Made by a program: the position numbers and the translations under genes. A DNA stretch of 64,000 nt from Dyella sp. SG609 (GTDB taxonomy: Bacteria; Pseudomonadota; Gammaproteobacteria; Xanthomonadales; Rhodanobacteraceae), in assembly GCF_012275375.1 (NCBI RefSeq), contig NZ_JAAZQJ010000013.1, forward strand, positions 1 to 64,000, written 5' to 3'. The stretch's first letter is position 1; every line of letters begins with the position of its first letter. The notes under the pieces are model-generated. The model saw only the letters and a list, made by a program, of their open reading frames with translations, had not been told where the DNA came from and searched no databases. Shown piece after piece: positions 1 through 64,000 of the stretch.

Positions 1-38
1 TCAGCCTTGAACTCGTCGGTGAAACGTTTGCTGGTCAT
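1..38 (-). mobile_element. IS3-family transposase OrfA, N-terminus only (cut by window edge)
   Basis: Reading leftward from an ATG at 36-38, the first 12 codons give MTSKRFTDEFKA, the typical opening of IS3-family OrfA proteins (helix-turn-helix subunit of the OrfAB transposase). A Shine-Dalgarno GGAGGA lies just upstream (revcomp of 41-46). The rest of the element lies outside the window. The presumed outer end of the element is near 95, and 57-76 is a small inverted repeat (TAGACAC/GTGTCTA) in the leader. It separates this gene from the GFA remnant that follows. Confidence 0.75.
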
Positions 39-95
39 AGATCCTCCGATCCTCAATAGACACTATCAGGTGTCTACGGAATCGGGGGCGTACCA

Positions 96-257
96 GTGCG
101 ATGCAAGATCTGCGGTATCGCCACTCACTGGGAGCCGATTGAGCTCAAGCCAGGCGCTCGCCACGGCGTCAATCTGCGGAATTTTGAACCCGCGCTGCTG
201 GAGTCGGTGGTTGTCAGGCGCTTCGATGGGGCGGACACCTGGGAATTTCTGGATTGA
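96..257 (+). pseudogene. GFA-domain protein, C-terminal remnant interrupted by the IS element
   Basis: An open frame without a start runs from the presumed IS end to a TGA at 255-257 and encodes about 53 residues. It includes a CxxC pair (C-K-I-C), the segment GIATHWEP and the ending RRFDGADTWEFLD. This matches the C-terminal half of GFA/CENP-V-type proteins, zinc proteins that include glutathione-dependent formaldehyde-activating enzyme. The N-terminal half is absent here, consistent with disruption by the adjacent IS3-like element; the other half may lie on its far side. Non-functional as it stands. Confidence 0.7.
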
Positions 258-323
258 GCATTGCTGCTTTTTTTGCACGGCGCAGTAGAAATCCCTGGAT
301 CGCGCTTTTCTGACAATGTGGTC

Positions 324-598
324 AGGTGGCGGTAGCCGGATGAGGTTTCGAGCGGAGCGGTGTGCGTCACTCTTGCGCTCCGGCCGTACCCTCACCCCAA
401 CCCCTCTCCCGGAGGGAGAGGGGCTTAGCGTCGAGGCACTACCGGCGCCGCGATATTCCTCAACACTCAAGTTGAAGCCCTTCTCCCCCCGGGAGAAGGT
501 GGCGGCAGCCGGATGAGGGTTCGGGCGGAGCGGTGTGCATCACTCTTGCGCTTCGCCCGTACCCTCACCCCAACCCCTCTCCCATTGGGAGAGGGGCT
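324..598. repeat. Tandem composite REP-like intergenic repeat (about 1.6 units of 173 bp)
   Basis: Two copies of a roughly 173-bp unit lie head to tail, starting at 324 and 497. Each contains AGGTGGCGG, a stretch ending TCACTCTTGCGCT, then CCCTCACCCC and a short palindrome of the CTCTCCC-n-GGGAGAGGGG type. A second tandem copy occurs at 22.7-23.1 kb and single halves at 30.5 and 41.4 kb. No protein-coding signal is convincing. It fills the space between the GFA remnant and the next gene. Confidence 0.8.
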
Positions 599-605
599 AA
601 AAGCT

Positions 606-2249
606 CTACGGCGCCAACACCCAACTCACCTGCCCCACATCCGGCGGCAGCGGCAGCCATGGCCCCAGGGCCTGATAACCGTACTGGTACGCCACACCAT
701 CCCGCATCCCAAACGAATGCATCGGCCCCGCCTGGCAAATCACATCACGCTTCGGCAATACCCCAGTATTCAAATACCCGAACTCCGCCGCCACCACACA
801 CGCGTTGTCATCGAAAATCGCCCCATGCGTGGCCGTGTTATCGATAAACACCATCGGCGCCGCATTCCCATTCCACAGCCGATCCACCAGCGCCTCCCCA
901 TACGGCGTCGACGGATCGAACTCCCCCTGCACCATCAACCCATGCACCTTCGTCCGCAGTTCCAGCAGCGGGTCGATGGCCGGTGCCCAGGGCCATCCTT
1001 GGCACTGGTCCTCCATGGTCGACGCGCCTACCCCCCAGTATTTATGCGTATCAGCGATCTTGCGGGCCATGCTGCGGCGGTCGGTGGAACCGGAATCGTT
1101 GCACTGCAGGGCGGCGCTCATCGGGTTGAAGCTGGGTAGCACGCGCAGGTCGGCGTAAGTCATGGAGGCGATCTGTTCGGCCGTGGCGATATGCGCCGGG
1201 TCGCCGTCCAGCGCATCGGACATCGCGCTCAGCGAAGGCGCCACCAGCAGGTCCCAGAAGATCCACATGGCCGTGCCATCCAGCGCGCCCAGCGCCTGGT
1301 CCGGCGTGACGCTGCCCATGCGGTGCTGCGAGGTGGCTTGGTAGATGCGCTGGAAAGTGGTCATCACCTGCTGCGGCGTGGTGCCCATGTGGAACTGGTC
1401 GTTGTGCCGCGCCATAAAAGGGATAAAGGCCTGCTGCAGATTGAGCTGGTCCATCGACATGCGCTGCAGCGCCTGCTGCTGCCAGTCCAGGTGCGACCAG
1501 TTCATATTGCTGTCGAGCACCACGCGCTCGAACTTGTCGGGAAACATGCGGCTGGCATACGCCATCAGGCCGGTGCCGCTGGACACGGCGAACAGGTCCG
1601 CATGCTGGAAACCCAGAATGGCCCGCACCAGGTTCAAGTCGCGCACGTGGTTGGGCGTGGTGATGCCCTTGAGGAAAGCCCCGTGCTGCTGCAGGCACGC
1701 GCGCATCGAGCGGTTCCACCAATCCTGCTGCGCCTGCAGGCTGGCGGGCGTGGGGTTGCGGCTGTCGCCGTCCATGAAGTTCTCGGCGCCGCTGCGCGGG
1801 GCGTAGTCGCAACTCACCTGGGTGCCCAGGCCGTCGGTCACGCCGCGCAAGTCGACGCCAACCACCAGGTGGTCAACCTGAAGTTGCGGTTGCCATTGCT
1901 CGAACATCTCTGCCATGGACGCGCTGGAGTTATCCGGCCCGCCGCCGTTCACCAGCAGCAGGCGGGAATACGCCGGCGGGTTGAGCGGCTTGGAAATGCC
2001 GATGGTGATGTCGCCCTGGCTCGGGTCGGCCCAATCCTGCGGCACCGTGACCAGCGCGCACTGGATGGTGCTGCCGTCGGTAAACAGCGAAGGCGGGCAA
2101 GCGCCCCAGCTCACCGGCTGCTGGTAGTACCTGGCGTAGGCCGGGTCGCCGCTGTGGTCGTCGATGCCGTGCGCGCTGGCCAGCCCCGGACACAGCACGC
2201 AACCGATCAGCACCGCCAGCTTGCGCATAGACAAGGTAAAACGCTTCAT
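606..2249 (-). CDS. Secreted alpha/beta-hydrolase, S33 tripeptidyl-aminopeptidase-like
   Basis: 547 residues, with an N-terminal signal peptide (MKRFTLSMRK then a hydrophobic stretch ending ASA). It has the layout of bacterial tripeptidyl aminopeptidases (S33): an oxyanion region LLVNGGGPD, a nucleophile elbow AVSSGTG, a VLDSNM segment, an acid in GEFDPSTP and a catalytic His in ATHG near the C-terminus. The usual G at the first elbow position is Ala. Expected to cleave peptides or esters outside the cytoplasm. GAGGAAG lies 8 nt upstream of the ATG. It is divergent from the MocR regulator, with 324 bp between them. Substrate is unknown. Confidence 0.8.
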   Translation of the reverse strand: MKRFTLSMRKLAVLIGCVLCPGLASAHGIDDHSGDPAYARYYQQPVSWGACPPSLFTDGSTIQCALVTVPQDWADPSQGDITIGISKPLNPPAYSRLLLVNGGGPDNSSASMAEMFEQWQPQLQVDHLVVGVDLRGVTDGLGTQVSCDYAPRSGAENFMDGDSRNPTPASLQAQQDWWNRSMRACLQQHGAFLKGITTPNHVRDLNLVRAILGFQHADLFAVSSGTGLMAYASRMFPDKFERVVLDSNMNWSHLDWQQQALQRMSMDQLNLQQAFIPFMARHNDQFHMGTTPQQVMTTFQRIYQATSQHRMGSVTPDQALGALDGTAMWIFWDLLVAPSLSAMSDALDGDPAHIATAEQIASMTYADLRVLPSFNPMSAALQCNDSGSTDRRSMARKIADTHKYWGVGASTMEDQCQGWPWAPAIDPLLELRTKVHGLMVQGEFDPSTPYGEALVDRLWNGNAAPMVFIDNTATHGAIFDDNACVVAAEFGYLNTGVLPKRDVICQAGPMHSFGMRDGVAYQYGYQALGPWLPLPPDVGQVSWVLAP

Positions 2250-2573
2250 ACCGATGCTTCCTCGATTAAGTCATGACATGCCGGACACGTGCGCACCGCC
2301 GTGGCATCCGCCGCAGCCGCCGGCCTCCCCAAAGACCAGGCACGGGCAAATCGCGAGCGCACCGCGCCGCCAGGCCGTGGCCCGGTGTCGTAAGTAGCGA
2401 TAAGTTGCGATTCCCCCGTTGGGCTGCCCGATGCGGGCGGTGGCGGCGGCGCGCCTGCGAGGGGCGTCCTGCCAGCCGTGGCATGATCATTCTTCACGGC
2501 GGGCGGGGTCGTAAATGACCGGTCGCGCGCTTTTTCGATATGACCACTTGCAGCCGCCGCGGAGCGCTTAAAG
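2250..2573. promoter_or_regulatory. Divergent promoter region, S33 hydrolase / MocR regulator
   Basis: This 324-bp gap between two divergently transcribed genes must hold both promoters. The segment around 2390-2415 carries a near direct repeat (GTAGCGATAA and GTTGCGAT), which could be a MocR-type direct-repeat operator. No consensus -35/-10 pair was clear enough to name. Confidence 0.35.
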
Positions 2574-4052
2574 ATGGCCAACAGGCGGCAGCACGACGAA
2601 CCGATGTACGCCCAGTTCGCCGATGCCATCCGGCGGGATATCGACTCGGGCCGCTTCCAGCCGGGCGCCCGCCTGCCCGGCAGCCGCTCGATGGCCGTGG
2701 CCCTGGGGGTTTCCCGCACCGTGGTGCTGATGGCCTACGACCAGCTGGAAAGCGAGGGTTATCTGGAATCGCGCTCGGGCAGCGGCACCTATGTGTGCGT
2801 GCGCGCCGCCGGCGTGCCCGCGGGCGGCGCGCCGGTGGAGGCACAGGTGGAAGCGCCGCCAGCGCCGCGGCTGTCCCGCCTGGCCCGGCGCGCCGCACTG
2901 CCTGCCGTGCCCGAGGCGCAAACGCCTGCCTTCGACGGCGACGTCATCGACCTTGCGCAACCGCGCGTGAAGTCCGACCCGCGCAGCCTCAAGGCCTGGA
3001 TGCAGAACCTGACGGCGCTGCTGCGCAGCCGCGACGCGCCGGACTTCCCCGAGCTGCAAGGCGCCATCGCCCTGCGCAAGGCCGTGGCCGGGTACTTAAG
3101 TGTGGAACGCGGCATCGAGGTGGACCCGGACGACATCCTGATCGTCAGCGGCGCCCAGCAGGCCCGCGACCTGATCGCCCGCGTGCTGCTCGACGAAGGC
3201 GACGCCGTAGGCGTGGAGGAACCCTGCCACTGGAGCGTGCGCCACACCTACGAGGCGATGGGCGCGCGCATCGTGCCGTGCCAGGTGGGGCCGCAGGGCA
3301 TGGATATCGAGCGGCATGCGGCGGCGCTGGATGGCGTGCGGCTGGTGAACGTGGCGCCGTCGTTCCAGTTTCCCACCGGCGTGGTGATGTCGGAGGAGCG
3401 GCGCAGGGCCTTGCTGCAATGGGCGTATGCGCACGATGCGTGCCTGGTGGAGGACGATTTCGATTGCGAGCACCGGTTCGGGGTGCGCACCTGCCCCACG
3501 CTGTGGTCGCTGGATCGCCATGGGCGGGTGATTCATGTGAGCAGCTTTGCGCGCTCGATGTTTCCGGCCTTGCAGCTGGGCTACATGCTGGTGCCGCGGG
3601 GGTTGCGGGAGCGGTTTCTGGCGGTGAAGTGGCTGGCGGACCGGGGGAGTATTTCGCTGCAGCAGCATGTGCTGGCGATGTGTATCGGGAGTGGGCAGTA
3701 CTTGAGGGATTTGCGGAGGATTGCGCATCGGTTGGCGCCGAGGCATCGGGCGTTGCTTGGGGCGCTGCAAGGGAGGCTTGGGGAAGAGATGGAGGTGATG
3801 GGGTCGGTGGCGGGGGGATCGTTGTTTTTACGACTGCCGCGATTGGCCCGTGGTGCGACAGAGGCATTGGTGACAGAAGCGTTGGCACGTGGAGTGCGTA
3901 TTCGTTCTGCGGAGCGCTTCCATCAAACTTTGCCTGAGCATGTGACATTAGTGCTTAGCTATGCCGGGGTATCGGAGGCTAACCTCAAGCGGGCCGGAGG
4001 TCGGCTCGCCGAGGCCTATATGAAGGTCAGGGGGATGCATGAAGTGCGATAA
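2574..4052 (+). CDS. MocR-family (GntR-HTH / aminotransferase-like) regulator with Lys to Arg at the PLP site
   Basis: 492 residues. Residues about 10-75 form a GntR winged helix (LPGSRSMAVALGVSRTVV), followed by a fold-type I aminotransferase-like domain with VEDDFDCEHRF and the SFQFPTGV segment typical of MocR/PdxR proteins. These regulators normally bind PLP through a Lys in a SFSK-like motif. Here the aligned motif is SFARSMFP, with Arg327 (codon CGC at 3552-3554) in place of the Lys, so an internal aldimine cannot form. It may sense another ligand or bind PLP non-covalently. The likely target is the divergent S33 gene or itself. Confidence 0.85.
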   Translation: MANRRQHDEPMYAQFADAIRRDIDSGRFQPGARLPGSRSMAVALGVSRTVVLMAYDQLESEGYLESRSGSGTYVCVRAAGVPAGGAPVEAQVEAPPAPRLSRLARRAALPAVPEAQTPAFDGDVIDLAQPRVKSDPRSLKAWMQNLTALLRSRDAPDFPELQGAIALRKAVAGYLSVERGIEVDPDDILIVSGAQQARDLIARVLLDEGDAVGVEEPCHWSVRHTYEAMGARIVPCQVGPQGMDIERHAAALDGVRLVNVAPSFQFPTGVVMSEERRRALLQWAYAHDACLVEDDFDCEHRFGVRTCPTLWSLDRHGRVIHVSSFARSMFPALQLGYMLVPRGLRERFLAVKWLADRGSISLQQHVLAMCIGSGQYLRDLRRIAHRLAPRHRALLGALQGRLGEEMEVMGSVAGGSLFLRLPRLARGATEALVTEALARGVRIRSAERFHQTLPEHVTLVLSYAGVSEANLKRAGGRLAEAYMKVRGMHEVR

Positions 4053-4422
4053 GTGCGATGCCCAGAGTTGGCGCGTCACGGAAAAGCTCGGATCCATCGA
4101 AGCCTGGGAGTGCGATCAATGCGGCAACCAGATTTCCGTCCATGTGAACGATCCGGGCATCGGGGATTCCGTCTCCAAAGACTTCCTTCATACGCCCGAA
4201 CTGAAAGGCGCTTGGTTGACGAAGCCATCCAAAGAAAGGGTGCAACGAGCAGAAGCTCTATTGCCAATGATCGAGCGGCTTTCCCCCACGCAACATCTCC
4301 GGCGTTATGTCGATAAGGCCAGTTTCTCGCTAGGCCGGATCAATGCCGCCGATCACCATGAGTTGGAGCGCGAGCTTCGCGATATAGGAATAGGCATCTT
4401 GGATTCCAAGATGCATCCATAG
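4039..4422 (+). CDS. Small zinc-ribbon hypothetical protein
   Basis: 127 residues. Two CxxC pairs (C3/C6 and C25/C28) near the N-terminus look like a zinc ribbon; the rest is helical and charged, without a recognised domain. The start overlaps the end of the MocR gene by 14 bp and has AGGGGG upstream, suggesting translational coupling. Function unknown; it could be a small partner or nucleic-acid-binding protein. Confidence 0.6.
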   Translation: MKCDKCDAQSWRVTEKLGSIEAWECDQCGNQISVHVNDPGIGDSVSKDFLHTPELKGAWLTKPSKERVQRAEALLPMIERLSPTQHLRRYVDKASFSLGRINAADHHELERELRDIGIGILDSKMHP

Positions 4423-4530
4423 ACGTAAAGAAACAACACAACTTCCGAGTGACTGGGAATGAATTAGCACGTGGACGCTTCACTTCAGTAATGCCTTGAG
4501 ATTCACCTCCACCCACGATCTATTGCTCCG

Positions 4531-5229
4531 ATGGGTCCCCAGTCGGCGTACGACGTCAATGTCGAGGATAAAGATATCGGTCAGACGGCACTGAGCGGCC
4601 TGATCTCTTCGGCGCCGTGGGGCACTTCCATATCGAACGGTGCGATGGATGGTGTGCAGAACATCCTCAAAGGCATCATCCCCCTGGGCGGCCGCTTGCT
4701 TGGCTACCTGACAAACCATGTAGCCAATGGCGGCATAGTCACCGTCGTGGGGCACAGCCTCGGCGGAGCCCTGGCCTCGGTTCTGTCGCTTTATCTGAAG
4801 GCGGAGCTGCCATCGGCGACCGTGGGCTGCTTTACGTTTGCCGCGCCGACGGCGGGAAACGAGCAGTTCGCCGATTACTTCAACAAGAGCATGAAGGGGC
4901 TTTCAACCAGAGTCTTCAACACCAAGGACATGGTGCCGGACGCTTGGAGCGCCAGCACCATCAAGAACATCCTGAATATCTACGAGCCTGATATCGACAC
5001 GCCACAGAGCATCCAGGATGGCATCAACAAAAACTACGGGTTTCTGCAGTTCTTGAACTATCAGCAGCCGAGCGAAGGGCAAGATCAGCACACCGGGACG
5101 ACCAACAAGGGGCTGATTCAGCACGATGGTAATGACTTTGATCGGCAGGTTGGCTATCAGCACATTGGGGCTTACATGGCGTTGCTGGGCATGGCGAAGG
5201 GGGATGTTTGGTTGCCGCCTGGCTCGTGA
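4531..5229 (+). pseudogene. Lipase class 3-like protein lacking its N-terminal part
   Basis: 232 residues from ATG. The nucleophile elbow GHSLGGALAS and the following FAAPTAGN segment are typical of class 3 lipases. The region that normally precedes the elbow, including the conserved RGT strand, is missing or degraded: the frame is closed by a TAA at 4489-4491, and no ribosome binding site precedes the ATG. The Asp region (NTKDMVPDAW) and a C-terminal His (YQHIGAY) remain. It is most simply a 5'-truncated gene, although a short functional hydrolase cannot be excluded. Confidence 0.55.
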
Positions 5230-5589
5230 CGCAATGAATGGTTTATTGCTAAGCAAGGCATAGAAATCGAGGAGGATTCCCTTGTGATCTGGTCACCAAG
5301 GGGCGACGGCGTCTTGCGACATTTAAGGCAGCCGAAACTGACATCCTCTGAGCTAGTTAAACTGCCTCCGACCTTCTAGCGAGGGTCCACCTCGCTAAAA
5401 GGAAACGCCCCCAGCGTTCGCCGCCCCGGCTTTTCGCGGCCTCGCCGTTCAAGCACTCAAGGCTCGTCAGGGTGAATTGAGCCCGCCTCTATGGACCGTG
5501 TTTTCAGTTCCGCAAATGGCTCAGGCTGGTATCTTCGAGGCAACTTTAGCTACATTAAGATCTTAGCCCGAAACCTAAAATCCATTCGC
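5230..5589. other. 360-bp gap without a convincing gene
   Basis: This stretch marks the change from GC-rich to more AT-rich DNA. It contains a hairpin (AGCGAGG-GTCCA-CCTCGCT, 5378-5396) and a 31-codon GTG frame at 5284-5379 preceded by GAGGAGG, too short to call. It could be a junction of the following island. Confidence 0.4.
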
Positions 5590-5802
5590 TCAGCAGTGCT
5601 CAGTTACTTCGTAAACGGTCTTCGGATTTCCATTCCATATATCCAGCAACTTCTGAGCAAATGCGTCCAGAAGTCTACTTTGTTCGACGTCGTATCCCTG
5701 TGCGTCTTCATCATCTTCCAGAGCAATGGAAAGCCCCCGGAGTGCCCCCGCCACAGTTAACAATTCGTCACCAGTAAAGAAAAAACCAATCTTGTTCGCC
5801 AT
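5590..5802 (-). CDS. Hypothetical small acidic protein
   Basis: 70 residues, starting MANKIGFFFTGDELLTVAGA. AGGAG lies 6 nt upstream of the ATG (revcomp around 5808-5812). No domain was recognised. The composition is acidic with alternating hydrophobic residues, suggesting a small helical cytoplasmic protein. It lies just downstream of the ADP-ribosylglycohydrolase gene on the same strand, 56 bp apart, so it may be the last gene of that defence-like operon. Confidence 0.6.
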   Translation of the reverse strand: MANKIGFFFTGDELLTVAGALRGLSIALEDDEDAQGYDVEQSRLLDAFAQKLLDIWNGNPKTVYEVTEHC

Positions 5803-5858
5803 ACCACTCCTAGGCTCTAGTCACTACCTGTAACTGCAACGTTGTAACGCGTCGCTAC

Positions 5859-7577
5859 CTATCTCTTTCGCCCTCGAGCCAGCTTCGCCTTTGCAATAAT
5901 AGATGCAAAGGCAACGGCGCTTTCGATTGATCCGCCCGAGTCAATGCAGCGATTTAAGTATTTCCCAAGCTCTCTGTCATCAAACTTGCTATTAATAACA
6001 ATCTCCGTCCAGCGATCGATACTCTCTTCGGCACTCTCTTTGGGAGGTGGTTCAAGTGGCGCAAGATCGAAGGGAAGACCCGGAGCATCGATGGCTATCG
6101 GATTCAAATGTTGATGCACCGCTTTCGGCTCTTTTGTAGACGAACTAGAGACATCAACACTGGAACCACGCCCCGGCATTTGGCTTCGCGCAATCTTTTT
6201 GCTCAGTACTTTCTTTCGCTTGGCCAGGACCGTCTGACCGAAAGCAAGCATCAACCATTGCCAGATGCCGTCCGCACCCACGTACTCATCTGAAATAGGC
6301 TGCGCAGTACCAAGGCCTGCCAGTGCAAGTTGATCTTGGTACTGGCCAACGACACTCGCTTGAGTAGACGGAGCATGCCAAGTGGACAAGTCCGGGTATT
6401 TAAATGATTCTCGTAGCTCACCTCTACCGATTGCAGCCAAACGCTCAGCGTCATACAACAGGTAGTCTTTATCCTGGATCACCCAGCACAAGGCCTGATC
6501 TTTAGTGGCCCCCAAGATGGCTCCAGCCATGGTGGCAATTGTGTCCGTGTCACTATCGAGCTCATTTGCCGCCAGAATAAGAGCTTCTTCGATGCCTCCG
6601 TCACGAAAAATCCACGCAAGTGCGCAAGCCGCGATCGACGTCTTTAAGCCAGAGCCGCGGTAATCAGGATTTAGGCATCCTAGTACTTCTAGCACTCGGT
6701 GATACTTAATATCTGGCTCACTGCTGTCGCTCAAAATGGCAACCACTTCATCGACATCTTTGATTGCCTCACTCCGAGCCGCTGTTACCGCGCTTTCTAA
6801 TGTGCTCCCGAATTCAATTTCCCAAGCTGAGAGCCAGAACGTTGACAACTGGGGGTCCGCCAGGATTAGTGACGGCGCTTCTGCAAACCAGTCTACATAT
6901 CGCCCCCAGTGCTCGGGAGCGAAAATTCTTCCTGTGAAAAGGGCGTCCGCCAACGCAAGCGCATGAAACATGGCTCCGAGGAAACCATGAGGATGCCCGT
7001 GCGTAATCAGCGCATTACGTAAAACATCTAGGAGAAGATCTCTTTTTGATCGGTTTGGCTGGTGGGACCAAACATGAGGCTGAATCCGCATGCAGGCGCC
7101 ATTACCGCCACCCGAAAAGTAACGAGACCCCTTAACATCATAAAAATTAGAAAACCAATTAACATTTCTCCGAGCAAGATTAGTAGCTGCCGCCTTTGTA
7201 CCTCTACCGCCGCCCAGTGCATAAGCCGGCCACACAGTGAGTTCAACCTTGGCGAAGGCTTCTGGGTCAAATTCACCATCTCCCCGGATTGACCTAGAAG
7301 TTGCGAGCCTTAGCTGCGTGTCATCAGAATACGTGCCAGCCGGAAGCGGAATTTTGGGGCCAGCTAGACCACCTACATGCCTAACCCAAGGAGCAGTTGC
7401 CGACACCCGCTCCTTGCCGATCCTCTTCTTCACAGTGTTCGGCCCATTGCTTAGCTCGGTAATCCAGCCAATGGCATCACCAGCCGCAGCCCAAAGTGCG
7501 GATGAAATGATCCTAGCTTCGAGAGCTGTACCGCCTGTTGCCGAATTCATCGCGCCTTCAACCTGCCTGCTGGTCAT
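5859..7577 (-). CDS. ADP-ribosylglycohydrolase (DraG/ARH family) with C-terminal extension
   Basis: 572 residues. The first 360 carry the ARH metal-site signatures: GDAIG (33-37), SDDTQ (84-88), a NGACMR segment near 160 and DSDTDTIATMAGA (from 341), which hold the binuclear magnesium centre that removes ADP-ribose. About 200 further residues form an unassigned extension. Its ATG overlaps the stop of the DarT-like gene (ATGA at 7574-7577), so the two are translationally coupled. The likely role, inferred from this pairing, is to reverse the modification made by the DarT-like toxin. Confidence 0.85.
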   Translation of the reverse strand: MTSRQVEGAMNSATGGTALEARIISSALWAAAGDAIGWITELSNGPNTVKKRIGKERVSATAPWVRHVGGLAGPKIPLPAGTYSDDTQLRLATSRSIRGDGEFDPEAFAKVELTVWPAYALGGGRGTKAAATNLARRNVNWFSNFYDVKGSRYFSGGGNGACMRIQPHVWSHQPNRSKRDLLLDVLRNALITHGHPHGFLGAMFHALALADALFTGRIFAPEHWGRYVDWFAEAPSLILADPQLSTFWLSAWEIEFGSTLESAVTAARSEAIKDVDEVVAILSDSSEPDIKYHRVLEVLGCLNPDYRGSGLKTSIAACALAWIFRDGGIEEALILAANELDSDTDTIATMAGAILGATKDQALCWVIQDKDYLLYDAERLAAIGRGELRESFKYPDLSTWHAPSTQASVVGQYQDQLALAGLGTAQPISDEYVGADGIWQWLMLAFGQTVLAKRKKVLSKKIARSQMPGRGSSVDVSSSSTKEPKAVHQHLNPIAIDAPGLPFDLAPLEPPPKESAEESIDRWTEIVINSKFDDRELGKYLNRCIDSGGSIESAVAFASIIAKAKLARGRKR

Positions 7578-8236
7578 CGATTGGGTATTCCTTCGAACTT
7601 GCTTGGTTCGACAACTGCATGAACATCTTTGACGTCAAATTCCTCGAGCCATCCTACGACAATGTCCTGCGCTTCGGTGTTTGCTACATAGACTTTGCGA
7701 AGATAGTCGATCGATAGACTCCGCGGATAAAGGATTTCGGCCTGCTCGCATGTTGGTAGATTGGAGGGGCGGTTCTTTCGATACACCACCCAGCTTCCCT
7801 TACAACTGATGGAAGGCTTAAAAAGCTGTTCGAAGCCAGCCTCCCCATGACCTCTCTCACAATGTTCGTAAGAATTATTAGTGGTCGCAAATCTTACGCC
7901 GTCGTGCGTAGCTATGACACTATCGAAGCTTAAGATTGTCCACCATATATCCTCGTGCAAATGCCACCGCCTCGATATAGAAAAGAACCTACTATTGACG
8001 GCGCTAATCGAGAGATTGACAAAGTCGAGCCAATGCTCCTGCTTATCAAAATAAGGCTGAGCTTCAGCTCGATATTGCGAGTTGAGATGAAGAACATGCT
8101 CAAGTAGTTTTTCTTTAGGCAGCTGCGCTCGGGACAGAAGCGCTCTAGCGGCAAGCGCTCCAACCAGCCCACGATTTGTAGTGAAGTGCAGAACTTCGCT
8201 GATATTTTTCCGCAGCAAAGCATCTTTCACAGTCAT
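7574..8236 (-). CDS. DarT-like (DUF4433) ADP-ribosyltransferase
   Basis: 220 residues. The N-terminal HFTT (17-20) and NLSISAVN (74-81) segments and the motif CEQAEILYP with Glu167 correspond to the DUF4433/DarT family, whose catalytic Glu lies in a QAE motif. Known DarT enzymes attach ADP-ribose from NAD to single-stranded DNA bases. The gene sits between a helicase and an ADP-ribosylglycohydrolase, overlapping each by ATGA. It is more distant from classical DarT than DarTG toxins, so target base and substrate are unproven. Confidence 0.75.
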   Translation of the reverse strand: MTVKDALLRKNISEVLHFTTNRGLVGALAARALLSRAQLPKEKLLEHVLHLNSQYRAEAQPYFDKQEHWLDFVNLSISAVNSRFFSISRRWHLHEDIWWTILSFDSVIATHDGVRFATTNNSYEHCERGHGEAGFEQLFKPSISCKGSWVVYRKNRPSNLPTCEQAEILYPRSLSIDYLRKVYVANTEAQDIVVGWLEEFDVKDVHAVVEPSKFEGIPNR

Positions 8237-15903: not shown

Positions 15904-17133
15904 ATGCGCCTTTCCACTCTCGCCACGGCCTGCCTGCTGGGCCTGTCCATCAACGCGTCGGCTGCGGACGTCAAATCCATCTCGCGACTCGCCTTCGGTC
16001 CGGATGGTGTGCTTTTCGTCGCCGACTGGAAAGCTGCCGAAGTACACGCGATCAAGCTTGCGCCGCCTGCGCGCCAACCGGCGGGTGCAGTGTTCAACGT
16101 GCTCGATCTGGAGCAGCTGCTGTCCGACCAGGTGGGCGGCGCCAGGGTTGCCGCCGAGGATATGGCCGCGCGCCCCGGCACCGGGGAGGTCTATGTTGCC
16201 GTCAGCTATGGCGCCGACAAGACGCCGGCGCTGTTCGCCGTCACCAGCGACAAGAAGGCGCGCCGCGTCGACCTCAAGGCCGCACAAGGCACCTCGGTGG
16301 CGCTGCGCGATGCGCCCACCGGCAACGAGAAGTTCTGGAAGGACATGCCGGAGCGCAGCTTCACCGTCACCGACATGAAGTGGCGCGACGGCGAGCTGTT
16401 TGTGGCGGGGCTTTCCAACCAGGATTTCGCCTCGACGCTGCGGCGGATTCATTATCCGTTCGACGCCAGGCAGTCGATCACCTCTATCGAAATCTTCCAC
16501 GGCGGACACAATCTGATCGAAACGCGCGCGCCCATCCGCGCCATGAGTTTCGCCAAGCTTGGCGGCAAGCCGTATCTCGTGGCGGCCTATACGTGTACGC
16601 CGCTGGTCATCATCCCCCTCGACGAGCTGAAGGACGGCGCGCATATCCGCGGCAAGACCGTCGGCGAGCTCGGCTACGGCAATACGCCGGCCGATATGGT
16701 CGCCTATTCGCAGACCGAGCAGGGCCAGACCCGCGAGTACCTGATGCTGGTGAACTACAACCGCGTGTCGAACGTCATCCCGGTGTCGGAGCTGGATGCG
16801 GCGCGCATGGGGCCGGGCATCGAGAAGCAGGTGCCGTTCGGCCAGATCGCAGGGCTGAATATGGCGCAGGCGCCGCTGGCCGGCGTGATGCGGCTGGATA
16901 ACCTGGACGACAAGTCGTTCGTCATGGTCCGCCGCGATCTGCAGCACGACGCATTGCAGCTGGTGTCGATGGGCAAGGACCTGAGCTTCCGCCTGTCGGA
17001 CCATATCTCCGAATACGCCTTCCGGAACTTCAGCTTCAAGGGCAATGCGTTCCAGCAGAAATACATCAAGCCGCGGCAGGACATCCTGCTGAAGGACGAG
17101 GGCTTTCCCGATTTGATCAAGGCGTCGGATTAA
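15904..17133 (+). CDS. Exported beta-propeller-like protein
   Basis: 409 residues with a signal peptide (MRLSTLATACLLGLSINASA). Repeated blade-like segments such as SRLAFGPDGVLFVADW, DMKWRDGELFVAGLSN and the regular alternation of short beta strands suggest a periplasmic propeller of 6-7 blades. No catalytic motif was seen. AAGGGG precedes the ATG. It is the first of two genes, 4 bp apart; the partner is an exported Ig-like protein, so the pair may form a periplasmic binding complex. Confidence 0.65.
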   Translation: MRLSTLATACLLGLSINASAADVKSISRLAFGPDGVLFVADWKAAEVHAIKLAPPARQPAGAVFNVLDLEQLLSDQVGGARVAAEDMAARPGTGEVYVAVSYGADKTPALFAVTSDKKARRVDLKAAQGTSVALRDAPTGNEKFWKDMPERSFTVTDMKWRDGELFVAGLSNQDFASTLRRIHYPFDARQSITSIEIFHGGHNLIETRAPIRAMSFAKLGGKPYLVAAYTCTPLVIIPLDELKDGAHIRGKTVGELGYGNTPADMVAYSQTEQGQTREYLMLVNYNRVSNVIPVSELDAARMGPGIEKQVPFGQIAGLNMAQAPLAGVMRLDNLDDKSFVMVRRDLQHDALQLVSMGKDLSFRLSDHISEYAFRNFSFKGNAFQQKYIKPRQDILLKDEGFPDLIKASD

Positions 17134-17137
17134 AGCC

Positions 17138-17899
17138 ATGCGCTGGCGATTGCTGATCGGCGGCATGGTGCTTGCCGCCGCCTTGCCCGCCGCCGCACAA
17201 GCCGCGCAGCCGGCGCCGGAGGTTGTCGCCGTGCAGCCTTCCGGTGCCGAGGTGCCGACCAATCTGCTGCGCTTGTCGGTGGTGTTCGCCGCGCCGATCG
17301 AAGGCGCGGCGTTGCCGCGGATCGCGCTTTCGCGTGCTGACGGGCGTTTATTGCAGGAGCCGTTTCTGCAGCAGGAGCTGTGGTCGCCCGATGGAAAGGT
17401 GCTGACCTTGCTGTTCCATCCCGGCCGCGTAAAAACCGGCTTGATCGCGCGCGAGCGGCAGGGGCCGATCCTGAGCGAGGGCGAGGACGTCGTGCTTAGC
17501 TTCGATGGGCGCCCCATCAAGCGGTGGCATATCGGTCCTGTGGATGAAAACGGCCCGGTCGCTGCGGCGTGGAAGCTCTCGACTGTGCGGCCCGGTACGC
17601 GGGAGCCGTTTATGGTCAGCCTGGATGGCCCCATCGATGGACGGGATGCCGGTTATCTGGCGGTCGTCGATGCCGGCGATCACTTGGTCGAGGGCGAGCG
17701 GCAATTACGGGATGGCGAAACGACGTGGACGTTTACGCCGGACGCGGCGTGGAAGGCAGGGGATTATCGGCTGATGGTGCACGGCACGCTGGAGGATCCG
17801 TCCGGCAATCGGCTCGGCGGGCATTTTGAAACGTCGATCGATTCGCCGCAGCCGGCGGCGGCCGACGTCACCTTGGATTTCAAGGTGAGTTCGAATTGA
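17138..17899 (+). CDS. Exported Ig-like (Big_5-type) protein
   Basis: 253 residues with signal peptide (ending AAQAAQP). Two beta-sandwich-like halves: VVAVQPSGAEVPTNLLRLSVVF is the pattern of Big_5 domains, which describe differences from a reference state in secreted proteins, and the second half ends with GTLEDPSGNRLGG, another Big_5 hallmark. It is immediately downstream of the propeller protein and presumably co-translated. Function unknown, structural or binding. Confidence 0.65.
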   Translation: MRWRLLIGGMVLAAALPAAAQAAQPAPEVVAVQPSGAEVPTNLLRLSVVFAAPIEGAALPRIALSRADGRLLQEPFLQQELWSPDGKVLTLLFHPGRVKTGLIARERQGPILSEGEDVVLSFDGRPIKRWHIGPVDENGPVAAAWKLSTVRPGTREPFMVSLDGPIDGRDAGYLAVVDAGDHLVEGERQLRDGETTWTFTPDAAWKAGDYRLMVHGTLEDPSGNRLGGHFETSIDSPQPAAADVTLDFKVSSN

Positions 17900-17934
17900 T
17901 AGACGGAAAAGGAACGCGCTTGGTTAAGTCGGGA

Positions 17935-17951
17935 TAACTGCACCCGTCCCC
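17935..17951. repeat. Half copy of the hairpin repeat at 14.1 kb
   Basis: TAACTGCACCCGTCCCC repeats the right arm of the 14063-14104 hairpin with one change and is preceded by a similar GTTAAGTCGGGA. It sits between the convergent Ig-like and MarR genes. The left arm is missing, so it cannot form the same hairpin. Confidence 0.6.
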
Positions 17952-17957
17952 GTTTAT

Positions 17958-18434
17958 TCATTTCAGCGCATCGATGTCGTGCGCAAACTTCTGCAGCAGG
18001 CGAACCAGTTCGTCCATTTCGCCCGGCGCCCAGTCCGCGAAAAGCGCGCGGCCGAAACGCTCTCTCGCCGCGTCAAGGGCGTCCGTCATCACTTTGCCTT
18101 TCGGCGTAATGCTGGCTTCGGTGACCCGGCGGTCGGTCGCGCCGGCCTGGCGGCTGACCAGCCCCAGCGCTTCCAGCTTGGCCACCTGCTTGCTCACCGT
18201 CGAATAGTCGCGCCCTACCCGCCCGGCCAGCTCGCCCACCGCGATCGGCCCCAGGCGCTCGACCAGCACCAGCAGCGGAAACAGGGCGCGGTCCAGCGAT
18301 ATGCCGGCCTCCTCGATCATCGCCTCGTCGCGGTCCGGCCGGTTGAACACGCTGATGATGGTGATCAGTGCGCCGTGCAGGTTGCGCAGCTGAGTCGATA
18401 TATGTGCATCTTGCACATTCTTTTTGCTTGGCAT
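17958..18434 (-). CDS. MarR-family transcriptional regulator
   Basis: 158 residues. The winged helix runs through LGPIAVGELAGRVGRDYSTVSKQVAKLEALGLVSRQ, with the wing GATDRRVTEASIT. It is divergent from the aromatic hydroxylase at 18479 and probably represses it, being released by a phenolic ligand (known MarR behaviour, inferred here). Two matching palindromes, one in its own codons 6-11 and one before the hydroxylase, are the likely binding sites. GGAG lies 8 nt before the ATG. Confidence 0.85.
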   Translation of the reverse strand: MPSKKNVQDAHISTQLRNLHGALITIISVFNRPDRDEAMIEEAGISLDRALFPLLVLVERLGPIAVGELAGRVGRDYSTVSKQVAKLEALGLVSRQAGATDRRVTEASITPKGKVMTDALDAARERFGRALFADWAPGEMDELVRLLQKFAHDIDALK

Positions 18435-18466
18435 ATGCTCGCTCCAGTTATGTGCACTTTACACAT
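18402..18466. promoter_or_regulatory. Paired MarR operators
   Basis: Site 1, ATGTGCA-TCT-TGCACAT (18402-18418), is a perfect palindrome inside the first codons of the marR gene. Site 2, ATGTGCA-CTT-TACACAT (18450-18466), lies 13 bp before the hydroxylase ATG. Their centres are 48 bp apart, between 4 and 5 helical turns. Shared half-site and placement at a divergent promoter support autorepression plus repression of the hydroxylase. Confidence 0.7.
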
Positions 18467-18478
18467 ATTGGAGCAGTC

Positions 18479-19984
18479 ATGACCAGTCATTCGAAGATCG
18501 ACGTGCTGATTTGCGGCGCCGGCGCCGCCGGACTCACCCTGGCCATCGAGCTGGCGCGGCGGGGCATCGCCTTCCGCCTGGTGGAGAAGATGGACAGCCC
18601 ATTCCACGGTTCGCGCGGCAAGGGCATACAGCCACGCACGCTTGAGGTCTTCGAGGACTTGGGCATCGTGGACCGGATCATCGCGGCCGGCGGCTTGTAT
18701 CCGGCCGTGCGCGAATACCGCAGCGACGGCAGCCATACCGAATCGGAGGTGGTCGAGCGCGCGGAGCCGACGCCCGCTGAGCCTTATGCGTTGCCGCAGA
18801 TGCTTCCTCAGTACCTCACCGAGGCCATTCTTCGCGACCGCCTTTGCGAGCTGGGACACGCCCCGGAGTTCGGCTGCGAGCTGATCGATTTCAGCCAGGG
18901 CGAAGCCGGCGTCGTGGCGCGCCTGCGCAGGCATGGCAACGACGAAGTGGTGCAAGCGCGGTATCTGGTCGGGGCCGATGGCGGCCGCAGCTCCGTGCGT
19001 AAAACACTGGGCGTCGACTTTCCCGGCAAGACGCTGGGTGTGCGCGCCATCGTGGCGGACGTCGTCCTGGATGGCCTGTCACGCGATGCGTGGCATCGCT
19101 TCAACGACGGCTCGATGGAGCGGCAACTGGCGGTGTGTCCGCTGGCGGGCACGGCGCTGTTCCAGATCCAGGCGCCGATACCGTTGGAAGGCGAGGTCGA
19201 TCTCTCCGCCGCCGGGCTCACCGCGATGCTGCACGATCGATCCGGGCGCGGCGACTTGCTGGTGAAATCCGTTTCGTGGGCGTCGGCTTATCAGATGAAT
19301 GCGCGACTGGCCGATCGGTATCGCGTGCAGCAGGTGTTTCTGGTGGGCGACGCGGCGCATATCCATCCGCCGACCGGCGGCCAAGGCCTCAATACCAGCA
19401 TCCAGGATGCTTACAACCTTGGATGGAAGCTGGCCGCGGTGCTGAACGGTGCAGAAGATGCGTTGCTCGATACCTACGAGCAGGAGCGTCGCCCCGTTGC
19501 TGCGGAGGTGCTCGGTCTTTCCACGCAGTTGCTTGCCGCGGCGAAGCAAGGGGATATGCGGCGTGGGCGCAATGTGCGGCAGCTGGATCTTGGCTACGCA
19601 GATTCGGTGCTTGCGCTGGAACGGCCGGAACGCCTTCATGGCCCCTACGCCGGCGACCGCGCCCCCGATGCGCCGATGCGTGGCGCCAGCGGCCGGCCGG
19701 TGCGGCTATTCGATTTGCTTAAAGGTACGCATTGGACGTTGTTCGGTTATGAGGCCGATCGTGCTTGCGTAGCTGCGCGGGCGGGGCTGCGTATCCATAC
19801 CGTCGGCGAGGGCGCAGAGCTTGTCGATGAGGGAGGGCATTTCCGGGCGGGATATGCGGTGTCCGCGGGGGAGTGGGTGCTGGTGCGGCCGGATGGGTAT
19901 ATCGCGGCTATCGTTGGCACGGAGCAACTCGGGGCGTTGGAGGTGTTTTTTCAATACGCCGAGTGCGGCATGCCTGGGGCGTGA
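18479..19984 (+). CDS. FAD-dependent aromatic hydroxylase (PHBH-type group A monooxygenase)
   Basis: 501 residues. Dinucleotide motif GAGAAGLTLAIELARRG near the N-terminus, the DG motif VGADGGRSSVRK, and the FAD-ribityl motif FLVGDAAHIHPPTGGQGLN are those of class A flavoprotein hydroxylases acting on phenols, followed by a C-terminal thioredoxin-like part. Expected to use NAD(P)H and oxygen to hydroxylate an aromatic ring. Transcription is probably controlled by the divergent MarR protein. Substrate unknown; it could also inactivate a planar antibiotic. Confidence 0.85.
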   Translation: MTSHSKIDVLICGAGAAGLTLAIELARRGIAFRLVEKMDSPFHGSRGKGIQPRTLEVFEDLGIVDRIIAAGGLYPAVREYRSDGSHTESEVVERAEPTPAEPYALPQMLPQYLTEAILRDRLCELGHAPEFGCELIDFSQGEAGVVARLRRHGNDEVVQARYLVGADGGRSSVRKTLGVDFPGKTLGVRAIVADVVLDGLSRDAWHRFNDGSMERQLAVCPLAGTALFQIQAPIPLEGEVDLSAAGLTAMLHDRSGRGDLLVKSVSWASAYQMNARLADRYRVQQVFLVGDAAHIHPPTGGQGLNTSIQDAYNLGWKLAAVLNGAEDALLDTYEQERRPVAAEVLGLSTQLLAAAKQGDMRRGRNVRQLDLGYADSVLALERPERLHGPYAGDRAPDAPMRGASGRPVRLFDLLKGTHWTLFGYEADRACVAARAGLRIHTVGEGAELVDEGGHFRAGYAVSAGEWVLVRPDGYIAAIVGTEQLGALEVFFQYAECGMPGA

Positions 19985-20045
19985 AACCGATGGGTTGATG
20001 CGGGCGGGCCATGGGTCAGGGGCGGACGAGCGCCTGTTCCGAAAC

Positions 20046-20072
20046 GTCGGTAGTTATTCCAAAACTACCGAC
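20046..20072. promoter_or_regulatory. Operator of the AbiE toxin-antitoxin operon
   Basis: GTCGGTAGTT-ATTCCAA-AACTACCGAC is a perfect inverted repeat with 10-bp arms, ending 19 bp before the AbiEi start codon and beside ACAATAT, a likely -10 element. AbiEi antitoxins are known to autorepress by binding inverted repeats upstream. Confidence 0.7.
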
Positions 20073-20091
20073 AATATGGAACACTCCGGCC

Positions 20092-20694
20092 ATGACCAGT
20101 CCGGCCGCCCTTGCAAAGGCACTCATTCGCCGCCGCGGCGCGGTTCGTTCTCGCGAGCTTGTCGAAGCGGGCGTCGCCCGTGCCCAGGTTTCCCGCCTTG
20201 TCGCGGCGGGGGATCTGATCCGGCTTTCCCGCGGCGTCTACACCCTTCCCGGGGTGCCTCAGGCAGAGGGCGATGAATGCGTCCTGGTGGTTGCCCAACG
20301 CATTCCCGGCGCGCGCCTGTGCCTGCTGACCGCCCTGCGCCTGCATGAACTGACTACGCAGGCGCCGTTCGAGATATGGATCGCCATCGGCAATAAGGAT
20401 CGCGCGCCCCGGCTGGACTGGCCTTCACTGCGAGTCGTCCGATTTTCCGGTGAAACGCTCGCGGTGGGCCTGGAGATACGTAAGATCGGTGGCAGATCGG
20501 TGCGCGTAACCAGCGTCGCGAAAACCATCGCGGACTGCTTCAAGTTTCGCAACCTCGTCGGGCTGGATGTCGCTATCGAAGCCCTGCGTGATGCGCTTCG
20601 CGCGCGCGCCACCACCGTGGACGAACTGTGGAAGTACGCGCGCATCTGCCGCGTGGCCAAGCTTATGCGTCCGTATCTGGAGGCGATGGCATAA
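20092..20694 (+). CDS. AbiEi-type antitoxin, type IV toxin-antitoxin
   Basis: 200 residues. N-terminal winged helix (RRRGAVRSRELVEAGVARAQVSRLVAAGDLIRLSRGVYTLPG in position and pattern) followed by the AbiEi C-terminal domain (TSVAKTIADCFKFRN). The family represses its own operon and neutralises the nucleotidyltransferase toxin AbiEii. An excellent operator lies 20 bp upstream. It is 5 bp from the toxin gene. Confidence 0.85.
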   Translation: MTSPAALAKALIRRRGAVRSRELVEAGVARAQVSRLVAAGDLIRLSRGVYTLPGVPQAEGDECVLVVAQRIPGARLCLLTALRLHELTTQAPFEIWIAIGNKDRAPRLDWPSLRVVRFSGETLAVGLEIRKIGGRSVRVTSVAKTIADCFKFRNLVGLDVAIEALRDALRARATTVDELWKYARICRVAKLMRPYLEAMA

Positions 20695-20699
20695 ACACG

Positions 20700-21548
20700 A
20701 TGTTCCCTGCCGCCGGCCGCGCGGCGTCGATCCGGCAACGCCTGCTCGATCGGGCTCGCGCACGGGGCGAAGACTTTCAGCTCTTGCTGGATCGATTCGC
20801 CGTGGAGCGGTTGCTGTACAGGCTGTCCATTTCCTCGCACCGCGACCTGTTCCTGTTGAAGGGAGCGATGTTGCTTGCACTCTGGTTCGACCAGCCGCAC
20901 CGGCCCACGCGCGATGCCGACTTCCTCGGCTTCGGCTCGCCCGACCCGAAACGGCTGTCAGGCATCGCGCGCAATCTCTGCATGATTCACTTGGACGATG
21001 GCCTGCACTTCGATCCCGATGCCATCGTGGTGGAGTCGATACGCGAGGAAGCGAGCTACGAAGGCCTGCGCTTGCGCCTGCGGGCTCTGCTTGGGAATGC
21101 ACGGTGCCACGTGCAATGGGACGTCGGCTTCGGGGACGCCGTCACTCCGATGCCCATGGAAACGGATTATCCGGTGTTGCTCGACGAATTTCCGGCACCC
21201 CATCTGCGCGTCTATCCGCGGGAGACGGTGTTTGCCGAAAAACTGGAAGCCATTGCCACGCTGGGCATTGCCAACAGCAGGATGAAGGACTACTTCGATC
21301 TGCTGGCGCTCGTTCGCGAAGGCGCCATGGATCGACCGGAACTGGTCGCCGCCATCAGCGCCACGTTCGCCCGGCGCGGGACTGAGCTACGCGATGAGAT
21401 TCCGTTCGGGCTGACAAGAGAATTTTCTGCCGATGCGCAGAAGCAGGCGCAATGGAACGCCTTTCTGCGCAGGAACCGCCTTTCCGCGCCGGATCTTCAT
21501 GCTGTGGTCGATGAGATACGGGCATTCATTCACGCCCTGGGCCTTTAA
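20700..21548 (+). CDS. AbiEii-type nucleotidyltransferase toxin
   Basis: 282 residues. The nucleotidyltransferase signature KGAMLLALWF followed by RPTRDADFLG (metal-binding Asp pair) and then EKLEAI and RMKDYFDL are those of AbiEii/DUF1814 toxins, which modify nucleotides or tRNA and cause phage-induced growth arrest. The start ATG at 20700 lies 5 bp after the antitoxin stop; GGAGG is about 15 nt upstream, so coupling to the antitoxin is likely. The operon ends in a strong hairpin. Confidence 0.85.
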   Translation: MFPAAGRAASIRQRLLDRARARGEDFQLLLDRFAVERLLYRLSISSHRDLFLLKGAMLLALWFDQPHRPTRDADFLGFGSPDPKRLSGIARNLCMIHLDDGLHFDPDAIVVESIREEASYEGLRLRLRALLGNARCHVQWDVGFGDAVTPMPMETDYPVLLDEFPAPHLRVYPRETVFAEKLEAIATLGIANSRMKDYFDLLALVREGAMDRPELVAAISATFARRGTELRDEIPFGLTREFSADAQKQAQWNAFLRRNRLSAPDLHAVVDEIRAFIHALGL

Positions 21549-21557
21549 GCAAGGCAG

Positions 21558-21591
21558 AAGGGGGCGAGAACAGAACTCCACCCGCCCCCTT
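21558..21591. terminator. Bidirectional terminator after abiEii
   Basis: AAGGGGGCG (21558-21566) and CGCCCCCTT (21583-21591) form a GC-rich stem with A and T runs at its base, between the convergent AbiEii and ATP-grasp genes. Confidence 0.7.
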
Positions 21592-21628
21592 TAAACCACC
21601 GCTTTTAAAGTGCGCCCGAAGGAAACGC

Positions 21629-22510
21629 TCAGGCAGTCCGCTTAGCCAACCGCCTCTGCAAATGCCCCGCAAAGCGCTCCGCCGCCTCCGGCCGCGCCCC
21701 AAGATGCAAAAACGGCTCGATCATTTCCAGTTCCATCAGCAGGAAGCGGCCGTCGCAGATCACGCCATCGACGCGCGCATAGGCACTGTCGGCATGGCCT
21801 AGCGCCGCCGCGGCGGCAAGGGCGCGCCTGGCGCTGGCGATCAGCGCCGGATCGGGATCGACCGCATCGGCTGTCCCTCCGAAATCCGACTGCACCCGGT
21901 AATCGCCGGCCGCCGCCCGTTTGATCACGGCATGGCTGTACTCGCCGCCGAAGAACAACAGGGACCATTCGCCGTCGCTGACTACTTCAGGGACGAAGGG
22001 TTGCACCAGATACTCGAACTCCCTCGGTAGTTGCGCCACGACCTGCTCGAATGCTGGATCGCCAACGACACCGCGCGCCGTATACCAGGCCGTGCCGCTG
22101 ACCGTAGGCTTGAGCACCACTTCCTGGCCCGACATCCGCGCCAGCGTCTGCCGCAGCTCGGTTCCTGCCGCGATGGTCGTAGGAATGATGTCGACGCCCT
22201 GCGCCGCCAACTCCGGCAGATAGCGCTTGTCGCTGTTCCAGCGCAGCAAGGCTTTATCGTTGATCGTCGGAATGGGCAAGTGATCCAACCACTCGACGAA
22301 CGCTGCGTAATGCTTGAAGTAATCCCAGGTGGAACGCATCAGCACCGCGTCATACCGCGACCAGTCCACGCCGGGGTCGTTCCAGACACAGGGCTTCGTC
22401 TCGATGCCAAGGCTTAGCAGCGAATACGCCAGGTGCCGGTCGTCCGGATGGATGCCCGGAACCATCGAGGACGTGGCGATGGCGAGACGGTGTGTAAAAA
22501 CATGGGACAT
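21629..22510 (-). CDS. ATP-grasp enzyme, glutathione-synthetase-like
   Basis: 293 residues. The ATP-grasp core is seen in EVVLKPTVSGTAWYTARG, YLVQPFVPEVVSDGEWSLLFFGG and the metal-binding end YARVDGVICDGRFLLMELEMIEP. Such enzymes ligate a carboxylate to an amine or thiol at the cost of ATP; relatives are annotated as glutathione synthetase-like or cycloserine-cluster proteins. The substrate is unknown. GGAGG precedes the ATG by 7 nt but lies in a perfect 16-bp palindrome. Confidence 0.75.
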   Translation of the reverse strand: MSHVFTHRLAIATSSMVPGIHPDDRHLAYSLLSLGIETKPCVWNDPGVDWSRYDAVLMRSTWDYFKHYAAFVEWLDHLPIPTINDKALLRWNSDKRYLPELAAQGVDIIPTTIAAGTELRQTLARMSGQEVVLKPTVSGTAWYTARGVVGDPAFEQVVAQLPREFEYLVQPFVPEVVSDGEWSLLFFGGEYSHAVIKRAAAGDYRVQSDFGGTADAVDPDPALIASARRALAAAAALGHADSAYARVDGVICDGRFLLMELEMIEPFLHLGARPEAAERFAGHLQRRLAKRTA

Positions 22511-22517
22511 GGCAAAT

Positions 22518-22650
22518 CCTCCATCGATGGAGGGCGCCCTTGCTGGGATATCGAAGCCGAGCGTGGCGGATCGAGTCCGTCGCAGCACCCCTCGGGTTCG
22601 ACTGCGCGGCGATGGACGACGCGCAATGACTGGCATCGTCGTGACGATGC
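22518..22650. promoter_or_regulatory. Palindromes in the leader of the ATP-grasp gene
   Basis: CCTCCATCGATGGAGG (22518-22533) is a perfect palindrome containing the ribosome binding site and is followed by the palindrome AGGGCGCCCT (22531-22540). GCATCGTC-GT-GACGATGC (22633-22650) is a further inverted repeat and a candidate operator. Confidence 0.45.
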
Positions 22651-22735
22651 GCGGGTAGTTTCGTGGACTTGGCGGCGCGTCGTCAATGTACTGACACGGA
22701 GGTAAAGGGCGTGCGTGTCTTTGCCTGCTGCAGCC

Positions 22736-23087
22736 ACGGAGCGATGCACATCACTCTTGCGCTCCGCCCGTACCCTCACCCCAACCCCTCTCCCGGGGGG
22801 AGAGGGGCTCAGCGTCGTGGCGACTGCCGACGCGGCGGTATTCCTCAACACTCAAGTTGAAACCCTTCTCCCTCCGGGAGAAGGTGGCGGCAGCCGGATG
22901 AGGGTTCGGGCGGAGCGGTGCACATCACTCTTGCGCTCCGGCCGTACCCTCACCCCAACCCCTCTCCCGGGGGGAGAGGGGCTCAGCGTCGTGGCAACCA
23001 CCGACGCGGCGGTATTCCTCAACACTCAAGTTGAAACCCTTCTCCCTCCGGGGACTACCTTCGGGTCGCCGGCGGGAGAGGGGCTTT
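22736..23087. repeat. Tandem composite REP-like repeat, second locus
   Basis: Two units of about 174 bp in tandem, homologous to 324-598: the landmark TCACTCTTGCGCTCC starts at 22751 and 22925, and each unit has CTCTCCC/GGGAGAGGGG arms and ATTCCTCAACACTCAAGTTG. The second unit ends irregularly. It fills the gap between two genes on the minus strand and would form large folded structures in RNA. Confidence 0.8.
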
Positions 23088-23098
23088 CAAGGCAAGCC

Positions 23099-24715
23099 TC
23101 AGCCGTTCAAATGAGTCCATACCTTCGAAATAACGACGGACCCCTCGCCCACCGCCGAAGCCACCCGCTTCACCGACCCCGCCCTTACATCCCCCACCGC
23201 AAAAATCCCCGGCTGCGACGTCGCATAAGGCGAATCCGCCCCCACCGCATCGCCCGTTTCGACAAAGCCTTTCTGATCCAGCTTCACCAGCCCCGACAGC
23301 CAGGACGTATTCGGCTCCGCCCCCACCATGATGAAGAGCGCACACGTCGGCAGCGTGTAATCCGATCCATTGATGCTGTTATGCACGGTGACGGCATCGA
23401 TCCGTTCGCCACCATGCAACAGGCGCACCGAGGAACCGTATTCGATGGTGATCTTCGGGTCCGCTTCCAGTCGGCTGGACAGGTAGCTGGACATCGACGA
23501 CGCCAGCGAGGTGCCGCGGACGAGCAGGCGGACGCGGTTGGCCGAGCGGCTGAGAAACATGGCGGCCTGCCCGGCAGAATTGCCGCCGCCGATCACCAGT
23601 GCCTCACCATCCTTGCAATAACGCGCTTCGTTTTCCGTGGCGGCGTAATACACACCAGCCCCTTCGAACTCCGCCAACCGGTCGATCGGCAGCCGCTTAT
23701 ATTGCACCCCCGTCGCCACCACGATGGCGCCAGCCAGGATGCGCTGCCCATTGTCGAAGGTCGAACAGAACTTGCCGTCCTCGCGCCGCTCCACGCTCAC
23801 CACGCGCCGCGGCATGATGAAGCGCGTGCCGAACTTCATCGCCTGCACTTCGCCGCGCCACACCAGGTCGGCGCCGGAAATACCGGTGGGAAAGCCCATA
23901 TAGTTTTCGATCCGGCTGGAGGTACCGGCCTGGCCGCCGACCGCGAGGTCCTCCACCACGATCGCGCTCAAGCCTTCGGCGCCGGCATACACGCCAGCCG
24001 CCACACCGGCGGGGCCTCCGCCGACAATCAGCACGTCCACCGCCTCCTCGTCGGCCAGCTCGAAACTCAAGCCCAGCAGCTTGGCGATCTTGTCCGGCGT
24101 CGGTTCGTTCACCACGTGATCGCGGCCGAAGATCACCGCTGGCCGGTCCGCGGGAATGGCGCAGCTGGTGGCAATGCATTGGGCTTCCGCGCTGCCCAGC
24201 GCGTAAGACGCATACGGCAAACGGTTGCGGCTGGCGAATTCGCCGACGCGCTGGATATTCCGGTCCAGGTCCTCCCCGATCAGCACCAGGGTGCCGTCGC
24301 GCTCGTCGAGCTGGCGGCGCCGGCGTGCGGCGAAGACGGTGATGATGATGTCCGACATCTCCGGGATCTCGGACATCAGCCGCAGCATGGCGGTGCGCGG
24401 CACCTGGAGCACGCGGGTGTCCTTGACCGCGCGCATCGGCAAGGCCCACACGCCGCCATTAAGGAAGGAAATCTCGCCCATGAACTGGGTCGGTCCCAGC
24501 GTGGAAGGGAAATGGCGTTCGCCCGTAAAGGGGTTCACCACTTCGATCTCGCCGTCCTCCACATAGACGAAGCGGTCGATCGGGTCGCCGAGCTGGACGA
24601 CAAACTCGCCCGCCGCATAGCGCACCTCGGTACCTTCCGCCCGCATCGCCGCGACGTGCGTGCTGGCCAGCGGCACGCGTTGCATTTCCCTCAGGTCGCG
24701 CCCGATCGTTTCCAC
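23099..24715 (-). CDS. Cyclic-nucleotide-binding domain fused to thioredoxin-reductase-like flavoprotein
   Basis: 538 residues from a GTG at 24713-24715, preceded by GGAGA; no suitable ATG exists upstream. Residues about 10-130 form a cNMP-binding beta-barrel (YAAGEFVVQLGDPID, FMGEISFLNGG), then a thioredoxin-like linker, then a two-dinucleotide flavoprotein (VLIVGGGPAGVAAGVYA, ALVIGGGNSAGQAAMFLS, FAVGDVRAGSVKRVASAVGEG). The redox CxxC of true TrxB is replaced by YYAATENEA, so it cannot reduce thioredoxin in the classical way. It may be a redox enzyme gated by a nucleotide. Confidence 0.85.
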   Translation of the reverse strand: METIGRDLREMQRVPLASTHVAAMRAEGTEVRYAAGEFVVQLGDPIDRFVYVEDGEIEVVNPFTGERHFPSTLGPTQFMGEISFLNGGVWALPMRAVKDTRVLQVPRTAMLRLMSEIPEMSDIIITVFAARRRRQLDERDGTLVLIGEDLDRNIQRVGEFASRNRLPYASYALGSAEAQCIATSCAIPADRPAVIFGRDHVVNEPTPDKIAKLLGLSFELADEEAVDVLIVGGGPAGVAAGVYAGAEGLSAIVVEDLAVGGQAGTSSRIENYMGFPTGISGADLVWRGEVQAMKFGTRFIMPRRVVSVERREDGKFCSTFDNGQRILAGAIVVATGVQYKRLPIDRLAEFEGAGVYYAATENEARYCKDGEALVIGGGNSAGQAAMFLSRSANRVRLLVRGTSLASSMSSYLSSRLEADPKITIEYGSSVRLLHGGERIDAVTVHNSINGSDYTLPTCALFIMVGAEPNTSWLSGLVKLDQKGFVETGDAVGADSPYATSQPGIFAVGDVRAGSVKRVASAVGEGSVVISKVWTHLNG

Positions 24716-24871
24716 TTCGATTCTCCGTTGGTACGTGTCTTTACCGGACGTAGGTTGGGGTGAGCCACAGGCGAACCCCAACAGTACGATGCGTCCGAGT
24801 GTTGCTCGTCGACATAGATCAGCCCCTCGTTCCGGGCGGCCAAAGACAGCTTGTAAGCCATAAGCGCCCCG

Positions 24872-25090
24872 CTATCTCTTCAGGAGTGTAAGCCCGAGCC
24901 CCTGGGATTCGATGGTCAGCGAGAAACTTTCTCTGTTGAACTTGCCGGGGAAAAAAACTTCCGCCCTGTTTCCCGAAGCGGTACGAACAACCAGCCGTCC
25001 ATCCTCGAGGCTGATTCTGTAATCGCCCAGCGCAACCGGCTCATGCGGCGGCGTGCCCGCATTTATCTGCTTGTTCTCGATATCCGTCAT
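24872..25090 (-). CDS. Hypothetical 72-residue beta-rich protein
   Basis: From ATG 25088-25090 with AAGGGGG upstream. The product (MTDIENKQINAGTPPHEPVA, then DYRISLEDGRLVVRTASG) is beta-rich and soluble, with no recognised family. It is divergent from the DUF6438-ankyrin gene. Confidence 0.55.
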   Translation of the reverse strand: MTDIENKQINAGTPPHEPVALGDYRISLEDGRLVVRTASGNRAEVFFPGKFNRESFSLTIESQGLGLTLLKR

Positions 25091-25247
25091 CACAACCCCC
25101 TTTGCGAAAGCGAATGGTCCCGCCGAACGGGGCATCGTGTCCATGGACAACACCCTGCCGTCGCCTTCGGCCAACTTCCGACCCCCTCCGGAGCCGGATA
25201 GACTCGCCAGGTCAGACGCCTGCGCAAACAACGATTCGGGGGAATCC

Positions 25248-26585
25248 ATGGCTGCACGTAGTTTCCGTCTGTCCGGCATGATCAAAGCCGCATCCCTGCT
25301 TGCGATCACGGCAGCTATCGCACCGACGGCGGCGAGCGGCACGGACAAGGTCGAAATCAGCCTCACGCGCTCCGCCTGCTTCGGCGCCTGCCCCGCCTAC
25401 AAGCTGACCATCGATGGCCACGGCCTGGTGCATTTCACCACCGGCACGGATCCGGTCGACGAAGTGGACAAGCTGCACCGGCGCTACGCCCGCGCCAGAG
25501 GCGTGCTGCTGCCGGGTACGCATGAGGATCGGATCAGCCCCGAAGCCGTGCAGGCGCTGCTCAAGCAATTCGAAGCGGCCAATTTCTGGCGGCTCAAGAA
25601 CGAGTATCGAGCCTTGGCCACCGACAGCCCCACCCAGGTGATGAGCCTCACGGTGGGCGACCGCCATAAGCGCGTGGTCGACTATATGGGCACCGAGGCC
25701 GGTATGCCCGATGCGGTGCGCAACCTGGAAGAGGCGGTCGACCGCGTCGCCGGCAGCGACCGCTGGGTGAAGGGGACCGCCGGGCTTATTCCTTGGCTGG
25801 AGCAGGCGCATTTCGATTTCCACTCGAACCAGGCCACGGTATTGGCGCTGGACGGCGAAGCCGACCAAGCGGACGAAGCTACCGTCCTGGCGCTGATCGA
25901 ACGCGGCGCGCCGCTGGATCAGACAGCCTTGCCGCCGGGAATCCTGCCGGGTGAAGTCACGGTTGCCGGCGTCAGCATGATCGAAGACTCGATCCGACGC
26001 GGACACGCGGAGGTGTTCAAGCGCCTGGCGAAAGACGGCTGGCTCGATCGCTTCGGCAAGGCAAAGGCCGCCGAGAGCTTTGCCGACACCGCGGCCGGCT
26101 GCTCTCCTGCCTTGGTCGATGCATTCGCCGATGCCGGTCTCGATATCGATGCCGCCCCGGCTCGCAACGCCGATAGCGATGACGAGCAGCAAGAGCGGAC
26201 GGCGCTGGCAAAGCTCGCGGCTACCTATAACTGCTGGGAAGACAACTCCGCCCGCATCCGCACCGCCGAGCGCCTGCTTGCACGGGGCGCCCATCCCAAC
26301 CACCGCGACAGCAAGGGCCGCACGCCGCTGTACGGTGTGGAAAACCTGGACCTGCTCAACGTGCTGCTCGCGCACGGCGCCGATGCCTCGCTGAAGTCGA
26401 ACGACGGCAACAGCATGCTGTTCGGCAGCTGGACCGACGCCATCGTGCTGCGCCTGCTGGAAGCCGGCGCGAGCCCGAAGGGCCGGTATGACGATGGCAG
26501 AACGCTGGCCCAGCAGGCCAAGGCCAGAAATATGCGGCGGGTGCAGCAGTGGCTGGCGGCGCATCCAGAGGCGCTGCGGCGCTGA
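25248..26585 (+). CDS. Exported DUF6438 plus ankyrin-repeat protein
   Basis: 445 residues, from ATG 25248 with GGGGG upstream. A signal peptide is followed by a DUF6438-type domain (ISLTRSACFGACPAYKLTIDGHG, with conserved Cys pair) and then ankyrin-like repeats in the C-terminal half (AERLLARGAHPNHRDSKGRTPLYG, NVLLAHGADASLKSNDGN). Probably a periplasmic protein-protein interaction module. It is followed about 75 bp later by a two-component system in the same direction. Confidence 0.7.
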   Translation: MAARSFRLSGMIKAASLLAITAAIAPTAASGTDKVEISLTRSACFGACPAYKLTIDGHGLVHFTTGTDPVDEVDKLHRRYARARGVLLPGTHEDRISPEAVQALLKQFEAANFWRLKNEYRALATDSPTQVMSLTVGDRHKRVVDYMGTEAGMPDAVRNLEEAVDRVAGSDRWVKGTAGLIPWLEQAHFDFHSNQATVLALDGEADQADEATVLALIERGAPLDQTALPPGILPGEVTVAGVSMIEDSIRRGHAEVFKRLAKDGWLDRFGKAKAAESFADTAAGCSPALVDAFADAGLDIDAAPARNADSDDEQQERTALAKLAATYNCWEDNSARIRTAERLLARGAHPNHRDSKGRTPLYGVENLDLLNVLLAHGADASLKSNDGNSMLFGSWTDAIVLRLLEAGASPKGRYDDGRTLAQQAKARNMRRVQQWLAAHPEALRR

Positions 26586-26660
26586 TCGGCGCGACGAAGG
26601 CCTAGCCGGCACACGACGGCTTGCCTAAGCTGATGCTCTTCCTTGCACGGTATCGCGCCT

Positions 26661-28061
26661 TTGAAGCTATCCATCGGCTACCGCCTGTTCCTGGCCATCT
26701 GGCTGACGATTATCGTCGCCGGGGCGCTGGGTGTGGAGCTGGTGCGGTGGCGGCTGCTGGACAACTTTGCCGAGCACCGGCTCGATACCGACACGCACTT
26801 TCTCGACACGCTGGGCGCCGCGCTGGAGGCCAGCTATCGGCAGCAGGGCGACTGGTCGTTTCTTCCCCGCGATACCGCACAGCGCAAGGCCTGGTTGCGC
26901 GACGCGTACGAGCGCTCGCGTACCGGCGCGCCCGATGCAAAGTCCGGAGCCTCGAGCGTGGCCTATCGCATCGGGCTGACCGATACGCGCGGCCGGTATC
27001 TGGCGGGCGCCGTCGCATCCCCTTGGCTGATCGCCGCTACCTCGATCGATCGTGCCGCGCACCCGCTGAGCGTCGATGGCCGCGCGATCGGCAGCCTGCT
27101 CGTGGCCTATCCGCAGCACCCGGACGATGCGCTGGCCGTCGCCTTCCTGATCGATCAACAGAGCCGCCTGGCCTGGGCGCTGGTCGCTGCCCTGCTGCTC
27201 AGCATCGGCGTCGCCTGGCTGCTGGCCGTCCATGTGCGCCGCCCGATCATGCAACTGGTCACAGGTGCGCGCAGGCTCGAACACGGCCAGTTCGCGACGC
27301 GCATCGAGGTGACCCGCACCGACGAGCTGGGCGAACTCGCCAGCGCCTTCAATCGCCTCGCCGCGCGCCTGCAGGAGGTGGAGCGGATGCGCCAGCAGTG
27401 GATCGCGGAGACCTCGCACGAGCTGCGCACGCCGCTGGCGGTGCTGCGCGCCCAGATCGAAAGCGTGCAGGACGGTGTGCGCGCCGCCACGCCCGGTCAT
27501 CTGAGTTTGATGGAGCGGCAGGTGCATTCGCTCAACCGGCTGGTCGATGACTTGCACGAGCTGGCGCGCGGCGATCTCGGGCAAACCCGCTACGCGCTTG
27601 CGCCGCACGATGTGTGGCGGATGGCTTGCGAGGTCTTCGCCGACTTCTCGGCGCGCTTCGGCACCCACGATCTGCAGGCATCGATCGGCGCCGCGCCGTC
27701 GAACTGCGTGGCGCCATGCGATGCCGCCCGCATCCGGCAGGTGCTCGCCAACCTGCTCGAGAACAGCGTCCGCCATACCGCCGGCGGCGGCAGCATCGCG
27801 CTTACCGGCGCCGTCGTGGACAACACCATCCGCATCGTCGTCGACGACTCCGCCCCGGGCGTTCCGGCGGCATCGCTCGAACGCCTGGGCGAACGCTTCT
27901 TTCGACTGGAGGAATCGCGCAGCCGCAGCTCCGGCGGCTCCGGCCTGGGTCTCGCCCTGTGCCGGCAGATCCTCGCCGCGCACGGCGGCCGCCTGGTGTT
28001 CGCGCCTTCTCCGCTAGGTGGCTTGCGCGCCACGGTGATCCTGCCCCTGGACGACCGATGA
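26661..28061 (+). CDS. Sensor histidine kinase, BaeS-like
   Basis: 466 residues from the TTG at 26661 (MKLSIGYRLFL-like opening); another TTG at 26643 is possible and neither has a good ribosome binding site. Two membrane helices flank a periplasmic sensor of about 135 residues. HAMP follows, then the H-box ETSHELRTPLAVLRAQ and HATPase motifs LLENSVRHT, DDSAPGV and GGSGLGLALC. Its stop overlaps the regulator start (ATGA). BaeS relatives sense envelope stress and drugs. Confidence 0.85.
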   Translation: MKLSIGYRLFLAIWLTIIVAGALGVELVRWRLLDNFAEHRLDTDTHFLDTLGAALEASYRQQGDWSFLPRDTAQRKAWLRDAYERSRTGAPDAKSGASSVAYRIGLTDTRGRYLAGAVASPWLIAATSIDRAAHPLSVDGRAIGSLLVAYPQHPDDALAVAFLIDQQSRLAWALVAALLLSIGVAWLLAVHVRRPIMQLVTGARRLEHGQFATRIEVTRTDELGELASAFNRLAARLQEVERMRQQWIAETSHELRTPLAVLRAQIESVQDGVRAATPGHLSLMERQVHSLNRLVDDLHELARGDLGQTRYALAPHDVWRMACEVFADFSARFGTHDLQASIGAAPSNCVAPCDAARIRQVLANLLENSVRHTAGGGSIALTGAVVDNTIRIVVDDSAPGVPAASLERLGERFFRLEESRSRSSGGSGLGLALCRQILAAHGGRLVFAPSPLGGLRATVILPLDDR

Positions 28062-28723
28062 CCGCACGGATTCTGATTGTCGAGGACGAAAGCGAACTCG
28101 CGGCCATCGTCGCCGACTATGTCGCCGCGGCTGGATATACCGCCGAGGTGATCGGCGACGGCAAAGTCGCGCTCGAACGCGCCACCAAGGCCATGCCCGA
28201 CCTGATCGTGCTCGATCTGATGCTGCCGGGGCTCGACGGGCTGTCGGTGTGCCAGGCCCTGCGTGCGTTCTCGGAGGTGCCGATCCTGATGCTGACCGCC
28301 AGAGTCGAAGAGGTCGATCGCCTGCTGGGCCTCGAAGCCGGCGCCGACGATTACCTGTGCAAGCCGTTCAGTCCGCGCGAGCTGGTGGCGCGCATCAAGG
28401 CCATTCTGCGCCGCACGCGCGCCGAGGCCACGGATCGTCCGCTGTTGCGGATCGACGAAGCCGCACGATCCATTCGCGTCGGCGCGCATGCGCTCGATCT
28501 GACGCCGAGCGAGTACCACCTGCTGGCGACGATGCTGCGGCGCCCCGGCATGGCGTATTCGCGCACGCAGCTGCTCGACGTGGTCCAGCGCGACAATCTC
28601 GACGCCAACGACCGCACCATCGATACGCACATCAAGAATCTGCGCCGCAAGCTCGCCGCCGTGCTGCCGGAGGTGGAGATCATCCATTCCATCTACGGCG
28701 TCGGCTACCGCGTCGACTGGTAA
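28058..28723 (+). CDS. Response regulator, OmpR/BaeR-like
   Basis: 221 residues. Receiver domain with the acidic DE pair in VEDESE, phospho-acceptor Asp in VLDLMLPG and Lys in YLCKPFSP; then a winged-helix DNA-binding domain (LTPSEYHLL, RTIDTHIKNLRRKL, YGVGYRVDW). It is translationally coupled to the kinase and is likely to control envelope genes, perhaps the downstream protease. Confidence 0.9.
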   Translation: MTARILIVEDESELAAIVADYVAAAGYTAEVIGDGKVALERATKAMPDLIVLDLMLPGLDGLSVCQALRAFSEVPILMLTARVEEVDRLLGLEAGADDYLCKPFSPRELVARIKAILRRTRAEATDRPLLRIDEAARSIRVGAHALDLTPSEYHLLATMLRRPGMAYSRTQLLDVVQRDNLDANDRTIDTHIKNLRRKLAAVLPEVEIIHSIYGVGYRVDW

Positions 28724-28805
28724 CCCCGCCACCACACACAATTTCCCCACATTGTCCCCGCAGCCTGTGCTGGCCGGGCGATCGCGCCCATACACGAGAA
28801 GTGCA

Positions 28806-29906
28806 ATGAACAGGCGAACGGGGATCTTCGTGGCGATGGCTGCGCTGGGCATGGCGGGCCTGGGGAGCGTGGCGGTGCTGGCCTGGCCTGGCGGGCCGAA
28901 CCAGGGTCCGCCGCATGAGCCGCCGCAGAAGGACATGGCCATCGACAAGGCCGCGCGCGATGCGGTGCTCGAAGGTGTCATCGCCAAGCTCGATCGGGGT
29001 TACGTCTTTCCCGACAAGGCAGTAGCGATCGAGAAGGACCTGCGAGCACGCATGGCGCATGGCGATTTCGATGCGATCGATAGCGCCCAGGGCCTGGCCG
29101 AACGCCTGACCGATCTGCTGCAGGGCACGACCAGCGACAAGCATCTGGAGGTCCGCTATTTCGAGCAGGCCATTCCCGCGAGCGCCGATGGCGGGCCGTC
29201 GCCGCAGGAGCAGGCCGCCGAAGACCTGCACCAGAAACAGGTCAACTACGGCTTCGCCAACGTCGGCCGCCTGCATTTCAATATCGGCCTGCTCGAACTG
29301 CATGCCTTCGGCCGCCCGCAGCACACGGCCGAACGCACTGCCGCCGCGATGAGCCTGCTGGGCGATACCGATGCGCTGATCGTCGATCTGCGCGAATGCC
29401 ATGGTGGCGATCCCGATACGGTGATGCAGGTGGCCAGCTATCTGTTCGACCAGCCCACCCATCTCAACGACATCTACTTCCGCGACGAAGGCCGCACCGA
29501 GCAACGCTGGACCACTGCCAGCGTCACCGGCAAACGCTATGGGCAAACGCGACCGCTGTATGTGCTGACCAGCGGCGAGACCGCGTCCGGTTGCGAGGAC
29601 TTCGCCTATGCGCTGAAGAACGCCGGCTGCGCCAGGATCGTCGGCGAGGTGACCGCCGGCGCCGCTCACGCCGGTTCGCCGCAGCGCCTGACCGAGCACT
29701 TCATGATGTTCGTGCCGTCGGGGCGGCCTATCAATCCGGTGACGCATGGCGACTGGGAAGGCACCGGTGTCATCCCGGATATCAAGACCTCCGCCAAAAA
29801 GGCGCTCGACACGGCGCAGCTGAAGATCCTGCAGGGCATGGTAGCGAGCGAACGCGATCCGGCGCGCAAGGACGAGATGCAAAGGAGCATCGGCGAACTG
29901 CAGTAG
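28806..29906 (+). CDS. Exported S41-family protease (IRBP/Tsp-like)
   Basis: 366 residues with an N-terminal membrane anchor or signal peptide. The catalytic Ser of S41 proteases sits in TSGETASGCEDFAYAL (Ser261), preceded by the LIVDLRECHGGDPDTV strand. It resembles the IRBP-like bacterial subgroup without a PDZ domain. It follows the BaeSR-like pair by 80 bp and may be part of its regulon. Acts outside the cytoplasm on an unknown peptide. Confidence 0.8.
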   Translation: MNRRTGIFVAMAALGMAGLGSVAVLAWPGGPNQGPPHEPPQKDMAIDKAARDAVLEGVIAKLDRGYVFPDKAVAIEKDLRARMAHGDFDAIDSAQGLAERLTDLLQGTTSDKHLEVRYFEQAIPASADGGPSPQEQAAEDLHQKQVNYGFANVGRLHFNIGLLELHAFGRPQHTAERTAAAMSLLGDTDALIVDLRECHGGDPDTVMQVASYLFDQPTHLNDIYFRDEGRTEQRWTTASVTGKRYGQTRPLYVLTSGETASGCEDFAYALKNAGCARIVGEVTAGAAHAGSPQRLTEHFMMFVPSGRPINPVTHGDWEGTGVIPDIKTSAKKALDTAQLKILQGMVASERDPARKDEMQRSIGELQ

Positions 29907-29936
29907 CGCCTGCCACCGCAGGATGGAACCTGGCCA

Positions 29937-29956
29937 CCCGCCTTCGCTCAGGCGGG
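29937..29956. terminator. Hairpin overlapping the phzB stop codon
   Basis: CCCGCCT-TCGCTC-AGGCGGG lies at the meeting point of the S41 protease and phzB genes and includes the phzB TGA. A plausible short terminator. Confidence 0.45.
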
Positions 29957-30424
29957 AATGCCCTCGCGCTTGATCGCGGGAAACGGAATGCCCAGCGCGC
30001 GCATCTGCTCATACGGATTCATGAACTCGCGGCCCTGCTTGATCTTCCCGTTCTCCATATGGAACGAGTGGATAAAGTGGTTGCGGTAGATGCCCGGCGG
30101 ATAGCCCGGGAACAGGATCTGGCCCTCGCCGTCGCATTCGACCCAGAAGCGGTTGGGGTCCTGGGTTTCGAAGATCTGCACGTTGGTCCATTGCCAGTCG
30201 GGGAAGCATTGCAGCGACCAGGCGCCGTGGGCCTTCAGGGCTTCGTGGCCGTAGGAGGCGATCGGGCCGCCGGTGTCATTGGTCCACAGGCCGCCGCTGC
30301 CGTCTTCGGTGAAGAGCTGGTAGCGGGTGAGGCGGCCTTCGCCGCGGCGGCTGAAGTAGTCTTCGATGACGCGGCGGTGTTGGGCGCGGAGGTCTTGGTC
30401 GGTGGTGAAGCTGTTGGTCGACAT
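29948..30424 (-). CDS. phzB: PhzA/B-type phenazine condensation enzyme
   Basis: 158 residues; ATG 30422-30424 with AGAGGA upstream. The sequence follows PhzA/B closely (YQLFTEDGSGGLWTNDTG, WSLQCFPDWQWTNVQIFETQ, HFIHSFHMENGKIKQGREFM, LGIPFPAIKREG). These SnoaL-fold proteins bring two molecules of the PhzF product together to form the tricyclic precursor. It is the last gene of the leftward core operon, separated from phzF by a REP-like repeat of about 220 bp. Only one PhzA/B copy is present. Confidence 0.92.
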   Translation of the reverse strand: MSTNSFTTDQDLRAQHRRVIEDYFSRRGEGRLTRYQLFTEDGSGGLWTNDTGGPIASYGHEALKAHGAWSLQCFPDWQWTNVQIFETQDPNRFWVECDGEGQILFPGYPPGIYRNHFIHSFHMENGKIKQGREFMNPYEQMRALGIPFPAIKREGIPA

Positions 30425-30460
30425 GGATAGTCCTCTTGTCTGTGCGTATGCCTTCAAAAC

Positions 30461-30635
30461 TTGGAACTCTTCGCCCCTCCGGGGAGAAGATGCCGGCAGG
30501 CAGATGAGGGGCGGGTGCTCGTGGTGGCGCTTCTACGGAGGGAAGAAAAAGCTTTTGGGTTTCGCGCCCGTTCGCTCACGGCTCCGCCCGGCCCCTCACC
30601 CCAGCCCTCTCCCCAGAGGGGAGAGGGGGTAGGTT
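30461..30635. repeat. REP-like repeat between phzF and phzB
   Basis: A single, diverged unit of the 324/22736 family: GCCCCTCCGGGGAGAAG at the left, and CCCTCACCCC followed by CTCTCCCCAGAGGGGAGAG at the right. The hairpins lie in the phz transcript and could attenuate or stabilise the distal phzB message. Confidence 0.7.
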
Positions 30636-30644
30636 GCGGGCGCG

Positions 30645-31490
30645 CTATGCCTTCCAGCGCAGCAGCTCGCCACGCGCTACTACCGTGGCGGCGCCGGAGA
30701 CTTCGATCGGGCCGATCGCGTCCATCGAGCCATGGATCGTCGCCCGCATCAGCGAGCGCCTTCCCATCTCGACACCCTGCAGAATCTCGATGGGGGTGCC
30801 GAACTCCAACAGCCCATGCCGTATCAGATGCAAGGCCAGCGGCCCCGCCGCCGACCCCGTCGCCGCATCCTCCGCCACGCCATAGGCCGGCGAAAACATC
30901 CGCATGCGCCAATGCCGCCCTGCCCCGGCAAAACAGTTCACCGCCACATCGGGCAGGGTCGCCAGCACGCGCAGATCCGGCTTTACCGCCGACAGCGCCT
31001 CGACCGTCGGCAGCCCGACGAAAACATGCCGCGGACCGATGCGATACACCTCGACGGGCAAGGTCGAACCCTCGATGCCCAAGCCATCGATCAATACATC
31101 AGCGTGCTCGTACGGCAACCACGTCGGCACCGGCTGCACCATCGACGCCGCGCGCACCACGCCTTCGCCGTCGCGTTCCAGCTCGAACGGTATCGTGCCC
31201 ATTGCCGTGGCCATCCGCAGCGTGCCGCTATGCCCGCGCTGCCCCAGCACCACGGCCGTGCCCAGGGTCGGATGCCCCGCGAACGGCAACTCGTTCACCG
31301 GCGTAAAGATCCGCACGTGCACGTCGGCACCGGCCGGCGGCGGAAACACGAACGTCGTCTCCGACAGGTTCAGCTCCCGCGCGATCCGCTGCATGTCCTG
31401 CGCTTCCAGCCCTTGCGCATCGAAGAACACCGCCACCGGATTCCCTTCCAGCGGGTTCTCCGTAAACACATCCGCCACGGCATAAGGCAT
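30645..31490 (-). CDS. phzF: PhzF, DHHA isomerase
   Basis: 281 residues. Closely follows PhzF: PLEGNPVAVFFDA, SETTFVFPPP (catalytic Glu), RIFTPVNELPFAGHPTLGTA (His), and FSPAYGVAEDAATGSAAGPLA (Asp). It isomerises 2,3-dihydro-3-hydroxyanthranilate to the reactive ketone used in phenazine ring closure. It starts 5 bp after phzG, in operon with phzC-D-E-x-G. Confidence 0.95.
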   Translation of the reverse strand: MPYAVADVFTENPLEGNPVAVFFDAQGLEAQDMQRIARELNLSETTFVFPPPAGADVHVRIFTPVNELPFAGHPTLGTAVVLGQRGHSGTLRMATAMGTIPFELERDGEGVVRAASMVQPVPTWLPYEHADVLIDGLGIEGSTLPVEVYRIGPRHVFVGLPTVEALSAVKPDLRVLATLPDVAVNCFAGAGRHWRMRMFSPAYGVAEDAATGSAAGPLALHLIRHGLLEFGTPIEILQGVEMGRRSLMRATIHGSMDAIGPIEVSGAATVVARGELLRWKA

Positions 31491-31495
31491 CGCTT

Positions 31496-32125
31496 TCAAG
31501 GCTGCAGCCTCCGCCAGTTCCAGGCCTGTCCGTCGCGGTCGTAGCGCAGGCGCTGGTGCAGGCGGTCCGGCGCGGCGTGCCAGAACTCGATGCTCTCGGG
31601 GGAGATGGCATAGCCCACCCAGCCATCGGGCCGCGGCAAGCCCAGCGAGGCAGCGAGCAGCGCGTTCGCTTCGTCGCGCAGCGCGGCCTCGTCGTCCAGC
31701 GGCGCACTCTGGCGCGACACGAACGACATCGCATTGGTGGTGATCGGCCGGCGGCCCCACAACGCGTCGGAGACCTCGGTCGACACCAGGCGCGTCGGCC
31801 CGGCGATGGTGATCTGCTGCTTCGTCTCGCGCCAATACAGCACGCCCGACGACCAATGCGTCTCGTCGATCTCCCGGCCCTTCTGGCTATGCCGGTGCGT
31901 GGTGAAGATCAGCGCATCCGGCCGCACCTCGATCACGTGCACCATGCGCGCGGAAGAGCGCCCCTGCGCATCGGAAGTCGCCAGCGCCATCGCGCCGCAT
32001 TCCGGCACGCCCAGCTCGCGCGCCGCGTCGAACCAGCTGCGGATCACCGCCATCGGATCGGCCGGCGGCGCGCCGAATACGCTGGTATCGCGCGCGGCCA
32101 CCGTCGCCACTTCGTACTCGGCCAT
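31496..32125 (-). CDS. phzG: PhzG, FMN-dependent oxidase
   Basis: 209 residues of the pyridoxamine-phosphate-oxidase fold: VPECGAMALATSDAQGRSSA, FTTHRHSQKGREI and the C-terminal FWHAAPDRLHQRLRY. PhzG oxidises tetra-/hexahydrophenazine intermediates to the aromatic phenazine carboxylate. It begins 2 bp after the end of the small gene 32128-32502. Confidence 0.93.
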   Translation of the reverse strand: MAEYEVATVAARDTSVFGAPPADPMAVIRSWFDAARELGVPECGAMALATSDAQGRSSARMVHVIEVRPDALIFTTHRHSQKGREIDETHWSSGVLYWRETKQQITIAGPTRLVSTEVSDALWGRRPITTNAMSFVSRQSAPLDDEAALRDEANALLAASLGLPRPDGWVGYAISPESIEFWHAAPDRLHQRLRYDRDGQAWNWRRLQP

Positions 32126-32127
32126 GG

Positions 32128-32502
32128 TCAGGCGCCTCCCCGCGGAAAGCCGACCGGCGCATGCCCCGGCGCCGGGGCACCGGTGCCGGCCAGGCCAAAC
32201 CACGCGGTGGGCGAGCCCTGGTCGATCAGCGCTTCGACGTCGAAGCTGGAACGCCAGGTCGGCGGATAGCCGATCAGCTCCGTGGCGCGGTTCGGCGGCA
32301 GCGACTGGCTCATCGCCTCGTGGTGCTCCCACAGCACCACCGCGCCCCACAGGTTGTTGGCGGGGTCGGAGATCCAGAACTTGGTGCGCATGCCGGCAAT
32401 CGCTTCCCACGGCGCCACGCCTTCCCCATGCAGGTAGCCGCGCAGCGATTCGATGGTCTGCGCCGAGCGGTCGAGATTCCACCAACTTATCGTAGCGATC
32501 AT
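32128..32502 (-). CDS. YdhR-like small dimeric alpha/beta-barrel protein inside the phz operon
   Basis: 124 residues, starting MIATISWW. The segment GMRTKFWISDPANNLWGAVV, followed by LWEHHEAMSQS and a variable C-terminus, resembles YdhR-type monooxygenase-like proteins of the dimeric alpha/beta-barrel superfamily. Its ATG overlaps the phzE stop (ATGA) and its stop lies 2 bp before phzG, so it is translated with them. It is not part of the standard phzABCDEFG set. It may oxidise, protect or channel an unstable intermediate. Confidence 0.7.
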   Translation of the reverse strand: MIATISWWNLDRSAQTIESLRGYLHGEGVAPWEAIAGMRTKFWISDPANNLWGAVVLWEHHEAMSQSLPPNRATELIGYPPTWRSSFDVEALIDQGSPTAWFGLAGTGAPAPGHAPVGFPRGGA

Positions 32503-34355
32503 GATGAGAGCACTCTCTTGACGTTGGATGCGATGATGTCGACGCCGCGCCGCGTCAGCAGCGATTCGGCGTGGAACTGGATGGAAGCGAAGCGGTCGCC
32601 GCGCAGCGCGTGCACTTCGTTCGAGGCCAGGTCGCGGCTTACTTCCACATTGCCGGCGCCCTGCACGTTGATCGCGCTCGCCTCGCACTTGGCGACGAAC
32701 GAGTTGTAGAAGCCTACCCACTCGCGGCTGCCGAACAGGTCGATCTCCTTCTGCACGCCCTGGTTCGGCTCCGCGCGCGGCACCAGGTCCAGGCCCAGCT
32801 CCAGGCACAGGATCTGATGGCTGAGGCAGACGGCCAGGAAGGCCTTGCGGCGCGCCAGCAGCTCGCCCATCGCGTGGCGCAGGCTCGCCACGCGGCGGTC
32901 GCGCACGTCGCGCGGATCGCCGGGCCCCGGCCCCAGCACCGCCACGTCGCAATCGCTGTCGAACAGATCCGGATCGGTGCAGCTCTTGATGGTCACTTCC
33001 AGGCCGATCGCTTCCAGCTGCTGGGCCAGCATGGCGGTGAAGGCATCTTCGGCGTCGATGATCAGCGCGCGGCGTCCACGCAGCGACGGGTCGACGCAGA
33101 TGCGCTGGCTGCTGTCGGTCAGCCAGAAGTTGGCGACCGCGCCGTTGCGCTTGCCGAGCGCGGCCTGCACCGCCGGCACACCGGCAAAGCTGCGCGTCGC
33201 CTGCACGCCCAGCGCGGCGAGCAGCGCTTTCGCCTTGGCACGCGTCTCCTCGGCCTCGGCGTGCGGCTGCGAGTGGCGGACAATGGTGGAGCCGACGCCG
33301 ATCTTCATCGAACCGTCGGCGGCGATCTCCGCGGTGCGGATCAGGATCGCCGAATCGAGCCGTTCTCCGCCCGCGGCATCGTTGCCGATCAGGGCGATCA
33401 CGCCGGCATAGAAGCCGCGCCCCTCGCGTTCCTGCCGCGCGATCACCCGGCAGGCGTTCTCGATCGGGCTGCCCGTCACCGTCGGCGCAAACAGCGTCTG
33501 CCGCAGCACGATGCGCGCCTCGGCCTGCGTGCGGCCTTCGATGTAGTACTCGGTATGCGCCAGGCGCGACATCTCTTTCAGGTACGGTCCGCGCACGGTG
33601 CCCCCGGCCGGACAGAAGTGCGCCATCATCTTCAGCTCTTCGTCGACCACCATGTAGAGCTCGTCGACTTCCTTCTCGTTGGTTAGGAAATCGAGCACGC
33701 CGTCCAGCGTCGGCCCGGTCGACGGATACCGGTAGGTGCCGCTGATCGGGTTCATGACGGCGACGCCATCCTCGACGCTCACATGCCGCTCCGGGCTGGC
33801 GCCGATAAACGTGCGGCCGCCGACGTGCACCAGGAAGGTCCAGTAGGCGCCGGATTCCTGCACGGCCAGCCGGCGGAACCCCGCCAGCGCGGTAGCCAGT
33901 GAATAGCCGTGCAGCTTGGCCCGGTAGGTGCGCTTCAGGACGAAGTTCGCCCCTTCGCCATGCCCGATCTCGTCGTGGATCACCCGGCGCACCGCTTCCT
34001 CGTAGGCCTCGTCCTCCATGTCGAACGCACCTTCGGAAAGGTGCAGCGCCACCTCGGGGAAGACTTCGAGCACTTCGTCCAGCGGATACACCTCGCGCTC
34101 GCGGATCTGGATCGCGCACAGCCGCTCGCCGTCGTCGATGCAGGCAAAGCCGCGCTCGCGCAGCTGGGCGTAGGGAATCAGCACCAGCACGCCGTCCTTG
34201 GACTCGCCCGTCTCCGGCAGGTCGACGAAGGATTCGCAGGTCCGCGCGTGCCCCGCGTAGACCTCGAGCAGGCGCGGACCGGTGCCGCTCTCGCGCACGA
34301 TCAGCGCGAACGCGTCCTTCAGGCTGCCGCTGACAATCCGTTCGAGCAGGCTCAT
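32499..34355 (-). CDS. phzE: PhzE, ADIC synthase
   Basis: 618 residues. The N-terminal anthranilate-synthase-like domain (MNPISGTYRYPSTG, ELKMMAHFCPAGGTVRGPYL, SPIENACRVI) is fused to a class I glutamine amidotransferase with the nucleophile Cys in LAVCLSHQIL. It converts chorismate and glutamine to 2-amino-2-desoxyisochorismate. It overlaps phzD upstream and the small gene downstream by 4 bp each. Confidence 0.95.
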   Translation of the reverse strand: MSLLERIVSGSLKDAFALIVRESGTGPRLLEVYAGHARTCESFVDLPETGESKDGVLVLIPYAQLRERGFACIDDGERLCAIQIREREVYPLDEVLEVFPEVALHLSEGAFDMEDEAYEEAVRRVIHDEIGHGEGANFVLKRTYRAKLHGYSLATALAGFRRLAVQESGAYWTFLVHVGGRTFIGASPERHVSVEDGVAVMNPISGTYRYPSTGPTLDGVLDFLTNEKEVDELYMVVDEELKMMAHFCPAGGTVRGPYLKEMSRLAHTEYYIEGRTQAEARIVLRQTLFAPTVTGSPIENACRVIARQEREGRGFYAGVIALIGNDAAGGERLDSAILIRTAEIAADGSMKIGVGSTIVRHSQPHAEAEETRAKAKALLAALGVQATRSFAGVPAVQAALGKRNGAVANFWLTDSSQRICVDPSLRGRRALIIDAEDAFTAMLAQQLEAIGLEVTIKSCTDPDLFDSDCDVAVLGPGPGDPRDVRDRRVASLRHAMGELLARRKAFLAVCLSHQILCLELGLDLVPRAEPNQGVQKEIDLFGSREWVGFYNSFVAKCEASAINVQGAGNVEVSRDLASNEVHALRGDRFASIQFHAESLLTRRGVDIIASNVKRVLSS

Positions 34356-34978
34356 TGCACGACCTCCCCGGTGGTGAGGACGACGGCGCAGCAGCGCGCC
34401 GCATGCTCCAGCGCCATCAGATGGCGTTCCAGCGAGAAGTCGGCGGTGGCGTCGGCCACGACGAAGGTTTCGATGTCGTGCGAGAACGACTCCAGCGCCG
34501 TGGTGAGGATGCCGATGTGCGCATACACGCCGCCGATGATCAGCTGGTCGCGCCCATGCACGCGCATGCGCGCCTGCAGGTCGGATTTCCAGAACGCGCT
34601 GTAGCGCCACTTCTTGAACACCCAGTCGCGGTCTTCCGGCGCCAGCTCGTCGATCACGGCGCGATCCTCCGGCGCCACCTGCATGCCGTCGCCCCAGAAG
34701 TCGCGCAGCAGGCCGCGCTCATCGCGACTCATGCCGCCCGGCTGCGCCGTATAGGCCACCTGCATGTCGTGGTCCAGCGCGAAATCGCGGATGGCGCGGA
34801 TGTTGCGGATCAACGGCACATCCAGGCCGGCCTGGCGCAGCGGGCGCAGAAAGTAGCGCTGCATATCGTGGATCAGGAATACCGCGCGGGACGGATCGAT
34901 GGTCCAGCGCGGGATATTCCGCGGCAGTTGCCCGGACACGGGCAGGGTGTAAGCGCTGATCGCGGGAATCCCGGTCAT
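34352..34978 (-). CDS. phzD: PhzD, isochorismatase
   Basis: 208 residues. Typical PhzD features: FLIHDMQRYFLRPL, AYTAQPGGM, WVFKKWRYSAFWKSDLQ and GGVYAHIGILTTALESFS. It hydrolyses ADIC to DHHA and pyruvate. Its stop overlaps the phzE start (ATGA). Confidence 0.95.
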   Translation of the reverse strand: MTGIPAISAYTLPVSGQLPRNIPRWTIDPSRAVFLIHDMQRYFLRPLRQAGLDVPLIRNIRAIRDFALDHDMQVAYTAQPGGMSRDERGLLRDFWGDGMQVAPEDRAVIDELAPEDRDWVFKKWRYSAFWKSDLQARMRVHGRDQLIIGGVYAHIGILTTALESFSHDIETFVVADATADFSLERHLMALEHAARCCAVVLTTGEVVQ

Positions 34979-35031
34979 GGCGTCTGCAAACCTCTTGATG
35001 TCGATAAGGCGCGAGTCGAAAGAAGCGCGGG

Positions 35032-36450
35032 TCAGATAACGGCGACAGGCCGGGGGCCGGTGGCGGTGCGTTCGACGGCCTTGGGACCGGAGCGCTCCGC
35101 CTTGGTGATCAGCATGGCCAGCTCCATCGCCTGCTCGTAGTTGAGGCGCGGGTCCACCGCCGACTTGTAGGCGCGCGGCAGATCCTGCTCGGTCAGGCTG
35201 CGGGCGCCGCCCAGGCATTCGGTCACGTCCTCGCCGGTCATTTCCAGATGCACGCCGCCCAGGCGGGTGCCTTCGGCCGCGTGGATCTGGAAAGCGGTTT
35301 CCAGTTCGTAGCGGATATTGTCGAAATGCCGCGTCTTGATGCCGGTGGGCGTGGTTTCGGTATTGCCGTGCATCGGGTCGGCGACCCACAGCACGTGGCG
35401 CCCCGCGCGGCGCACCGCTGCGAGCAGCGGCGGCAAGGCTTCGGCGATGTGCTTGCGGCCCATGCGGGTGATCAGCGTCAGGCGGCCCGGCTCTTCGTGC
35501 GGGTTGAGCACTTCGATCAGCTGCAGCAGATCGTTGGGCTTGGTCGAAGGCCCGACCTTCAGGGCCACCGGATTCTGCAGGCCGCGGAAGTACTCGACGT
35601 GCGCGCCGTCGATAGCGCTGGTGCGCATGCCGATCCACGGCAGGTGCGTGGACAGATTGAACCAGCCGCGGCGATGCGGCACGCGGCGCGTCACCGCTTC
35701 CTCGAACGGAAGCAGCAGCGCTTCGTGCGAGGTGTAGAAACCTGCGCTGACGCGCTCGGTGCCCATCTGCCCGCCCAGCGCATGCAGGAAGCGCCAGGAA
35801 TTGGCGATTTCCTCGACGGCCGTGCGGTATTCCAGCGCACGCGGCGACTGGTCGATCCAGTCCAGCTGCCAGTACTCCGGATGGCGCAGGTCGCCGAAGC
35901 CGCCTTCGAACAGCGCACGCGTGAAGTTCAGCGTCAGCGCGGAGAAGGCATAGGCCTGGAACATGCGCTCCGGATCCGGCTGCCTGGCGAACGCATCGAA
36001 TTCCGGCGCATTGACGATATCGCCGCGGAACACCGGCAAGGTTTCGCCGCCGATGGTTTCCTGGTCGCTCGAACGCGGCTTGGCGTACTGCCCCGCGAAA
36101 CGGCCGACGCGGATCACCGGCTGCTTGAGTCCATGCCCCAGGATCAGGCTCATCTGGAACAGCACTTTCAGGCGATTGACGATGGTGTCGGCATCGCAAT
36201 CGCCGAAGCTCTCCGCGCAATCGCCGCCGTGCAGCAGAAAGCGGCGGCCTTCCTGCGCGTCGGCCAGCGCGCGCTTCAGTTCCTGGATCTCGCCCGACGT
36301 CACCAGCGGCGGCAGCTTGCCGATGCGCCGCACGACCGTATCGAGCCTGGCGCCGTCCTCGTACGTAGGCTGGTGCAGCGCCGGGCGTGCGCGCCAGGAC
36401 GACGGATGCCAGCCGCCGTTCTCCCGCGTGTGGCTGTGTTGACTGCTCAT
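35032..36450 (-). CDS. phzC: PhzC, class II DAHP synthase
   Basis: 472 residues from ATG 36448-36450, preceded by CGGAGGT; an earlier ATG at 36477 is less likely because this site lies between them. Class II signatures: FLLHGGDCAESFGDCDADTI, KPRSSDQETIGG, LWVADPMHGNT and the metal site HLEMTGEDVTEC. It diverts carbon into the shikimate pathway for phenazine production. First gene of the leftward operon, 53 bp from phzD. Confidence 0.93.
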   Translation of the reverse strand: MSSQHSHTRENGGWHPSSWRARPALHQPTYEDGARLDTVVRRIGKLPPLVTSGEIQELKRALADAQEGRRFLLHGGDCAESFGDCDADTIVNRLKVLFQMSLILGHGLKQPVIRVGRFAGQYAKPRSSDQETIGGETLPVFRGDIVNAPEFDAFARQPDPERMFQAYAFSALTLNFTRALFEGGFGDLRHPEYWQLDWIDQSPRALEYRTAVEEIANSWRFLHALGGQMGTERVSAGFYTSHEALLLPFEEAVTRRVPHRRGWFNLSTHLPWIGMRTSAIDGAHVEYFRGLQNPVALKVGPSTKPNDLLQLIEVLNPHEEPGRLTLITRMGRKHIAEALPPLLAAVRRAGRHVLWVADPMHGNTETTPTGIKTRHFDNIRYELETAFQIHAAEGTRLGGVHLEMTGEDVTECLGGARSLTEQDLPRAYKSAVDPRLNYEQAMELAMLITKAERSGPKAVERTATGPRPVAVI

Positions 36451-36672
36451 CTCACCGACCTCCGTGTGCGACGACATGGATACGCCGGCCCTGACCGGCG
36501 GTACGCGATGCAGCGCCGATTTGCATCGGCGGATCGGCAAGCTAACAAAACGCATCGGGGCAAAGAACCGTAGAAAACCCGGTAAGCGTCGCCGGTGCAT
36601 GTGCATTACGTTGCGCACGCCAGCTACCGCGACTGGCCTACGCCATCGCCCAACCAACCCGAGGAGCGCCAC
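36451..36672. promoter_or_regulatory. Divergent phz promoter with two inverted repeats
   Basis: The 222 bp between phzC and the methyltransferase gene drive both arms of the cluster. Two palindromes stand out: CGCCGG-CCCTGA-CCGGCG (36483-36500) and CGCCGAT-TTGC-ATCGGCG (36514-36531). They are candidate binding sites for the LuxR-type regulator at 42.3 kb or another factor. No -35/-10 pair was certain. Confidence 0.55.
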
Positions 36673-37719
36673 ATGTCAACGCAAGCCGAAGCCGTGCGCG
36701 AGACGCACGCCGCCGCCGACGTACCGCCGCATTACCAGCTGCTGCAGATGATCACCGGTTACTGGATGACGCAGTCGATCTATGTCGCCGCCAAGCTCGG
36801 CATCGCGGATCTCGTCGCCGACGGCCCGCGCCAGGTGGACGATCTTGCGCGCGCCTGCGGCGCCCAGGCGGACCTGCTCAACCGCGTGCTGCGCGCGCTC
36901 AGCAGCGTCGGCATCTTCACCGCGCACGGCAAGGACAGCTACGGCCTGACGCCGCTGGCCAACCTGCTGCGTTCGGACCTGCCCAACACCATGCGGCCGC
37001 AGGCCATCATGCATGGCGAGGAGCAGTACCGCGCCTGGTCGCACGTGCTGCAGAACGTCAAGACCGGCGAGATCGCGTTCGAAAAGGAATACGACAAGAC
37101 CTACTTCGGCTATCTCGCCGAGCATCCGGAATCCGACCGCGTATTCAACGAAGCCCAGGCCGGCTACACCAAGGAAGTGGCGGGCGCGGTGGTGGATGCC
37201 TACGACTTCACGCCGTTCGCCACGGTGGTCGACGTCGGCGCCGGCTACGGCCCCATGCTGCTGAAGCTGCTCGGCCGCTATCCGCATCTGCGCGGCATTC
37301 TGTTCGATCAGCCGCACGTCGCCGACGCCGCGCTGGCACGCATCCAGGCCGCGGGACTCACCGGCCGATGCCTGGCCGAAGGCGGCGATTTCTTCGCCGC
37401 GGTGCCGCCGGGCGGCGATGCCTACATCCTGTCGCTGCTGCTGCACGACTGGGACGAGGAGCGCAGCATCGCCATCCTCAAGAACATCCGCCGCGCCATG
37501 GCGCCGAACGGCCGCCTGCTGGTGGTGGAGCTGGTGCTGCCGGAAGGGCAGACGCCGTTCTTCGGCAAGTGGCTGGACCTGCATATGGCGGTACTGCTCG
37601 GCGCGCGCGAGCGCACGGCCAACGAGTTCCGCGATCTGTTCGCGGCGTCGGGTTTCAAGCTGCAGCGGATCATCCCCACGTCCACCGGCATGAGCATCGT
37701 CGAGGCGGTACCGGTCTGA
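36673..37719 (+). CDS. SAM-dependent O-methyltransferase, PhzM/LaPhzM-like
   Basis: 348 residues; GAGGAG precedes the ATG. N-terminal dimerisation helices (YWMTQSIYVAAKLGIADLV), SAM site VVDVGAGYG (from 186) and a catalytic His in LLLHDWDEE (His258) mark the plant-type O-methyltransferase fold of PhzM relatives. In this cluster, with an N-oxygenase present, O-methylation of a phenazine N-oxide or phenol is the best guess (as for Lysobacter LaPhzM, from memory). First gene of the rightward arm. Confidence 0.8.
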   Translation: MSTQAEAVRETHAAADVPPHYQLLQMITGYWMTQSIYVAAKLGIADLVADGPRQVDDLARACGAQADLLNRVLRALSSVGIFTAHGKDSYGLTPLANLLRSDLPNTMRPQAIMHGEEQYRAWSHVLQNVKTGEIAFEKEYDKTYFGYLAEHPESDRVFNEAQAGYTKEVAGAVVDAYDFTPFATVVDVGAGYGPMLLKLLGRYPHLRGILFDQPHVADAALARIQAAGLTGRCLAEGGDFFAAVPPGGDAYILSLLLHDWDEERSIAILKNIRRAMAPNGRLLVVELVLPEGQTPFFGKWLDLHMAVLLGARERTANEFRDLFAASGFKLQRIIPTSTGMSIVEAVPV

Positions 37720-37921
37720 AGACACGCAGCGATGTGGACATGCCGTGAACTTCGCCGGTGCCGATCGCACTCGGCGAACGCAGCCAGACGAGTCCGTAGA
37801 AATTACCGATGTGCTGCGCCGTTCCGCTCGCTACCGTCGAATACGCCCCGGCACCGAGCAGCGTGCCGGGTGTCTACCGAGCCATCGACTGGCCATACCC
37901 CCGTACGTCAAGGAATTCATC

Positions 37922-38251
37922 ATGACCAAGAAGCAAGCCGTTATCCGCGCCGACGAGACCGTCACCTTCATCAGCGTCTTCGACGTGGAGCCGGAGAAGC
38001 AGCAGCAACTGATCGACGTGCTCAACGAAGGCGCCGAGAAGGTGATCAGCAAGCGCCCGGGCTTTATCTCCGCCAGCGTGTTGGCCAGCAAGGACGGCAC
38101 CCGCGTCGTCAACTACGCGCAGTGGAAGTCGCTGGACGACGTCAAGGCCACCCGCGAAGACCCCAACGCCGCGCCGTTCGCCAAGCGCATGGCGGAACTG
38201 GCCAAGGCCACGCCGAACGTGTTCACCGTGTCGTCGGTGCATACGGCCTGA
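37922..38251 (+). CDS. ABM-superfamily monooxygenase-like protein
   Basis: 109 residues from ATG 37922 with AAGGA upstream. The pattern ETVTFISVFDVEPEKQQQLI, KRPGFISASV and VNYAQWKSLDDV is that of antibiotic-biosynthesis monooxygenases, cofactor-free dimeric barrels that act on phenolic/quinoid rings. It sits between the methyltransferase (201 bp) and PhzS-like gene (66 bp). Possible roles are tailoring or self-protection. Confidence 0.75.
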   Translation: MTKKQAVIRADETVTFISVFDVEPEKQQQLIDVLNEGAEKVISKRPGFISASVLASKDGTRVVNYAQWKSLDDVKATREDPNAAPFAKRMAELAKATPNVFTVSSVHTA

Positions 38252-38317
38252 TCGCGCCGGAACCGGGCGCCGCTCGGCGCCCGGTTCCAACCGCTGCCTG
38301 CCCTGGGAGGGGATTGC

Positions 38318-39544
38318 ATGAAGTCGTCCGCGCAACAGCCGCGCATTCTTATCGCCGGAGCAGGGATCGGCGGCCTTGCCTGCGCCCTCGCCCTGCATGC
38401 GGCGGGCTTCCGCGACGTGATCCTGCTGGAATCGGCACCGACCATCGAGCGCGTCGGGGTGGGCATCAATGTGCAACCCGCGGCGGTGGCGGAGCTGAGC
38501 CTGGTGGGACTGGGCGACGAGTTCGAGCGCAGCGGCATCCGCACGCGCGCCATCGCCTACCTCGACGAGTTCGGCCGGCAGCACCGCAGCGAGCCGCGCG
38601 GCACGGCGGCGGGGCATCGCTTTCCGCAGTACTCGCTGCATCGCGGCGATCTTCAAGCCATGCTGCTGTATGCGGTGCGCGACCGGCTCGGGCCGGAAAG
38701 CGTGATCGGCAGCGCCCGGGTGGTCGCCTTCTACGAATCGGACAACACGGTCACAGTGCGGCTGGCGTCCGGTGCGGCGCTGGGCGTCGACGAGATTTCC
38801 GGCGACTTGCTGATCGGCGCGGACGGCATTCATTCCAATGTGCGGCGCCAGCTGCATCCTGAGGCGATGGCCGTGCGTTCCGGCGGGCTGCAGATGTTCC
38901 GCGGCGTGACCGAGCTGCCGTCGTTCTTCGATGGCGAGACCATGATCGTCGCCAACGACAGCAGCAAGCGGCGCCTGATCGCCTACCCCATTTCCGCGCG
39001 GCATGCGCAGCAGGGCCGGGCGCAGGTCAACTGGGTCTGCATGATTCCCGACGAACTGCTGCCGTCGAGCTCGGATGTGTGGTCGCGCGAACGCATGTCG
39101 GCGCAGGACGTGCTTCCCCATTACGCCGGCTGGACCATGGAGACGTTCGACCTGCAGGCGATGCTGGCCGGCAGCGACTCCGTGCTGCGGCAGGCCATGG
39201 TCGACCGGCCGCCGCTGCCGTGGTGGGGCAAGGGCCGCGTGACCTTGCTGGGCGACTCGGCGCATCTGATGTATCCGGTCGGCGCGCATGGCGGTTCGCA
39301 GGCCATCGTCGATGGCTTCGAACTGGCCGACACGCTGGCCGCCAGCACCGACCTGGTGCAAGGCCTGCGCGACTACGAGATCCGCCGGCAGGCACCGACC
39401 AGCAGCATCGCCCAGGCCAACCGCGACCGCGATGCGGCGGAGCGCTCGCTGGCCGCGGCGGCGGGCGCCGACAAGGCCGCCGAGATCGACCGCATCACCC
39501 GCACTTACAACGCCGTTGCCGAGCGCTCCCCGCGCAACGGCTAG
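38318..39544 (+). CDS. phzS: PhzS-like FAD monooxygenase
   Basis: 408 residues. Follows PhzS: ILIAGAGIGGLACALALHA, VGVGINVQPAA, FPQYSLHRGDLQAMLL, VGADGIHS-type LIGADGIHSNVRRQLHP, ETMIVANDSSKRRLIAYP and LLGDSAHLMYPVGAHGGSQ. PhzS oxidatively decarboxylates phenazine carboxylates to hydroxyphenazines. It is 56 bp from the N-oxygenase candidate, in the same direction, with GGGAGGGG upstream. Confidence 0.88.
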   Translation: MKSSAQQPRILIAGAGIGGLACALALHAAGFRDVILLESAPTIERVGVGINVQPAAVAELSLVGLGDEFERSGIRTRAIAYLDEFGRQHRSEPRGTAAGHRFPQYSLHRGDLQAMLLYAVRDRLGPESVIGSARVVAFYESDNTVTVRLASGAALGVDEISGDLLIGADGIHSNVRRQLHPEAMAVRSGGLQMFRGVTELPSFFDGETMIVANDSSKRRLIAYPISARHAQQGRAQVNWVCMIPDELLPSSSDVWSRERMSAQDVLPHYAGWTMETFDLQAMLAGSDSVLRQAMVDRPPLPWWGKGRVTLLGDSAHLMYPVGAHGGSQAIVDGFELADTLAASTDLVQGLRDYEIRRQAPTSSIAQANRDRDAAERSLAAAAGADKAAEIDRITRTYNAVAERSPRNG

Positions 39545-39600
39545 GCCAAGCTTTTCCGTGCCGTACGCAGGACCCAAGCCATTCTCAAGGAGGTTATGTC

Positions 39601-41265
39601 GTGGACATCGATCGGAAACCCGCAATTGACGCCATCGTGATCGGCACCGGCATTGCCGGCATCTATGCGCTGCACAAGCTGGGCAATGAGCTGAAGCTCA
39701 AGGTGCGCGGCTTCGAGAAGGGCGCCGGCGTGGGAGGCACCTGGTTCTGGAACCGGTACCCGGGTGCGCGTTCGGATACCGAGAGCTTCGTCTACCGGTA
39801 TTCCTTCGACCAGGAAACCTACGATGGCTGGAACTGGACGCAGAAGTACGCGTCGCAGGGGCAGATGCTGGCCTATTTGAATGCCGTGGTGGATCGGCAT
39901 GGCCTGCGCCCGCTGATCCGCTTCAACACCCGCGTGGTAGCGGCGACCTTCGACGAGGCACGCGGCGTCTGGGCCGTGGAGACCAGCGACGGCGAGGTGG
40001 TGGAGGCGCGCTACCTGGTCACCTCCGTGGGCGTGCTGTCGAAGCTCAACAAGCCGAATCTCCCCGGCCTCGATCGTTTCGAGGGACGCCAGGTGCATAC
40101 GGGTGCGTGGCCGGACGACCTGTCGCTGGAAGGCAAGAAGGTGGGCGTGATCGGCACCGGCTCGACCGGCGTGCAGTTCATTCCCGCGGCAGCGGCGGTG
40201 GCCGGGCACCTGACGGTGTTCCAGCGCTCGGCGCAGTACTGCGTGCCGGCCGGCAACGACCAGCTGTCGCCCGACTTCATCCGCGAGTACCGCGCCAACT
40301 TCGGCGGCTACTGGGACCAGCTGCGCCAGACCCGCATCGCCTGCGGCTTTGCCGAAGCCGGCGTGGCGGCCATGTCGGTGTCCGCCGAGGAGCGCACCCG
40401 CGTATTCCAGGAGCACTGGGATGCCGGCAACGGCTTCCGCTTCATGTTCGGCACGTTCTGCGATATCGCGATCGATCCGGCGGCCAACGAGGCGGCCTGC
40501 GATTTCATCCGCGAGAAGATCGCCACCATCGTCACCGACCCGGCCACGGCCGCGAAGCTCTCGCCGCGGGAACCCTACGCCAAGCGCCCCGTCTGCGCCG
40601 ACGGCTACTACGAGACCTACAACCGGCCGAACGTCGAGCTGGTCGATCTGAAGGCGAACCCGATCGCCGAGGTCAACAAGCGCGGCGTCCGCACCGCGGA
40701 CGGCAAGCAGCACGACCTCGACGTGCTGGTCTATGCCACGGGCTTCGAATGCGTGGAAGGCAGCTATCGCGAAATGCGCATCGCCGGCCGCGACGGCAAG
40801 CTGCTGGTCGACCACTGGGGCGACCGGCCCTGCAGCTATCTCGGCATCAGCGTGCACGGCTTTCCCAACCTCTTCATGGTGCTGGGGCCGAACAGCGTAT
40901 TCAGCAACCTGGCGCCGGCGATCGAGACCCAGGTGGACTGGATCGCCCATCTGGTGGGCCGCGCCGAGCAGCTGGGCCAGCTCACGGTCGACACCGATGC
41001 GACGGCCGAGGACGAGTGGACGGTGCAGTGCGAACACATGGCCGCATACACGCTGTTCCCGCAAGTGAAGTCGTGGATCTTCGGCGCAAATATCGAGGGC
41101 CGGCCGAACCGGGTGCTGTTCTTCTTCGGCGGGCTGGCGGCTTATCGTGAAAAGCTGGCCGAGATCGTGTCGAGCGGCTACGCGGGATACAGCTTTGCGC
41201 CGGCGGCTTTTCATACGCCGTTGCGGGCGCCTTCGAGCGATAGTGTGGCGACGCCGATTGCCTGA
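39601..41265 (+). CDS. Baeyer-Villiger-type flavin monooxygenase, phenazine N-oxygenase candidate
   Basis: 554 residues from a GTG at 39601 with AAGGAGG 7 nt upstream. FAD site GTGIAG near residue 15, the BVMO fingerprint FEGRQVHTGAWP (160-171) and NADPH site GTGSTG (from 185) identify a class B flavoprotein. In phenazine clusters, such enzymes (NaphzNO1, LaPhzNO1) catalyse aromatic N-oxidation; this is my recollection of the literature. The context next to PhzS-like and methyltransferase genes supports the same role here. Confidence 0.85.
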   Translation: MDIDRKPAIDAIVIGTGIAGIYALHKLGNELKLKVRGFEKGAGVGGTWFWNRYPGARSDTESFVYRYSFDQETYDGWNWTQKYASQGQMLAYLNAVVDRHGLRPLIRFNTRVVAATFDEARGVWAVETSDGEVVEARYLVTSVGVLSKLNKPNLPGLDRFEGRQVHTGAWPDDLSLEGKKVGVIGTGSTGVQFIPAAAAVAGHLTVFQRSAQYCVPAGNDQLSPDFIREYRANFGGYWDQLRQTRIACGFAEAGVAAMSVSAEERTRVFQEHWDAGNGFRFMFGTFCDIAIDPAANEAACDFIREKIATIVTDPATAAKLSPREPYAKRPVCADGYYETYNRPNVELVDLKANPIAEVNKRGVRTADGKQHDLDVLVYATGFECVEGSYREMRIAGRDGKLLVDHWGDRPCSYLGISVHGFPNLFMVLGPNSVFSNLAPAIETQVDWIAHLVGRAEQLGQLTVDTDATAEDEWTVQCEHMAAYTLFPQVKSWIFGANIEGRPNRVLFFFGGLAAYREKLAEIVSSGYAGYSFAPAAFHTPLRAPSSDSVATPIA

Positions 41266-41374
41266 GGGCGTGGCGGTTTCATGGCAGTCCAGTTGGGGGC
41301 TGCGAGTAGGACGGCTATCGCGATCGGCCATCGCGGTAGCTGTTTTTTTGCGCACATCACCGTTGCGCTCCGGC

Positions 41375-41405
41375 CGTACCCTCACCCCTCTCCCAGCGGG
41401 AGAGC
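41375..41405. repeat. REP-like half element
   Basis: CCGTACCCTCACCCCTCTCC followed by CAGCGGGAGAG repeats the core of the 324/22736 family, without its flanking part. Confidence 0.6.
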
Positions 41406-41598
41406 AACGGTCTTGCCTCGCCGTCTCATTTTCCATCCCGGCGTAGGCCGGACGAGCGCGTAGCGCGAAGAACGCCCGCAGGGCGGCCCCGAAGGGGTGA
41501 GCGAAGCGAATCATCCAGTGACTGTCTCGCTCGGTTGTTGCGTTGCTGGTTGAGTGTCTCGCCGTTGGCGAGGGTTTCGTGCCGCTGCCGCGGCCCGA

Positions 41599-41632
41599 CT
41601 TACTTTCTCTTGCGTGCCCAAGAGAAAGTAAG
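41599..41632. repeat. Perfect 14-bp-arm palindromic repeat
   Basis: CTTACTTTCTCTTG-CGTGCC-CAAGAGAAAGTAAG. This sequence resembles a common dispersed palindrome of Xanthomonas-group genomes (from memory). It would give a strong hairpin, and may terminate transcription from the phz tailoring genes. Confidence 0.7.
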
Positions 41633-41651
41633 CAAAGAGAAGGGCACCCTG

Positions 41652-41690
41652 CTTGGCGCCCTCAGCAGCAAAGCTGCTGAGGGCGCCAAG
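41652..41690. repeat. Perfect 18-bp-arm palindrome
   Basis: Arms 41652-41669 and 41673-41690 (CTTGGCGCCCTCAGCAGC and complement) with the three-base loop AAA. Together with the previous palindrome it forms a double hairpin 20 bp apart. Possibly one composite mobile repeat. Confidence 0.75.
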
Positions 41691-42340
41691 GGGACCCGGT
41701 AGATCAAGAGCAGAAGCGCACCAGCGGAACGCCGCGGCTGCGCCGCGAGCTCTTTGCTCGGTTTTCGCGTTAATCGACATCCCCCTCTCCCCCGGGGAGT
41801 GGGCCGGAGTGACGGTTCAATACCCGCACCCCTGGAGCTCCCACCCGTTACACGCCGCATTCACACCGACATTAGTCATAGTCGCCAAATTCATTAAGGC
41901 GAATGGCCGCATGTTCATTAGTCAACATACGTTTGTGAAGCATCTGTCGAGGCGCTCGGAATTAATCTTATTAATGCGCCTCGGCGAAATGCGGAAACAA
42001 AGCAACGGTTAATCACGTCACGAAACCGAAACTGGTTTCGTGTTTACTTTCATCCCCTGCCGAAGGGTTGACACGAGAGGCTTCGACGGAGCCCGGCACT
42101 CGCGACTGCACCGCGCAGGCCGCGGGCGCTCGATGCTGCGCGAAACAGCTTGATACAAGGTGTTTGTGCATTTGGCCGTAATACAAATGACAGATAGGCG
42201 CAGATGTTTTTGCCGCGTATAACGCCTGCGCCGATGAAAAAGGACGATCACGACCGGCCGCACTTTATTTCGGATAAAGCACAGGCCGCGGGCGATTAAG
42301 TAATTACGCCATTGATATCGATACGCAAGGAGCCAAAGCC

Positions 42341-43138
42341 ATGCCGCAAGCCATTAGCAGACAATTAGCTTCCATTATCGACCAGATACCTGGCGCCTGC
42401 GGCTGCAAGGACGAACACTCGATTTTCCTTTACGCGAATCAGGAGTTCAAAGCCATCGCCGGACTGCGTCCGGACGAGCCGATCGCGGGCCTCACCGACT
42501 TCGACTTGCCCGGCGACATGGCGGTGCATGCACAGACCTTCCGCGAGCAGGACCAGTACGTGCTGGAACGCAAGACGCCGATGACCACCTTCAACGTCTA
42601 TCGGATGAAATGCGCCCGCATCAACGCCTTCCTGGTGACCAAGAAGCCGTTCGTGGACCTGGAAACCCAGACCTGCGGCGTGCTGTTCCACCTCACCGAC
42701 ATGTCCGCGCTCAACACCGGCCTGCTCGGCCCTTACCGCAGCAATGCGCCGCGCGTGTTCAACGACCTGGACCAGCCGGGCGGCGTCAGCTACGTGATCG
42801 CCGGCGGCGATACGGACCTGGACATCACCCGCCGCGAGTACGAAGTGCTGTTCTACATGCTGCGCGGCGCCACGGCGAAGCGCATCGGCGATTTCCTGTC
42901 GATCTCCTCGCGCACGGTGGAGCAGTACGTGACCTTCCTCAAGGAGAAGTTCAACGTGCTGACCAAGCAGGACCTGATCGAGAAGGCGATCCAGCTGGGC
43001 TATTACTACGTGATGCCGGAGTCGGTGTTCCGCACGGTGACGCGGCCGCCGGCCGCGCATTACCCGCGGCACGAGGCGGTGAGCAGCCTGCATTCGGTGC
43101 GGGGTGGCGTGCGGGAATCCCGGCCGGCCTCCAGGTAG
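42341..43138 (+). CDS. PAS-LuxR transcriptional regulator of the phenazine cluster
   Basis: 265 residues; AAGGAG precedes the ATG. Residues about 10-125 form a PAS domain (KDEHSIFLYANQEFKAIAGL); residues about 165-225 form a LuxR-type helix-turn-helix (ITRREYEVLFYMLRGATAKR, IGDFLSISSRTVEQYVTFLK). It lacks an acyl-homoserine-lactone domain, so a redox or small-molecule cue is more likely. Its position suggests control of the phz genes. Convergent with the sirtuin gene. Confidence 0.8.
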   Translation: MPQAISRQLASIIDQIPGACGCKDEHSIFLYANQEFKAIAGLRPDEPIAGLTDFDLPGDMAVHAQTFREQDQYVLERKTPMTTFNVYRMKCARINAFLVTKKPFVDLETQTCGVLFHLTDMSALNTGLLGPYRSNAPRVFNDLDQPGGVSYVIAGGDTDLDITRREYEVLFYMLRGATAKRIGDFLSISSRTVEQYVTFLKEKFNVLTKQDLIEKAIQLGYYYVMPESVFRTVTRPPAAHYPRHEAVSSLHSVRGGVRESRPASR

Positions 43139-43145
43139 TACGGAC

Positions 43146-43838
43146 CTACACCGGCTTGCGCCCTTCGAGCCAGCACTTCACCACATGGGGCACGACGGTC
43201 GCCGCTGCTCCTCTGAGAAATTTGAAGCCGTAGGGAATCTCCTGCGGCTCGGGCGAGACCAGGTATTTCTCGGCGCGCCATGGCGCTTTCTCGACCAGGC
43301 CGGCGGCGGGGTAGACGGTCAGCGACGTGCCGATCGTGATCACCCGCGATGCCTCGGCGAAATGTTCGGCGCATTCATCCATATGCCGCACGTTCTCGCC
43401 GAACCAGACGATATCCGGCCGCAGCTGGCTGCCCTTCCCGCACAACTCGCCCAGTTCGATCGTGGGCTTGTCCAGTACGTGGACCAGCGAAGCATCGATC
43501 GAGCTTCTGGCCTTCAGTATCTCTCCATGCACATGGATGATCTTCGATGAGCCGGCGCGCTCGTGCAGGTCATCGACATTCTGCGTGACCACGACGACGT
43601 CGAACTGCTCTTCCAGGCGCGCAATGGCCTCATGCGCGGCATTGGGCCGCGCCGCCAGCACCGCCTTGCGGCGCTCGTTATAGAAATCCAGGACCACTGC
43701 GGGATTGCGCTTCCACCCAGCCGGCGAAGCCACGTCCTCGATGGCGTACTCGCCCCACAGGCCACCCATGTCCCGGAACGTCTTCAAGCCGCTTTCGGCG
43801 CTGACACCGGCGCCGGTGAATACCACGATCTTTTCCAT
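43146..43838 (-). CDS. Sir2-family NAD-dependent deacylase without zinc cysteines
   Basis: 230 residues. NAD site IVVFTGAGVSAESGL, FRDMGGLW, catalytic pair TQNVDD and His in IHVHGE, and LRPDIVWFGE are diagnostic. The four zinc-binding Cys of classical sirtuins are absent; the loop reads ARSSIDASLVHVLDK, as in a bacterial subgroup. It removes acyl groups from protein Lys. Ends 7 bp from the LuxR gene, convergent. Confidence 0.88.
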   Translation of the reverse strand: MEKIVVFTGAGVSAESGLKTFRDMGGLWGEYAIEDVASPAGWKRNPAVVLDFYNERRKAVLAARPNAAHEAIARLEEQFDVVVVTQNVDDLHERAGSSKIIHVHGEILKARSSIDASLVHVLDKPTIELGELCGKGSQLRPDIVWFGENVRHMDECAEHFAEASRVITIGTSLTVYPAAGLVEKAPWRAEKYLVSPEPQEIPYGFKFLRGAAATVVPHVVKCWLEGRKPV

Positions 43839-43958
43839 GCTTACCCCTGCGCAGGTCTGCGCCAATTGCATTTTTACTAAGTCAGATTGCAACTATTTCT
43901 ATTTCATATCCCGCTCCATCTCCATAGATTGGCTGCACCCACCGACAGGAGAAGGGTC

Positions 43959-44714
43959 ATGTCCGGCAGATTCGAAGGCATGGTATCCGTCATCACCGGC
44001 GGTACCTCTGGCATCGGCCTTGCCACCGGCAAGCGCTTTGCCGCCGAAGGCGCGCGGGTCTATATCACCGGCCTGCAGCAGGCAGAACTGTGCGCGGCGG
44101 TAGCGGCTATTGGGCCGATGGCCAGCGGGGTCCAGGCAGACTCGACCCGTTCCGACGACCTGGACCGTCTCTACGAACGCATAGAGAAGGAGGCCAGGCG
44201 CATCGACATACTGGTCGTCAATGCGGGGCGCGGTTCCCAGCTTGCGCTCGGCTCCATCACCGAGCAGCACTATGACAATATCTTTGACCTCAATGTGAAG
44301 GGCGTGCTTTTTACAGTACAGAAAGCCTTGCCCCTATTGAGAGAGGGTGCATCCGTGATCCTGGTTTCCTCTACCGCCGGCAGCAAGGGAGCGCCGGGAT
44401 CCAGTGTGTACAGCGCCTCGAAAGCCGCGATACGCAACCTTGCCCGCAGTTGGACCCTGGATCTCAAATCGCGCGGCATCCGGGTCAATGTCATTAGCCC
44501 AGGCCCGATCAAGACACCTCTCCTGCTCGGGCTTGCAGGCGTCAATCCGGCAGACCAGCAGGCCTTCCTCGAAATTCTCGCCTCACGAGTGCCGCTCGGT
44601 CGCGTTGGCGAACCTGAGGAAGTCGCATCGGCAGCGGCGTTCCTGGCCTCCTCCGATGCTTCCTACATTGCCGGATCGGAACTCTTCGTCGATGGCGGAT
44701 TCGCTCAGGTCTGA
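43959..44714 (+). CDS. Short-chain dehydrogenase/reductase
   Basis: 251 residues; AGGAGAAGGG precedes the ATG. Classical SDR motifs: TGGTSGIGLAT (cofactor), NAGRGS, catalytic Ser in LVSSTAG and YSASK. Ends overlapping the GH30 gene by 10 bp (convergent). Substrate unknown; nothing ties it firmly to the phenazine cluster. Confidence 0.85.
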   Translation: MSGRFEGMVSVITGGTSGIGLATGKRFAAEGARVYITGLQQAELCAAVAAIGPMASGVQADSTRSDDLDRLYERIEKEARRIDILVVNAGRGSQLALGSITEQHYDNIFDLNVKGVLFTVQKALPLLREGASVILVSSTAGSKGAPGSSVYSASKAAIRNLARSWTLDLKSRGIRVNVISPGPIKTPLLLGLAGVNPADQQAFLEILASRVPLGRVGEPEEVASAAAFLASSDASYIAGSELFVDGGFAQV

Positions 44715-46297
44715 TCGGAATGCCCACCCTCGGCCAGCCCGGTGCGGTGCGCGCCCTTCAGCCACTGGAATGCCCGCCGTATCCAGCTGGCGGCCAGGTC
44801 CGAATTCCACACGAAGGTCCCGACACTGCGCCCCGGCATGGTGTACTCGAAGCGGGTCGGTCCCTCGGCCACCGTCACGGTGCGCGGCGCCGCATGGGTG
44901 TTTACCATCACCAGCACGATCGAACCGTCCGCCTCGTTCTGGAAGGCGACATTGGCAATGCCCTTGTCGGCATCGGTGTCGGTGGACTTCACGCGCACGG
45001 CGCCCGGCAGCACGAAGCGGCTGAAGTGGGCCAGGGCGTAGTACTCGTCGTTGCGGCTCACCGCGCCGGTCCTGGAATCGATCGTCACCACGCCCTTGCA
45101 CAGATCGCAGCCGCCGAAGTGCGGGCCGTGGTTCTCGTCCAGTGCCAGGTTCCAATAGATCACGCCGCGCGCCCACTGCTTGGTGCCCAGCACCAGCAGA
45201 TTGCGCGTGAACCAGATCAGCTCGCCATTGACGCTCGAGGCCCAGTCGCCGCCGGAGCACTCGGTGAGGTAGGCATCCTTCTGCGGGAACGCGCGATGCA
45301 CTTCGCCCTGCGCGTACTGGCTGCCCTCGTAGCAATGCCAGGCCACGCCGTCGATATAGCGCGCGGCGTCGGCGTTGTTCAGCACGCTGGTCGGCTGCTC
45401 GGGGTGGCTCCAGTTGTGATCCCATTCCAGGATGCGCGTTTTAGGCCGGCGGTTGGCCAGCTTCGGGCCCAGGTACTGTGCGACGATCCGCGTCCGCGTC
45501 TCCGGCCCCATCTCCATGCCGGGATACGTCACCGGCGTAAAGCTGGGCTCGTTCTGCAGGGTCAGCGCGAAAATGGGAATGCCGAAGCCGCGGAAGGCGT
45601 CGAGATATTTGACGAGATAATCCGCGTACGTGCTCTCGTACTGCTCCAGCAGCTCGCCGCCGATCAAATTCTCGCTGGTCTTCATCCACGCCGGCGCACT
45701 CCACGGCGAGGCGACGATCAGCAGCGCGGGATTCACCGCCAGCGCCTCGCGCACCGCCGGGATCACCTCCTGCTGCAGATTCGGCGTGATATTGAAATGC
45801 GCCAGGCCCGGGTCCGTCTGGCCGAACGGCACGTCGTCCAGCGTGTAGGGCTGCAGGGAGAAATCGGAGGCGCCGATGGTCAGGCGCAGCATGTTGAAGT
45901 TGAGGTTCGGCGGCGGCCCGAACAGCTCGTGCATCAGCGTCGCGCGCTGCAGCACGCTGAGCTTGTTCTGCAGCAGCCAGGCCGAGGCATCGGTCATGGC
46001 CGCGCCGAAGCCGGTCATGCTCTGGTAGGTGGTCTTGCGGTCGATGATGACGTCGGCGTCCTGCTCGCCGCGGATGCTCATCTCGATATCGGGCTGCGGT
46101 TTCAGCTGCAGGCGGCGGTCTTCGGTGCTCAGCCACAGCTCGACCGAAGGCATCACTGGCCGCGCGGACGTGACGATCCTGGATTTGACGGGGGCGCCTT
46201 CGAAGCGCGGAACGTAGAGCGCACCCAGGGTGAGCAGGGCGATCAAAGCGATGAAGACGGCGGCCATCCGGCCGGTTTCCGATCCTCGCTCATCCAT
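44705..46297 (-). CDS. GH30-family glycosidase, membrane-anchored or exported
   Basis: 530 residues. An N-terminal membrane helix (MAAVFIALIALLTLGALYV) is followed by a glucosylceramidase-like TIM barrel: TGFGAAMTDASAWLL, acid/base Glu250 in TLQNEPSF, nucleophile Glu346 in YLTECSGG, and a C-terminal beta-domain. GH30 enzymes cleave beta-glucosyl, xylosyl or glucuronoxylan bonds. It probably acts on plant or fungal polysaccharide at the cell surface. Confidence 0.88.
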   Translation of the reverse strand: MDERGSETGRMAAVFIALIALLTLGALYVPRFEGAPVKSRIVTSARPVMPSVELWLSTEDRRLQLKPQPDIEMSIRGEQDADVIIDRKTTYQSMTGFGAAMTDASAWLLQNKLSVLQRATLMHELFGPPPNLNFNMLRLTIGASDFSLQPYTLDDVPFGQTDPGLAHFNITPNLQQEVIPAVREALAVNPALLIVASPWSAPAWMKTSENLIGGELLEQYESTYADYLVKYLDAFRGFGIPIFALTLQNEPSFTPVTYPGMEMGPETRTRIVAQYLGPKLANRRPKTRILEWDHNWSHPEQPTSVLNNADAARYIDGVAWHCYEGSQYAQGEVHRAFPQKDAYLTECSGGDWASSVNGELIWFTRNLLVLGTKQWARGVIYWNLALDENHGPHFGGCDLCKGVVTIDSRTGAVSRNDEYYALAHFSRFVLPGAVRVKSTDTDADKGIANVAFQNEADGSIVLVMVNTHAAPRTVTVAEGPTRFEYTMPGRSVGTFVWNSDLAASWIRRAFQWLKGAHRTGLAEGGHSDQT

Positions 46298-46391
46298 GGT
46301 GCTTGAAAACCCTGTCGCCTGCGCTGCAAATCATGCCGGATCACTGTCTCCCCTGCCCGTCACCCGCATCATAGCCGCGGGCGCCCCCGCC

Positions 46392-48725
46392 TCAAGCCTT
46401 CGGGCGCGGGGTGGGCAAAACGCGGTCGCCCGCCAACTCGCGCGCCTTGCGCTGGTAGCGGTTCCACGACTCGGTCTGTCCCATCGCGCGGTACACGCAG
46501 GCCTGCGCCCAGGCCACGCGCCAGTCCAGCTGGCCCCAGGCGGAGAGCTGGCCGCTGATCACGAAAGCTTCGCTCACCTGGCCGCTTTCCAGCAGGGCCA
46601 GGGTGTAGGCCAGACCCGTGTCGGCGATCAGTTCCGGCACGCCGTAGCGGCTGGCCCGGTTCATGGCCTGCTTCAGCAGATCCAGCGCCGTCTCGCGGCG
46701 GCCCTCGGCCTGGGCCTGTATGGCTTGCGCACGCAGCAGCCGGATGGCGATCCAGTCGTCGCGGTCGGTGGAGGAAAGCTTGTCGGCCCAGGCCTGCATG
46801 GCGGACAGCGCCCGCTGGATTTCCTTCACGTCGCCGGCCTGCTGCGCGATCAGCGCGTCCAGCAGCCACGCATCGGCGGTGTCGCGCTGGTCGCCGTCCC
46901 ATGCCAGCAGATGCCCCGACAGGGCTTTGGCTATCCACGCCTGCGCGCCGCCGATATCGCCACGCTGCAGCGCGAGCTTGGCCAGCAACATGTATACCGT
47001 GGCTTTGAGGCCGGGCTCGCCATGGGGGTCGGCATCGATCTGCGCGAGCACCTGCTCCAGCAACGCGCCGGCTTCGGCGGCGCGGCCCATGCCGCCCAGG
47101 GCATCGGCGCGATGGAACATCAGGATATGGCGGCCGATGTTCTCGGTGTATTCCGGAAATTGTTTGTCGAGCGGCCAGTACCGCTCCGTGCTGGCGAAGG
47201 CATCGGCATGCTGCAGCAGCATCTTCTGCGAGATCACCAGGTCCGTCATCAGCGGTGGCACATACTGGCGCATGCCCAGGCGTTCGTATTGCCCGACCGC
47301 ACGCTGGATCACCGGAACGGCCTGGGCGAAGTGCCCGTGCTGCATGTTCAGTTCCGCCAGCGATTCGTCAATGCCCACCACGCCGGCGGTGTCGCCCGCC
47401 AGAGCATAGTTGACGCGCGCATCGCCGAAATCCGCCTGGGCCTCGTCGAAGCGGCCCGCCATGCTCAGCAGCTCGGCGCGCTGCGCATAGGCATAGGCCA
47501 GATAGCCCGTGTTGTTCTGCTGCTTCAGCAGGCTGATCGCTTCGAGCAGCGCCTGCGCCCCCTGCGCGTGCTTGTGTTCGCGGAAGTAGACGTACCATCG
47601 CTTCGCCAGCGTCCTTCCGCGCAGCACCGGCTGGGTCCTGGCCGGCAGGCGGTCCAGCAGGTTGGCCGATTCGGTCTTGCATGCCTCGTACTCCCCCTGG
47701 TCGCAGTAGAAGGCGACCTTGGCGTAGGCAAACGCCGGCGTCGTGCGCAGATCCGCCGGCGCGTTGTCGATCAGCTCGCGCAGCACGCCGAGCGTGCCCG
47801 CATAGGACGCCGCCTCCATGCGCAGCAGGTATTGCTCCTTGTCGTCTTCCGAAGCGACGCGGTCGGAATCGCTCGCGCCCAGCTGGGCGAGCAGGAGAGC
47901 GTTGGCCTCGTGCGCGGCCTTCAGCATGTTGACGGCGGAGGCCTCGGCCTGCAGGGCGCCGCCGTCGCGCATGCTCGCCTCGAGCTGGACATGCCAGCGG
48001 CCGTTGTCCAGCGTCACCTGGGGCTGGATCACCAGCGCATACGATGCAAGCGGCGCCGCGCCGCCCTGTTCCGGCCGGTCGAGCAGGTTGACCACGGTCC
48101 GGCTGCTTTCCACCGGCACCCTGGCGCCGCGCAGGTCGCCGACGATCAGGTCCATCAGGCCCAGGCGCAGCCACGCCCACTCTTCCGGTGCATGAATCTG
48201 CGCGGGCAGGACTACCGCGGTACCTCGCTGGAAAGCCTTGCTGGCGCGCCCATGGAAGCGCCATGCGCCGAAGCCGGCCACGGCCACCAGCAACAGCAGC
48301 GCCACGCCCCAGCGCAGGTGGCGGCGCCGGGGCGATGGCGCGCGGCGCGCGATGACCACCGGCTCATCGCCCGCCGCGGCCGGCGAGCACGGTGCGTCCG
48401 ACACGATCGACGTGGCCATCACCCAGCGGTAGCCCATGCGCGGCAAGGTCTTGATGCAGCGCTGCTCGTCCGCGTTGTCGCCAAGCACGCGGCGCAGGCG
48501 GACGATGGTCTGGGCGAGCAGGTTGTCGCTGATCTCGGTGCTGCCCCAGACCGCGGCGATCAGCTCGTCCTTGCCCACCGCCCGTTCGCGATGCTCGACC
48601 AGGTAGGCCAGGCAGTCGAAGGCGCTGGCGGTGAGTTCGACGGGATCGCCGTTCTGCAGCAGCTGGCGCGCCTGCGGATGGAGCTCGAATGCGCCGAACC
48701 GGTAAATCGTCGTCATGGGCGCCAT
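46392..48725 (-). CDS. CadC-like transmembrane regulator with TPR domain
   Basis: 777 residues (an internal ATG at 48714-48716 is an alternative start). Residues 1-105 form an OmpR-type winged helix (FELHPQARQLLQNG, VGKDELIAAVWG, LAQTIVRLRRVLGD, GYRWV), then a single membrane helix (WGVALLLLVAVAGFGAW), then about 600 helical residues of TPR-like repeats. It would read a periplasmic signal and bind DNA from the membrane. It is divergent, 151 bp away, from the eight-gene operon and is its likely regulator. Confidence 0.8.
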   Translation of the reverse strand: MAPMTTIYRFGAFELHPQARQLLQNGDPVELTASAFDCLAYLVEHRERAVGKDELIAAVWGSTEISDNLLAQTIVRLRRVLGDNADEQRCIKTLPRMGYRWVMATSIVSDAPCSPAAAGDEPVVIARRAPSPRRRHLRWGVALLLLVAVAGFGAWRFHGRASKAFQRGTAVVLPAQIHAPEEWAWLRLGLMDLIVGDLRGARVPVESSRTVVNLLDRPEQGGAAPLASYALVIQPQVTLDNGRWHVQLEASMRDGGALQAEASAVNMLKAAHEANALLLAQLGASDSDRVASEDDKEQYLLRMEAASYAGTLGVLRELIDNAPADLRTTPAFAYAKVAFYCDQGEYEACKTESANLLDRLPARTQPVLRGRTLAKRWYVYFREHKHAQGAQALLEAISLLKQQNNTGYLAYAYAQRAELLSMAGRFDEAQADFGDARVNYALAGDTAGVVGIDESLAELNMQHGHFAQAVPVIQRAVGQYERLGMRQYVPPLMTDLVISQKMLLQHADAFASTERYWPLDKQFPEYTENIGRHILMFHRADALGGMGRAAEAGALLEQVLAQIDADPHGEPGLKATVYMLLAKLALQRGDIGGAQAWIAKALSGHLLAWDGDQRDTADAWLLDALIAQQAGDVKEIQRALSAMQAWADKLSSTDRDDWIAIRLLRAQAIQAQAEGRRETALDLLKQAMNRASRYGVPELIADTGLAYTLALLESGQVSEAFVISGQLSAWGQLDWRVAWAQACVYRAMGQTESWNRYQRKARELAGDRVLPTPRPKA

Positions 48726-48876
48726 TATGACCAGCCACGGCGAGGTTGCTATCCCGCGGCGGCGGGACTGGCGGCTTTGTCACATGGCAAGCCGCGCCCG
48801 GCCTCCCCGGTCTGCACTTACGGCCGCCAGGCACGCGTTCTAGAATGCCGCGAATGGCTGCCCAGCGAGGGATCGA
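48726..48876. promoter_or_regulatory. Divergent promoter, CadC-like regulator / eight-gene operon
   Basis: 151 bp. It should contain the promoters of both units and the site of the CadC-like protein. CCCGCGGCGGGA (about 48752-48763) is a short GC-rich palindrome; no consensus promoter was certain. Confidence 0.4.
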
Positions 48877-50457
48877 GTGTCGCCGTTCAATCTGTTTCAG
48901 CGCGTGTCCAAGGCGCCCACCAATCCGCGCGCCGAGCCGGCGCCGCGCAACTTCGACGTGGCGGAGCTGTACGAAGGGCCCGTGCGCACCGCGGCCGATG
49001 CCGAAGCGCAACCGGTCCGCCTCGACGAAAAGCTGCGCCAGGCGTATTTCTGGATCGTCAACAACGCGATCATCAGCCCGCACTACGACATCGAATACCA
49101 CGACGGCCCCGCCGCCACCTTCGCGGTGGGCGATACCCGCCGCACGCTCACCCTGCCCTCGGCGCAGAGCTATTCCAGCTATGTGCTGCTGCCGCTGCTC
49201 GCCTTCGCGGCGCGGCGCAAATGCCTGTTCATCGGCGGCCCCGGGCGCGGCAAGACGGCCAGCGCCATCCTGATGGGCGTGCTGGCCGGCTATCCGGTGC
49301 GCGAGGTGCGCCGCGCCATGCAGCACGGGCATCCGCAGATGACCATCGCCGACCTGCTCGGCAATCCGCTGCCGGCCGACCTGATGGCGGCGCAGGACAT
49401 GGGCGATATCCGCATCGCCTGGCGCAAGTGGCTGTCGATGCGGGTGAAGATCATCGACGAGTACAACCGCATCCCCACCCGCACGCAGAGCGCCCTGCTC
49501 ACCGTGATGGGCGACAACTACGCCGAGATCCTCAATCACGTCTACGAATGCCCGGAGTCGGCCTGGTACCTCACCGCCAACGACGACCGCGGCGGCGGCA
49601 CCTACCAGGTGGTGGAGGCCTTGCGCGACCGCATCGACGTGGTGGTGCAGGCGCTGGCCTTCAATCCGCGCTTCCTGGACGAGCTGCTGCTGCGCATCGA
49701 GGAGAACATCCGGCCGGAAGAAGTGGTGCCGCGCGACATCATCTTCGCCGAGGCGGAAGTCGACCGCCTGGGCGAGGAAATCCGCGCGGTGGACGTGCCG
49801 CAGGACGTGCGCCGGCGCGTGGAATTCTTCGCCAGCCAGTTCGAGCTGATGGAAACCGCCGGCGCGCAGTTCGAATACCTCACCAAGGACACCGTGCGCC
49901 TGGCCGGCGCCGACTGGGCGCAGGCCACCGCCGCCGACACCGGCCGCGACCGCATGAAGGACCTGGGCTGCCAGACCCGCAACGGCCTGTCGGTGCGCAA
50001 CCTCACCACCCTGCTGGTCTTCGCCAAGGCGCTGGCCTATTTCCGCGGCCAAGCGGCGGTGGCGCTGGACGACGTGCGCCACGTGCTGCCCTTCGTGCTC
50101 AACGACAAGCTGCAGCCGGACCTGGACGCGCCGTTCTTCGGCCTGCCCGAGAACGCCGCCTACCGCACCGACCGGCTGAGCTGGCTGCGCTGGCTGTTCG
50201 ACGCCTCCAACGCGGAATACGACCGCCTGGACCTGGACCGCAACGACCCGGTGGGCGAGCTGTCGGCGGAATTCGCGCACGGGCTGGACGGCTTGAGCGA
50301 GCGCGAGACGCGCGCGCGGCTGGTGCGCATCGAGCGGCTGATCGAGGAGCGGGTGAAGGGCCGCAAGCTCTACGGGCACCTGTACGACGATCTGCTGAAG
50401 CTCAAATACCTGCACCAGCGCTACACCAATTACCTGCACTGGCAGCAGGCGCGCTGA
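48877..50457 (+). CDS. MoxR-type AAA ATPase, first gene of the eight-gene operon
   Basis: 526 residues from a GTG. Walker A GGPGRGKTAS (about 120-129), Walker B VKIIDEYNRIP (about 192), sensor TANDD and a helical lid make it a MoxR/RavA-like AAA. These ATPases assist metal or cofactor insertion or act with VWA partners; a VWA protein is encoded two genes downstream. About 110 N-terminal residues are specific. Its TGA shares one base with the next ATG (TGATG). Confidence 0.85.
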   Translation: MSPFNLFQRVSKAPTNPRAEPAPRNFDVAELYEGPVRTAADAEAQPVRLDEKLRQAYFWIVNNAIISPHYDIEYHDGPAATFAVGDTRRTLTLPSAQSYSSYVLLPLLAFAARRKCLFIGGPGRGKTASAILMGVLAGYPVREVRRAMQHGHPQMTIADLLGNPLPADLMAAQDMGDIRIAWRKWLSMRVKIIDEYNRIPTRTQSALLTVMGDNYAEILNHVYECPESAWYLTANDDRGGGTYQVVEALRDRIDVVVQALAFNPRFLDELLLRIEENIRPEEVVPRDIIFAEAEVDRLGEEIRAVDVPQDVRRRVEFFASQFELMETAGAQFEYLTKDTVRLAGADWAQATAADTGRDRMKDLGCQTRNGLSVRNLTTLLVFAKALAYFRGQAAVALDDVRHVLPFVLNDKLQPDLDAPFFGLPENAAYRTDRLSWLRWLFDASNAEYDRLDLDRNDPVGELSAEFAHGLDGLSERETRARLVRIERLIEERVKGRKLYGHLYDDLLKLKYLHQRYTNYLHWQQAR

Positions 50458-51449
50458 TGGTCTCCGACACGCTCGCCGGCGTGCTGGCCTCGCGGCGCGC
50501 GCTGCTCAACCAGCGCGTGGCCGAGGCGCGGCATCAGCAGCCCGGGTTCGATACCGCGGCCTTCAGCGCCTTCGCGGGCGATACGCTCGATGCAGTGTGC
50601 GGGGCGGTGCAGGCCGTGGATCCGCTGGCCACCGGCGCGGCGGTGGAGGCGGCGTTCGAGATCGGCCTTACCCTGGTCGGCCAGGGACTGGCCGGACCGA
50701 AGGCGCGGCTGCCGTGGGTGGACCGCGCGTGGAAACAGCTCGCTGCGTCCATCGCCAGGCTGATCGCGCAGGCGCCCACCGAAACACTGGGCACGGTGAC
50801 CAATGCCGTCGTGCGCCTGAGCAGCATGCGCGGCGTGCGGGTGGAAGAGTGGATCGACACCATGCGCGCGCTGGCCGGCCGCTGCGCCGTGCTTGACGAG
50901 CTGCGCGCACTCGGCGCGCTGTGCGCCTGGCGCGCCGGCATGGCGCACCTGCGCGAGCCGGCGCTGGTGCAGGCCGATCGGCTGGACCCGGCACTGGCTT
51001 CGGCCGCGCTCGGTGCGCCCGACGTGCCATGGGCGAGCTTGCGCGAACGGCTGTCGGCCGATCGCTGGTGGAACCCATCCATCGGCGCGGTCGATGCGCA
51101 GGGCCAGACGCTCGGCGGTTTCAGCGGCATGGATGGCCCCTTCGCGGTGCCGCCGGCCATTCGCGCCGGCGCCGGGCATTTCGTGGCCGAGAGCGCGGGG
51201 CGCCATTTCCTGCTGATGGCCGATGCCTTCGGCGCGGTGGTGTTGCCGGCGGCGGCGAACGAGTTCGCGCAGGCCGACGCAGCCGTGGCGCCCGGCGTGG
51301 CGATCACGCCGCGCGGCGGCAGCGTGGGCGGACGCGAGATCGCGTTCGCTGTGCCGGGCGACCGCATGCAGGCGGTGGGCCGCGCCGACAGCGTGGCGCT
51401 CTTCTCGCCGTGGTCGCACCACGTGCGCATCGTGCCGGCGCGCGCGTGA
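50457..51449 (+). CDS. Unknown protein of the AAA/VWA/radical SAM operon
   Basis: 330 residues. No recognised domain. The N-terminal 180 residues are helical and Ala/Leu-rich; the C-terminal 120 include short beta strands (HFLLMADAFGAVVLPAAANEF, GGSVGGREIAFAVPG). No signal peptide or membrane helix. Overlaps the next gene by GTGA. Probably a structural partner of the AAA-VWA pair. Confidence 0.75.
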   Translation: MVSDTLAGVLASRRALLNQRVAEARHQQPGFDTAAFSAFAGDTLDAVCGAVQAVDPLATGAAVEAAFEIGLTLVGQGLAGPKARLPWVDRAWKQLAASIARLIAQAPTETLGTVTNAVVRLSSMRGVRVEEWIDTMRALAGRCAVLDELRALGALCAWRAGMAHLREPALVQADRLDPALASAALGAPDVPWASLRERLSADRWWNPSIGAVDAQGQTLGGFSGMDGPFAVPPAIRAGAGHFVAESAGRHFLLMADAFGAVVLPAAANEFAQADAAVAPGVAITPRGGSVGGREIAFAVPGDRMQAVGRADSVALFSPWSHHVRIVPARA

Positions 51450-53230
51450 GCGAGGGGCCTGCCACCGACACGCTGTCCCGCTGGCAGGCCGCATGGCCGG
51501 CCGCGCTGGAAGCCTGGAGCCGCTTCACCCGCCTGCGCGATCCGCGCCTGTGCGAGAGCCGCGTGGATGCCGCGGCCGAAGGCTTGCTCGGCAGTTTTGC
51601 GATGATCCGCCTGTTCGACCAGCGCGTGGTGATCGACCTGCCGGAAGTGGAGCGCCTGGGCCTGACCGATCACGCCGTGGAAATCCTGGCGCACGAGATC
51701 GGCCACCACGTGCTGGCCCCGGCCACCGCCACCGACCACGCCCGCCTGCTCGCGCGCCTGCGCCATGCGCTGCCCACGCTGGAAGCGCAGGCGCCGATGG
51801 TGGCCAACCTCTATACCGACCTGCTGATCAACGACCGCCTGGAGCGCCAGTGCGGCCTGCGCATGGCCGATATCTACCGCCGCCTGGCCGAACGCGATAC
51901 GTCGACAGAGACGACGCCGGTGTGGACGCTCTACATGGGCATCTACGAGCAGCTGTGGCAGCTGGCGCCCGGCTCGCTGGGCGGCCCGGTGGATGACGCG
52001 GCGCTGCGCGGCGACGCCTGGCTCGGCGCGCGCGTGGTGCGCGTCTATGCCGGCGAATGGATGGATGGCGCCTCGCGCTTCGCCGCCCTGCTGCTGCCGC
52101 ATCTGCTGCGCTCGGTGAAGGATTGGCGGGTGGACGTGCTGATGGATACGCGCAACGCCGGACAGGGCAGCCAGCCGGTGGGGCTGGAGCGCATCGAGGA
52201 CGGCGAGCTGGATCAGGCCGCGCATCCCGCGCTGGATCCGCGCATCACCGGCGAAGCGGAGACGCTGCCGCCGACACCGCCGGAGCTGCCGGCCGCGCTC
52301 AGCCGCCAGGGCGGCCAGGCGCGCGAGCCGTTCGAGTACGGGGAGATCCTGCGTTCCGCCGGCCTGGACCTGAGCGATCACGATATCGCCGTGCGCTACT
52401 ACCGCGAGCGCGCGCTGCCGCACCTGATCCGCTTTCCGGTGCGGCCGCAGCCGCAGGCCTTCGAGCCGCAGCTGGAAGGGCTGGAGCCGTGGGAAGCGGG
52501 CGATCCGCTGGATGCGCTGGACTGGATGCAGAGCCTGCTGCAGTCGCCGCGCGTGATTCCGGGGCTGACCACGGTGCAGCGCGCGTATGGCGATGCGCCG
52601 GGGCAGGATCCGGCCAGCGAGCCGGTGGACCTGGATCTGTACGTCGACAGCTCCGGCTCGATGCCCAATCCGCAGACGCACACCTCTTACCTGGCCCTCG
52701 CCGGCGCCATCATCGCGCTGTCCGCGCTGCGCGTCGGCGCGCGGGTGCAGGTCACCTTGTGGAGCGGCAAGCAGCAGGTGCTGCACACCGGCGGCTTCGT
52801 GCGTTCGGAGGACGACATCCTGCGCGTGCTCACCGGCTTCTTCGGCGGCGGCACGGCGTTTCCCATCCACCGCCTGCGCGATACCTACGCCCAGCGCGCG
52901 CCGCACGAACGCGCGGTGCATATCCTGCATATCTCCGACGACGGCATCACCACCATGTTCGCCAACGACGAGCGCGGCAACAGCGGCTGGGATGTCGCGG
53001 CGCGTGCGCTGGCCGCGGGCCGCGCGGGCGGCACCATGGCCTTGAACCTGTACACCCCGTTGCCGGCGCATCTGGCGCCGACGAGCCGGCCCTGGGAAGC
53101 GGACCTGCTGCGTGCGCAAGAGGCCGGCTGGGCCATCCACGCAGTGCGCGACATGGCCGACCTGCTCAGCTTTGCGCGCGAGTTCAGCCGGCGGCATTAC
53201 CAGCGGCCGGCAGCGGGAGTACGCGCATGA
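51446..53230 (+). CDS. HExxH zinc-site plus VWA-domain protein
   Basis: 594 residues from a GTG overlapping the previous stop. An HEIGHH motif (HExxH at 83-87) in EILAHEIGHHVLAP is a zincin-type metal site. The C-terminal 200 residues form a von Willebrand A domain with the MIDAS motif DSSGSM (401-406). The two are joined by a helical middle region. MoxR-VWA pairs usually work together, so this is the probable partner of the AAA ATPase. Whether the zinc site cuts peptides is unknown. Confidence 0.8.
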   Translation: MSEGPATDTLSRWQAAWPAALEAWSRFTRLRDPRLCESRVDAAAEGLLGSFAMIRLFDQRVVIDLPEVERLGLTDHAVEILAHEIGHHVLAPATATDHARLLARLRHALPTLEAQAPMVANLYTDLLINDRLERQCGLRMADIYRRLAERDTSTETTPVWTLYMGIYEQLWQLAPGSLGGPVDDAALRGDAWLGARVVRVYAGEWMDGASRFAALLLPHLLRSVKDWRVDVLMDTRNAGQGSQPVGLERIEDGELDQAAHPALDPRITGEAETLPPTPPELPAALSRQGGQAREPFEYGEILRSAGLDLSDHDIAVRYYRERALPHLIRFPVRPQPQAFEPQLEGLEPWEAGDPLDALDWMQSLLQSPRVIPGLTTVQRAYGDAPGQDPASEPVDLDLYVDSSGSMPNPQTHTSYLALAGAIIALSALRVGARVQVTLWSGKQQVLHTGGFVRSEDDILRVLTGFFGGGTAFPIHRLRDTYAQRAPHERAVHILHISDDGITTMFANDERGNSGWDVAARALAAGRAGGTMALNLYTPLPAHLAPTSRPWEADLLRAQEAGWAIHAVRDMADLLSFAREFSRRHYQRPAAGVRA

Positions 53231-54186
53231 TCGTGCTGTGGCGCATCAGCACGCTATGCAACCTGGCCTGCGGTTTTTGCGCGTACGACCGGCGGCTGCG
53301 GCTGGTGCGGCAGGAATCCGATCCGGCCGAGGTGGAACGCTTCGCCGCCCTGCTCGGCGCGTACGGCCGCGCTCATGGCGAAGACATGCTGATCAGCTGG
53401 CTGGGCGGCGAGCCGCTGCTGTGGCCGGGCGTGCTCGCGCTTTCGCAGCGCCTGCGCGAAAGCCACGGCCTGCGCATCAGCGTCACCACCAATGGCAGCA
53501 CCTTGCATCGGCCCGGCGTGGTGGAGGCCATGGCCGCGGCGTTCGACGAAGTGACGCTCAGCATCGACGACGTCGGCGAGGCGCACGAACGCCTGCGCGG
53601 CTGGCCCGGTGGCTGGCGGCGGCTGGAGCAGGGCATCGCGCGCCTGGTTGCGCGGCGCGGCGCCGCGGGCGGCACGCCGAAGCTGCGCGTCAATACGGTG
53701 CTGATGCACGACACTCTGGAACGCTTCCCGGCGCTGTGCGACCGCCTCGCGGACTGGGGCGTGGACGAGATCACCTTCAACCAGCTCGGCGGCCGCGACC
53801 GTCCGCAGTTCCACGCCGGCCACGCCTTGCGCGCCGCCGACGTGGCCTGGCTGCGCGCCCAGCTGCCGGCGCTGGTGGCGCGCATGGCAGCGCGCGGCGT
53901 GCGCCTGTGCGCGCACGATGCTTACCTCGAGCGCTTCGAGGCCAGCGCCAGCGGCCGCGCGATTGCGGTGGCCAATTGCGCGCCGCGCCGCCCCACCATC
54001 TTTATCGACGAGCACGGCCGCATCGCGCCGTGCAGCTTCACCATCGACCATAGCCCCATGAGCACCCGCGACATCCGCACCGCGCACGACGTAACCGCCC
54101 TGCGCGCACGGCTCGCCGTCCGCCAGTCCGCGGCGGTGTGCGCGGACTGTCCTTCCACCCAGGTTTTCGCCAAGTTCGGGACATGA
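53227..54186 (+). CDS. Radical SAM enzyme with Cys-rich C-terminus
   Basis: 319 residues. The cluster motif CNLACGFC (Cys11, Cys15, Cys18) and the SAM-binding LGGEPLLWP are clear. Near the C-terminus, C-A-P, a later PCSF and CADC suggest an auxiliary SPASM/Twitch-type cluster, common in enzymes that modify peptides. Overlaps both neighbours (ATGA). No small precursor peptide is obvious within the operon, so the substrate may be the proteins encoded here. Confidence 0.85.
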   Translation: MIVLWRISTLCNLACGFCAYDRRLRLVRQESDPAEVERFAALLGAYGRAHGEDMLISWLGGEPLLWPGVLALSQRLRESHGLRISVTTNGSTLHRPGVVEAMAAAFDEVTLSIDDVGEAHERLRGWPGGWRRLEQGIARLVARRGAAGGTPKLRVNTVLMHDTLERFPALCDRLADWGVDEITFNQLGGRDRPQFHAGHALRAADVAWLRAQLPALVARMAARGVRLCAHDAYLERFEASASGRAIAVANCAPRRPTIFIDEHGRIAPCSFTIDHSPMSTRDIRTAHDVTALRARLAVRQSAAVCADCPSTQVFAKFGT

Positions 54187-54770
54187 GCATGCCGGCCGGA
54201 CCTTCGCTCGAACGATTGCTGCGGCGCCTGATCGAGACGCCGCCGGATTTCCTCGCCCCGCCCTGGCGCGGCGGCGAAGGCCAGGTGCGCGTGGCCGCCG
54301 TGGTCAACGACGTGCTCGCCGCGCTGGATGTGCAGGCGCCGATGAGCCTGCTCGCCACGCTGTCCGGCGAACTCAAAGCCGTGTCCGCCGAGCAGCTGAG
54401 CTTGTCGGCGGTGCTGGCCTGGCTGCTGGCGGACGACGCCTGGCACCGTTTCGCCAAGGCCTCGCCCGCGCTGCCGGCGTTGTTCGCCGAGGCGGTCCCT
54501 GCGCTTGCCGCCGAAGCGCATGCCTCGCGCTACGTGTTCGAACCCGAGCGCCGCGAGGAATTGGCGCGCACCGCCATCGCACGGCTGGGCCTGACGCCCG
54601 AAGGCGAAACCGCCAGCCAGGCGGCGGATCGGCTCGCCAGCGTCAGCGGCGTCGAGCGGCGCCGGCTGCTGGAGGCCAGCCGCGAAGCCGAGGCGCGTGC
54701 GCGCGCCATCCGCGAAGCGCTGGCGCGCAAGGCGGCCGAGGAATCCGCGGACAAGTGGACGCGCGAGTGA
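54183..54770 (+). CDS. Unknown helical protein with coiled-coil tail
   Basis: 195 residues. Alpha-helical throughout; the last 45 residues (VERRRLLEASREAEARARAI...) are a charged coiled coil. No recognised domain. Overlaps the radical SAM stop (ATGA) and the next gene by GTGA. Confidence 0.7.
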   Translation: MSMPAGPSLERLLRRLIETPPDFLAPPWRGGEGQVRVAAVVNDVLAALDVQAPMSLLATLSGELKAVSAEQLSLSAVLAWLLADDAWHRFAKASPALPALFAEAVPALAAEAHASRYVFEPERREELARTAIARLGLTPEGETASQAADRLASVSGVERRRLLEASREAEARARAIREALARKAAEESADKWTRE

Positions 54771-56116
54771 GCCGCGAACCGACGGACGCCGAGCGCTATC
54801 CGACGCTGAGCGAGGCGGGCCGGGCGATGCTGCGCTTCATGAGCGAGCACCCCAGTGCGCCGATGCTGCGCAATCGCAGCGGCAATCGCCTGCTGGCCGA
54901 AGAGGTCGAGGACTTGCGCGCCTACGAGCGCGAAGTGGCCGCTGCGCGCTTCGCATGGAGCACGCGCCACGCACCGCCATGGCTCGATGCTTTCGTCGAT
55001 GAGGTGTTTGCGCAGGTCCCGCACTATCGCTCGCTCGGCCGGCCGGCTGGCTTCGCGCAGATCGCCACGGTGGGCCGCGGCGATCTCGCCGCCGATATCG
55101 CACAGTTCGTGCCCGACGCCGTGCCACTGGATCGACTCATCAACTTCCGCACCACCGGCACCACCGGCCATCCGCTGATCCTGCCATCGCACCCGCTGGT
55201 GGCCGGCCGCTATCTGGCGTTCCACCAGCGCGCGCTGCGGCGCGCCGGCATCGAACTGCGCCATGGCCGCGGCCAGGTCGGCGTGATGCTGCTGGGCCTG
55301 CAGCGCAAATGCTTCACCTATATCTCGGTCACGCCGACCATGGACGAGTCGGGCCTGGCCAAGATCAACCTGCATCCGGACGACTGGCGCGATCCCGCCG
55401 ACCGCGCGCGCTATCTCGATGCGATGCAGCCGGAGGTGATCGCCGGCGATCCGATTTCCTTCGCGGCGCTGCTGGAACTGCCGGTACGCCACCGGCCGCG
55501 CGCCCTGCTCTCGGTATCGATGGCCTTGTCCGCATCGCTGCGCGCGAACTTGAGCGAGCGCTTCGGCTGCCCGGTGCTGGACGTGTATTCGATGAACGAG
55601 GCGGGCCCGCTGGGTGTGTACGACGAGACACTCGATGCCTTCGTGCTGCTGCAGCCCCGCATGTACGTGGAAACCCTGGATGCGCACGGCCACCCGGTGC
55701 CGCAGGGACAATCCGGCGAAATCGCACTGACCGGCGGCTTCAACTTCTGCCTGCCGCTGCTGCGCTACCGCACCGGTGACCACGGCGTGCTGATCGACAC
55801 CCCTGAAGGCCCCGCCATCGCACAACTGCATGGACGCCAGCCGGTACGCTTCCTCACCCTGGACGGCGACTGGATCAACAATATCGATCTGACCCATGCG
55901 CTGCTGCCGTTGCCGCTGTCGCGCTACACCGTGCATCAGGCCGCGAACGGCGACGTGGCGGTGGCGCTGGCGCGGGCCGAAATGAACTACGCCAGCGAAG
56001 CGGCAAACCGGGTATCCGCCGCGCTGCGCGGACGCGACATCCGCGTTATCGAACTCACCAGCGAGGACAAAGTGCTGCAATACACCACCGACCTGCCCGG
56101 AGGCATGGCCGCATGA
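54767..56116 (+). CDS. PaaK-like AMP-forming (adenylating) enzyme
   Basis: 449 residues from the GTG at 54767-54769 (a GTG at 54755 is also in frame). The ATP loop FRTTGTTGHPLILP, the YSMNEAGPLG segment and RYRTGDHG place it with the phenylacetate-CoA ligase / coenzyme F390 synthetase branch of the ANL superfamily. Such enzymes make acyl adenylates and transfer them to thiols or amines. The usual C-terminal domain is reduced. Stop overlaps the pnuC start. Confidence 0.8.
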   Translation: MSREPTDAERYPTLSEAGRAMLRFMSEHPSAPMLRNRSGNRLLAEEVEDLRAYEREVAAARFAWSTRHAPPWLDAFVDEVFAQVPHYRSLGRPAGFAQIATVGRGDLAADIAQFVPDAVPLDRLINFRTTGTTGHPLILPSHPLVAGRYLAFHQRALRRAGIELRHGRGQVGVMLLGLQRKCFTYISVTPTMDESGLAKINLHPDDWRDPADRARYLDAMQPEVIAGDPISFAALLELPVRHRPRALLSVSMALSASLRANLSERFGCPVLDVYSMNEAGPLGVYDETLDAFVLLQPRMYVETLDAHGHPVPQGQSGEIALTGGFNFCLPLLRYRTGDHGVLIDTPEGPAIAQLHGRQPVRFLTLDGDWINNIDLTHALLPLPLSRYTVHQAANGDVAVALARAEMNYASEAANRVSAALRGRDIRVIELTSEDKVLQYTTDLPGGMAA

Positions 56117-56682
56117 CCTTGCTGGAAGGCGTCGCCAACGCCCTGGCCACCGCATCGATCCTGCTGGCCGGCCGCAACAGCGTGCATACCTGGTGGACCG
56201 GCATCGCCGGCTGCTCCCTGTTCGCCCTGCTGTTCTGGGACACGCGCCTGTACGCCGACGTGCTGCTGCAGGTGTTCTTCGTCGGCGCCAGCGTGGTCGG
56301 CTGGTGGTACTGGAGCCGGCATGGCGAGCGCGCGGAACTGCCGATCGGCCGCACCGCGCCGCGCACGCTGGCCTGGTTCGTGGCGGGCGCGGCGGTGGCC
56401 ACCCTCGTGTACGGTTCGCTGCTGCATCGCTTTACCGATGCCTACGCACCGTTTGCCGATTCGACCGTGCTGGCCTTGTCGGTGCTGGCGCAACTGCTGC
56501 TGATGCGGCGGCGGATCGAGACCTGGCCGATCTGGCTGCTGGTCAACAGCGTGGCGGTGCCGCTGTATGCCTCGCGCGGGCTGATGCTGACGGCCGTGCT
56601 TTATTCGGCGTACTGGATCAATGCATGGGTGGCGTGGCGGCATTGGCACAATCTGTTCCGGCGTGCGGAAGCGGTGGCGTGA
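56113..56682 (+). CDS. pnuC: PnuC-family nicotinamide riboside transporter
   Basis: 189 residues with 6-7 membrane helices. VFFVGASVVGWWYWSRHG and the closing WINAWVAWRHW are PnuC features. It facilitates uptake of nicotinamide riboside, which the following NadR traps by phosphorylation. Start overlaps the PaaK-like gene, stop overlaps nadR. Confidence 0.85.
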   Translation: MTLLEGVANALATASILLAGRNSVHTWWTGIAGCSLFALLFWDTRLYADVLLQVFFVGASVVGWWYWSRHGERAELPIGRTAPRTLAWFVAGAAVATLVYGSLLHRFTDAYAPFADSTVLALSVLAQLLLMRRRIETWPIWLLVNSVAVPLYASRGLMLTAVLYSAYWINAWVAWRHWHNLFRRAEAVA

Positions 56683-57707
56683 AGCGTTTCGGCACCGCTC
56701 TGGTGGTGGGCAAGTTCTGTCCGCTGCATCGGGGACATCAATATCTGCTCGATCGCGCGCAAGCCGCATGCGAGCAGCTGGTGATCGTCAGCTATACCAG
56801 GCCGGAGTTTCCCGGTTGCGAACCGGAGCGGCGCGAGCGCTGGCTGGCGGCGCTGTATCCGCGGGCGACGCGACTGGTGGTCGACGATGCGCGGCTGGCG
56901 GCTTATGGCGTCGCGTTGCCGCCTAACGAAGCATCGGACGAGGAACATCGCGCTTTCGTGGCCTGGCTGCTGCGCGAAGTGCTGCACGTGGACGTGGAGG
57001 CCGTCTTTACCAGCGAGGCCTACGGCGACGGCTTCGCCGCGTCGCTGTCGCGGGCGCAGGGCGAGCGCGGTGGCCCGGCGGTGATGCATGTCTGCGTGGA
57101 TGCCGCGCGCTCCGCCATCCCCGTATCGGGCACGGCGGTGCGTGCGGACGTCCATCGTGCGCGCGCTTCGCTCGATCCCCTGGTGTATGGCGACTTCGTG
57201 CGGCGCGTGGCGATCCTCGGTGGCGAATCCACCGGCAAGTCCACCCTCGCGGCGCAGTTGGCCAACGCGCTGGGCACGGTCCATGCCGCCGAATACGGCC
57301 GCGAACTGTGGGAGCACAAGCAGGGGCGACTCGTCGCGGACGACATGCTGCCTATCGCCCGGACCCAGGTGGCCCGCGAAGAACAACTGGCGCCCACCGC
57401 GCAACGCTTCCTGCTTTGCGACACCACGCCATTGACCACCCTGCTCTATGCGCAAGCCATGTTCGGCCATGCCTGCCCCGAACTGGAAGCGCTCGCGCAA
57501 CGCCCCTACGACGAGGTGCTGCTGTGCGCGCCCGACGTCCCCTTCATCCAGGACGGCACGCGGCGCGACGAAGCCTTCCGCGCATGGCAACACCAATGGT
57601 ACCTGCGCGAACTCGCGGCCCGCGGCGTCCGCTATCGCCTGCTGACCGGCGGGTGGCAGGCACGCACTGCCATGGCGCTGGGTCTTCTGTCCGCACCGGC
57701 CATTTAA
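56679..57707 (+). CDS. nadR: NadR-like NMN adenylyltransferase / ribosylnicotinamide kinase
   Basis: 342 residues from a GTG overlapping pnuC. The nucleotidyltransferase motif GKFCPLHRGHQ opens the N-terminal domain and ISGTAVRAD-type VSGTAVRAD closes it; the C-terminal kinase has Walker A GGESTGKST and a DTTPLTT segment. It converts nicotinamide riboside to NMN and then NAD. No N-terminal HTH, so not a repressor. Last gene of the operon. Confidence 0.88.
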   Translation: MKRFGTALVVGKFCPLHRGHQYLLDRAQAACEQLVIVSYTRPEFPGCEPERRERWLAALYPRATRLVVDDARLAAYGVALPPNEASDEEHRAFVAWLLREVLHVDVEAVFTSEAYGDGFAASLSRAQGERGGPAVMHVCVDAARSAIPVSGTAVRADVHRARASLDPLVYGDFVRRVAILGGESTGKSTLAAQLANALGTVHAAEYGRELWEHKQGRLVADDMLPIARTQVAREEQLAPTAQRFLLCDTTPLTTLLYAQAMFGHACPELEALAQRPYDEVLLCAPDVPFIQDGTRRDEAFRAWQHQWYLRELAARGVRYRLLTGGWQARTAMALGLLSAPAI

Positions 57708-57813
57708 AAACGCCATCATAGAAATCGCTTTTCGCGACTGTCGGCCGCAGGGGCGGTTTTCTACGATGCCCGCTCCCCACTCCGCTCCGATGAGCATCCG
57801 CCACGAGGTAATC

Positions 57814-58602
57814 ATGAAAAGGCCATTGCTCGGTTTTGCCACCCTCTGCCTGCTCGGCATCGCGGCCGCCAGCGCGGCGGTACCTTCCTACATCGCCGCG
57901 GCCATCGGCGACAGCGCACGCCCGGCGGCCGACAAGGCGAGCGACGCCGCGCGCAAGCCGGTCGAACTGATCGCCTTTACGGGCATCAAGCCGGGCGACC
58001 GCGTGGCCGACATCCTGCCAGGCGGCGGCTATTTCACCCGCCTGTTCAGCAAGGTGGTGGGGCCGAAGGGCCACGTCTATGCGGTGTTGCCGGAGACCCT
58101 CGTCGCCAAGGCGCCGCCGGAGAAACTGCAGCCGATACGCGCGCTGGTCGCCGACCCGGCCTACCGCGACAACACCAGCCTGGAGACCCGCCCCTACGAC
58201 AGCCTCGATGTCGGCGCGCCGCTGGACGCGGTGTGGATCTCGCAGAACTACCACGACATCTACGGCGCGGTCAGCGTCTTCAGTGTCGACGGCACCACCG
58301 GCACGGATGCTGCCGCCAAGCTCGATGCGGCGGTGTTCAAGGCCTTGAAGCCGGGCGGCGTCTTCGTCGTGGTCGACCACGTGGCCAAGCCCGGCGCCAG
58401 CGAAGCGGACGCGCATGCCTTGCACCGCATCGACCCGGAGACCGTGATCGCGCAGGCCAAGGCGGCCGGCTTCGTGCTCGAAAGCCGCAGCGACGTACTG
58501 GCCAATCCGCAGGACACGCACGACCAGACCGTGTTCGCCGTGGAGATCAAAGGCCACACTGACAAGTTCGCGCTGAAGTTCCGCAAGCCGAAGGAGCGCT
58601 AA
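57814..58602 (+). CDS. Exported SAM-methyltransferase-fold protein
   Basis: 262 residues from ATG 57814. A signal peptide (MKRPLLGFATLCLLGIAAASA) precedes a Rossmann fold with ADILPGGGYFTRLFS (SAM loop), VWISQNYHD and GVFVVVDHVAK, as in a group annotated as predicted methyltransferases. Export is puzzling because SAM is cytoplasmic, so it may not methylate. Stands alone. Confidence 0.7.
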   Translation: MKRPLLGFATLCLLGIAAASAAVPSYIAAAIGDSARPAADKASDAARKPVELIAFTGIKPGDRVADILPGGGYFTRLFSKVVGPKGHVYAVLPETLVAKAPPEKLQPIRALVADPAYRDNTSLETRPYDSLDVGAPLDAVWISQNYHDIYGAVSVFSVDGTTGTDAAAKLDAAVFKALKPGGVFVVVDHVAKPGASEADAHALHRIDPETVIAQAKAAGFVLESRSDVLANPQDTHDQTVFAVEIKGHTDKFALKFRKPKER

Positions 58603-58726
58603 GCGGCGCAGTGCGAGTGCGGGAGCCGCATGCACGGGCCTTCACGAAACCCTGTGCTAGCGTGCCGCGCGATCCGGGCAGCCGTCCGGATCGCGGGCAT
58701 TCCCGCCCATCACAAGGAGATGAGTG

Positions 58727-59905
58727 ATGCATCGCATGCTCTGTCTGGCCGCGCCGGCCATGTTCGGCGCCGTCGCCCTCCTGCTTCCCGTGCCTTCTCT
58801 CGCCGCCGCCGATGCGGCTCCCGCCAAGGCCGGCTTCGACACCTTCGCCACGCCCACCCAGGCCAGCACGCCGCAGGGCGTCGACGTCGCCGCCGACGGC
58901 AACGTGTGGTACTCGGAAACCAGCGCCGGAAAGATCGCCGTGCTCCGGCCGGATCGCAGTTCGGCGGAGTACCCGCTGCCCGATGGCGGCCAGCCTTTCA
59001 TTCTTAAAACCGGCAAGGACGGTATCTGGTTCACCGATCAGGTCCGCCGCGCGATCGGTCACCTGGATCCGCGCAGCGGCGCGCTCGTCGAGTACGCGAT
59101 TCCTTCGCGCGAGAAACCGTATTTCATCCAGCTCGCGCCGGACGGCAGCCAATGGTTCACCGTCACGGCCGGTGTCGGACGCCTCGCGCCGGATGGCAGC
59201 GTCAGCGAATGGACGGTGCTGCTGGAGCACCCCGACGACCATATGGAACAGCTGAGCCTGGACCCGCAGGGCAACGTGTGGTTCGTGGAACGCAACTACG
59301 CTGGCGCCGGGCCGAAAGGGACCAACAAGGTCCGGCGCTTGAACCCAGGCACGAACACGATCAGCACCTACCTGGTGCCGACAGCCGGTGGCACACCCTC
59401 CGGCGTGATCGCCAATGCCGACGGCACGGTGTGGGTGTCCGAGTACTACGGCAATGCGCTGGCGCTGCTCGACCCGGCGGTGGCGCCGCACACCGACGAA
59501 ACCGCCAAGCCGGCGACGCGTGCGGCAAGCCAGCAACCCGCGACGATCAAAGCCACCGTCACGGCACGCGCGGCGCCCACGCATGCACCGGCACCGCCGA
59601 GCACCAGCGAGGTCAAGCCCAAGGTAACGCGCGGCTGGATCGAATATCCCCTGCCCATCGCCAACGCCAACGCGGAAGACATGCGCGTGGACAGCCACGG
59701 ACGGGTCTGGTTCGAGCAGGACGCGGGCTATATCGGCATGCTGGATCCGAAGGCCCGCCGCATCGTGGAGTACACGATCGTGCCGGCCAACAGCGGCTAC
59801 TACAACATCGCACTGGAACAGCGCGCCGGCCTGCTGTGGGTGACCGAGGCCGGCGGCTCCGGCGCAGCGGCAACCGGCATTGCCAGTCTGCCGATCGGAC
59901 CCTGA
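58727..59905 (+). CDS. Exported Vgb-like beta-propeller protein
   Basis: 392 residues; AAGGAG precedes the ATG. Signal peptide, then repeats of the type GVDVAADGNVWYSETSAGKI, GIWFTDQVRRAIGHLDP, LSLDPQGNVWFVERN, as in virginiamycin B lyase and its many propeller relatives. A Pro/Ala-rich linker interrupts between blades (about residues 260-305). Without the Vgb catalytic residues confirmed, enzymatic activity is doubtful. Confidence 0.75.
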   Translation: MHRMLCLAAPAMFGAVALLLPVPSLAAADAAPAKAGFDTFATPTQASTPQGVDVAADGNVWYSETSAGKIAVLRPDRSSAEYPLPDGGQPFILKTGKDGIWFTDQVRRAIGHLDPRSGALVEYAIPSREKPYFIQLAPDGSQWFTVTAGVGRLAPDGSVSEWTVLLEHPDDHMEQLSLDPQGNVWFVERNYAGAGPKGTNKVRRLNPGTNTISTYLVPTAGGTPSGVIANADGTVWVSEYYGNALALLDPAVAPHTDETAKPATRAASQQPATIKATVTARAAPTHAPAPPSTSEVKPKVTRGWIEYPLPIANANAEDMRVDSHGRVWFEQDAGYIGMLDPKARRIVEYTIVPANSGYYNIALEQRAGLLWVTEAGGSGAAATGIASLPIGP

Positions 59906-59912
59906 CGTCGGC

Positions 59913-59944
59913 GCAAGGGGCTTGCGGCGATGCAAGCCCCTTGC
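59913..59944. terminator. Bidirectional terminator hairpin
   Basis: GCAAGGGGCTTGC-GGCGAT-GCAAGCCCCTTGC, perfect 13-bp arms, between the convergent propeller and cytochrome genes. Confidence 0.8.
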
Positions 59945-59953
59945 CTGCCGGCA

Positions 59954-60514
59954 TCAGCGCTTCTGGTACGGATGGAAGATGTGATCCTTCGCGGCCACTT
60001 TGACGTGGCACGAGTGGCCGCAGTCGGCGACGCCGGTGGGGTCGGCGCTGTAGGTATCCGCGGCCGCGTCGTAGTCGACCAGCGCATAGCCCCAGCCGCC
60101 GCTCCTGGGAAAGCGCTTGCTGTCCTTCTCGATCACGAAGGCCTGCGAGAACGCGTCGGGCACGTCGACGACGAACGGCGCCTCGGCGCTCTTCTTGAAC
60201 TTCCACTGCAGCTTGGCGATCTTCGAGCCTTCCGGGAACGGCTTGCCGTTGCCGGGAATGCCCGACTTGTAGGCCTTGATCATGATGGGATTGGCCACGA
60301 TCACCTTCAGCACCTCGTCGGTGCGCGCGCTGGATACCACCGACCAGTCCTCGTAACCTTTGAAGTCGGCGAAGGCGATGCCGCTGGGCGAGACCAGCGA
60401 GTACTTGTCGTGCGTGCCCGGCGGGCCCTTGGCTTTCTCCTGCGCGGAAAGCACGGTGCCGCCGGCGACGATGAGCAGGAGCGTTCCGGCCGTGGTCATG
60501 AGCAGATGCTTCAT
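59954..60514 (-). CDS. Exported cytochrome P460-family protein
   Basis: 186 residues with signal peptide. The haem-binding CGHSCH (165-170) lies near the C-terminus, and WGYALVDYDAAADTYS precedes it, as in cytochrome P460, a c-type haem protein that can oxidise hydroxylamine or NO. The P460 crosslinking Lys cannot be assigned with certainty. Could detoxify nitrogen oxides in the periplasm. Confidence 0.8.
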   Translation of the reverse strand: MKHLLMTTAGTLLLIVAGGTVLSAQEKAKGPPGTHDKYSLVSPSGIAFADFKGYEDWSVVSSARTDEVLKVIVANPIMIKAYKSGIPGNGKPFPEGSKIAKLQWKFKKSAEAPFVVDVPDAFSQAFVIEKDSKRFPRSGGWGYALVDYDAAADTYSADPTGVADCGHSCHVKVAAKDHIFHPYQKR

Positions 60515-60695
60515 GGCTGACCCTCGGTGATGGTGACGAGCGTCGATCGCGGCGTAGCCCTGGCCGCCGCCCCGGGGAGGCAGCGCCTCCCTGCCGGAAT
60601 CTACGGGCTGGCTGGCAGGCCCGACATACGCCGTACGGTGCATTGAAAGGCGATGCGCATCGGCATGAAGTAGGCGGTTTGCCCGGCCTGGGCGG

Positions 60696-61550
60696 TCAAA
60701 GCGTGGGCAGCACCGCCCGCACATGCGCTTCGAAACGGCTCGACAGCCTCGAGGCATGCGCGGCGTTCTGAATGGTGATGCCGATCGAGGGCAGCGCCGG
60801 CAGTCCGCTGGACGGCGGCAGCACGCGCAGATCCGGCGGCACGCCGGTGAGGGTCATCACGGTGATGGCTTGTCCGGAACGCACCACGGCGGTGAGGCCG
60901 GCCACGCTGCCGCTCGCATAGGCGATGCAGTAATCGCGGCCGGCGCGATCGAGACTGGCGGTCGCGGCCAGATGATCCAGCGCATCCGGATCCGACAGCG
61001 CCAGCTGCAGGGGATCGCGCCGGAATGCCTGGCTGCCTTTGCTGCCCACCCAGACCAGCGGTTCGCGGCGCAGGAAATGACCGCGCTCCGCGCTGTCCGG
61101 CTGCGATACCAGGGCGATGTCCAGCGACTTGTCGCGCAAGCGTTCCAGCAGCCGCGGCGATGGCGCGCACACCACTTCGATGAATACCTGCGGATGCAGG
61201 CTGGCGAAACTCTGCAGCAGGCCGGGCAGGAACACGCGGGCGTAATCGTCCGGACAACCGAAGCGCAGGCGGCCCGACAGGTTCTCGCCGGTGAGGTCGG
61301 CCACCGCTTCGTCGTGCGTGCGCAGGATGCGCTGCGCATGCGCCAGCAGCCGTTCGCCATGCGTGGTGAGCGAGACGCCGCGGCCGCTGCGGATCATCAA
61401 TGGCTGCTGCACGGCCTGCTCCAGCTTTTTCAGCTGCTGGCTGAGCGCCGCCTGCGTGCGGCCCACCTGCCCGGCGGCGCCGCTGACCGAGGTGGCGTCG
61501 GCCATGGCGACGAAGCTGCGCAGCAATGCGATATCGAGTCGGATGCCCAT
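60696..61550 (-). CDS. LysR-family transcriptional regulator
   Basis: 284 residues. N-terminal HTH (LLRSFVAMADATSVSGAAGQ, RTQAALSQQLKKLEQAV) and a LysR-substrate domain (GRLRFGCPDDYARVFLPGLL). Divergent from the CocE-like hydrolase (159 bp), which is its probable target. Confidence 0.88.
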   Translation of the reverse strand: MGIRLDIALLRSFVAMADATSVSGAAGQVGRTQAALSQQLKKLEQAVQQPLMIRSGRGVSLTTHGERLLAHAQRILRTHDEAVADLTGENLSGRLRFGCPDDYARVFLPGLLQSFASLHPQVFIEVVCAPSPRLLERLRDKSLDIALVSQPDSAERGHFLRREPLVWVGSKGSQAFRRDPLQLALSDPDALDHLAATASLDRAGRDYCIAYASGSVAGLTAVVRSGQAITVMTLTGVPPDLRVLPPSSGLPALPSIGITIQNAAHASRLSSRFEAHVRAVLPTL

Positions 61551-61708
61551 GCCGCTGTCCGTGATCAGGTGGGTGGGCCGGACCGTGGGGGATGCCGGGC
61601 CTCGCCGGATAATCGCATCTTATAAGAGCCATTAGCGTTTTTAGTTTTCGCCGGCGCGCGGGCCGTGCCTAAGATCGAACGGACATCCCCGCTGAAAGGA
61701 TCGGACGC

Positions 61709-63667
61709 ATGAGGACCACCCTGGGCAGGTCGCTGTTGCTGTGCCTCTTCGCCATGGCGGCCACGGTGGCCGCGGCCGACGCACCGCGGAAGCAGGCGCC
61801 GCTGTACGGCGTCAACGATATCCCGAAGACATTCGACGACGCGGTGCCGGGCGGGCAGGACTTCGTCAAGCGCGTGGCGATGATCCCGATGCGCGACGGG
61901 GTGAAGCTCTACACGGTGATCATGCTGCCCAAGGGCGCGCACGATGCGCCGATCCTGCTGACGCGCACGCCGTACAACGCGGACGAGCGCGCGGGCAATG
62001 CGACCAGTTCGTCGCTGCTGTCGGCGTTGCCCTTGGGCGATGCGGTGTTCGCGCAGGCCGGCTATATCCGTGTCTATCAGGACGTGCGCGGCAAATACGG
62101 TTCGGAGGGCGACTACGTGATGATGCGGCCGGTGCGCGGGCCGCTGAATCCCACCAAGGTGGATCACGTCACCGACGCCTGGGACACCATCGACTGGCTG
62201 GTGAAGCACGTGCCGGAATCGAACGGGCGCGTCGCCATGATCGGTTCATCGTACGAAGGCTTCACCGCCGCCATGGCCTTGCTCGATCCGCATCCGGCGC
62301 TGAAGGCGTCGGTGCCGGAGAGTCCGGTGATCGATGCCTATATGGGCGACGACTGGTTCCACCATGGCGCGTTCCGCAACCTGATGCTCGGCTACGTGCA
62401 TATGCAGACGGTGCAGAAGGGCGCGGGCGCGGTCACGCCCAGCGACACCTACGACAAGTACGAGGAGTACCTGCGCGCCGGCTCCACCGGCGACTACGTG
62501 CGCAGCCGAGGCCTGGACAAGCTGCCGTTCACGGCGCGGGTGATGGAACACCCTGCCTACGATGCGTTCTGGCAGGGGCAGGACCTGGTGCGGCTGCTGG
62601 CGGCGCATCCCTCGTCGGTGCCCACGCTGTGGGAGCAGGGCCTGTTCGACCAGGAGGACATGTGGGGTGCCAACCATGCGTGGCTGGCATTGAAGGCCGC
62701 CGGCCATGCGTCCAACAACTGGCTGGTGCTGGGCCCGTGGTCGCACAGCCAGGTCAACGGCACCGGTTTTGCGCTGGGGCCGCTCAAGTGGTCGGGCGAC
62801 ACCGCACTGGAATACAACCGCGACATGGTGCTTCCCTTCCTCGAACACTACCTGCGCGACAAGCCGGCGGCGCCGCTGGCGCACGTCTCGGTCTACAACA
62901 CCGGCGACAACCGCTGGGACCGCTTCGAGGACTGGCCCACGGCCTGCGAGCACGGCTGCGCGAACGCACTGAAGCCGCTGTACCTGGGCAAGGATTTCGG
63001 CCTGAGCTTCGCCGCGCCCACCGAAGCGGATGCGGGCGACAGCTATGTCAGCGATCCGGCCAGGCCGGTGCCCTTCCTGCCGCGCCCCGTGCTGGATCCG
63101 TTCTTCGCCTACGGCTCGACCTATGCCGGCTATCTGCCCTGGAGCAAATGGCTGGTGAGCGACCAGCGCTTTGTCGATGGACGCACCGACGTGCTGGTGT
63201 ACGAAACGCCGGTGCTGACCGCGCCGGTGCGCGTGCAGGGCATCCCCGTGGCGGACGTGCGCGCGGCCACCACGGGCACCGATGGCGACGTGGTGGTGAA
63301 GCTGATCGACGTGTATCCCTCGCAGGTGACGCACGATCCATCGATGGGCGGCTATGAACTGCCGATTGCGCTGGATATCTTCCGCGGCCGCTACCGCGAG
63401 AGCTTCGAGCATCCCAGCGCGATTCCGGCGAACCAGCCGCAGCGCTATCGCTTCGAGCTGCCGAACGTGAACCACGTGTTCCAGCCGGGGCACCGGATCA
63501 TGGTGCAGATCCAGTCCTCGCTGTTTCCGCTGTACGACCGCAATCCGCAGACCTTCGTGCCGAATATCTTCGAGGCGAAGCCGGGCGATTACCGCGCGGC
63601 GACGATCACGGTGCTGCGGTCGGGCGCGCAGCCGTCGGCGGTGTGGTTGCCGGTGGTGGAGCGCTGA
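61709..63667 (+). CDS. Exported CocE/S15-type X-Pro or alpha-amino ester hydrolase
   Basis: 652 residues with signal peptide. The nucleophile elbow GSSYEG (179-184, Ser181), the VYQDVRGKYGSEGDY motif and GPWSHSQVNG near the His belong to the CocE/NonD and alpha-amino ester hydrolase family, followed by a C-terminal jelly-roll domain. It would hydrolyse esters, beta-lactam side chains or X-Pro peptides in the periplasm. Confidence 0.88.
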   Translation: MRTTLGRSLLLCLFAMAATVAAADAPRKQAPLYGVNDIPKTFDDAVPGGQDFVKRVAMIPMRDGVKLYTVIMLPKGAHDAPILLTRTPYNADERAGNATSSSLLSALPLGDAVFAQAGYIRVYQDVRGKYGSEGDYVMMRPVRGPLNPTKVDHVTDAWDTIDWLVKHVPESNGRVAMIGSSYEGFTAAMALLDPHPALKASVPESPVIDAYMGDDWFHHGAFRNLMLGYVHMQTVQKGAGAVTPSDTYDKYEEYLRAGSTGDYVRSRGLDKLPFTARVMEHPAYDAFWQGQDLVRLLAAHPSSVPTLWEQGLFDQEDMWGANHAWLALKAAGHASNNWLVLGPWSHSQVNGTGFALGPLKWSGDTALEYNRDMVLPFLEHYLRDKPAAPLAHVSVYNTGDNRWDRFEDWPTACEHGCANALKPLYLGKDFGLSFAAPTEADAGDSYVSDPARPVPFLPRPVLDPFFAYGSTYAGYLPWSKWLVSDQRFVDGRTDVLVYETPVLTAPVRVQGIPVADVRAATTGTDGDVVVKLIDVYPSQVTHDPSMGGYELPIALDIFRGRYRESFEHPSAIPANQPQRYRFELPNVNHVFQPGHRIMVQIQSSLFPLYDRNPQTFVPNIFEAKPGDYRAATITVLRSGAQPSAVWLPVVER

Positions 63668-63673
63668 GCCGCT

Positions 63674-64000
63674 TCAATTCACGGCCGTGCCCGGCTCGAC
63701 GGCGGTCGGCCGGCGCACGCTCAAGGCGGTGCCGGCCGAAGCGATGATGATGGCGCCGATGGCCAGCCACTGCAGCGTGGTCAGGCGCTCGCCCAGCAGG
63801 GTGACGCCGGCCATCGCGGCGACGGCGGGTTCCAGGCTCAGCAAGGTGCTGAAGGTGCGCGCGGGCAGGCGCGTCATCGAGATCATTTCCAGCGAGTACG
63901 GCAGCGCGGAACTGAGGAAGGCCACGCCCAGCGCGTACGGCAGCAGCGAAGGCGACAGCAGTGCGGTGCCGGCGTGCGCCACGCCGAAGGGGATCGCCAG
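63674..64000 (-). CDS. EamA/RhtA-type exporter, C-terminal part (cut by window edge)
   Basis: The C-terminal 108 residues of a drug/metabolite transporter (DMT) family protein, with three to four membrane helices and the pattern LSSALPYSLEMISMTRLPAR, LLSLEPAVAAMAG, LLGERLTTLQWLAIGAIIIA typical of RhtA-like EamA exporters. The N-terminal half lies beyond 64000. Convergent with the CocE-like gene, 6 bp apart. Confidence 0.8.
   Translation of the reverse strand: MAIPFGVAHAGTALLSPSLLPYALGVAFLSSALPYSLEMISMTRLPARTFSTLLSLEPAVAAMAGVTLLGERLTTLQWLAIGAIIIASAGTALSVRRPTAVEPGTAVN

Follow-up and report, generated by a model that had tools for sequence, protein, structure and literature searches.

An eight-gene operon of Dyella sp. 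SG609 represents a horizontally spread MoxR-VWA module with accessory radical SAM and NAD genes

Why should a MoxR ATPase and a VWA protein be encoded in one operon with a radical SAM enzyme, an adenylating enzyme and genes leading from nicotinamide riboside to NAD, and do these genes form one system? A locus in Dyella sp. SG609, within a window of 64,000 nucleotides (positions 1 to 64,000 of contig NZ_JAAZQJ010000013.1), raises this question. MoxR-VWA pairs are widespread and few of them have a known client. The initial annotation of the locus had proposed that eight genes act as one set for which no described system was known, and that the process might consume NAD or a nicotinamide nucleotide.

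Re-reading of the letters placed eight plus-strand open reading frames at 48877-57707 of the window, as first annotated. They encode, in this order, a MoxR-type AAA+ ATPase (A, 48877-50457, 526 aa), a protein of no known family (B, 50457-51449, 330 aa), a protein with a HEIGHH zinc-site-like domain and a C-terminal VWA domain (C, 51446-53230, 594 aa), a radical SAM enzyme (D, 53227-54186, 319 aa), a helical protein of no known family (E, 54183-54770, 195 aa), a PaaK-like adenylating (ANL) enzyme (F, 54767-56116, or from a GTG at 54755), a PnuC nicotinamide riboside transporter (G, 56113-56682, 189 aa), and a NadR-like protein combining NMN adenylyltransferase and ribosylnicotinamide kinase (H, 56679-57707, 342 aa). 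For F, the start at 54767, and with it a four-base overlap with E, is favoured because F homologues begin near the residue of the 54767 GTG. All seven junctions share bases, as had been claimed: TGATG at 50457 (A/B), GTGA at 51449, 54770 and 56682, and ATGA at 53230, 54186 and 56116. Four-base overlaps are frequent in operons and alone are weak evidence that genes form one set. No Rfam match to an RNA element, riboswitches included, was found at the locus, and promoter- or terminator-like sites inside the operon occur at a frequency expected by chance.

Relatives of C were sought in 84,980 species genomes; 255 were confirmed, and the best 80 of these, a set that leans towards the query and includes many Janthinobacterium, were taken further by profile mapping of their loci. 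Among these best 80 of 255, 66 belong to Pseudomonadota, six to Verrucomicrobiota, three each to Acidobacteriota and Chloroflexota, and one each to Gemmatimonadota and Thermodesulfobacteriota. Where the genes are present, their order is near constant in this set, A-B-C-(D)-E-F-(G)-H with D and G optional. The same order and content thus recur at unrelated sites in six phyla, so the genes are one set and not chance neighbours, which upholds the first reading, and the operon represents a conserved module that has spread horizontally. Flanking genes vary between taxa; no gene outside A-H is common to the flanks of distant taxa, and shared flank genes were found almost only within Janthinobacterium. 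The module is rare and patchy, since in an even draw of the phylum only six of 398 genomes match C, three of them weakly and over the VWA part only. In the same order C was detected in 10 of 99 genomes, and it is absent from all five same-genus genomes tested. The same-genus homologues of the gene downstream of the operon are only about 50% identical, which is insufficient to reconstruct an empty insertion site in the genus.

Presence of each gene was counted over the 67 fully covered loci and, by genus or next rank, over 35 taxa. A (66 loci, 34 taxa), B (67, 35), C (67, 35), E (66, 34) and F (65, 33) are near-universal and form a five-protein core; the radical SAM gene D (27 loci, 22 taxa) and the NAD genes G (32, 24) and H (58, 28) are accessory. 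The view of all eight genes as one obligatory pathway was therefore not supported, as D and G are each missing from more than half of these loci and some loci are without NadR. Beyond the loci themselves, E and C have identical distributions in the order: of 99 genomes, the same 10 have both and the remaining 89 have neither. In four of these C-positive genomes, all from one family, the module is wholly or partly dispersed and its genes are kept: three have A, kept at 62-71% identity, on a different contig from C, and the fourth (G086) splits the module into A-B-C on one contig and D with E on a second. Because the genes persist after dispersal, the module appears to be a functional unit and not a product of mere linkage hitchhiking.

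The domain calls of the initial annotation were right for A, D, F, G and H. A scores over the Pfam cut-off for both AAA_3 and AAA_lid_2 and is thus a MoxR-type AAA+ ATPase, and its Walker A (GGPGRGKT) and Walker B (IIDEYNR) motifs are at least 97% conserved across 75 sequences. In C, the VWA domain falls below the Pfam cut-off, with weak matches to VWA_2 and M48; its MIDAS is complete (D401-x-S403-x-S405, T470 and D498), and each of these residues, like the HExxH motif, is at least 97% conserved across 80 sequences. A MoxR gene is linked to a full-MIDAS VWA gene in 66 of the 67 loci, so that the module is genetically a MoxR-VWA system.

The two proteins that had been described as lacking recognised domains and as a possible scaffold or substrate, B and E, indeed match no family in Pfam or NCBIfam. 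Their AlphaFold2 models are confident (B, pLDDT 96.6 and pTM 0.93; E, pLDDT 93.9), and Foldseek searches of both models against the PDB returned nothing with E <= 0.001, a lack of structural matches that does not prove new folds. The model of B consists of a helical N-terminal domain and a C-terminal beta domain; VIA-align of the beta part gave middling results (Z up to 7.9) with a weak likeness to part of a beta-propeller, so the predicted C-terminal part is weakly compatible with a partial propeller. VIA-align of E gave nothing useful. E ends with a helix of 39 residues. The tail of this helix is near-invariant, reads ADKW(T/S)RE in most loci and has the same end point in every one. Since it is also kept where E and F do not overlap, the tail is conserved at the protein level, and its near-invariance makes E a good candidate for a handle or a client.

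D carries a radical SAM domain (Pfam Radical_SAM, E 1.5e-15) with CxxxCxxC inside it, and both the cluster-binding cysteines and four further C-terminal ones (251, 269, 305 and 308) are conserved. Assignment of D to the viperins (pVip) was rejected, as it reaches 49.6 bits against an NCBIfam viperin cut-off of 180 and shows only a general radical SAM likeness. When D is missing at the locus it is missing genome-wide in 12 of the 13 genomes checked, G086 alone having it elsewhere. Only two unremarkable sites among the residues of A, B, C, E, F and H track the presence of D, which disfavours modification of a fixed module residue by D. F exceeds the Pfam cut-off for AMP-binding and has all catalytic motifs, including the C-terminal Lys, with adenylation motifs conserved at 97% or more; its PDB relatives are phenylacetate-CoA ligases.

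G matches the Pfam NMN_transporter family with E 3.3e-47 and scores 85.7 bits with TIGR01528, over the cut-off of 42.45 for PnuC. H matches TIGR01526 (E 6.7e-44) with 150 bits, under the curated NadR cut-off of 341; its GxFxPxHxGH nucleotidyltransferase site and P-loop kinase site are conserved in 65 sequences, as in a NadR-like bifunctional enzyme, and its closest solved relatives are NadR structures. It has no DNA-binding domain, and in two Chloroflexi it is reduced to the NMN adenylyltransferase half. Of 10 genomes examined for housekeeping genes, eight have NadD over the cut-off, one more has a weak NadD match, and six have NadA; H is therefore not the basic NAD supply there.

How closely are these genes tied to the core? 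Clusters mostly free of pnuC and nadR would have separated the NAD part from the rest, according to the initial annotation, and the loci counted above mostly carry NadR. Six of the 99 same-order genomes have NadR, all of them C-positive and all inside the cluster, the sole other match being a spurious 55-residue stretch with a stop; the chance of this overlap is 1.9e-7 (hypergeometric, genomes taken as independent), a figure that overstates the surprise because the 99 genomes are not phylogenetically independent. PnuC alone is frequent, being present in 47 of these genomes. Pairwise divergence of H tracks that of C (r 0.66), and none of 2000 permutations gave a correlation as high. Two loci (L072 and L100) have a PnuC-NadR pair immediately upstream of A, at the opposite end of the operon. 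Its identity to the pair of the window is only about 33-37%, against 78-79% for A. This NadR groups with a stand-alone actinobacterial NadR, and a tree holding it with the module NadRs was rejected marginally (p-AU 0.038, with long branches); the pair probably represents a second recruitment of PnuC-NadR. On the other hand, NadR is lacking from seven full loci and from the four dispersed same-order genomes, and the A-F core can thus occur without it, NAD supply not being needed everywhere. The refuting condition set by the initial annotation has nevertheless failed: NadR is common at the loci, tracks C and seems to have been recruited twice. Judged from these genomic patterns, the NAD link is probably functional but accessory, and consumption of NAD or a nicotinamide nucleotide by the core is possible.

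The reading that we hold, tentatively, is that the module has at its centre a remodelling machine of MoxR-VWA type, with partners of its own, and is coupled to carboxylate adenylation and NAD supply. A would be an ATP-driven ring and C its adaptor, with a zinc-type site in the N-terminal half and, in the VWA domain, a MIDAS that would grip an acidic residue of a partner. B and E may be dedicated partners of A and C, and the long C-terminal helix of E with its ADKW(T/S)RE tail could be a handle engaged by A or C. For the same process F would turn a carboxylate into an acyl-adenylate, G would import nicotinamide riboside, which G and H together would lead to NAD, and D would add an optional radical reaction. 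The NAD so made may replace NAD or NMN used by the core or keep NAD supplied. Observed directly are the gene set, its division into core and accessory genes, their co-occurrence, the conserved active sites and the tail of E; we infer that a complex forms, that E serves as the handle and which way NAD flows. It speaks against this reading that the operon contains no gene for a client enzyme, in contrast to cbb and nor clusters. It is also conceivable, if rather doubtful, that the module is an AAA+ machine of a new class. Its MoxR-VWA pair would then act on E, a tail-bearing partner of its own, and join remodelling to the chemistry of acyl-adenylates and the turnover of NAD, perhaps in a so far unseen NAD-dependent protein modification or cofactor-loading process.

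The same genes may be read in other ways. Enzymes of nucleotide chemistry share one operon with their catalytic motifs intact, and might together make a nucleotide-linked small molecule or cofactor: F would activate an acid (or adenylylate a cofactor), D would provide radical chemistry where present, the kinase and adenylyltransferase of H would act on an intermediate instead of or besides NAD, and A-C would load the product into an enzyme. The score of H under the NadR cut-off, the two Chloroflexi that keep only its adenylyltransferase domain, and the NadD of eight of 10 genomes, in which H is not needed for basic NAD, agree with such biosynthesis. We nevertheless consider it unlikely, given that G scores as a true nicotinamide riboside transporter, the active sites of H look standard and its nearest solved relatives are NadRs, and D is missing from most loci. 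Alternatively, the NAD genes might be nutritional hitchhikers, a salvage pair that joined a mobile module by chance and brought only the benefit of scavenging nicotinamide riboside. Stand-alone PnuC-NadR pairs occur in plasmid records of E. coli, Leptospira, Nostoc and others (the E. coli one is 50% identical to H), so the pair could serve plain nutrition, and the seven full loci without NadR point the same way. The restriction of NadR to module-bearing genomes among the 99, save the spurious match, the divergence of H following that of C, and the second, divergent pair seemingly joined at another position all speak against chance joining and make it improbable.

A role in conflict would be of a different kind: the core would act on phage invasion or stress, and NadR and PnuC would restore NAD. 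A part in conflict has been proposed for MoxR-VWA ternary systems (PMC7159879), and the patchy spread of the module in the phylum would suit it. However, comparison with PADLOC gave no convincing match beyond the general radical SAM likeness of D to viperins, and only scattered single matches among 124 flanking proteins, which show no defence island. No relative of C was found on plasmids or viral contigs, and neither variable effectors nor a third component of VMAP, iSTAND or FtsH type were recognised. We regard this explanation as improbable.

In the libraries and open-licence papers searched we found no description of this gene combination, in line with the initial annotation, nor any text among these papers that joins MoxR with NadR or PnuC and the other parts, and we provisionally regard the combination as undescribed. 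B and E each represent a protein family that neither Pfam nor NCBIfam contains; their structures are confidently predicted and have no significant counterpart in the PDB. Since conserved partners, one of them near-invariantly tailed, come with the module, the machine is accessible to experiment together with its probable handle. The tie to the conversion of nicotinamide riboside into NAD, which seems to have arisen more than once, would, if true, connect NAD metabolism with a machine that remodels proteins, a link absent from the papers searched.

Several known systems share parts with the module. Like PnuC-NadR salvage it has proteins of both families, with the active-site motifs of H intact, but H lacks the DNA-binding domain and both genes are embedded in, and co-inherited with, an A-F core. 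F shares the ANL adenylation motifs with PaaK and with the DVU_1553 AMP-dependent CoA ligase family, its best NCBIfam match, but reaches only 72 bits against a cut-off of 300. In DUF2201 proteins (metallopeptidase-like plus VWA) an HExxH region precedes the VWA domain as in C, whereas the N-terminal domains do not align: hhalign matched the VWA part only (E 1e-4, probability 57), a kinship of the HExxH domains hinted at by a similar NxxxDxxIN motif gained no support from profile comparison, and PF13203, the DUF2201 profile, has no match in the window's genome, so C was not assigned to DUF2201. The nearest conceptual relatives are the vWA-MoxR ternary conflict systems of VMAP, iSTAND and FtsH types (Kaur et al. 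2020, eLife, PMC7159879), which likewise join MoxR and VWA genes to further conserved partners and in one FtsH subtype have a stand-alone radical SAM protein. The module differs in its fixed core, and neither variable effectors nor a VMAP, iSTAND or FtsH component could be recognised in it; B and E were judged on this point against Pfam and solved structures (no convincing match) and PADLOC models (no strong match).

In the CbbQ-CbbO rubisco activase, as in the module, a MoxR ATPase is encoded with a C-terminal full-MIDAS VWA protein, and in NorQ-NorD, which serves FeB insertion into cNOR, a MoxR ring and its VWA partner likewise form the remodelling unit. Equating the module with either was rejected, as its operon has no rubisco or nitric oxide reductase genes and no flank gene is common to distant taxa; moreover, C has an HExxH domain, B, E and F are extra core proteins relative to CbbQ-CbbO, and an adenylating enzyme and NAD genes are added relative to NorQ-NorD. 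In both known systems a VWA MIDAS protein and a MoxR ring remodel a client (PMC4660213, PMC13036017): the MIDAS of CbbO takes hold of an acidic residue on rubisco (PMC4660213), and a finger of the NorD VWA domain enters the NorQ pore (PMC13036017). The anatomy of the module fits this remodelling scheme, in which E would be a natural handle.

Reduced forms of NadR were observed in several modules. Two Chloroflexi modules retain only the NMN adenylyltransferase domain (L102:14223-14759 and L103:13807-14265), and in a Sphingomonas module NadR is represented solely by a C-terminal remnant immediately 3' of the gene for the PaaK-like adenylating enzyme F (L051:14645-14806), which looks like a recent loss. 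The Chloroflexi locus L103 also carries a second D-E-F set (radical SAM enzyme, 195-residue protein and adenylating enzyme; 14377-17228) 3' of A-B-C-E-F-H, and part of this second E shares one open frame with F. The gene for the HExxH/VWA protein C is interrupted in Duganella sacchari between its N-terminal half and its VWA half (L087:10963-10967), where the gene may be broken or misassembled, and at another locus 5.4 kb lie between C and D (L054:11767-17139).

With regard to neighboring genes, a distinct VWA gene set (DQSGSM) adjoins the module on the minus strand of L078 (14712-20697). The divergent gene upstream of the operon in the window (46392-48725, minus strand), whose sequence, inspected by eye, suggests a winged-helix regulator containing a repeat region, is not conserved with the module.

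A PnuC-NadR pair was also found without the A-F core, on an E. coli plasmid record (NZ_CP048308.1; L115:8007-9565), flanked by alr/dnaB on one side and by tyrB and a 2-oxoglutarate dehydrogenase operon on the other, and showing 50% identity to the NadR-like protein H.
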